Part shown: piece after piece, positions 1 through 32,299 of the stretch
Numbering within the stretch: the first letter of the stretch is position 1
Layout of the letters: every line of letters begins with the position of its first letter
Assembly (NCBI GenBank): GCA_947485745.1
Contig: CANKQY010000023.1
Coordinates: 1-32,299, forward strand
DNA from: Bacteroidota bacterium
Lineage (GTDB): Bacteria > Bacteroidota > Bacteroidia > UKL13-3
Direction of reading: 5' to 3'
DNA length: 32,299 bases
Program-made: the position numbers and the translations under genes
The notes under the pieces: model-generated
What the model saw: only the letters and a program-made list of their open reading frames with translations
Databases searched by the model: none
What the model was told of the DNA's origin: nothing

Positions 1-909
1 CTCCATTTCTTTGAAACCAAAAGGATAATCAAATTCGATATCAACGGCAGCATCTGCGTAATGTGCCAATTTCACATGGTCGTGAAAGCGGTATTTGTCT
101 ATACCAAAGCCCAGTTTTTGGTGCCAATTCATGCGCATATTTTTCCAATGCTCATACCATTCTTTTTGGGTGCCAGGCCGAATGAAAAATTGCATTTCCA
201 TTTGTTCAAATTCGCGCATGCGCATGATGAATTGGCGGGCAATAATTTCGTTGCGGAATGCTTTTCCTGTTTGGGCAATGCCAAAAGGGATTTTCATTCT
301 GCCGGTTTTTTGAACATTTAAAAAGTTAACAAAAATACCTTGAGCGGTTTCTGGTCTGAGGTAAACTTTATCGGCACCTTCGGCCATAGCGCCCATTTCT
401 GTCGAGAACATGAGGTTAAACTGACGCACATCTGTCCAGTTGCGGGTTCCGCTGATTGGGCAAACTATTTCGTGTTGTTCAATCAAGGCTTTAAGCTGAA
501 CCAAATCATTGTCTAATAAGGCTTGATCCATTGCAGCTTGCAATTCATCTGCCTTAATGGTTTTGCCATCTTTTTGGTAGCGGGCAATTTTGTCTTCAAG
601 GAGGTTATCTGCGCGGTAGCGTTTTTTGGAATCTTTGTTGTCGATCATGGGATCAGAAAACCCATCAATGTGACCACTGGCTTTCCAGATTTTTGGGTGC
701 ATAAAAATGGCAGAATCGAGGCCCACAATATTTTCGTTCATTTGCACCATGGCTTTCCACCAGTATTGGCGTAGGTTGTTTTTTAACTCAACCCCATTCT
801 GGCCATAATCATAAACGGCAGCAAGGCCATCATAGATTTCGCTACTGGGAAAAACAAAGCCATATTCTTTGGCATGTGAAACAACCTTCTTAAAAACTTC
901 TTCGCTCAT
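1..909 (-). CDS. glyQS: Glycyl-tRNA synthetase, dimeric class II type (partial, C-terminus beyond the window)
   Basis: This cytosolic enzyme charges tRNA-Gly with glycine. I read 303 codons in the minus frame with no stop; the start is the ATG at 909 and the reading frame runs off the left edge. Recognisable class II aminoacyl-tRNA synthetase segments include the N-terminal GFVFPSSEIYDG, a YDYGQNGVELKNN stretch, RPETAQGIFVNF, and the motif-2 region FRNEIIARQFIMRMREFEQMEMQFF-like (arginine-rich, ending in EMQFF). These fit the single-polypeptide bacterial/eukaryotic-type GlyRS, not the separate alpha and beta chains of many proteobacteria. The anticodon-binding domain is outside the window. 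The gene follows gcvH in the same direction, but 151 bp with a long inverted repeat separate them, so co-transcription is doubtful. Confidence 0.95.
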   Translation of the reverse strand, partial: MSEEVFKKVVSHAKEYGFVFPSSEIYDGLAAVYDYGQNGVELKNNLRQYWWKAMVQMNENIVGLDSAIFMHPKIWKASGHIDGFSDPMIDNKDSKKRYRADNLLEDKIARYQKDGKTIKADELQAAMDQALLDNDLVQLKALIEQHEIVCPISGTRNWTDVRQFNLMFSTEMGAMAEGADKVYLRPETAQGIFVNFLNVQKTGRMKIPFGIAQTGKAFRNEIIARQFIMRMREFEQMEMQFFIRPGTQKEWYEHWKNMRMNWHQKLGFGIDKYRFHDHVKLAHYADAAVDIEFDYPFGFKEME

Positions 910-923
910 TAGAATAATAATAA

Positions 924-1049
924 CTACAAAGTAACAAAGGAACAATTTGTTTGTTACTTGAAATAAAAAAATGATTTTTCCTTAACTGGAAAGGGTATAA
1001 ACAGAAACAAAGCAACAGTTTTTAATCGTTGCTTTGTTTCTTTGTAGTA
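924..1049. repeat. Intergenic inverted repeat built from 8-bp units (glyQS-gcvH spacer)
   Basis: The left end reads as octamers ctacaaag, taacaaag, gaacaatt (924-947). The reverse complement of the right end (1026-1049) reads ctacaaag, aaacaaag, caacgatt. Inside lies a perfect 14-bp stem (1003-1016 with 1030-1043) around a 13-nt loop. Its position just after the gcvH stop would let it act as a terminator or 3' mRNA stabiliser, although there is no clean T-run. The same layout recurs at 3358-3433 and, with different octamers, at 12418-12536. Confidence 0.75.
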
Positions 1050-1060
1050 TAAAATGTGAA

Positions 1061-1438
1061 TTAGTGCACTAGCTCTTTGTAGGCGTCGGCTTTTAGTAAG
1101 CTAGCTATTTCTGAGGTGTTTGCTACGCTGCATTTAATCATCCAGCCTTCGCCGTATGTATCTGAGTTAACTAATTCTGGCGAGCCATCAAGGGCAGGAT
1201 TTATTTCTAACACTTCGCCAGTGATAGGCATAAATAAATCACTTACTGTTTTAACAGCCTCAACGGTGCCAAAAACTTCGTGTTGCGCAACAGATTTTCC
1301 TTTGCTAGGAATATCAACATAAACGATATCACCTAATTCGTGTTGCGCAAAATCAGTGATTCCAATGTAGGCTACATCGCCTTCAACACGCACCCATTCG
1401 TGGTCTTTGGTGTACAATAAATTTTCAGGAAAATTCAT
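1061..1438 (-). CDS. gcvH: Glycine cleavage system H protein
   Basis: The H protein carries the lipoyl arm that shuttles the aminomethyl group between the P, T and L proteins of the glycine cleavage complex in the cytosol. The product has 125 residues, the normal family length. The lipoylation site is Lys63 in the segment [15 protein letters not shown] (about 57-71), matching the conserved ESVK-type motif; the N-terminal YTKDHEWV and the YGEGWMIK segment near residue 95 are also typical. The start at 1438 gives the canonical [15 protein letters not shown] beginning. The gene stands between glyQS and the carotenoid operon; no P- or T-protein gene is present in the window. Confidence 0.97.
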
Positions 1439-1498
1439 AATTTTTATTTTTTAATTCTCCGCTAAAATAAGGATTGCCTATCAAATAAAAAATGATTG

Positions 1499-2176
1499 TT
1501 ATTTCTGTTTTAAATACTCTAGCACAGAAATGGGCAAAAGGAGGCAAGTTAGGGCGTATATGGTGTCTTCAATGGGGATTGTATAAAGTCTAATGCCAAT
1601 TATTTCATCTGGGTTGTAAAGCACAATTGGCGAGGGAGTGGCGCCGCCTGTGAGTATTCCATTGATAATGAAAAAAGGAATCAAATGAATGAAATACGCG
1701 AACCAGAAATAGCCCATGTATTTTCCTTTGATCCAAAATTGTTGGGCCAAAAGAATCAGCAGCGCCAAAGAGTAATTTACAACGGTATAGGTTCGATCCG
1801 AAAAAAATAGAATATTAAGGAAACACCAGGCAATAAAAAAGTAATTGATACTGCGCACTTTTGTTTGCCACCAGGCATCGGAAAGATAGGCTTTGAGGCA
1901 GGCATAAATAAAAATACTGGCGTAAGGAACTACAATAAAAAAAGCCCACTCCTCTAGTGGTAATTCAAGAATTCTGCTTGGCCAAACGTAGCTTGGATTA
2001 AAGCTCCAAACGCCGGTTTTGGTGAACCACGAATCCCAGAGTACAAAAAGGATTAGGTTCAAACCGATACCTAAAAAAAGGGATGGCCACCAGCGGTAGA
2101 ATGCTACTTTTTTGTCGAAGCTTAAAAGCAATGGACCAACAAAAGAGAAGAGCATAAGCCAAGCGTATAAACTCAT
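1499..2176 (-). CDS. crtYcd: Lycopene cyclase, fused CrtYc/CrtYd type membrane protein
   Basis: Predicted 225-residue integral membrane protein that would close the beta-ionone rings of lycopene. It shows the two half-repeats of this family: the first ends in LPLEEWAFFIVVPY (PLEEW at about 73-77), the second in RLYTIPIEDTIYAL (PIED at 201-204); the acidic residues of these motifs are conserved in heterodimeric and fused cyclases. Six or more hydrophobic segments are visible. The start at 2176 is chosen because its ATG overlaps the crtZ stop (ATGA overlap of 4 bases), a sign of translational coupling; a start at 2200 would add MARSKYQQ and overlap crtZ by 28 bases. It is the last gene of cruF-crtZ-crtYcd. 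Ring specificity, one end or both, cannot be read from the sequence. Confidence 0.88.
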   Translation of the reverse strand: MSLYAWLMLFSFVGPLLLSFDKKVAFYRWWPSLFLGIGLNLILFVLWDSWFTKTGVWSFNPSYVWPSRILELPLEEWAFFIVVPYASIFIYACLKAYLSDAWWQTKVRSINYFFIAWCFLNILFFSDRTYTVVNYSLALLILLAQQFWIKGKYMGYFWFAYFIHLIPFFIINGILTGGATPSPIVLYNPDEIIGIRLYTIPIEDTIYALTCLLLPISVLEYLKQK

Positions 2177-2625
2177 TTGCTGGTATTTGGATCGCGCCAA
2201 TATTTTAATGGAACAATGAGCATTCCAAAGTTTTCGCCTTGGTATTTTCCGAGGTGTTTGTGGTGTATTTTGTGTGCCCTGCGAATGGCGCGCACATAAT
2301 GATTATTCATGTGCGTAAATAGTTTAAATCGCTGATGAATAATAATTTCATGTATCACAAAATAGGCAAATCCATAGAGTGAAATTCCAATGCCAATATA
2401 AAGCCTAAAATCAGCAAACATGAGTCCTGTAACATAGCAATAGGCACTTGGTATGGCGAATATGAGGAAAAAGGCATCATTTTTTTCGAAGAACCCAGGT
2501 TCAACTTGGTGGTGATCTTTATGTAAGTACCATAAAAAACCATGCATCACAAATTTATGTGTGAACCAAGCCATGAATTCCATGAATAGGAAAGTAGCGA
2601 TTATAATTAGTATGTTTAGTAGCAT
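2173..2625 (-). CDS. crtZ: Beta-carotene hydroxylase (fatty acid hydroxylase superfamily)
   Basis: A 150-residue membrane di-iron hydroxylase that adds 3-OH groups to beta-ionone rings, giving cryptoxanthin/zeaxanthin-type products. The histidine clusters that bind the two irons are intact: HKFVMH (23-28), HKDHH (35-39), H92 and H97 in HEIIIHQRF, and HKIHHKH (118-124). Start: the open frame extends to 2697, but that would overlap the end of cruF and add a cysteine-rich 24-residue leader; the ATG at 2625 gives MLLNILIIIATF, a natural first membrane segment, and sits 14 bp after the cruF stop. Its stop codon overlaps the start of the cyclase gene, so the two are probably translated together. 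Confidence 0.93.
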   Translation of the reverse strand: MLLNILIIIATFLFMEFMAWFTHKFVMHGFLWYLHKDHHQVEPGFFEKNDAFFLIFAIPSAYCYVTGLMFADFRLYIGIGISLYGFAYFVIHEIIIHQRFKLFTHMNNHYVRAIRRAHKIHHKHLGKYQGENFGMLIVPLKYWRDPNTSK

Positions 2626-2639
2626 TATGGGATAAATTT

Positions 2640-3293
2640 TTAAATGCTTAGATTTAATAAAGCAAAGAAAACAAATTGAGTCAAATAAACACGCCAACCC
2701 ATTGGATTGTTTTTGAGCAAACCACCTTTAAGTATCCAGTAGCAAAAGGCAAATCCAAAGAAAAACCAGGCCGTGTAGTTTTGAATGGGAATAAGGTTGT
2801 TTTGCCAAGTCCAGAAATCGAGTTTTGGCGCTAGCGGTTCTATGAGCATATCTAAAAGTACCATAAATAATGCGGCAAACAGGGCGCCTAAAATTTCATG
2901 TATTTTCTGTTTGAACCTAATGGCAATGGTTTGAACCAACTGAAGACTGCTATAGGCAACTATAATCCAGTTGAGTCCAATAATTACAGGGGTTTGGTTG
3001 AGCTTAAAGCCTAATGAATTTCCATATTGGTAGTTGCCAAAAATAAGGCCGGTTGTAACGCCTATCATCTCCAAGAACCAAGCTCCTACAAAAACGAAAA
3101 GTAGGTTAATAAAAAACAAGAGGTCTTTTTCTGGATGGAGTTTAAAAAGAAGAAATGCGGTAAGGGCAAGGTTGTATGGAGTTAATTGTGCAAATTCTTT
3201 TGGGTTCAAACCGATACCTACCAAGCCTACCGAATAGAATATGATGAGAATAACCGTAAGTAGGTTTTCTTGTTTTTGGAGCCACAATTTCAT
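2640..3293 (-). CDS. cruF: Carotenoid biosynthesis membrane protein, CruF-like (DUF422)
   Basis: A 217-residue polytopic membrane protein with about seven hydrophobic segments. The segments GLNWIIVAYSSLQLV (about 103-117), MLIEPLAPKLDFWTW (about 148-162) and NYTAWFFFGF match the DUF422 family, whose characterised members are carotenoid 1',2'-hydratases (CruF) acting on the acyclic end of gamma-carotene or related pigments. It is first in an operon with crtZ and crtYcd, which strongly supports a carotenoid role. Together the three genes predict a monocyclic, hydroxylated carotenoid such as a saproxanthin- or myxol-like pigment; that product is inference. Phytoene synthase and desaturase genes are not in the window. 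The assignment to DUF422 is firm; hydratase activity is less certain because some members have other roles. Confidence 0.82.
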   Translation of the reverse strand: MKLWLQKQENLLTVILIIFYSVGLVGIGLNPKEFAQLTPYNLALTAFLLFKLHPEKDLLFFINLLFVFVGAWFLEMIGVTTGLIFGNYQYGNSLGFKLNQTPVIIGLNWIIVAYSSLQLVQTIAIRFKQKIHEILGALFAALFMVLLDMLIEPLAPKLDFWTWQNNLIPIQNYTAWFFFGFAFCYWILKGGLLKNNPMGWRVYLTQFVFFALLNLSI

Positions 3294-3357
3294 ACTGCAA
3301 AGAAAACTGTTTAGAGGATAAAAAGGATGGTTTTTACTACAAATAGTTTCGTTTTTA

Positions 3358-3433
3358 CTACAAAGTAACGAAGTAACAATTTTTATTAAAAAAAAATCTA
3401 GTAGAAATTAATTGTTGCTTCGTTGCTTTGTAG
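3358..3433. repeat. Intergenic palindrome of 8-bp units (DUF3108 gene-cruF spacer)
   Basis: The left arm (3358-3381) reads ctacaaag, taacgaag, taacaatt. The reverse complement of the right arm (3410-3433) reads ctacaaag, caacgaag, caacaatt, so 22 of 24 positions pair, around an A/T-rich 28-nt middle. It is the same element type as at 924-1049. It lies just after the DUF3108 stop-codon side and upstream of cruF and could form a hairpin in either transcript. Confidence 0.8.
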
Positions 3434-3441
3434 TTATTTGG

Positions 3442-4272
3442 TTACTTTATTTTTGAGGTGAGAGGGTTGCGGAGGTTTTGGTATTTGGTGAGTTCTGCCT
3501 TAATGGAACCTACAAAGATGTCGCTCTCAACCAAGATTGGGAGCTTGTTTTCATCATCGGTTACCCATAGGGTAAGTGCTTCGTCATCTTTAAACACGCG
3601 ACCTTTAATTAACTGAGGTTTTATAACCAAGGTATTAAAAGTGCCGGCATCAGTTTTTATAACTTCTCTGCCAACAAATTTGAAACGTAGTTTGTAATTC
3701 TCTGCATCCATGTAAAAATTCATGGGAAAAATATCGCCAATTTTTGCGTTGCTCATATCGGTTGTTCTGGCAAAATAAATGGCCGAAACCACATCTTGGG
3801 TTTGAAAGCCAATATCTACTTTGCCTCTTCGGCTGGTTGCAAATCCATTCACCTGATCAAATAGAATAAAATCGCTATCGGTATAACCGCCTTCTTTTAC
3901 TTTTTTAATGCATTTCCATGGAATAATGGCTTCTTCATCCACATAGCTTTCGTATTCATCTTTTACTTTAAACATTACATCAACCATACCAGCAGATTTG
4001 CCAGTTATTTTGATGTGATAGGCTTTGCGGTTATTTACTTCAACAGAATTGGGCTCAATTTCAAAATGAGCATTGCCACCATTTAATGGGCCATAATGCA
4101 CACGGTAATCTAATTTTTCGCCATAGGTGAAGGCGGTATTTTTCACTTTTTTGATTTCGTTTACCTTATTGCCTATTTTTTCTTTTGGCAATTCGGGTTG
4201 TTCAATTGCTTGAACCGAAAAGAGAAATGCAAATAAAGCAAAAATGGAAATTTGGAAAATCTTGTTTTTCAT
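3442..4272 (-). CDS. DUF3108 domain exported protein
   Basis: Predicted secreted or periplasmic protein of 276 residues. The start at 4272 is chosen because it gives a clean signal peptide (MKNKIFQISIFALFAFLFSVQA); the longer frame up to 4485 overlaps the ALDH gene and reads its sequence in another phase. Features typical of DUF3108 are a TYGEKLDYRVHYGPLNGGNA segment after the signal peptide, FKVKDEYESYVD, a central FARTTDM / FPMNFYMDAENYKL segment and a C-terminal TLWVTDDENKLPILVES ... GSIKAELT segment. Family members are predicted beta-rich proteins of unknown function. It lies 43 bp downstream of the aldehyde dehydrogenase gene in the same direction. No catalytic residues can be proposed. 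Confidence 0.85.
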   Translation of the reverse strand: MKNKIFQISIFALFAFLFSVQAIEQPELPKEKIGNKVNEIKKVKNTAFTYGEKLDYRVHYGPLNGGNAHFEIEPNSVEVNNRKAYHIKITGKSAGMVDVMFKVKDEYESYVDEEAIIPWKCIKKVKEGGYTDSDFILFDQVNGFATSRRGKVDIGFQTQDVVSAIYFARTTDMSNAKIGDIFPMNFYMDAENYKLRFKFVGREVIKTDAGTFNTLVIKPQLIKGRVFKDDEALTLWVTDDENKLPILVESDIFVGSIKAELTKYQNLRNPLTSKIK

Positions 4273-4315
4273 GATACTTGCTATAAGCAAACCTTGTACC
4301 AAAGATTGTAAATAG

Positions 4316-5863
4316 CTATAAATCAAATTTAATACCCTGGGCCAATGGCAGTTCTTTACCATAGTTGAGGGTGTTGGTTTGTCTGCGCATGTATGCTTTC
4401 CAGGCATCTGAGCCGCTTTCGCGACCACCGCCAGTTTCTTTTTCGCCACCAAATGCACCGCCAATTTCTGCACCACTGGTTCCAATATTTACGTTGGCAA
4501 TTCCGCAATCGCTGCCCCAAGCGCTCAAAAATTGTTCTGCTTCTTGCATGTTATTGGTAAATATACTTGAACTCAAACCTTGTTTAACACCATTTTGCAG
4601 TGCTATTGCTTCTTCGAGTGTGCTAAACTTAAGAAGGTATAAAATGGGTGCAAAGGTTTCTGATTGCACAATTTTATATGTGTTGTCTGCTTCGCAAATG
4701 GTTGGTTTTACATAGCAGCCACTTTCGTAGCCTGCCCCAGTCATAACCTCTGCGCCACACAAAACAGTGCCACCTTCTGCCTTTAATTGTTCAATGGCAC
4801 TAAGGTAAGCAGCAACTGCTGCCTTGTCAATTAATGGTCCAACAAGGTTGCCAGTTAAAGGATTGCCAATGGTTAATTGACCATAGGCTTTCACTAATTT
4901 TTCTTTAACTGTATTGTATAAACTTTCATGAATAATTAATCTACGAGTGGTAGTACAACGTTGTCCTGCAGTGCCAACTGCGCCAAACAATACACCTACC
5001 ATGGCTAAATCTAGGTTGGCATTTTCGGTAAGTATAATTGCATTGTTTCCGCCTAATTCTAACAAGGCTTTACCAAATCTTTGGGCCAAAGCTGCTCCAA
5101 CTGCCTTACCCATGCGAGTAGAACCAGTTGCCGATACCAAAGGAACACGCTCATCATTGCTCATCCATTCTCCTACTTTATAATCGCCATTGATGAGTGA
5201 GAAAATGCCTTCTGGTAAATTATTTACTTTTAAAATTCTGGCCATTAAATTTTGGCAAGCAATAGCTGATAGGGGTGTTTTTTCGGAAGGTTTCCAAACA
5301 CATACATCTCCACAAACGGCAGCCAACATAGCGTTCCAACTCCAAACAGCCACAGGAAAGTTAAAGGCAGAAATAATGCCCACAATTCCAATTGGGTGAT
5401 ATTGTTCGTACATGCGGTGGTTTGGCCTTTCGCTGTGCATGGTGAGTCCGTGTAATTGCCTGCTTAAACCTACGGCAAAATCGCAGATATCAATCATTTC
5501 TTGTACTTCACCCAATCCCTCTTGCAAGCTTTTGCCCATTTCGTAACTAACCAAATGTCCCAATGCATCTTTGTACTCTCTCAATAAATTACCATATTGG
5601 CGAACAATTTCGCCCCTTTTAGGAGCAGGAATGGTGCGCCAAATTTTATAAGCTTCTTCGGCTTTTTGTATTACTGTATTGTATTCTTCTTCGGTTGTGA
5701 AAGAGATGCTACCAATTAATTTTCCATCTACAGGAGAAAAAATTTCTCTGGTAGGCGCATTGCCAGAAGCGAAGTGGTTTTGGCCAGTTGAGGTGCCAGT
5801 ATTATGATTTGAGATTCCGAGTGTTTTTAGAAAATCTAATGAGAAGCTTTGTGTGTTTGACAT
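4316..5863 (-). CDS. Aldehyde dehydrogenase, ALDH7 (aminoadipate-semialdehyde dehydrogenase-like) family
   Basis: NAD-dependent cytosolic aldehyde dehydrogenase of 515 residues. Catalytic residues are all present: Asn168 in ISAFNFP, Lys191 in VWKPSE, Glu269 in ELGGNN and the nucleophile Cys303 in GQRCTTTRR. The segment [26 protein letters not shown]-like (about 152-177, quoted in part) and [11 protein letters not shown] are characteristic of the ALDH7/antiquitin clade, which oxidises alpha-aminoadipate semialdehyde (piperideine-6-carboxylate) in lysine breakdown. Substrate here is inferred from the clade only; no lysine catabolism genes flank it. It starts 16 bp after the retropepsin-like gene and is followed by the DUF3108 gene, so a transcript covering several of these minus-strand genes is likely. 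Confidence 0.92.
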
Positions 5864-5879
5864 ATGTTTATTTTAGTAC

Positions 5880-6353
5880 TTATAGTTGTTTTTTTTGCCC
5901 TTCGACATGCTCAGGATGACCTAATGACGACGTCATGGTGAGCTTGTCGAATCCATGATTACCAATGGTTTTAATTGTTTTTAAAATGGCTTTGGCAACT
6001 TTGGGGTCAATAATTACGGTATCGTGTTCAAAATCTAGTTTGATGCGCCATTTTTGGAAGGTATTTACCCCAAGGATTACTTCTTCTGATAAGCCTGGAA
6101 TGACCATAAATTCATCTGAGAGTCGGATGTCGTTGAAATAAAAATCCATGGCAACTCGATGGGTTATTTTTAAATAATGACCTTCTGCTGCAGTTGCAAT
6201 TTCTAATGGTTTTCTTAGTTTAACTTGAGTTTCTAGTCCTTCCACAGCCTCCGCACTGATGCATGAGAAAGTGGCACCCGAATCAAAGAGTGTATAAAGG
6301 GTTTTCTCACCTTGTGAGCCCTCAAAATGAAGTGGTAACTTAATAATCGACAT
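5880..6353 (-). CDS. Small retropepsin-like aspartic protease domain protein with REP-derived tail
   Basis: 157 residues with a single pepsin/retropepsin half-domain: the active-site triad Asp24-Ser25-Gly26 in TLFDSGATFSC and a second hydrophobic motif, VILGVNTFQKW (about 103-113), like the ILGxxxL seen after the active site in clan AA proteases. Such single-domain proteins would act as dimers. No signal peptide is visible, so it is probably cytosolic. The last 25 residues (from NHGFDK to the end) are encoded by a REP-like palindrome (5901-5951) and contain the telltale PEHVEG string, so the native C-terminus was probably shorter, ending near residue 132. The gene lies between the M1 peptidase and ALDH genes; substrate unknown. 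Confidence 0.78.
   Translation of the reverse strand: MSIIKLPLHFEGSQGEKTLYTLFDSGATFSCISAEAVEGLETQVKLRKPLEIATAAEGHYLKITHRVAMDFYFNDIRLSDEFMVIPGLSEEVILGVNTFQKWRIKLDFEHDTVIIDPKVAKAILKTIKTIGNHGFDKLTMTSSLGHPEHVEGQKKQL
5901..5951. repeat. REP-like palindrome inside the retropepsin-like coding sequence
   Basis: The arms 5901-5920 (ttcgacatgctcaggatgac) and 5932-5951 pair at 17 of 20 positions around the short centre ctaatgacgac. The core TTCGACNNGCTCA is the same as in the repeats at 31205-31351. On the minus strand the element is translated as part of the protease's C-terminal tail, including PEHVEG, a string commonly produced when such repeats are read through. Confidence 0.8.
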
Positions 6354-6411
6354 ATTGAATTTGGAATTAATTCTTATGCAAAATTACAACTTATAAAAGA
6401 ATAATTTAAGA

Positions 6412-9400
6412 TTATAGTTTTAAGTCGCGGATGAGTGAAATGGGGTTAATTTTATTTAGGTTGAACACAAAACTAGTTCTACTAAAGAAGGAATTATAGC
6501 CATTGGTATCCCATGTACTTTTAACATCTTTACTGCTTACAAGCGGCACATAAATAGAAAGTACATTTTTGATTACTCTCACATAAATTCCACCATTGTA
6601 AGTTAGGTTCATTTGAGCACCGCTGTATATATAAGTAAAACCGGCAACTCCATTCACCAAAGTGTAGGTTCCCGGCGATTGCCAATAACTAAAATCGGCA
6701 TAAATTCCAATTGGAACGGGTATTGGCGCAGGAATGGTTAGGTTCAGGGCGCTTAAAAAAGAACGGCTTGAGCCAACGCTCGCAAAATTTCTAAATCCTG
6801 CATCCGAAGCCAATATTTGTCTTCCATATAAATTTTCGGAACTAGCGTTTCCTGCATTTGCTGGGTTGGCAATATTCTGAAGACTTTTCTCTCTCCCAAT
6901 CATTGCCTCATCGTAGGTGAAATCATTGCTACCATTTTTGGCTCCAGCTTGGTAGAATGTTCTAGAGGAGTAGTAATCGTCTTTAGACCCTGCAGCATCA
7001 ATTTTATCGAATAAAAATCCTCCTGAGAATATTCTGATTTCTGCAGCTTTTTTACCGTCTTTGTATTTAATTCCTTGGTTCCACTCAAAGCCAATTTTAT
7101 TGAAGGTAATATTGTGTAAGCCAGATTGGATAAAGGCTTTGGCGGCAATAGGGTATAATGCATGAGGATTGATATAGGTATATTTTACTTCACCTGTTCC
7201 ATAATGGTCTGAACCAAACTGATACAGGTATCCTCTATCTTGTGCTTGTTCGTTTACCATAATATAACGCAGTTCAATTTGTTGTTCAATTGAACTCCTT
7301 ATTTTTTTTGGCTTTAAATGAATAGACATAAATGGGGCGAACTTTTCGTAAGTGATACCACCATAATAGGATCTTATACCATTATATTTTTGAGCGGTAT
7401 CTAATAATGCAATAAATTTTTCATCACTGCTATTATAAAACACTCCTTTGCTGGCAAAACGTGCAGATTTAAAGCCTAGTTGAATGTTTCTGATTTTACC
7501 TTCTTTGTAGAAATTGTGCCAATAATTTGCATAGCCATTTACATCGTTTGTGTTAAAACTATACACAGGCATGAATACATATTCATTTTTCTTTTGAGGG
7601 AATAAGCTATTGTAAAATGCTAAGCCCAACATACTTTTATTGTATACATTATAGGCATATATGGGCGACCAAAATATTTGTTTTGCATTATCATTTTCAA
7701 GGTTAGCAATGGGCTGTAACTTAATTCCAGCGCAGGTTTTGCAGTTTCCTTTTACAACTTGGGTATTGTTTTGCCTATACAAATCAGTAGTTTGTTTATC
7801 GGCATCAATTCTATAAATAAGGTTAGCAGATTCTTTACTTGCTGGAAAATTTAAACTATTTGTATCAATGGTTTTATTACCGTTAAATCCTTTTACCCAA
7901 AGGTTATTTTTAGTGGAATCATCTAATATTTGAGTAATCGGAAAAGGAGCAACAAGGGAACCATTATTTTTAATTTTTAATTGACCTTTTTTTGCTGAAA
8001 CAATTTTGTAATCTAATTTTTTGGTCGAACCTAAAACGCCTTCAAAAAACCAAGATAAAGTATCATTTGTAAAGTCCTCTGCATGTGATTTGAAGTCGTT
8101 TGGAAGTGGGTGTTTAAATTTCCATTTTTCATAGTAAGCATGCATCATGGCATCAAATTTTTCAGTGCCTAAATATCCTTGCAAATAGGCAAATGCCAGT
8201 GGATTTTTTGCGTAAATAATAGCACCATAATTATTGTCGGTATATTCTGCAGAATGCAGGTTTCCGGCTTGATCCATATTTTTTCTACCAGTGTATTTAT
8301 ACAGGAATGTGCTTTGGTCTATTTGTCCCAAAATTTGAGAAATATTCAAAGTCTGCCCAGGTTCAATTTGTTTTTTATTTTCCTTAGAGTTTCTGTTTTC
8401 ATAATAGGTATTAAAACTTTCATCCATCCATGGATAATCTCTTTCGTTTGATCCTAAAATGCCATAGAACCAATTGTGACCAACTTCATGAATGATGGTA
8501 GTCTTATCGATGCTTGCGCAATTGGTGATAGTGGGATATTCCATGCCACCACCAGCCTTAAGTGGAGTTATAACTACTTGTACAATTGAGTATGGGTAAT
8601 TGCCTACTTTTTCTGAATAATAATTTACGGCTTCATCTACATATTCAATTCCTTTGGGTTTGTCTTTTTCGTCTTTAGCTTTGGCAAAAATCCATGTTTC
8701 AACTTTTTGGCCATCGGATAGGGTAACCTCGCTTTTATCACTCATAAATTCTTTGCTGCAGAACCAAGCAAAATCGTGCACAGAATCTTGCACAAATTTG
8801 AGTGTTTTGGTTTCACCTTCTGCAAAATGTTTGGCATTTAAATTTTTGGATCGAGCCAACCACCATTCTTTTTCTTTTTGGTCTTGTATTTGGCCAGTTG
8901 CTGCCAGCAGGTAGTCTTTTGGGAGGGTAATGCTAACTTCAAACTTTCCAAATTCGCTGTAAAATTCGCCTTGGTTTAAATAGGGCATAGGATTCCAGCC
9001 GTTTACATCATAAACTGCAGGTTTAGGGTACCATTGAGTGATGCAATAAACACCGTCTTCAAACCCCATTCTAGAGAACACATTTGGGATTTTAACCACA
9101 AAAGGAGTGGTAATTTCAATAGACTGTCCCGATTGTAAAGGTTTGGTTAATTTTATGATTGCTATGTCAATATCAGTTGTCAGATTCCAGCTTGTTTTTT
9201 CACCATTTACCTTAAAATCTAGGGAGTCTATCCAACCTCGGTTTTGCGGATCAGTAAAATGAAAATTGGTTTTTCCGTTTTCCAACTCTTGCTTTGCGTA
9301 GGCTGTGGTTCTATATTTATAAGCATTTGGCCATAGGTGAATGTAAATTTCTGTGATTTCATTTGGACTTTGATTGTAGTAAGTGATTTTCTCGAAGCCA

Positions 9401-9552
9401 GTTAGGGTTTGGGTTGTGTCATCCAGACTCACTTCTATATTGTAATCCACTTTTTGCTGCCACTTTGCCTGACTCTGTGATTTTGGCAAAGTTTGTGAGA
9501 ACAAATCAGCCGAAAGCAGCGTTGTAAGAATGAATACGAAAATTTTTGTCAT
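6412..9552 (-). CDS. M1 family zinc metallopeptidase with long C-terminal barrel-like region
   Basis: Secreted or outer-membrane aminopeptidase-like protein of 1046 residues with an N-terminal signal peptide (MTKIFVFILTTLLSADLFSQ). The zinc site is complete: HEVGH with His355, Glu356 and His359, then Glu378 in WMDESF, the HEXXH-x18-E spacing of clan MA, gluzincin type. GGGMEY (334-339) replaces the GAMEN exopeptidase motif. Residues 1-600 cover the N-terminal beta domain and the catalytic domain; residues about 620-1046 are rich in alternating aromatic and polar strands and end in FSRTSFVFNLNKINPIS, resembling an outer-membrane beta-barrel. M1 proteins of this size are common in Bacteroidota. 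It is the first minus-strand gene of a possible unit with the protease, ALDH and DUF3108 genes. Exopeptidase activity is not certain because of the altered GAMEN motif. Confidence 0.9.
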   Translation of the reverse strand: MTKIFVFILTTLLSADLFSQTLPKSQSQAKWQQKVDYNIEVSLDDTTQTLTGFEKITYYNQSPNEITEIYIHLWPNAYKYRTTAYAKQELENGKTNFHFTDPQNRGWIDSLDFKVNGEKTSWNLTTDIDIAIIKLTKPLQSGQSIEITTPFVVKIPNVFSRMGFEDGVYCITQWYPKPAVYDVNGWNPMPYLNQGEFYSEFGKFEVSITLPKDYLLAATGQIQDQKEKEWWLARSKNLNAKHFAEGETKTLKFVQDSVHDFAWFCSKEFMSDKSEVTLSDGQKVETWIFAKAKDEKDKPKGIEYVDEAVNYYSEKVGNYPYSIVQVVITPLKAGGGMEYPTITNCASIDKTTIIHEVGHNWFYGILGSNERDYPWMDESFNTYYENRNSKENKKQIEPGQTLNISQILGQIDQSTFLYKYTGRKNMDQAGNLHSAEYTDNNYGAIIYAKNPLAFAYLQGYLGTEKFDAMMHAYYEKWKFKHPLPNDFKSHAEDFTNDTLSWFFEGVLGSTKKLDYKIVSAKKGQLKIKNNGSLVAPFPITQILDDSTKNNLWVKGFNGNKTIDTNSLNFPASKESANLIYRIDADKQTTDLYRQNNTQVVKGNCKTCAGIKLQPIANLENDNAKQIFWSPIYAYNVYNKSMLGLAFYNSLFPQKKNEYVFMPVYSFNTNDVNGYANYWHNFYKEGKIRNIQLGFKSARFASKGVFYNSSDEKFIALLDTAQKYNGIRSYYGGITYEKFAPFMSIHLKPKKIRSSIEQQIELRYIMVNEQAQDRGYLYQFGSDHYGTGEVKYTYINPHALYPIAAKAFIQSGLHNITFNKIGFEWNQGIKYKDGKKAAEIRIFSGGFLFDKIDAAGSKDDYYSSRTFYQAGAKNGSNDFTYDEAMIGREKSLQNIANPANAGNASSENLYGRQILASDAGFRNFASVGSSRSFLSALNLTIPAPIPVPIGIYADFSYWQSPGTYTLVNGVAGFTYIYSGAQMNLTYNGGIYVRVIKNVLSIYVPLVSSKDVKSTWDTNGYNSFFSRTSFVFNLNKINPISLIRDLKL

Positions 9553-9636
9553 TTTTGAAATTTATGTTTTTAACGAATGTTCAAAGATTTCGAAAAAAAA
9601 CGAGCTTTTTAGCTTTTAGGTATGACAAGTAAAAAT

Positions 9637-9644
9637 TAAATTTG
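9637..9644 (+). promoter_or_regulatory. Candidate Bacteroidota -7 box for the TPR gene
   Basis: TAAATTTG matches the TAnnTTTG consensus and lies 19 bp before the ATG at 9664, in the spacer between the divergent M1 peptidase and TPR genes. No convincing -33 TTTG is visible, so this is tentative. Confidence 0.4.
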
Positions 9645-9663
9645 ATTTATAAAACACCTGCGT

Positions 9664-11070
9664 ATGGATGGTAATGATTTTTTGGGGGAAGAAGTAAGCA
9701 GCAATGTGCAGCGGTATGAGAAAATGATTAGGAATAAAACCAAAGATTATTTTGATGCCGATGCCATTGAAGGAATTATTGAATATTACGTTCAAACTGA
9801 AAAGTTAAAGAAGGCAATTGAGGCGGTAGATTTTGGCAAGGACATGTATCCAATGAATATTGGATTTTGGATTAAATTGGCAGAAATATTTGTATTATCT
9901 GAAAAATACGACGAGGCGCAAGCGGAATTGGATCGAGCCGAATTATATGAACCATTTAATTCTGAGTTGTTTTTTTTAAAGGGTGAAATTTGCGCACATC
10001 AATTGAATTTAGAGGATGCAACCGAGTATTTTGAAAAGGCTTTAATGCATACTGATGAGCGTTTAGACATGCTTTTTGAAATAGCCTATGTATATGATGA
10101 TTGTGATGAATTTGAAACTGCGGCAAAATACTTTAAGCTTATTGTTGAAGATGAACCTGAATTGGAACAAGCCTATTATGAATTAGCCCATTGCTATGAT
10201 TTATTGAGTAATTATACTGAGTCGTTAAAATACTTAAATAAACTCATAGACATGGATCCATATAATATTGGGGCATGGTATAATTTAGGCGTAACTTACA
10301 GTAAAATGAACAACCATGAAAAGGCATTGGAGTCGTTTGATTATTGTTTAGCGATTGATGAAGATTATTCGATTGCTAGGTTTAATAAGGCCAATATTTT
10401 GGTGGAGCTAGATAAGTTTGAGGAGGCAATTGTTGAATATTTGGAGGTGATACGTTTAGAGGGAGGTGATAGTATTTCTTATTGTAACTTAGCCGGATGT
10501 TATGAGCGCCTGGGTAGGGTTTTAGATTCCAGGGCTCAATATAAAAAGGCTGCTCAATTAAATCCAAATTTAGCGGAGGCTTGGTTTGGAATAGGCATTA
10601 CCTATGAAAAAGAGAATGTTCATAAGGAAGCATTGCAACATTTTAAGAGGGCAGTTTTGTTGGAGCCTGATAATGCAGAGTTTTTGTTGGTTTTAGCAGA
10701 ATGTGAGTATAAGCAAGGATTTGTAAAAGAGGCAGAAGATATTTATGCAAAGCTGGTTGAGCTTGACCCAGGAATGATGGAAGCCTATTTAGACTGGAGT
10801 TTAATTAGGTATTCGGAGGGGAAATTAAAGGAGGCAATTGCGTTAATTCTTGAAGGCTTAATTTTTGACAAGGTTTGTCACCAATACCATTATAGGTTAA
10901 CAATTTATTATTACGAATTGGGTGAGGTAAAGGAAGCATTAAAACACTTAGAATTGGCCTTATCACTAAATTTTAACGATCATTTTTTGGTTTTTGATAT
11001 TGCGCCAAACTTAAGAAAGGCAGGCGATATTTTAGCTATAATTGATGCGCATAGAAGCAACCTAAATTGA
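9664..11070 (+). CDS. Tetratricopeptide repeat protein
   Basis: A 468-residue soluble protein without signal peptide or membrane segments, built almost entirely of about ten to eleven TPR units. Typical units are visible: LDRAELYEPFNSELFFLKGEI, YFKLIVEDEPELEQAYYELAHCY, GAWYNLGVTYSKMNNHEKALESF, AEAWFGIGITYEKENVHKEAL (quoted in part), with the W/Y-x2-LG-x3-Y and A-x2-F-x-A-L positions conserved. The consecutive repeats would form a right-handed superhelix for protein binding. The N-terminal 30 residues are acidic and not TPR-like. Proteins of this kind are common cytosolic TPR proteins in Bacteroidota with no assigned partner. It precedes comA by 88 bp, with a separate candidate promoter between them. 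Confidence 0.9.
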   Translation: MDGNDFLGEEVSSNVQRYEKMIRNKTKDYFDADAIEGIIEYYVQTEKLKKAIEAVDFGKDMYPMNIGFWIKLAEIFVLSEKYDEAQAELDRAELYEPFNSELFFLKGEICAHQLNLEDATEYFEKALMHTDERLDMLFEIAYVYDDCDEFETAAKYFKLIVEDEPELEQAYYELAHCYDLLSNYTESLKYLNKLIDMDPYNIGAWYNLGVTYSKMNNHEKALESFDYCLAIDEDYSIARFNKANILVELDKFEEAIVEYLEVIRLEGGDSISYCNLAGCYERLGRVLDSRAQYKKAAQLNPNLAEAWFGIGITYEKENVHKEALQHFKRAVLLEPDNAEFLLVLAECEYKQGFVKEAEDIYAKLVELDPGMMEAYLDWSLIRYSEGKLKEAIALILEGLIFDKVCHQYHYRLTIYYYELGEVKEALKHLELALSLNFNDHFLVFDIAPNLRKAGDILAIIDAHRSNLN

Positions 11071-11105
11071 TTCCACTATTTCTTCCTTTTTACTTTACTA
11101 AAGAA

Positions 11106-11113
11106 TACCTTTG
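11106..11113 (+). promoter_or_regulatory. Candidate -7 box upstream of comA
   Basis: TACCTTTG fits TAnnTTTG exactly, 45 bp before the comA start and after the TPR stop. It would allow comA and the following gene to be transcribed independently. No clear -33 element is present. Confidence 0.42.
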
Positions 11114-11158
11114 CGCTACTAGGGCAATTTGTGCCAATGACTTAATTGAAAGAAAAAC

Positions 11159-11950
11159 ATGAAAAATTTTAAACTAAAACACATTCCTGAACGTCCTGTT
11201 AAACCACGTGAAAGTGGCTTAAACATGGTGATGGATAAAGGGTTAAGTATTCGTGAGGCAGAAGATATGATCTCTGTTAGTGGAGAGTATACAGATATAG
11301 TAAAATTGGGTTTTGGTACTTCTTATGTTACACCTAGGCTTGAAGAGAAAATTAAACTTTACCAAGAAAATGGCATTATAGTTTATTTCGGGGGTACTTT
11401 ATTTGAGGCCTATATTGTAAGAAATCAATTTGAGGATTATATCCGTTTACTAGAAAAATATGGCATGAAGCATGCAGAAATTTCTGATGGTTCAATTGAG
11501 TTGCCGCATTATGTAAAGTTGGAGTATATACAAAAGTTGAGCAAACATGTTACGGTATTGAGTGAGGTTGGTAGTAAAGATGTAGAAAAAATAATTCCAC
11601 CTTACCAGTGGATTGAATTAATGCAGACTGAATTGGAAGCAGGCTCTTGGAAGGTGATTGCGGAGGCACGTGAGGCTGGAAATGTTGGTGTATACAGGAG
11701 TAGCGGAGAAGTTCGTGAGGGCTTAGTTCAGGAAATACTTACAAAAATTCCTGAAGAAAAAATTATTTGGGAGGCGCCACAAAAAGCTCAACAAACTTAT
11801 TTTATTAAGTTGGTAGGTGCAAACGTAAATATGGGAAATATTGCGCCAAATGATATTATTCCGCTGGAGACTTTGCGTTTAGGATTAAGAAGCGATACTT
11901 TTACCTTCTTTTTAGGCAAAGGGGCTAAATATTTAACCAAGAAGAAATAG
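11159..11950 (+). CDS. comA: Phosphosulfolactate synthase (ComA family)
   Basis: 263-residue TIM-barrel enzyme family that adds sulfite to phosphoenolpyruvate to give (2R)-phospho-3-sulfolactate. The sequence shows the family landmarks: RPVKPRESGLNMVMDKGLS at the N-terminus, DIVKLGFGTSYVTP, VYFGGTLFEAYI, HAEISDGSIELP, LSEVGSKD, and EGLVQEILTKIPEEKIIWEAP followed by GANVNMGNI near the C-terminus. In methanogens this step begins coenzyme M synthesis; in Bacteroidota the downstream route is not settled, and a link with sulfolactate, cysteate or sulfonolipid metabolism is only a guess. The gene is followed after 10 bp by the GatB/YqeY gene. Nothing else for organosulfonate metabolism is in the window. 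Confidence 0.9.
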   Translation: MKNFKLKHIPERPVKPRESGLNMVMDKGLSIREAEDMISVSGEYTDIVKLGFGTSYVTPRLEEKIKLYQENGIIVYFGGTLFEAYIVRNQFEDYIRLLEKYGMKHAEISDGSIELPHYVKLEYIQKLSKHVTVLSEVGSKDVEKIIPPYQWIELMQTELEAGSWKVIAEAREAGNVGVYRSSGEVREGLVQEILTKIPEEKIIWEAPQKAQQTYFIKLVGANVNMGNIAPNDIIPLETLRLGLRSDTFTFFLGKGAKYLTKKK

Positions 11951-11960
11951 GTTTATCAAT

Positions 11961-12410
11961 ATGACATTACAGGAACAAATAAATGCAGCTGTAATTGCTG
12001 CAATGAAAGCTAAGGAAGAGGTTAATTTAAGAGCACTTCGAAGCTTAAAATCTGCTTTGTTATTAGCTGCCAGTGAACCAGGTGCTAATGGCGTAGTTAC
12101 AGATGAGGCTGCGTTAAAGATATTTCAAAAGTTGGCCAAGCAGCGTAAAGAATCTTTAGATATTTATTTACAAAACAAGCGTGAAGATTTGGCCAAGGTA
12201 GAGGAGGATGAACTGGCCGTAATTGAGCGTTATTTGCCAAAGCAAATGAGTGAAGAAGAGATACGTGCTATCTTGCAAGGAGTAATAAGTGGCGCAGGAG
12301 CAAGTTCTGCTGCTGATTTTGGCAAAGTGATGCCTCTTGCCATGAAAGCTTTGGCTGGCAGGGCAGATGGCAAAATTATCTCCGCTGTTTTAAAAGAACT
12401 TTTGGGGTAG
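11961..12410 (+). CDS. GatB/YqeY domain protein
   Basis: 149-residue helical cytosolic protein related to the C-terminal tRNA-binding domain of GatB (the Asp/Glu-tRNA amidotransferase subunit). Features: the N-terminal segment AAMKAKEEVNLRALRSLKSAL, LQNKREDLAKVEEDELAVIERYLPKQMSEEEI (about 69-100, quoted in part) and the C-terminal GKVMPLAMKALAGRADGKII, all typical of YqeY. Length is normal for the stand-alone family. The precise role of YqeY proteins is unknown; tRNA binding is inferred from GatB. It lies 10 bp after comA, so it is probably co-transcribed, and is followed by the octamer repeat at 12418. Confidence 0.93.
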   Translation: MTLQEQINAAVIAAMKAKEEVNLRALRSLKSALLLAASEPGANGVVTDEAALKIFQKLAKQRKESLDIYLQNKREDLAKVEEDELAVIERYLPKQMSEEEIRAILQGVISGAGASSAADFGKVMPLAMKALAGRADGKIISAVLKELLG

Positions 12411-12417
12411 TTTTTTT

Positions 12418-12536
12418 GCCACCAAGGCTCCAAGACACTAAGAGTTTTTTTAATATTTAGTAGTAAAAATAAATACACTTAAAAAGTAACGAATTAATTT
12501 AAAAATACTTGGAGCCTTTGTGTCTTCGTGGCAAAA
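12418..12536. repeat. Intergenic inverted repeat with permuted 8-bp units
   Basis: The left end (from 12418) reads gccaccaag, gctccaag, acactaag, then agttttttt. The reverse complement of the right end (12501-12536) reads gccacgaag, acacaaag, gctccaag, then tatttttaa. Both ends carry an 8-bp period ending in AAG, but the second and third octamers are swapped between arms, so the palindrome pairs only in part. It fills almost all of the 154-bp spacer between the YqeY and LOG genes. The general look (accacnaag acacnaag) resembles dispersed repeats known from many bacterial genomes. Confidence 0.75.
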
Positions 12537-12564
12537 TTAGTGCTCATAATTAGAAAAATATCCT

Positions 12565-13281
12565 ATGACAGATCCAATAGAAGAAGAGAGAATAAAAAAG
12601 GCATTTCAAAAGAAAGATTGGCCAGAAATAAAAATGAGCGATAGCTGGGCTACTTTTAAAATCATGGCTGAATTTGTTGAAGGCTTTGAGAAGATGAGCA
12701 AAATTGGCCCATGTGTTTCTATTTTTGGTTCGGCTCGAACCAAAGCCGATCACCCATATTATTTACTAGCTGAAGAAATTGCCCGTAAATTGGTTAAAGC
12801 TGGTTTTGGGGTAATAACTGGTGGTGGTCCGGGTATTATGGAAGCAGGTAATAAGGGTGCATTTGAGGCTGGGGGAAAATCGGTGGGCTTGGGAATTGAG
12901 CTGCCATTTGAGCAATTTTTTAATAGGTATGTGGATCGAGATAAGAATATCAATTTTGATTATTTCTTTGTGCGTAAAGTAATGTTTGTTAAATATGCGC
13001 AAGGTTTTATTGCCATGCCAGGTGGATTTGGAACTTTAGATGAGCTTTTTGAATCGCTTACCTTGATTCAAACACACAAGGTGGCACAATTTCCTGTGGT
13101 GCTTGTTGGAAGCGAGTTTTGGAGTGGTTTAATTGATTGGATCAAACAGGTAATGTGCGAGCAGGAGAAGAATGTGAGTCCGGATGATATGTTTTTATTT
13201 AAGGTGGTAGATTCGGCAGATGATGCAGTAAATTATATTCTGGATTATTATGCTGATATGAGTATAAGGCCTAATTTTTAA
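12565..13281 (+). CDS. LOG family protein (TIGR00730-type nucleotide hydrolase)
   Basis: 238-residue cytosolic Rossmann-like protein of the Lonely Guy family; characterised members release the base from nucleoside 5'-monophosphates (cytokinin riboside phosphate or AMP). The two diagnostic motifs are intact: GGGPGIMEAGNKGAF (87-100 region) and PGGFGTLDE (152-160), which form the phosphoribohydrolase site. An N-terminal extension of about 45 residues (EEERIKKAFQKKDWPEIKMSDSW...) is common in Bacteroidota members. In bacteria outside plant associations the physiological substrate is uncertain; older annotations as lysine decarboxylase are wrong for this family. It sits alone between the octamer repeat and the next operon. 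Confidence 0.93.
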   Translation: MTDPIEEERIKKAFQKKDWPEIKMSDSWATFKIMAEFVEGFEKMSKIGPCVSIFGSARTKADHPYYLLAEEIARKLVKAGFGVITGGGPGIMEAGNKGAFEAGGKSVGLGIELPFEQFFNRYVDRDKNINFDYFFVRKVMFVKYAQGFIAMPGGFGTLDELFESLTLIQTHKVAQFPVVLVGSEFWSGLIDWIKQVMCEQEKNVSPDDMFLFKVVDSADDAVNYILDYYADMSIRPNF

Positions 13282-13426
13282 TAGCCAATAAAAATGGCCC
13301 CTCAGAGTAAGGAGTAAAAAGAAATTCTGAATTCAACATTCTGAATTACTTATTTCAGTACAACAGGATTTTTAAATATTTATCGTCTAATTTGCAGTTA
13401 GGTATTTTATATCTTGCCGCTTAATA

Positions 13427-14119
13427 ATGAAGGTTAAATTTTTGTTTATTTTATTGTTGTTATTCTCTTTCAGGTTACAAGCCCAGAACAAGGTTTTGCC
13501 TGTATTGTTAAGTCCTGTTTTTGGCGAACAAAAGCTATATTTAGGAACGGATTGGTATCACATAGCACTTGCGGATAGCATACAAATTCAAGTGCTTAAA
13601 TTTTATGTTTCTAAATTACGTTTGTTAGAAAAAAGTAAAGTTGTTTGGCAGGAAGAAAATAGCTTTCATTTAGTTGATTTAGAAAATCCCACATCACTGA
13701 AATGGAATTTATTAATACCTCCAACCATCACTTTTTCGCAAATCTCTTTTGATTTAGGAATTGATAGCATTACCAATGTTTCTGGAGCTTTGGGAGGTGA
13801 TTTAGATCCTACAAAAGGTATGTATTGGACTTGGCAGAGTGGGTATATCAACTTTAAATTAGAGGGTTTTGCGCCTTCTTCTTCAGCAAATAAAAATGAA
13901 TTTCAATTCCATTTAGGGGGTTACCAATACCCGTTCTTGGCTTGTAAAACAATTATTTTGGATCAAATCAATGAGGCTGGTTTTGTAATTGAAATCGATT
14001 TAAAAAAGGTTTTGGTTCAAGCCGATTTAAATAAAGTAAACCATATCATGTCGCCTTCAATTGAAGCGGTTAAATGGTCGCATTGGGTTCAAAAATCTTT
14101 TAGCATATCCCCTGAATGA
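13427..14119 (+). CDS. MbnP-like copper-associated exported protein
   Basis: 230-residue protein with a signal peptide (MKVKFLFILLLLFSFRLQAQ). It resembles the MbnP family: the core FDLGIDSITNVSGALGGDLDP followed by GMYWTWQSGYINFKLEG (about 131-147) is the family signature, with Trp134 and Trp136 in the MYWTWQSGY motif, and a C-terminal HLGGYQYPF segment. In methanotrophs MbnP is the substrate of the di-heme enzyme MbnH, which converts a tryptophan to kynurenine so that the protein binds copper; whether Trp134 or Trp136 plays that part here is inference. It is the first gene of an eight-gene plus-strand operon; its stop overlaps the start of the MbnH-like gene by four bases. The upstream spacer (13282-13426) has TAATTTG at 13389-13395, one base short of the promoter consensus, and two copies of attctgaatt. 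Confidence 0.85.
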   Translation: MKVKFLFILLLLFSFRLQAQNKVLPVLLSPVFGEQKLYLGTDWYHIALADSIQIQVLKFYVSKLRLLEKSKVVWQEENSFHLVDLENPTSLKWNLLIPPTITFSQISFDLGIDSITNVSGALGGDLDPTKGMYWTWQSGYINFKLEGFAPSSSANKNEFQFHLGGYQYPFLACKTIILDQINEAGFVIEIDLKKVLVQADLNKVNHIMSPSIEAVKWSHWVQKSFSISPE

Positions 14120-15153
14120 AGAAAAGATTTTTTTTAATTTTATTAGTATTCATTACCATTTTTGCATTTAGGTTTAGGTCTGAACCAATTTTTGTTGCGC
14201 CGAAAAATTGGCCTAAAACGAGCTATGATTTTAAAAAGAATCCTTTGACTCCAAACAAAATATTATTGGGAAGAGCCCTTTTTTATGATCCAATTTTATC
14301 TAAGAATAATACTATTTCCTGTTCAAGTTGTCATTCTCAATATACAGCTTTTACGCATGTAGATCACTCCTTAAGTCATGGCATTGATGACAGAATTGGC
14401 AACCGTAATTCCCCAGCTTTAACGAACCTGGCTTGGCATACAAATTTTATGTGGGATGGAGCCGTCAATCATCTAGATATGCAAGCTTTAGCGCCTATCA
14501 ATCATCCAAGTGAAATGGGAGAAAACATAAAAAATGTAGTAGCTAAATTGCAACATTCACACTTGTATCCTGATTTGTTTTATCAAGCTTTTAATGATAG
14601 TATTATCAATGGTGAAAGACTATTGAAATCTATTTCGCAATTCATGTTAACACTTGTTAGTTCAAACTCAAAATACGATTCTGTGGTGCGTGGTGAAGGG
14701 ATGTTTACAAGTCAAGAGGAGAGGGGTTATCTGTTGTTTAAAAAGAATTGTAATACTTGCCATACGGAACCATTGTTTACCAATTTGCAATTTGAAAATA
14801 ATGGTCTAAGCGTTGACCCATTTCTAAAGGATTATGGGCGTTTTAGGGTCAGCCAGAACCCACAAGATTCTTTTAAGTTTAAAGTGCCAACGTTGCGTAA
14901 TATTGAGTTTTCATATCCTTATATGCACGATGGTAGATTCAAGAAAATTTCTGAGGTATTGAATCACTATGTGTCACAAAAGAGTAAAGTTAGCAATTTA
15001 GCAAAAGAATTATCTGAACCATTTGTATTATCGCCCAACGAAAAAGTTGATTTAACGGCGTTCTTACTCGCCTTAACCGACAAGCATTTTCTATTCAATC
15101 CTTCCTATTCTTACCCTCGAGAAGTGTTTTTTGGAAGAGCGAATGGAAAGTGA
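14116..15153 (+). CDS. Di-heme cytochrome c peroxidase-like protein (MbnH/MauG type)
   Basis: 345-residue periplasmic di-heme protein. An N-terminal hydrophobic segment (MKKRFFLILLVFITIFAF) exports or anchors it. The two heme c sites are CSSCH (69-73) and CNTCH (212-216), with the bacterial CCP/MauG hallmarks LGRALFYDPILSKNNTISC, RNSPALTNLAWHTNFMWDG, NHPSEMG, VPTLRN and PYMHDGRF (about 268-275). Members either reduce hydrogen peroxide or, as in MauG and MbnH, use a bis-Fe(IV) state to oxidise residues of a partner protein. The four-base overlap with the MbnP-like gene makes the MbnH role the best reading. The distal ligand residue that would separate true peroxidases from modifying enzymes cannot be fixed without an alignment. 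Confidence 0.9.
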   Translation: MKKRFFLILLVFITIFAFRFRSEPIFVAPKNWPKTSYDFKKNPLTPNKILLGRALFYDPILSKNNTISCSSCHSQYTAFTHVDHSLSHGIDDRIGNRNSPALTNLAWHTNFMWDGAVNHLDMQALAPINHPSEMGENIKNVVAKLQHSHLYPDLFYQAFNDSIINGERLLKSISQFMLTLVSSNSKYDSVVRGEGMFTSQEERGYLLFKKNCNTCHTEPLFTNLQFENNGLSVDPFLKDYGRFRVSQNPQDSFKFKVPTLRNIEFSYPYMHDGRFKKISEVLNHYVSQKSKVSNLAKELSEPFVLSPNEKVDLTAFLLALTDKHFLFNPSYSYPREVFFGRANGK

Positions 15154-15188
15154 AATTAAATCGTCTAAAAAATGAAATCAGAAATAAA

Positions 15189-16892
15189 ATGAATACAAAG
15201 AAAAATACTTTAATCGCTTGTTTAATGATGATGTTTGGTTTTATAACCAAGGCACAATATAACAATATGGCCATTCCGGATACCTTGTCTGGTACAACCT
15301 TTAATTTAAATATTAAAGATACCTTTTCACAAATAGTGGCATCGGGTAACCAAACCATAACAGCTGGTATTAATGCCAAATTTTGGGGTCCAACTTTGTT
15401 CATTAATAAGGGAGATACCGTGAGAATGAATGTAAAGAACGGTTTAAATGATTCTACTACTCTGCATTGGCACGGCATGCATTTACCAGCTGTGATGGAT
15501 GGTGGTCCGCACCAGGTAATTCCTCCAGGCACCTTATGGCAGCCATATTGGAAGGTTCAAAATGATGCAGCAACTTATTGGTACCATCCGCATTTACATG
15601 AAATGACAATGGAACAAATAACCAAAGGTATTGGTGGATTAATTATAGTGAGAGATGAAGTAGAGTCTGCACTTCCATTACCAAGAACCTATGGTGTTGA
15701 TGACATTCCATTGGTGCTGACTGATAGAGATTTTAGTGCCTCAAATCAATTTGGGTTGGTGCCATACGGCGATAGTATGTTAACCAACGGAACTTTGAGA
15801 GCTCAATACAATGTGCCTGCACAAGTAGTGCGTTTTAGGGTATTAAACGGAGCCATTGAGCGTTCTTATAATCTAGGCTTTAGCGATAATAGAACTTTTT
15901 ATATCATTACCTCTGATGGTGGTTTACTTGATGCACCTGTAGCTGTTACTAGCTATATTTTACATGCTGGAGAAAGAGTAGAGATTCTAGTTAATTGTTC
16001 TGCTGATTCAGGAAAATCTATTGATTTGAAGGCATATAATTCAAAATTGATACAAAATGTTGCTGGTGGAGATTTATTTCCTAATGGACCTTTTGCTAAT
16101 TTCTTAGCCAGAAAAGACTTTAATATTTTACACATAAATGTTGTTGCACAAACTGCTAAACCCATTACAACTATTCCAACTGTTTTAAGAACCATTACAC
16201 GTTTGTTGGCAGCAAATGCCAATACAACGAGGTACCTAACCATTACCGATACCATTATTGTAGGCGTGCAAGGGGTTGCATTTGTTATTAACCACAAGTT
16301 GTTCGATATTAATTACGATAATTATGATGTGCCATTGAACAATACAGAAATATGGGAGATTAAAAGCACATCAAATTTTGGACATCCATTTCACATTCAT
16401 GATGTAGAGTTCAATGTTTTATCTGTAAATGGTACCGCGCCTGCTGCCGCTCAAGCTGGCTGGAAAGATGTGGTATTTATTCCTGCGCGACAAACAGTTA
16501 GGTTCATAGCTAAGTTTGATGATTTTGCAGATCCTTTACATCCCTTTATGTATCATTGCCATATTTCTTTGCATGAAGATGAAGGCATGATGGGGCAATT
16601 TATCGTTACTAGTGCAACTTCTGGCTTAAGTGCACTAAGCAAAGATCAAGGTAGCTTTACCTTATACCCTAATCCAAGTAATGATAAGGTATATTTTAAT
16701 TTTGCCGATCCAAATGCAAAGGTATATTATATCACTATTCTCAATTTAATGGGTAAAGCAATTCGTATGTTACCGCAACCAGAATGGCAAAACGGAATCG
16801 ATGTATCGTCACTTGCCAATGGTGTTTATTTTATGCAAGTAACAGATGAAAAAACAAAAACTGTTATTACAAAAAAGTTTGTTAAAGAATAG
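15189..16892 (+). CDS. Laccase-type multicopper oxidase with T9SS sorting tail
   Basis: 567-residue secreted oxidase. All copper-ligand motifs are intact: HWHGMH (93-98), YHPHLH (132-137), HPFHIH (399-404) and HCHISLHEDEGMM (456-468), where Cys457, His462 and Met467 complete the type 1 site. Three cupredoxin domains are followed by a type A sorting tail beginning at FTLYPNPSND (about 490-499) and ending in TKKFVKE. Start: a GTG at 15150 in the same frame would add 13 charged residues; the ATG at 15189 starts a proper signal peptide (MNTKKNTLIACLMMMFGFITKAQ) and is preferred. Family members oxidise phenols, Cu(I), Mn(II) or Fe(II) with reduction of oxygen to water. No methionine-rich Cu(I) segment of the CueO type is obvious. 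The gene follows the MbnH-like gene by 35 bp, which favours a copper or extracellular oxidation role. Confidence 0.93.
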   Translation: MNTKKNTLIACLMMMFGFITKAQYNNMAIPDTLSGTTFNLNIKDTFSQIVASGNQTITAGINAKFWGPTLFINKGDTVRMNVKNGLNDSTTLHWHGMHLPAVMDGGPHQVIPPGTLWQPYWKVQNDAATYWYHPHLHEMTMEQITKGIGGLIIVRDEVESALPLPRTYGVDDIPLVLTDRDFSASNQFGLVPYGDSMLTNGTLRAQYNVPAQVVRFRVLNGAIERSYNLGFSDNRTFYIITSDGGLLDAPVAVTSYILHAGERVEILVNCSADSGKSIDLKAYNSKLIQNVAGGDLFPNGPFANFLARKDFNILHINVVAQTAKPITTIPTVLRTITRLLAANANTTRYLTITDTIIVGVQGVAFVINHKLFDINYDNYDVPLNNTEIWEIKSTSNFGHPFHIHDVEFNVLSVNGTAPAAAQAGWKDVVFIPARQTVRFIAKFDDFADPLHPFMYHCHISLHEDEGMMGQFIVTSATSGLSALSKDQGSFTLYPNPSNDKVYFNFADPNAKVYYITILNLMGKAIRMLPQPEWQNGIDVSSLANGVYFMQVTDEKTKTVITKKFVKE

Positions 16893-16937
16893 TATTTGTT
16901 TAAAGAGTTAAATTATAATAACATAATTATTAATCAT

Positions 16938-18296
16938 ATGAAAAGACTATTTACGTTTGGCGTTTTGCTATTTTTAGGATTAGCTAGTTTTGCGCAAGGC
17001 CCTGCCGTTACTTCATGGCTTCAAAATACTACTGGTATAAAAGGCAGGCATTATATAAGAAACAATTCTACGGCTATCAATGATGCAGATTCTGCAAATG
17101 TGCTAGGCGTTTATTATTCTGCTGCATCAGTTTATATAAGAGCTAATGGGGTGCCTGCTTATGTTACAGGTCCATTTTTAGATGGCAATCCTTCTATTAC
17201 AACAAGCCAAAATGCCATCTTTAAAATCACATTGAGCCCAGTTCAAAATACAGGAGTAGCTACTCCTACTTCAGGAGGAAATATTGGTATTTTTACCAAT
17301 GGTGTTGCCATGTTTGATTATAGAGACGGCGTTTCTTGGCAAAATTCTACCAATTCGCTAAAAGGCGGACCACTTGGTGGTATGGGCGATGGCGTTTGGA
17401 ACCGCGATGCTATTCTTGCAGAGCGAGGTGGTTTCGATTGTGCCAAAGGTCACCCTGCAATGGGCAACTATCACCATCACCAAAACCCCAGTGCATTTAA
17501 ATTGGATCAAATCGTAATTTCTACCGTTTGTAATTTGTACGATGCCGATGGTTTATATGTAATTGATTCAACCAAACATTCTCCACTTATTGGATATGCT
17601 TATGACGGCTTTCCGGTTTATGGTGCTTATGGATATAAAAATGCCGATGGCACAGGAGGCATAGTAAGGATAAAATCAAGTTTTACTTTGCGTAGTATTA
17701 CTACTCGCACAACTTTATATACCGGAGCTACAGTAACAGCTGGTCCTCCAGTGAATGCTACTTATCCTTTGGGCTTATTCAGAGAAGATTATCAGTACAA
17801 CGCTACTTCCGCTGCTACCCCTGATTATTTGGATATTCACAACGGAAGATTTTGTAAAACGCCAGAATATCCTAATGGCATTTATTGTTATTTTGCAACT
17901 GTAGATGTTAATTGGAATTCAGCTTATCCATATTTAATTGGGCCAACTTATTATGGTGTAAGAACTCCGGCAAAGGTTACTTCAATCACCGAAGCCGTTA
18001 CCCAATATAAACCTGGTGCAACTGGGTTAAACGCTTTCAAAAACCATAGCTTACAAATTTCAGTTTTCCCTAATCCTGCGAATGATATAGTTGCTGTGCA
18101 AAGCGATGGTTTAACAGCAAGTGATTTAAAAGTTGAGCTGTTTGATATGAGTGGTCGCTTAATTCAAACAAGTTCTATTTTTCAAGGAAGTACCATAGCA
18201 TATTTTGACACCAGAACTTTATATAGCGGCGAGTATATCATTAAAGTAAGCAGTGATATTGAAATTTCTGTGAAGAAATTAATTTTAACAAAATAG
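16938..18296 (+). CDS. Secreted YHYH-domain protein with T9SS tail
   Basis: 452-residue protein with a signal peptide (MKRLFTFGVLLFLGLASFAQ). The body matches the YHYH family: FTNGVAMFDYRDGVSW (about 119-134), a histidine cluster GHPAMGNYHHHQNP (171-184), and GYAYDGFPVYGAYGY (219-233), then LDIHNGRFCKTPEYPNGIYCYFATVD. The variant NYHHHQ replaces the usual YHYH. A type A sorting tail starts at ISVFPNPAND (about 373). The start at 16938 is preferred over an upstream TTG at 16896 because it begins the signal peptide. The family is uncharacterised; histidine clusters suggest metal binding, and the neighbours suggest copper, both inference. The last 240 bp are nearly the same as the end of the DUF1566 gene (22825-23064). 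Confidence 0.85.
   Translation: MKRLFTFGVLLFLGLASFAQGPAVTSWLQNTTGIKGRHYIRNNSTAINDADSANVLGVYYSAASVYIRANGVPAYVTGPFLDGNPSITTSQNAIFKITLSPVQNTGVATPTSGGNIGIFTNGVAMFDYRDGVSWQNSTNSLKGGPLGGMGDGVWNRDAILAERGGFDCAKGHPAMGNYHHHQNPSAFKLDQIVISTVCNLYDADGLYVIDSTKHSPLIGYAYDGFPVYGAYGYKNADGTGGIVRIKSSFTLRSITTRTTLYTGATVTAGPPVNATYPLGLFREDYQYNATSAATPDYLDIHNGRFCKTPEYPNGIYCYFATVDVNWNSAYPYLIGPTYYGVRTPAKVTSITEAVTQYKPGATGLNAFKNHSLQISVFPNPANDIVAVQSDGLTASDLKVELFDMSGRLIQTSSIFQGSTIAYFDTRTLYSGEYIIKVSSDIEISVKKLILTK
18057..18296 (+). repeat. Duplicated T9SS-tail coding module, copy 1
   Basis: These 240 bp, encoding the sorting tail of the first YHYH protein, align without gaps to 22825-23064, with long identical stretches such as gatatgagtggtcgcttaat. 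The other T9SS tails of the operon are clearly different, so this pair is a recent duplication or gene conversion. Confidence 0.85.
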
Positions 18297-18337
18297 GATT
18301 TAATTAAGGTACTTCGGTTTGAACCAAAAATAAATAG

Positions 18338-18940
18338 ATGAAACAACGAAGGTGGCTGATAATACTATTGTTTCCATTGATGTTAACTTTTGGTTTTAAC
18401 TCAAATAAAGACAAGAAGCCGCTGACTGATTTTTCATTATTGAATGTGGATGGCAACTTTGTTTCTTTAAAAGATTATCCAAATGCAAAAGGATTTATAA
18501 TTGTTTTTACCTGCAATCATTGTCCTTTTGCAAAATTATATCCTGAACGCCTAAATGCCTTAAACTCGAAATATAAACCACTTGGAATACCTTTAATTGC
18601 TATTAGCTCTACTGATAGTATTTTGTATGAAGAAGATGGATACATACAAATGGTTGAGAAGGCAAAAATGGAACATTTTAATTTCCCTTATCTGAGTGAT
18701 AATTTGCAGGTAGTAGCCAAACAATACAATGCCCAAAAAACACCGCATGCATTTATCATTTGGCAAGAAAAAAAAGAATGGAAAATTAAATACAGTGGTG
18801 CCATTGACGATAATGGTTCAGAACCTGAAAAGGTGGAGAATCCTTATTTATCAATAGCGGCAGATCAACTGTTAGCAGGAAAAAAAGTTAGCACTCCAGA
18901 AACAAAATCTATAGGGTGCCAGATTTATTTTAGAAAATAA
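18338..18940 (+). CDS. Exported thioredoxin-fold protein (AhpC/TSA-like, CxxC)
   Basis: 200-residue protein with an N-terminal hydrophobic export or anchor segment (RRWLIILLFPLMLTFGF). The thioredoxin-like domain covers about residues 28-180 with the redox motif Cys59-Asn-His-Cys62 in FTCNHCPFAK, the cis-proline segment KTPHAFII, and IPLIAISSTD. This layout is that of the peroxiredoxin-like group often annotated as redoxin or thioredoxin family protein in Bacteroidota. In this operon it may keep cysteines reduced or assist metallation or cytochrome c maturation; that is inference, and a Sco-like copper role would need a conserved distal histidine that I cannot assign. It is preceded by a 41-bp spacer containing the motif TCGGTTTGAACC and followed after 17 bp by the second YHYH gene. 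Confidence 0.88.
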   Translation: MKQRRWLIILLFPLMLTFGFNSNKDKKPLTDFSLLNVDGNFVSLKDYPNAKGFIIVFTCNHCPFAKLYPERLNALNSKYKPLGIPLIAISSTDSILYEEDGYIQMVEKAKMEHFNFPYLSDNLQVVAKQYNAQKTPHAFIIWQEKKEWKIKYSGAIDDNGSEPEKVENPYLSIAADQLLAGKKVSTPETKSIGCQIYFRK

Positions 18941-18957
18941 ATTAATAAATATATATT

Positions 18958-20568
18958 ATGAAGAGAGTTGTTTTTTTATCCTTACTACTTATAGTTAGCT
19001 TATTCATAGCTGCTCACACTATTAATTATAACAATGCTATTTTGCGACCATGGCAACTAGAAAAGGGAAATAAAACCATTTATGCCTCTTTTGTGATGTT
19101 AAAATTAGGGGATGTTTATTTAGAAAATTTGAATGGAAAGATAACTCATTTTCCATTGTCAAATTTTTCTGCGGCAGATCAAGAATTTGCCATTCAAAGA
19201 AATGAGCTTATTAAGGACATCAATTTTGGAAATCATGAAAAGGATCATAGTGAAAAGTTAAATTTCAATTTTGGGCAAACACTTTTTATAATAATGGTAT
19301 TTTTGATACTTGTCTTTCTCACTTTTTATTTTATTTTGGGAAGAAATAGTAGTTACCTAAAACCAATATTAATTATGGGTACGGTGATTACACTTTATGG
19401 TTTTACTCATAGTGTAATGCGGGTTATGAAAACTTCAACTAGTCCTGCCTTTATTGATTCTGCTTTTGCACCTTTTAAGCCTGATGTAAATACACATTTT
19501 GATGGAAATTATTTTTACGTAGAAACAAAAGGAAATCCTAAGCATCCTATGATGAATGGAATTAGCAACTGGCAACAGCAAGTGCCTATACCGCAATGTT
19601 ATACTGGCACTAATTACTGGAGTATTCCTTTAAACCCTGTTAAAGCAACAACACCTGTACCGGTAAATTCATCGCACTTTTTACGTGGAGCAGTTGCTTT
19701 GGCAGCAAATGGAATAGCCATATTTAATCCATATACCAATACTGGAGTAGATGCATATTTAGATGGTCAATTGGATCAGTATGGTGGACATTGCGGTAGA
19801 GCTGATGATTACCATTACCATATAGCACCTGTTTTTTTAGACAGTATTTCACCTGAAATTTTACCAATTGCATTTGCCCTCGATGGTTATGCAATTTATG
19901 CTAGTCGTGAGCCAAATGGCACTTCAATGGCAACCTTAGATGTAAATCATGGTCATATAGGTGGAAACGGTGTTTATCATTATCACGGAAGCGCTTCAGC
20001 CCCTTATATGATTGGCAATATGGTTGGTGTAGTAACAGAAGATTCAACTAAACAAATCATACCTCAGGCTGCTGCAAAGCCAATTAGACCTGCCGGTGCG
20101 CCATTGGCTGGGGCACTTATTACAAGTTGTGTGCCCAATGGAACCAATACAGGATATACCCTAAACTATACCAAAGGTGGTCAAAATTATTCTGTGGTAT
20201 TTAGCTGGACTACTAACGGCGTTTACACTTTTCGTTTTATTTCTCCAACGGCAACAACCAACTCAACTTATAATGGTTTTATTCCATGTGTTTCTTCAAC
20301 CTCAACTATTTCAGAGATTGCTGAAATGGATAACAGTATTTTGATGTATCCAAATCCCAGTAATGGTAACTTGTATTTTAAGCTAAATAATAAATTATTG
20401 GAGAAGGAAATTGAGAAAATTAGCATCTATAATTTAAGTGGTGAATTGGTATATGAAAATGATGCTTACAAACCAATGATTGATTTGAAAAATTTAAGAA
20501 AAGGAATATATATGGTGAATATAGGGCTAACTAATTTGCAACTCACAAAAAGGCTGGTGATAGAATAA
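18958..20568 (+). CDS. Membrane-anchored YHYH protein with SHD1-like N-terminal domain and T9SS-like tail
   Basis: 536 residues in an unusual order. Signal peptide about 1-20; residues 29-81 (RPWQLEKGNKTIYASFVMLK to FAIQRNE) resemble the SLA1-homology SHD1 fold: R.W, A.FV, G.V.LEN..GK, FPLSNFSAADQEF. Two hydrophobic segments follow (107-127 and 134-152). The YHYH domain covers about 175-360, with GHCGRADDYHYHIAP (277-291), FALDGYAIYAS (306-316) and GHIGGNGVYHYHGSA (332-346), the canonical family signature. A sorting-like tail begins at ILMYPNPSNG. The tail on a protein with internal membrane helices is odd, since T9SS substrates are normally soluble. Function unknown; the two His-rich sites suggest metal binding. 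Gene spacing (17 bp before, 6 bp after) puts it firmly in the operon. Confidence 0.83.
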   Translation: MKRVVFLSLLLIVSLFIAAHTINYNNAILRPWQLEKGNKTIYASFVMLKLGDVYLENLNGKITHFPLSNFSAADQEFAIQRNELIKDINFGNHEKDHSEKLNFNFGQTLFIIMVFLILVFLTFYFILGRNSSYLKPILIMGTVITLYGFTHSVMRVMKTSTSPAFIDSAFAPFKPDVNTHFDGNYFYVETKGNPKHPMMNGISNWQQQVPIPQCYTGTNYWSIPLNPVKATTPVPVNSSHFLRGAVALAANGIAIFNPYTNTGVDAYLDGQLDQYGGHCGRADDYHYHIAPVFLDSISPEILPIAFALDGYAIYASREPNGTSMATLDVNHGHIGGNGVYHYHGSASAPYMIGNMVGVVTEDSTKQIIPQAAAKPIRPAGAPLAGALITSCVPNGTNTGYTLNYTKGGQNYSVVFSWTTNGVYTFRFISPTATTNSTYNGFIPCVSSTSTISEIAEMDNSILMYPNPSNGNLYFKLNNKLLEKEIEKISIYNLSGELVYENDAYKPMIDLKNLRKGIYMVNIGLTNLQLTKRLVIE

Positions 20569-20574
20569 ATTATA

Positions 20575-21813
20575 ATGAAAAGCATGAATAAATCATTTTT
20601 ACTTCTAATGTTTCTTCCCATTTTTTCAAGGGCACAATATACTGGAACAGCTTCTGTAACGAGGGGTTTGGCAACAACGGTTACTACTAACCTTTATACT
20701 TGTGCAGGTGGAAGAATAGCTGGTCTTGGCACAATTAAAGCACAAGATAGCACGGTATGGACGGTTCCTGCAGTTGTAAATTTTAGTAATTTAAGTTTTC
20801 CTTTTGCTTCTGATTTACATAATCCATGTAATGGAAATAATTATGCTAATTCCACTGCGGCGCTAGCCGCTTTAAATGGTTCAGATATCGTCACTGTAGA
20901 TGCAAGTGGAGAAGTTATTACTGCCTATATTTTTGCCGACAATTATTTTGAAATGTATATCAACGGAACTCCGGTTGGTAAGGACAATGTTCCATTTACT
21001 CAATTTAATTCTAATATTATTCGGTTCAAGGTTAATAGGCCTTTTACTATTGCAATGTTGCTAGTAGATTGGGAAGAGCATCTAGGTTTGGGTTCAGAAG
21101 TAAATGGCCCTAGCCAATATCACAATGGCGATGGAGGAATGGTGGCAGTTTTTAAAGACGCTAAAAATAATACGATAGCAATCACCGGAAATAATTGGAA
21201 GGCACAAACATTTTATACTTCACCTATAGCAGATTTAACTTGTCCTAAAGAAACTGGAACTATGCGTTCAACTTCCTTATGTAGCACTGCCGATGTTAGC
21301 AATGGAAGTTTGCTTTATGGCTTGCATTGGGAAAGGCCAAATAACTGGACTAAAAGTTCTTTTGATTTCAGCAACTGGCCCGCTGCTAGTGTATACAGCA
21401 ACGCAACAGTTGGCGTAGATAATAAATCTGCGTACACAAATTTTGTTAATATATTTGATGATTCTGCCAATGATGCGCAGTTTATTTGGAGTACAAATCT
21501 TATTCTAGATAATGAAGTTATTGTTAGGTATACAGTTCCAGCTTCGACAGGAATAATTAACAATGGACTTAATCGGAATGAGGTAATAGTATATCCTAAC
21601 CCAGCTACGAAAGAATTCAAACTCTCTTCTGATGAAAGCACCATAATTGAAAATATAAGTAAAATAATTATAAGCAATCTCTTTGGTGAGGTTGTACTAG
21701 AAACTGATAACTACAAGGGAGCTGTTAATACTGAAAATATTTCTCCGGGAATTTATTTTCTAACGATTGAAACAAATAGAAAGCAACTTATAAAGAAGTT
21801 AATCATAGAATAA
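20575..21813 (+). CDS. Secreted galactose-binding-like beta-sandwich protein with T9SS tail, function unknown
   Basis: 412-residue secreted protein, signal peptide about 1-20 (ATG at 20584 is an alternative start). I do not recognise the family firmly. The middle resembles galactose-binding jelly-roll domains: ADNYFEMYINGTPVGKDN (121-138), FTIAMLLVDWEEHLGLGSE (157-175), HNGDGGMVAVFKD (183-195) and NNWTKSSFDFSNWPAASVY (256-274). The N-terminal part has a threonine-rich NLYTCAGGRIAGLG segment. Four cysteines (43, 85, 223, 236) could form disulfides. The sorting tail begins at VIVYPNPATK and ends KKLIIE. Its position 6 bp after the second YHYH gene suggests that the two act together at the cell surface, perhaps with the VDWEEH and QYHNGDGG residues as a ligand site; this is inference. 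Confidence 0.75.
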   Translation: MKSMNKSFLLLMFLPIFSRAQYTGTASVTRGLATTVTTNLYTCAGGRIAGLGTIKAQDSTVWTVPAVVNFSNLSFPFASDLHNPCNGNNYANSTAALAALNGSDIVTVDASGEVITAYIFADNYFEMYINGTPVGKDNVPFTQFNSNIIRFKVNRPFTIAMLLVDWEEHLGLGSEVNGPSQYHNGDGGMVAVFKDAKNNTIAITGNNWKAQTFYTSPIADLTCPKETGTMRSTSLCSTADVSNGSLLYGLHWERPNNWTKSSFDFSNWPAASVYSNATVGVDNKSAYTNFVNIFDDSANDAQFIWSTNLILDNEVIVRYTVPASTGIINNGLNRNEVIVYPNPATKEFKLSSDESTIIENISKIIISNLFGEVVLETDNYKGAVNTENISPGIYFLTIETNRKQLIKKLIIE

Positions 21814-21822
21814 AAAGTTTAA

Positions 21823-23064
21823 ATGGCTGCAAAAATTATTGGAAACCTATTCAAATTTGAATTAATAGTTTTATTGGTTTTTTTGTGCAGCAATTTAACC
21901 TTGGGGCAAACTCAATTTACAATGTTGCGCTTACCAGATACAGGACAAAGCAATAGTTATACTGCAACTTTTGGCGAAGACAATGATTATAATATTTATG
22001 TTCCTTTTTTTATTGTAAATGGAAATGGTACAGTAACCGATACGATAACCACCTTGCTTTGGCAGCAGAAAGATGGAGGAGAAATGACAATTGAAAATGC
22101 ATCATTGTATTGTGATACTTTAACGTTCGGAGGTTTCACTGATTGGCGCTTGCCAAATAATCAAGAGGCCTTTAGTATACTAAATCATCAATTTACTAAC
22201 CCTGCTTTAAATACTAACGTCTTTACTAAAACTGCAGCAGAGTATTGGTGGTCAAGTGATAAACAGGTTGGTGATGTTTCAAAGGTATGGTGCACAAATG
22301 CTGGAGGTGGAATTGGCAATCATCCAAAATTAGAGACAATTAGTGGTGGTGGCACAAAAAAGTTTCATGTTAGGGCAGTTCGCAATATTGGAGAAAGAAT
22401 CCTAGATAGTCATTATTCAAATTTTGGAAATGAAACACTTATTGATAATGCTACAAAATTGTTGTGGCAAAAGACGTTATTTCCCACAAAATTAACTTGG
22501 GAACAAGCGTTAACCTATGCTGATACTTTAAGTTTTGCAGGTTACACTGATTGGCGCGTACCAAATATCAAAGAGCTGCATTCTATAGCTGAAACTTATT
22601 GTAGCAATCCAGCGGTAAACACAGCTTTTTTTGCCATTAGTGGAAAGATAAAAATTTGGTCGTCTACTACCTTACCTAATGAAATTGGAAAGGCGTGGTA
22701 TTTGGATACACAGTATGGCATTACTACCTATGATGACAAAACGAATAGCAATTACTTGATTTGTGTTCGCGGTCCTTTTTCTCTATCCACGGGACTAAAA
22801 CTGAATTCAGCAGCAATTAAAGAAATTTCAGTTTTCCCTAATCCAGCGAGTGATTTAGTTGCAGTGCAGAGCGATGGCTTAACAACAAGTAATTTAAAAG
22901 TTGAGCTATTTGATATGAGTGGTCGCTTAATTCAAACTAGTTCTATTTTTCAAGGGAGTCCTATAGCGTATTTTGATACCAGAAATTTGTTTAGCGGCGA
23001 GTATATAATTAAAGTAAGCAGTGAAACAGAATTGTATATAAAGAAATTGGTTATAACTAAATAG
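21823..23064 (+). CDS. Secreted protein with two DUF1566 (Lcl C-terminal-like) domains and T9SS tail
   Basis: 413 residues with a hydrophobic signal segment (residues 11-28). Two tandem DUF1566 units are visible: unit 1 from about 70 to 188 (TLLWQQKDGG ... FGGFTDWRLPNNQEAFSIL ... HVRAVRN) and unit 2 from about 210 to 322 (ATKLLWQKTLFPTKLTWEQAL ... FAGYTDWRVPNIKELHSI ... YLICVRG, quoted in part). The paired LLWQ and DWR(L/V)PN motifs are diagnostic. A type A tail starts at ISVFPNPASD and nearly duplicates that of the first YHYH gene. DUF1566 proteins are surface or secreted, sometimes adhesion-related; role here unknown. It is the last gene of the operon and is followed 19 bp later by a strong terminator. 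Confidence 0.87.
   Translation: MAAKIIGNLFKFELIVLLVFLCSNLTLGQTQFTMLRLPDTGQSNSYTATFGEDNDYNIYVPFFIVNGNGTVTDTITTLLWQQKDGGEMTIENASLYCDTLTFGGFTDWRLPNNQEAFSILNHQFTNPALNTNVFTKTAAEYWWSSDKQVGDVSKVWCTNAGGGIGNHPKLETISGGGTKKFHVRAVRNIGERILDSHYSNFGNETLIDNATKLLWQKTLFPTKLTWEQALTYADTLSFAGYTDWRVPNIKELHSIAETYCSNPAVNTAFFAISGKIKIWSSTTLPNEIGKAWYLDTQYGITTYDDKTNSNYLICVRGPFSLSTGLKLNSAAIKEISVFPNPASDLVAVQSDGLTTSNLKVELFDMSGRLIQTSSIFQGSPIAYFDTRNLFSGEYIIKVSSETELYIKKLVITK
22825..23064 (+). repeat. Duplicated T9SS-tail coding module, copy 2
   Basis: Gap-free 240-bp partner of 18057-18296; both copies end exactly at the stop codon. Protein differences are few (for example AND/ASD, TASD/TTSN, TLYSG/NLFSG), while the upstream domains of the two genes are unrelated. 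Confidence 0.85.
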
Positions 23065-23083
23065 TCTCGTTATCACACTAAAC

Positions 23084-23124
23084 AAAAAAAAGAGGCTGTC
23101 GAAAATCAACGGCCTCTTTTTTTT
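23084..23124. terminator. Bidirectional hairpin terminator between the operon and infB
   Basis: A perfect 13-bp stem (aaaaaaaagaggc at 23084-23096 with its complement at 23112-23124) encloses a 15-nt loop. A-run and T-run flank the GC core symmetrically, so it can end transcripts from both the plus-strand operon (stop 23064) and the minus-strand rimP-nusA-infB operon (stop at 23179). Confidence 0.9.
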
Positions 23125-23178
23125 AATAGGTTAATTAGAAAACTATTTACTAATTATTATCAGATTAGTAATTCAGAA

Positions 23179-26100
23179 TTACTTCAAAGTTCTCTTCACT
23201 TCAACCTCTTCGTATGCTTCTACATAGTCGCCTTCTCTTAGGTCGTTGTAGTTATTGATGGTTAATCCGCAATCAAATCCGGTAGCAACTTCTTTTGCAT
23301 CATCTTTAAAGCGTTTCAATGATGATAGTGCTCCAGAGAATACCACTACACCATCTCTAATTAAGCGTATTTTAGCATTTCGAACCAATTTACCATCGGT
23401 AACCATACAACCTGCAACTGTTCCAACTTTGGTGATTTTAAACACCTCACGGATTTGTGCATTACCCAATATTTTCTCCTCAATGGTTGGAGCCAACATA
23501 CCTTCAATTGCCGATTTAATCTCTTCGATGGCGTTGTAAATAACAGAATACAAACGGATATCAATTGATTCATTTTCTGCTAATTTTCTAGCTTGCGGAC
23601 TAGGCCTTACTTGGAATCCCACAATAATTGCATCAGATGCAGATGCCAACATAACATCACTTTCAGAAATTTGTCCTACTGCTTTGTAGATTACACTCAA
23701 CTGAACTTCAGGAGTCGATAATTTAATCAATGAATCTGCCAAAGCTTCTACCGAACCATCTACGTCGCCTTTAACAATTACGTTAAGTTCTTTAAAGTTA
23801 CCAATAGCTAATCGTCTTCCAATTTCATCTAAGGTTATATGTTTGTTGGTTCTAATACCTTGCTCACGCTGTAATTGCTGGCGTTTGTTGGCAATTTCCT
23901 TGGCTTCTTGTTCATTCTTAGTTACAATAAACCTATCACCCGCTTGCGGAGCGCCATCAAAACCTAATACTACAACAGGCGTGCTTGGTCCGGCCGAAAC
24001 CATCTTTTTACCATGCTCATCAAACATGGCCCTTACTTTACCATTATTGGTGCCAGCGAGCAAAGGATCTCCTACTTTCATGGTTCCACTTTGAACCATT
24101 AAGGTAGTAACAATACCTCTTCCTTTATCTAAAGTAGCTTCAATAATTGAGCCAACTGCACGTTTGTTAGGGTTTGCTTTTAAATCTAACATTTCTGCTT
24201 CTAACAATACCTTTTCAAGTAAGGCCTCAATACCAGTTCCTTTCTTAGCAGAAATTTCCTGACATTGGTATTTACCACCCCACTCTTCCACAAGAATATT
24301 CATTGCTGATAGTTGCTCACGTATCCTATCTGGATTGGCGGCATCTCTATCAATTTTATTCAAGGCAAATACAATTGGAACACCTGCTGCCAAGGCGTGG
24401 CTAATAGCCTCCTTGGTTTGTGGCATTACGCTATCATCAGCGGCAATCACAATAATTACAATATCCGTTAATTTAGCACCACGAGCACGCATGGCAGTAA
24501 ATGCCTCGTGGCCGGGTGTATCTAGGAAGGTAATTTTTTTACCATTCTCTAATTTTACTTCATAAGCTCCAATATGCTGGGTAATACCACCCGCTTCACC
24601 TTTAACAACATTTGCACTACGCACAAAATCGAGTAGGGAAGTTTTACCATGATCCACATGTCCCATAACAGTTACAATTGGTGCACGAGAAATCAAGGTA
24701 TCTGGATCGTCCACTTCCTCCTCAATGGCTTCCACCATTTCTGCAGAAACAAACTCTACTTCAAATCCAAATTCTTCTGCTACAATGGCAATGGTTTCAG
24801 CATCTAAACGTTGGTTGATGGAAACCATCATTCCCAAACTCATACAAGCGCTGATAATTTGTGTTACTTGTAAATTCATCATTTGGGCAAGTTCGTTGGC
24901 CGTTACAAACTCAGTTACCTTCAGTTTGTTTTTCTCCATTTCATCTTGGAGCATGGCCTCTTCACGTTCATTGGCTTTAAAATCACGTTTTTGTTTACGT
25001 AATTTAGACCGCACTGCACCAATATTAGGATTCTTACTGCCTGGGTTCAAGCGAGCAAGTGTTGCCTTTAATTTATCTTGTATTTCTTTGTCGCTAATTT
25101 CAGTTTTCTCTTCAGGCTTAGCAAAACGATTGTTACCAGTTCCAGGCGCACCTGGTTTGTTTCCATAACGGTTATTTGTACCTTGGTAGCCAGTTCCAGC
25201 TGGGCGATTAGGATTATTTCCTTGGTATCCGGGTCCAGCAGGTCTGTTAGGGTTATTTCCCTGATATCCTGTGCCTGCAGGTCTATTGGGATTATTGCCT
25301 TGGTTACCTTGATATGGAGGTCTGGGCGGTCTATTTGGATCAACCGGTTTATTAGGGTCTACTCTTTGGTTTCCTGGGTTGTCAATTTGTTTACGCTTAC
25401 GTTTACGCTTACCATTTGGATCATCACTGCTAGCAACTGGATTTTGTTTTTTGACAGGTAGATCTACTTTTAGTACAATCTTACCCATTACCTTTAAACC
25501 TTCCAGTTTTTCGTATTTAACCTCAGTTACAGAAGTCTCTTCAGCCTCCGATGTAGTATCTGGAACCACACCTGGTGTTATTATTTTTTCTGTTTCTTCG
25601 ACCTCTTTTCCAGGAGTTTCAATTTCTGCAACTGATTCTTTTTCTTTTTGTTTCTTTTTAGTTGCAGGCGCTGCTCCGGCAGTTGGTTCAACAATTGCTT
25701 TTACTGGCACTTTAACCTTTGGAGGCGTTTCTACCTTTTTACTTTTACCTTTTGGTTTTTTGAGAGAATCCAAATCAATTTTGCCCATAACCTTTAAACC
25801 GTTAGTGGCAACTTCTTCTTGGATGGGATTAGGAATAATCACTGGCTCAATAGCTTTAGGTTCAGGAATTACCTCTTCAATTTTTGATACAACTGGCTCT
25901 TCTTTTTCTTTTACTGGAGCTGGTTCTACCTTTTTTACTGGGGTATTATTTGCCAATCCAGATTTGATGAGCATGCCATCCTCCTCCTCATCTTCTTCAA
26001 CCACAGCAGCTTTTGGCTTGGCAATCTCATGAACAATGTCCTTTGGCTTAATGCGATCTCTGCCAAGTTTATTGGCTTCATCCTTTAATTTTTTCTCCGA

Positions 26101-26268
26101 AGAGAATTCCGACAAAAGAATTGAATACTGGTCTTCTGTAAGTTTGGTTGTAGGCTTTGCGTCAATGGCATGCCCTTTTTTTGCCAAAAAATCTACCAGT
26201 GTGGTCATTCCCACATTCATTTCTTTGACTACTGCGTTTAATCTTTTCGATCCTGTTGTTTCGCTCAT
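23179..26268 (-). CDS. infB: Translation initiation factor IF-2
   Basis: The GTPase that brings initiator tRNA to the 30S subunit and promotes subunit joining. 1029 residues, long for the family because of a low-complexity N-terminal half. The order is: an IF2_N-like helical segment (1-60), an acidic/basic Lys-Pro-Glu-rich linker with two GLKVMGKI motifs (157-164, 257-264), three 13-residue repeats (325-363), a second N domain (about 452-510), then the G domain with GHVDHGKT (536-543), DTPGHE (583-588) and NKID (637-640), and the C-terminal domains ending EVEVKRTLK. The start at 26268 gives [17 protein letters not shown], typical of Bacteroidota IF-2. It lies third in rimP-nusA-infB after a structured 190-bp spacer. 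Several open frames on the opposite strand here are shadows. Confidence 0.98.
25180..25296 (-). repeat. infB: Three tandem 39-bp repeats inside infB
   Basis: The repeats encode three consecutive 13-residue units NNPNRPAG(T/P)GYQG (IF-2 residues 325-363), followed by a degenerate unit (TNNRYGN). An Asn-Pro-Gly-rich flexible linker is expected; unit number is likely to vary between strains. Confidence 0.9.
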
Positions 26269-26332
26269 TCTGCGCTTTTTCTTCCTAAAAATTACTGCGA
26301 ATATCGTTTTTATTCATGGATATTCAACATGA

Positions 26333-26444
26333 AGGCCTGAAAAACAACCATAAAAAAAGCATAAGCAAGCTTAGTTATTAGCGTTTTCAGGCCTCTATAA
26401 CAACACAATAGGAGGGTTTAGCTCACATTGTTAGCTTATGCTTT
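26333..26444 (-). promoter_or_regulatory. Structured nusA-infB spacer with two interleaved complementary pairs
   Basis: Between nusA and infB the minus-strand transcript has segments in the order B', A', B, A. Aaagcataagc (26434-26444) can pair perfectly over 11 bp with 26356-26366, and aggcctgaaaa (26384-26394) perfectly over 11 bp with 26333-26343. The B stem is followed at once by seven T residues (26352-26358), as in an intrinsic terminator with a large loop, while A' lies inside that loop, so the full pairs can coexist only as a pseudoknot or else exclude one another. This layout suggests an attenuator or RNA switch ahead of infB; the ligand, if any, is unknown. Confidence 0.5.
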
Positions 26445-26458
26445 AGTAGCTTGCATAC

Positions 26459-27694
26459 TTATTCAAACTCAGCTTCTAAAATCCTGCGCACTTCTTGCAC
26501 AGTTTCTTCTTCAAGCTCTGTTCTACGAACTAATTCTTCATTGCTAATACCTAGTACGCTTTTAGCGGTGTCTAAGCCAATGCCTTTTAATTCGTCAATG
26601 ATCCAACTATCTATTTCATCACTAAATTCATCCAAATCAATGTCCTCTTCTTCGGTTTCTGTTTCGCGATAAACATCAATTTCGTAACCTGCTAATTTAC
26701 CTGCAAGTTTAATGTTATGACCACCTTTACCAATGGCCAACGAAACTTGATCTGGTTTTAAAAATACCGAAACTCTCTTTTTATCTTCATTGATTTTGAT
26801 AGTAGAAACTTTGGCAGGACTTAATGAGCGCTGAACCAATAAACTTGGGTTGGTGGTAAAATTGATAACATCAATGTTTTCATTCCTAAGTTCTCTAACT
26901 ATTCCATGTATTCGTGAGCCTTTCATTCCCACACATGCACCAACTGGATCAATACGGTCGTCATAGCTCTCAACAGCTACTTTTGCTCTCTCTCCTGGTT
27001 CACGAACAATTTTCTTGATGCTGATTAAGCCATCAATAATTTCAGGTACTTCCTGCTCAAATAGGCGTTCTAAGAATTCTGGAGCGGTTCTGCTCAATAA
27101 AATTCTTGGGTTGCCATTGTGCATTTCTACTTTTAAAACAACTGCGCGAATTGAATCGCCTTTTTTGTAAAAATCTGCAGGAATCATTTCGGTTTTTGGA
27201 AGCAATAATTCATTGCCTTCATCGTCTAAAATCATGATTTCTTTCTTCCAGATTTGGTAAACCTCGCCAGAGACAATCTCTCCAACACGGTCTTTGTATT
27301 TTTTGTAGAATTCGTCTTTCTCAAGTTCTAACACTTTAGAAAGCAAGGTTTGGCGCGCAGAAAGAACTGCACGTCTTCCAAAAATTTGCAATCCAACTTC
27401 TTGCGAAACAACCTCATCTATTTCAAAATCGGGTTCAATTTTAACCGCGTCGGCATAAGAAATTTGGGTGTTCTCATCTTCAACTTCCCCATCATGAACA
27501 ATGGTACGGTTGTGCCATATTTCTAAGTCACCACTTTTGTCGTTGATAATTACATCAAAATTTTCGTCGCTGTTGTAGCGCTTGCGCAACATTCCACGAA
27601 ACACATCTTCCAGCACCCTTTGCATGGTGGCGCGGTCAATGTTTTTAAATTCTTTGAACTCACTAAAGGAGTCGATTAGTCCTGCACTGTGCAT
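26459..27694 (-). CDS. nusA: Transcription termination/antitermination factor NusA
   Basis: RNA polymerase-binding elongation factor that modulates pausing, termination and antitermination. 411 residues: N-terminal RNAP-binding domain (about 1-125), S1 domain (about 135-202, GEIVSGEVYQIWKKEIMIL ... RAVVLKVE), KH1 (about 228-290 with DPVGACVGMKGSRIHGIV) and KH2 (about 305-345 with SLAIGKGGHNIKLAGKLAG, GKGG at 322-325). A short acidic linker and a helical LKGIGLDTAKSVL segment close the protein; the two acidic repeats of gammaproteobacterial NusA are missing, as is normal for this phylum. The start at 27694 lies 20 bp after the rimP stop. It forms the middle gene of rimP-nusA-infB. Confidence 0.97.
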   Translation of the reverse strand: MHSAGLIDSFSEFKEFKNIDRATMQRVLEDVFRGMLRKRYNSDENFDVIINDKSGDLEIWHNRTIVHDGEVEDENTQISYADAVKIEPDFEIDEVVSQEVGLQIFGRRAVLSARQTLLSKVLELEKDEFYKKYKDRVGEIVSGEVYQIWKKEIMILDDEGNELLLPKTEMIPADFYKKGDSIRAVVLKVEMHNGNPRILLSRTAPEFLERLFEQEVPEIIDGLISIKKIVREPGERAKVAVESYDDRIDPVGACVGMKGSRIHGIVRELRNENIDVINFTTNPSLLVQRSLSPAKVSTIKINEDKKRVSVFLKPDQVSLAIGKGGHNIKLAGKLAGYEIDVYRETETEEEDIDLDEFSDEIDSWIIDELKGIGLDTAKSVLGISNEELVRRTELEEETVQEVRRILEAEFE

Positions 27695-27714
27695 ATTCTA
27701 TTTATTTTACGTTT

Positions 27715-28179
27715 CTAATTAAAGGATACCATCACAAATGCCTCTTCTATTTCATCAAAATTGATGTCCTTAAAGGTAGGCTCTTTGGCTTGGTAGGCCT
27801 TTTTTTTATCTTTTAGTTGAAGGGTAATAGCTCCTTCTTTTAACTCAATTAATTTCCCTAGCAATTCCGTTTTGGCTTTCAAAACTATCCTAAACTCTCT
27901 GCCAACATGTTTTCCATACTGACGAAGTAATTTCAATGGTCTGTCAATTCCAGGGGAAGATACTTCCAATATATATGGCGTATCACCGTAATCTGTTTCA
28001 TCCAACTTATTTGAAAGTTGTCGGTTCAAACTGCGGCATTGCTCAATGGTTAATGGGCCATCACTGTCAATTAAAACAAGCAACTTCCCACCGCCTGGTT
28101 TAAATTCAATATCCACCACAAAAACCGAAGGTTCTAAAACCTCCAAACTCCATTCTTTTATTTGATCTACAATCTGCAT
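27715..28179 (-). CDS. rimP: Ribosome maturation factor RimP
   Basis: Assembly factor needed for 30S subunit maturation, acting in the cytosol. With the start at 28179 (MQIVDQIKEWSLEVLE) it has 154 residues, the usual length. Conserved segments are VVDIEFKPGGGKLLVLIDSDGPLTIEQC (in part, about 20-47), LEVSSPGIDRPLK (about 90-102), the RimP signature, and a C-terminal DINFDEIEEAFVMVSF strand region. A start at 28218 would add 13 residues encoded by the perfect hairpin 28187-28215, which is much better explained as an RNA structure, so the downstream start is chosen. First gene of rimP-nusA-infB. Confidence 0.95.
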   Translation of the reverse strand: MQIVDQIKEWSLEVLEPSVFVVDIEFKPGGGKLLVLIDSDGPLTIEQCRSLNRQLSNKLDETDYGDTPYILEVSSPGIDRPLKLLRQYGKHVGREFRIVLKAKTELLGKLIELKEGAITLQLKDKKKAYQAKEPTFKDINFDEIEEAFVMVSFN

Positions 28180-28186
28180 AGAGAAC

Positions 28187-28215
28187 AAAAAAGGAGACTT
28201 TTGGTCTCCTTTTTT
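28187..28215. terminator. Perfect 12-bp terminator-type hairpin just upstream of rimP
   Basis: aaaaaaggagac (28187-28198) pairs perfectly with 28204-28215 around a 5-nt loop, with A/T runs on both sides. On the minus strand it can terminate the transcript of the coiled-coil gene (stop at 28270). Because the best promoter match for rimP (28231-28238) lies upstream of it and the rimP ATG is only 7 nt beyond it, it may also serve as a leader attenuator of the rimP-nusA-infB operon. Confidence 0.85.
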
Positions 28216-28230
28216 CAATTAATTACGCCA

Positions 28231-28238
28231 CAAACATA
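28231..28238 (-). promoter_or_regulatory. Candidate promoter for rimP-nusA-infB
   Basis: On the minus strand TATGTTTG matches TAnnTTTG, and a CTTG (28258-28261) lies 19 bp upstream, the expected place for the -33 TTG. The transcript would begin near 28225 and contain the hairpin at 28187-28215 in its leader. Confidence 0.5.
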
Positions 28239-28269
28239 GGTATTTATTTCAAATATGCAAGATTTTTCC

Positions 28270-29637
28270 TTATTTACCGTAAAATGCTTTGTACCTATCA
28301 TATTGGGTTTTGCCAAATTCGTGCATAGCTTCCATTGCCTTTTTGTGCTTTTTAGGGGCATCAAAAGTACTAAATTTGGTATACAATGTTTTTGCTTTTG
28401 CATATTCATCATTCCAAATATAAGCTTCCATTAAATTCCAATAAATAGATAAAGTAACATCTTCATTGATCCTTGCTTTTTTATTGTCCATTTCAGATTC
28501 TAACAAAGCTTTTTCATAAATGGCAATTGCCTCAGCAATTTTTACTTTTGCAGCTTTCTTTTCATAGTCTTCTGCCAAAGTATTGTAGCCTTCCAATAAA
28601 GCAAGGTAAGCATTATTTAAATCTGAGTAATCCACTTTTTTGTCTTTAACAATGATCACCACATTTTCTCTGGTAAGCTTTTTAAAAGCATAATTGCTAT
28701 TCAAAAATTCATTGATGGTTGCCATGTTTTTGTCAATGGTTTCCTGCTCTAAATTGGCTACTATTTTTTCTTTTTGTGTATCCCAAGAATTGCGAATATT
28801 GTATTCTTGGTTAAAATCTCCAGGCATGGTATAGTATTGTTGTTTGTTAACTGCCTCTGGTACCTCATCATAAATTACCCCTGTAGGTGTTTCAACCTTC
28901 AATTGTATCATTCTTCTGTATGGAACTTTGCCATAAAAAGCTTTGTAAGGGTAAGACTTTCCATCTTTATAGGTTGTCATGTCTTTTGAAGTAATTTCCA
29001 TTTCCTTCACTTCCAATTCACCCAAAGTGGCTGTAATCTTAATAGGGTTGTTTGAACCAACTGTATATCCATCCATTTTTAAATAAGATCCTGCCAGTTG
29101 TTCTAAGTTAAATACCTTGTGCAACTTTGGAGCTGGAACCTCTTTTCTATATGGCTTACTGGGAATTTGCAAATAAGGCTCTTGAGGTAAATTTTTATAA
29201 GGTTTGCCTTCGTTTGCCAAACTTTTATCTGCAAGTTTTTGAAAGGTTGATTTTTGCTCATAAATTTCCATTTCCTTCTGGTAAGCATCATTAGCAGCTT
29301 TTAACTTTGCAGGAAAATCAGCCTTTTCCTTAGCTAAATTTTCTTCAGCTTTTTTATATTGGCCGTCATAATCTCTTACCTCTTTTTGATAATCTTCTTC
29401 TGCTTTTATTTTTGCCAATTCAAAATCTGCTAAAAGCTTTTTATTTAATTCTTCGGCGTTTGAAACCACTTTGCTTTGGTAATTTTTAAGACTCTTATCT
29501 AATGGCTTTGTTGGCAATTGGATATATTCAAACTTGTTTTCAATCTTATCTAAATCTTGTGAATTGGCACTAAATGGACTCACAGCCAATGTTGCAGAAA
29601 AGACCAGTAAGCTAGCCAAACCTTTTGTTACTTTCAT
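28270..29637 (-). CDS. Exported coiled-coil protein of unknown function
   Basis: 455 residues with the start at 29637, which gives a signal peptide (MKVTKGLASLLVFSATLAVSPFSANSQ); an ATG at 29658 would add seven residues. Residues about 50-120 form a Lys/Glu/Ala-rich coiled coil (ELNKKLLADFELAKIKAEED, YKKAEENLAKEKADF). A Pro-rich stretch follows (PYKNLPQEPYLQIPSKPYRKEVP), then a beta-rich middle (GYTVGSNNPIKITATLGELE, RMIQLKVETPTGVIYDEVP) and a helical C-terminal third resembling degenerate TPR repeats (AIAIYEKALLESEMDNKKA ... SIYWNLMEAYIWNDEYAKAK). I do not recognise a named family. It could be a periplasmic or lipid-free cell-envelope scaffold. It runs divergently from the DUF4421 gene and ends before the hairpin at 28187-28215. 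Confidence 0.75.
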   Translation of the reverse strand: MKVTKGLASLLVFSATLAVSPFSANSQDLDKIENKFEYIQLPTKPLDKSLKNYQSKVVSNAEELNKKLLADFELAKIKAEEDYQKEVRDYDGQYKKAEENLAKEKADFPAKLKAANDAYQKEMEIYEQKSTFQKLADKSLANEGKPYKNLPQEPYLQIPSKPYRKEVPAPKLHKVFNLEQLAGSYLKMDGYTVGSNNPIKITATLGELEVKEMEITSKDMTTYKDGKSYPYKAFYGKVPYRRMIQLKVETPTGVIYDEVPEAVNKQQYYTMPGDFNQEYNIRNSWDTQKEKIVANLEQETIDKNMATINEFLNSNYAFKKLTRENVVIIVKDKKVDYSDLNNAYLALLEGYNTLAEDYEKKAAKVKIAEAIAIYEKALLESEMDNKKARINEDVTLSIYWNLMEAYIWNDEYAKAKTLYTKFSTFDAPKKHKKAMEAMHEFGKTQYDRYKAFYGK

Positions 29638-29655
29638 ATTGTTAAATATCGTGCT

Positions 29656-29663
29656 CAAAAGTA
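29656..29663 (-). promoter_or_regulatory. Candidate -7 box for the exported coiled-coil gene
   Basis: TACTTTTG on the minus strand matches TAnnTTTG, 18 bp before the ATG at 29637. A TCGGTTTGAACC motif (29675-29686) lies 12 bp further upstream, in the -20 to -33 region, where a regulator could bind. Confidence 0.42.
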
Positions 29664-29762
29664 TTGTTATAATTTCGGTTTGAACCTATGAATAATAAAT
29701 TAAGAATAAATTAATAATTAAGTATTGTTTTCCCTCACTGATTGTAGAATGCTAATTATTCT

Positions 29763-29770
29763 TATTTTTG
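29763..29770 (+). promoter_or_regulatory. Candidate -7 box for the DUF4421 gene
   Basis: TATTTTTG matches the consensus but ends only 10 bp before the ATG at 29781, which would leave a very short leader. Weak evidence in an A/T-rich spacer. Confidence 0.28.
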
Positions 29771-29780
29771 GCCCACAAAC

Positions 29781-30875
29781 ATGCGCGCAACATCCACTTT
29801 TCTTTTTATTTTAATTTTGTTTGGTAATTCATTTAACCAGGCGATGGCTCAACATGGCAAAGGACAAGCAATGGATGGTAAAGCTTTTGGTTATGATTCT
29901 GGTTATGTAATTAGTTTCAGAGATAATTTTATTGTAACCATTGTAAACGAAACAAAAACCAATTCAATGGTTGCTGCTTTTAATACAAAAACCAATTCGT
30001 ATAGCCTCAATTATAAAACAAACAAAATCAATACTTGGGGTTTAGGCATTGATTACAAATGGCTAACCTTTGAATTTACCAGTCAAATGCCCTGGTATAC
30101 ACCAGATCCCCAGTATGGAGATGTTCAAAATGCTGGCTTCGGTTTTGGAATTACTGGACGACGATTGGCATTCCGAAATTTTTATGAGTTTAGCAAGGGT
30201 TATTATTTAGAAAACTCTGATAGCTGGCTAAAGGATTATACCAAAATAAATAACAAATATTACACCCGACCAGATATTGAAACATTTACTTATTATGCCA
30301 ATTTGAATTATGTGTTTAACAACAAACATTTTTCAAACAATGCTTCTCTTTGGCAATTGGAAAGACAAAATATAAGGGCGGGTACAATGGTTGGCGGACT
30401 AAGTTATATTTTCAATTCTTTCTACGCAGATTCAAGTATCATTCCAACTACAGGCATCGATACTTTTCCGCGCTCCAACAATACCTATTTTGCCTTGAAT
30501 AGTTTTGGTATAAACCTTGGGTTTATGGGAACATTACCAATGGGTAAAAAGAAAAAATTGTTCATTACCACAGCCATTATACCTGGCCTTTCTCGCCAAT
30601 GGGGACAAGTTACCGTTGAAAATTTAGGCACAGCTCAAGCCAGTAAATTATTAGGGTTCCAATCGGAGTTCCGCTTTGGTTTTGGTTATAACGGCAACGA
30701 TTGGTATATAGGTTCAGTATTTAAAGCCTACACCAATTTAAATGTGGCTAGCGCAGATGAGCCCTTTTCCATCTCCAACTCCTTCGGCCGACTATACATT
30801 GGCTACCGCCTAAATCCTCCCAAAACCAAGAATGAAAAGGTGAATAAGGTTTTGAAAAGGATAAAGCTTTTATAG
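29781..30875 (+). CDS. DUF4421 family outer-membrane barrel-like protein
   Basis: 364 residues with a signal peptide (MRATSTFLFILILFGNSFNQAMAQ). After it come alternating strands rich in Tyr, Phe and Asn typical of outer-membrane beta-barrels of Bacteroidota: NSYSLNYKTNKINTWGLGIDY, WLTFEFTSQMPW, GFGFGITGRRLAFRNFYEFSKGYYL (in part), AGTMVGGLSYIFNS, SFGINLGFMG, FRFGFGYNGNDWYIGSVFKAY, and a final RLYIGYRLNPP. This layout matches DUF4421, a family of unknown function. The lysine-rich C-terminal end after the last strand (KTKNEKVNKVLKRIKLL) is common in it. It is a single gene, divergent from the coiled-coil gene; whether the two envelope proteins interact is not known. Confidence 0.8.
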   Translation: MRATSTFLFILILFGNSFNQAMAQHGKGQAMDGKAFGYDSGYVISFRDNFIVTIVNETKTNSMVAAFNTKTNSYSLNYKTNKINTWGLGIDYKWLTFEFTSQMPWYTPDPQYGDVQNAGFGFGITGRRLAFRNFYEFSKGYYLENSDSWLKDYTKINNKYYTRPDIETFTYYANLNYVFNNKHFSNNASLWQLERQNIRAGTMVGGLSYIFNSFYADSSIIPTTGIDTFPRSNNTYFALNSFGINLGFMGTLPMGKKKKLFITTAIIPGLSRQWGQVTVENLGTAQASKLLGFQSEFRFGFGYNGNDWYIGSVFKAYTNLNVASADEPFSISNSFGRLYIGYRLNPPKTKNEKVNKVLKRIKLL

Positions 30876-31002
30876 GTATTTATTCCTTTCAAGAAAAATA
30901 GCTATAAAATTGAAGAAAAGGCCTAAAGATTTGAAAAGAATTCTAATTTTCCTGGCTTTAACAAAACTAGCTGCTCTTACTACATTTTATCATAAAAGTA
31001 AA

Positions 31003-31089
31003 AGAGAGGTTATTAGCGCAGGTTTATATACCTATCAAATGATACTCGATGGGCGTTTGGTTCAAACCGGAAAATTGGCGAGAGAGTAG
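31003..31089 (+). pseudogene. Remnant of a secreted-protein C-terminus (sorting-tail-like)
   Basis: This frame ends in VISAGLYTYQMILDGRLVQT followed by GKLARE and a stop at 31087. The string (S)xGLYxYxMxxDGxxVxTGK is the closing strand pair of C-terminal tails found on many secreted Bacteroidota proteins. The frame is open further upstream but reads as unrelated Lys-rich and hydrophobic sequence without an ATG, so only the end of a former gene seems to survive. Confidence 0.5.
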
Positions 31090-31095
31090 GAAGGC

Positions 31096-31351
31096 GCTTC
31101 TGGCTTCTAGCATCTGGCTGCTGGCAAAAACAGCGATCATGGTGCCTTGATAATAAATATATGTTTTCTGCTGTTACTATATTTCAAATCTACCCGAATA
31201 ACACTTCGACGAGCTCAGTGACCGACATTTGCTAGAAGCTAGCTGCCAGAAGCCCTACTCCAAAGACGAGCTCAGTGACCGACATTTGCTAGAAGCTAGT
31301 TGCCAGATGCTAGCTGCCAGAAGCCCTACTCCAAAGACGAGCTCAGTGACC
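31096..31351. repeat. Compound repeat with inverted ends and REP-related direct repeats
   Basis: Direct repeats starting gacgagctcagtgaccgaca lie at 31208-31264 (57 bp), 31265-31334 (70 bp, with a 13-bp internal duplication near tgccagatgctag) and a truncated copy at 31335-31351. In addition gcttctggcttctagcatct (31096-31115, arm to 31117) is the near-perfect inverse (20 of 22) of 31303-31324. The TTCGACNNGCTCAG core (31205-31218) matches the REP palindrome at 5901. It may be a small non-autonomous mobile repeat or a REP cluster. Confidence 0.75.
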
Positions 31352-31376
31352 GGGAAATAATTGAAAGCCAAAAGCT

Positions 31377-32299
31377 TTAACGAACGCCGTTTGTTGAAGT
31401 ATGGTGTAAAATAAACCCATACATATCTGCTGCATCTTCAATCAACTTTGTAGTTGGTTTTCCTGCGCCGTGGCCTGCTTTGGTATCAATCCGTATTAAA
31501 ATGGGTTGATCTGCCGACATTGGGTTTTCTTGCAAAGTTGCTGCAAATTTAAATGAATGTGCCGGCACCACACGGTCGTCGTGGTCTGCCGTCATGATTA
31601 GTGTTGCAGGGTATTTAACACCTGATTTCACATTGTGTAAAGGTGAATATTTAATTAAGTAATCAAACTGTTCTTTTTTATCACTTGAGCCGTATTCAAC
31701 CGCCCAACCCCATCCAATGGTAAATTTATGATAACGTAACATATCTAGAACCCCAACTGCTGGAATGGCTACTTTAAAAAGCTCTGGTCTTTGGGTCATA
31801 CAAGCCCCAACTAATAAACCACCATTTGATCCACCATGAATGGCTAGGTGCTCACTGCTGGTGTATTTTTCTTTGATTAAATATTCTGCTGCTGCTATAA
31901 AGTCATCAAACACATTTTGTTTTTTTTCTAGCATACCCGCTTTATGCCAATCTTCACCATATTCTCCACCACCGCGTAAATTGGCAATGGCATAAACACC
32001 ACCTTGCTCCATAAACATAATTCTAGATACGCTAAAAGACGGGGTAAGACTAATATTAAATCCACCATAACCATATAACAAGGTTGGGTTCGAACCATCT
32101 AATTTTACACCTTTTTTATGCATGATAAACAGAGGTATTTTGGTGCCATCTTTACTTGGATAAAATACTTGTTTGGTTTCAAAATCATTGGGATTAAAAG
32201 CATAACTTACCTCACTCATCCAATCTTCTTGCTTTTGCGTTTGGAGATTGTAGAACCTAATTTTTCCTGGCTCTGTAAATGAAATAAAATTATAGGCTA
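31377..32299 (-). CDS. Prolyl oligopeptidase family serine peptidase, S9A (partial, N-terminus beyond the window)
   Basis: The C-terminal catalytic part of a prolyl endopeptidase that cleaves small peptides after proline. The frame is open to the right edge: upstream of the Met at 32219 the reading continues as [20 protein letters not shown] and QKQEDW, the end of the propeller domain, so 32219 is not the true start. The alpha/beta-hydrolase features are complete: [27 protein letters not shown], the nucleophile Ser in HGGSNGGLL (serine codon at 31827-31829), the acid in [14 protein letters not shown] and the catalytic His in [11 protein letters not shown]. No signal peptide can be judged because the N-terminus is missing. 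The stop at 31377 follows directly after the compound repeat. Confidence 0.96.

Follow-up and report, generated by a model that had tools for sequence, protein, structure and literature searches.

Eight plus-strand open reading frames (13427-23064), closed by a hairpin, form one unit in the window, that is, in the whole stretch of 32,299 nucleotides analysed here. We tentatively read this unit from its sequence as a copper-centred envelope operon which joins two recurring blocks and whose surface oxidase would be loaded before export, a reading that we regard as possible rather than probable. Block A would consist of MbnP-MbnH-YHYHa with the oxidase-redoxin pair, block B of YHYHb-p7-Lcl. From 5' to 3' the features are:

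13282..13426, + strand: upstream intergenic region of 145 bases, the expected promoter site
13427..14119, + strand: gene 1, MbnP-like protein (PF20243); signal peptide (by eye), WxW motif with W134/W136, no sorting tail
14116..15153, + strand: gene 2, MbnH/MauG-like di-heme c protein; CSSCH and CNTCH, Tyr285
15150..16892 (start perhaps about 15189), + strand: gene 3, CueO-like multicopper oxidase; full copper-ligand motifs, type IX tail
16896..18296 (start more likely 16938), + strand: gene 4, YHYHa; full-length YHYH domain, type IX tail
18338..18940, + strand: gene 5, AhpC/TSA-redoxin; CNHC motif, weak ResA match, signal peptide (by eye), no tail
18958..20568, + strand: gene 6, YHYHb; signal peptide (by eye), SHD1-like domain, hydrophobic hairpin, YHYH domain, type IX tail
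20575..21813, + strand: gene 7, lectin-like p7; beta-sandwich resembling carbohydrate-binding parts of lectins and glycosidases, type IX tail
21823..23064, + strand: gene 8, double-Lcl protein; two Lcl_C (DUF1566) stretches, type IX tail
about 23084..23125, + strand: intrinsic terminator (by eye); stem AAGAGGC ... GCCTCTT, then a T run

With the starts as listed, 4-base overlaps join gene 1 to gene 2 and gene 2 to gene 3, and the remaining gaps from gene 3 to gene 8 are 3, 41, 17, 6 and 9 bases. Alignment with relatives suggests the later starts of genes 3 and 4, which would give gaps of 35 and 45 bases and thereby the range stated in a preliminary description of this DNA. The terminator is missing from the output of the consensus scanner, presumably owing to a loop of more than 8 bases. 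Downstream the operon faces a convergent gene, which we take from its translation to be infB.

Gene 1 matched the Pfam family of MbnP with 131.7 bits (cut-off 27), scored below the threshold of the NCBIfam equivalog TIGR04052 (33.5 bits, cut-off 140) and gave no match in a sequence search against solved structures. W134 and W136 were invariant in all nine aligned sequences, the fragment of the ninth relative (L006) being left out. For gene 2, CCP_MauG was matched with 177.6 bits in Pfam, and the hypoth_equivalog TIGR04039 was the top NCBIfam match despite a sub-threshold score (210.4 bits, cut-off 362.85). Both CxxCH haem sites (C69/C72/H73 and C212/C215/H216) and Y285 were invariant (9/9 aligned sequences); Y285 aligns with a Tyr in 6e1c and with a Met in the bacterial peroxidase 3o5c, both presumably positions of haem ligands. 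The oxidase contains three Cu-oxidase domains (Pfam), and its best NCBIfam match was CueO with 377 bits, below the equivalog cut-off of 525 bits. In its motifs HWHG, HPH, HxFHIH and HCHxxxHxxxxM, the His/Cys positions and M480 were invariant (8/8). Gene 5 matched AhpC-TSA with 57.2 bits.

Both YHYH proteins exceed the Pfam cut-off of 25 bits for PF14240 (YHYHa 188.4, YHYHb 52.4 bits). YHYHb differs from other YHYH proteins by adding an SHD1-like domain, a membrane hairpin, a second YHYH motif, which is invariant, and often a sorting tail. SHD1 (PF03983) scored 15.5 bits in gene 6, short of the gathering score of 23.7, and was matched at an E value of 0.05 or better by 20 of 52 aligned members; the hydrophobic stretch at 95-130 occurs in 50/52 of them, judged by Kyte-Doolittle only. 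Besides the window protein, this alignment (A2) comprises 51 YHYHb ORFs, drawn from 70 in the range of 480-640 aa among a total of 81, and its tail count of 51/52 is not a family rate, shorter tailless forms being left out; short fragments were also left out of alignments A1, A3, A4 and A5. Four of the nine YHYHb matches in a sample of 296 genomes of the phylum end before the tail, near model position 443-455 of 538 (G101, G113, G144, G162). In-frame TGA codons were counted in the matches of G101, G113 and G162, but there the match, by its coordinates, overruns the ORF end by 18-30 bases, and recoding is therefore not assumed. By fold, the sorting tail of YHYHb was its one clearly matched region, apart from a short SHD1 match to 2hbp (rmsd 1.5 over 46 columns, E 0.041); some stretches of the modelled YHYH part have low confidence, and no metal site was drawn from it. 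Sequence comparison of YHYHa, YHYHb and p7 with known structures likewise gave matches in the sorting tail only. For p7, Pfam found nothing beyond this tail; its model weakly resembles sugar-binding beta-sandwich domains of lectins and glycosidase modules, and its best VIA-align matches outside the tail reach Z about 8 (3w5m, 6kc2), possibly a common arrangement.

Por_Secre_tail was matched by five of the eight products with 46-52 bits (Pfam), the models of p7 and YHYHb match 8glk_D, and this genome encodes an SprA_N protein of the type IX system. The locus suggests type IX routing of a copper oxidase to the surface. MbnP and the oxidase end in different compartments, a point against the loading reading. 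The membrane hairpin and the type IX tail of YHYHb contradict one another, and the architecture of SHD1, hairpin, YHYH domain and sorting tail is difficult to reconcile with type IX cargo as generally known. As for the preliminary description, the ORF layout and the terminal hairpin bear out its single operon-like unit of eight genes; the di-heme and four-site copper-ligand motifs that it called intact are invariant in the aligned relatives; and its two YHYH proteins, double DUF1566 protein and five sorting tails were all matched by Pfam. Its cell-surface system holds for the five tailed products and does not extend to MbnP, MbnH and the redoxin, which carry no tail and, judged by this, should remain periplasmic.

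Neighbourhoods were compared around the best 80 of 425 YHYHb relatives, to which all counts in this paragraph refer; many of these loci are cut by contig ends, and 37/80 have wide flanks on both sides. The MAGs concerned are labelled Bacteroidetes, Ignavibacteria, Kapaibacterium and Chlorobiota. The steadiest pair, and the core of the system, is YHYHb with Lcl, which was present in 61 of the 72 loci with room for it and is fused to YHYHb in four loci (two of them checked with Pfam). Recurrent partners are Lcl, phosphoesterases, HupE and an ECF sigma/sensor cassette; phosphoesterases are the commonest extra partners (48/80), sulfatases occur in 9/80, and Metallophos, Sulfatase and Arylsulfotrans matches with tails were found among the neighbour proteins tested with Pfam. 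In this genome HupE lies on contig C85, with no second copy of the locus beside it. MbnP-MbnH-YHYHa and oxidase-redoxin recur in 9-11 loci, with the oxidase in 10/80, MbnP/MbnH in 9/80 and the redoxin in 11 loci including all ten with the oxidase; MbnP, MbnH and oxidase stand together in 4/80 (L006, L013, L018, L040). No family from outside the system appeared in more than five of the 80 loci (ORFs of at least 110 aa). Among the 37 loci with wide flanks, 14 contain none of the eight families counted as metal-related. Since most YHYHb loci show neither the oxidase nor MbnP/MbnH, block B may serve something other than copper.

In the 296-genome sample YHYHa occurs in eight of the nine genomes with YHYHb (expected 0.4), and some MbnP in all nine, compared with 78/296 overall, about a quarter. 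The nine genomes represent five families, four of them coming from one family; the P values of co-occurrence treat species as independent, and some of the best 80 YHYHb loci apparently belong to genomes that this sample includes too. The five genomes with the best oxidase matches (>700 bits) all contain YHYHa and all have the oxidase within 10 kb of YHYHa or YHYHb (the window, L224, L225, L228, L239); at a looser cut-off (E 1e-100) ten genomes match, of which just five have YHYHa. Co-occurrence beyond close relatives, which the preliminary description had set as its own test, was found both as linkage in MAGs of several groups and as presence across this sample. Its pairing of MbnP/MbnH with the oxidase did not prove to be the centre of the system: the trio stands together in just the four YHYHb loci named above, and none of the 96 MbnP regions of the phylum sample contains the oxidase, seven containing YHYHa. 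Since partial gene sets stand side by side in distant relatives, a real, little-described system is likely, and the operon looks like one of aquatic Bacteroidota.

Gene 2 falls into the YHYH-linked MbnH group of a quick tree, on which all clustering figures rest: YHYH-linked sequences show 4 label changes, compared with a mean of 16.9 after shuffling and 0/500 shuffles as low, and in a clade of 17 rows (support 99) 16 are YHYH-linked. A further figure of 11/12, relating the subclade to YHYHa, is partly circular and was given no weight. That this subclade modifies the exported YHYHa too, and not MbnP alone, seems very unlikely. If so, the di-heme enzyme would generate a metal site from Trp or Tyr in a metalloprotein of the cell surface, the partner of the exported oxidase; YHYHa would represent a MauG-type substrate of a new class, and the YHYH domain would gain its first role.

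Cnr-type systems comprise a sigma factor, an anti-sigma factor and a metal sensor. Beside YHYHb loci of relatives we found ECF sigma genes (Sigma70_r2/r4) and Metal_resist genes, the Metal_resist-type sensor in 19 of the best 80 of 425 loci. A matching cassette lies on G000:C4 of this genome, in trans to the operon, and has in a row an ECF gene (204 bits), a protein with one TM segment and a member of the Spy9 family (66 bits). Profiles of Metal_resist (PF13801) and Spy4 matched nothing in this genome and the Spy9 profile alone did; neither the Spy9-type protein preceding MbnP in L013 nor the one-TM protein tested (L063) had a Pfam match. The one-TM protein is a putative anti-sigma factor by its position and its single TM segment, and the Spy9 type of this genome is a putative metal sensor, as read by eye. 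Upstream of 27 ECF genes, gapped pentamer pairs were shared by at most four, partly from near-identical loci; none of the 12 commonest pairs precedes either the window operon or the C4 cassette, and no promoter motif was established in the 145-base upstream region. The row of ECF sigma, one-TM and Spy/Metal_resist-like genes resembles Cnr-type systems, and also the Myxococcus CorE/CorSR copper regulons as presented in the available parts of PMC3107203 and PMC3707914; from these known systems it differs in being unlinked to the operon here and in its Spy9 type without a Pfam match.

These regulators bear on a doubtful alternative, copper detoxification, in which the ECF sigma factor and the envelope sensor would induce the surface CueO-like oxidase under excess copper, with MbnP and the YHYH proteins as sinks and no acquisition. 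CueO as the top NCBIfam match of the oxidase agrees with it, as do the ECF sigma and Metal_resist-type genes adjoining the locus in relatives and the fact that Myxococcus regulates oxidases in response to copper through CorE and CorSR (PMC3707914 and PMC3107203, in the parts available). However, the operon has no efflux pump. Three loci (L025, L029 and, by clustering only, L030) have a heavy-metal P-type ATPase (HMA, ATPase-cat_bd) close to YHYHb-Lcl, which favours the copper-centred reading and also argues against detoxification: we take it to be of CcoI type, the ATPase-cat_bd domain being typical of CcoI/FixI assembly ATPases rather than of resistance pumps. Moreover, CorA, a kynurenine-type copper protein, is repressed by copper according to an excerpt of PMC3912023.

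The phosphoesterases and sulfatases of the YHYHb loci, the tailed Metallophos, Sulfatase and Arylsulfotrans proteins and the lectin- and glycosidase-like model of p7 could instead point to binding and hydrolysis of a surface polymer, with the YHYH proteins as metal-dependent hydrolases beside Lcl, p7, phosphoesterases and sulfatases, and with copper proteins that mature or assist them. A phage paper predicts YHYH to be a Zn-binding hydrolase (PMC7824862, in the part available), but this activity is a prediction only, and the window operon has neither phosphoesterase nor sulfatase while it does have the oxidase and the linked MbnP/MbnH subclade; we consider this explanation unlikely. A chance merger, by which unrelated exported proteins would share an operon merely through a common type IX route or regulator, is hardly credible. 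Blocks A and B are indeed also found apart from one another, and three of the eight products are tailless, but the same families are adjacent in several bacterial families with co-occurrence far above expectation, YHYHb-Lcl fusions exist, and the linked MbnH sequences cluster on the tree.

In the copper-centred reading, MbnH would act in the periplasm and oxidise one Trp in the WxW motif of MbnP, upon which MbnP would bind copper, while the redoxin would keep copper-binding cysteines reduced. Copper from MbnP would help to load the CueO-like oxidase, still periplasmic at this stage, and the loaded oxidase would be exported folded via the type IX system along with YHYHa, p7 and Lcl. At the surface it could act on copper(I) or a phenol, next to YHYH metalloproteins and glycan-binding partners. 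With its SHD1-like domain and membrane hairpin, YHYHb may keep the assembly at the inner membrane until it is exported or processed. Control of the operon probably lies with the ECF sigma cassette, which adjoins it in some relatives and is located elsewhere here.

The MbnP/MbnH pair is conserved far beyond methanobactin producers (PMC3621798, in the part available). With the methanotroph pair (TIGR04052/TIGR04039), as portrayed there, the window pair shares adjacent genes, WxW, a di-heme MauG-like partner and the Tyr replacing the peroxidase Met; unlike it, the window pair lies below both NCBIfam cut-offs, forms a separate subclade and is linked to YHYHa and, in this operon, to an oxidase with an export tail. 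A Pfam scan of 18 window proteins gave no methanobactin-type genes (mbnA/B/C). CorA and MopE have kynurenine copper sites and co-transcribed di-heme proteins; CorA/CorB and MopE/SACCP also combine a copper protein with a di-heme c partner and place part of the system at the surface, but they are methanotroph proteins, and the available excerpt mentions no oxidase or YHYH partner (PMC3912023). The window oxidase shares with CueO the three Cu-oxidase domains and all ligand motifs, whereas CueO is periplasmic and the window oxidase, below the CueO cut-off, is type IX-tailed and so expected at the surface. To our knowledge, MbnP has no studied role in this phylum. Through this locus one MbnH subclade gains named partners and a candidate regulator, which makes its role testable, and the uncharacterised YHYH domain is placed in a metal context. 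Among the open-licence papers listed, none describes an operon of this kind, judging by titles and abstract openings, and no open-licence paper combining YHYH with MbnH was found; by title, those on the YHYH protein or domain concern phages and diatoms.

Eight consecutive genes with tiny overlaps or gaps between them form one row, with a 145-base gap on its 5' side and a hairpin plus T run (approximately 23084-23125) at its end. The row and its Pfam content are as follows:
13427-23064, plus strand: the whole eight-gene row
gene 1, plus strand: MbnP-like protein (MbnP)
gene 2, plus strand: MbnH-like protein (CCP_MauG)
gene 3, plus strand: CueO-like oxidase (three Cu-oxidase domains)
gene 4, 16896-18296, plus strand: YHYHa (YHYH)
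gene 5, plus strand: redoxin (AhpC-TSA)
gene 6, 18958-20568, plus strand: YHYHb (YHYH)
gene 7, 20575-21813, plus strand: p7 (sorting tail alone)
gene 8, 21823-23064, plus strand: double-Lcl protein (DUF1566; two Lcl_C stretches)

With the exception of p7, each protein belongs to a known family. The MbnP and MbnH of the window score below the strict NCBIfam cut-offs; the WxW motif of MbnP, and in MbnH both haem sites and the Tyr of MauG type, are invariant in 9/9 aligned sequences, window included. Type IX sorting tails (Por_Secre_tail) were found by Pfam in genes 3, 4, 6, 7 and 8, and since the genome encodes a SprA_N protein these tails are probably usable. The cell-surface system of the preliminary description therefore applies to five products, but not to MbnP, MbnH and redoxin, whose lack of a tail divides the products between periplasm and surface. 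Elsewhere in the window, a short protein (5880-6353) matches retropepsin-like aspartyl proteases (RVP_2, gag-asp_proteas), with a peptidase M1-type gene on one side and an aldehyde dehydrogenase gene on the other.

YHYHb was searched at one genome per species, and the best 80 of 425 relatives (42-56% identical) were kept. Flanking ORFs of at least 110 aa were clustered around these loci with the eight window families excluded. Six clusters recurred in more than 5 of the 80 loci, namely phosphoesterases (including one arylsulfotransferase), ORFs opposite them (apparently antisense, going by the coordinates in one case), HupE, an ECF sigma factor, a Spy/Metal_resist protein and sulfatases, while all remaining clusters were confined to at most 5 loci each; consequently, the recurring neighbourhood is not background synteny. 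The window families themselves recur around YHYHb in these best 80 of 425 relatives, which favours the preliminary description on the neighbourhood check that it suggested. At profile thresholds, Lcl was present in 61 of the 72 loci with room for it, immediately adjoining or fused to YHYHb in 39, and four loci encode a single YHYHb-Lcl fusion protein (as in L048 and L054; Pfam was used to verify two). The further counts per 80 loci, affected by the many loci that end at contig ends, were 25 for p7, 26 for HupE, 22 for ECF, 19 and 5 for the Spy-like types Spy4 and Spy9, 10 for the oxidase, 11 each for redoxin and YHYHa, 9 each for MbnP and MbnH, and 9 for sulfatase. Among the 37 wide-flank loci, three (L014, L050, L064) had no partner above threshold and 14 lacked all eight families classed as metal-related (ECF, Spy4, Spy9, oxidase, redoxin, MbnP, MbnH, YHYHa). 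The fullest counterpart of the operon seen, L013 from a MAG labelled Chitinophaga pinensis, reads in one direction ECF, Spy9, MbnP, MbnH, oxidase, sulfatase, YHYHa, thioredoxin-like, redoxin, YHYHb, p7, Lcl, sulfatase. The commonest extra partners were exported metallophosphoesterases (48/80 loci), frequently two in a row, as at L010 6550-9969 (Metallophos, weak purple acid phosphatase N-domain). At L051 9929-11572, YHYHb is broken up into a pair of ORFs that run in one direction and are separated by a single stop, a pseudogene or an assembly error.

In the 296-genome sample of the phylum, YHYHa was present in 13 genomes (E 1e-50), YHYHb in 9 (>400 bits), the oxidase subtype in 5 (>700 bits) and p7 in 6 (E 1e-20), with cut-offs chosen after viewing the score lists; the score gap was wide for YHYHb (429 to 98 bits) and modest for the oxidase (725 to 598). 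YHYHb and YHYHa occurred together in 8 genomes (expected 0.40), YHYHa accompanied the oxidase in 5/5 (expected 0.22), YHYHb accompanied p7 in 5/6 (expected 0.18) and any MbnP accompanied YHYHb in 9/9 (expected 2.4), the corresponding P values being too small because species are not independent. The first three associations hold without the genome of the window. At a looser E 1e-100 ten genomes match the oxidase, five of them with YHYHa. The oxidase gene has YHYHa or YHYHb nearby in every one of the five genomes above 700 bits: two (G204, G220) have oxidase-redoxin-p7-YHYHb-Lcl, in G204 with HupE before Lcl, G192 has YHYHa-oxidase-redoxin-sulfatase, in G101 the oxidase lies ~8 kb from YHYHa, and the fifth case is the window. 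From these orders it follows that the window joins two blocks, MbnP-MbnH-YHYHa with oxidase-redoxin and YHYHb-p7-Lcl, which other genomes separate or order differently.

MbnP, present in 78/296 genomes (77 above cut-off), served as independent anchor. From all matches above cut-off other than the window's own (three further matches lay below it), 96 regions of up to 10 kb each side were taken. MbnH was found in 94 of them (L192 and L195 lack it, and in L180 it is weak); YHYHa occurs in seven (L134, L138, L146, L151, L152, L189, L198) and Spy9 plus ECF 5' of MbnP in four (L138, L144, L146, L189). The oxidase occurred in none of the 96, so that its pairing with MbnP/MbnH, as previously put forward, does not hold as a rule. 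A quick tree was built from 102 MbnH sequences. Those that share their fetched region with a YHYH gene, 18 in number, group with three others (support 87), and a clade of 17 rows has support 99; the linkage label changes 4 times versus 16.9 in shuffles. The three unlinked members (G101, G144, G192) carry YHYHa elsewhere in their genomes. Since 10 of the 21 grouped rows came via YHYH searches and 10 via MbnP, one being the window, the tree indicates clustering and not a linkage rate. A second MbnP-MbnH pair of the window's genome (contig G000:C7, L139 9572-11524) belongs to another MbnH branch outside this group and has no YHYH neighbours within the fetched stretch. Beside MbnP/MbnH, a further family recurs in 24/96 regions (e.g. 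L130 11576-12562; the member tested had no Pfam match) and another in six, whose tested member (L145) is SCO1/SenC. For the gene combination, the link of the MbnH subclade with YHYH and the YHYHb architecture no match was found in the literature retrieved, in part the top of longer lists.

In known MbnP/MbnH pairs, MbnH turns a Trp of MbnP into kynurenine, a step that none of the papers listed on the subject shows. Together with the kynurenine sites in CorA/MopE (PMC3912023), the multicopper oxidase, the oxidase-redoxin pair and heavy-metal ATPases near three YHYHb loci (best 80 of 425), this family knowledge makes up the case for copper. We rank a putative copper-loading and oxidation system first and detoxification second. 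Hydrolysis of a polymer, ranked third, draws on the phosphoesterase and sulfatase neighbours of YHYHb and on a published prediction of YHYH as a Zn-dependent hydrolase (PMC7824862).

The structure model of YHYHb (mean pLDDT 76.7, pTM 0.55) contains a confident N-terminal domain resembling Sla1 homology domain 1 as solved in 2hbp (46 columns at rmsd 1.5 and 24% identity, though with E 0.041). Pfam SHD1 was matched at E 0.05 or better by 20/52 aligned YHYHb, the window protein being below cut-off. A hydrophobic stretch follows this domain in 50/52 and a second one in 43/52 (looser threshold), and further on there are two YHYH motifs in 52/52. A sorting tail was present in 51/52, a set in which tail-less forms are under-represented owing to selection by length (480-640 aa); four of the nine matches of the 296-genome sample stop before the tail, and L080 and L081 are seemingly tail-less (length, C-terminus). 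For one protein to have both a likely membrane hairpin and a type IX tail is contradictory and hard to reconcile, and the hydrophobic segment is either cleaved off or no membrane anchor.

The block is preceded in some relatives by three genes, for an ECF sigma factor, a small one-TM protein and a Spy-like protein. Both Spy4 members tested match Metal_resist; the one Spy9 member tested, of the type located before MbnP, has no Pfam match, and the name therefore rests on look and place. Away from the operon, on contig G000:C4 of the window's genome, ECF, one-TM and Spy9-family genes follow one another (L243 8530-9862; 204 bits with the ECF profile and 66 bits with that of Spy9), a trio of the kind standing before MbnP in some relatives. 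We infer that this cassette may control the operon in trans; a shared promoter was sought and not found. On contig G000:C85 of the same genome, a HupE/UreJ gene (L242 298-1421), unlinked to the operon, and a small neighbouring gene point away from each other; the product of the small gene appears exported by eye.
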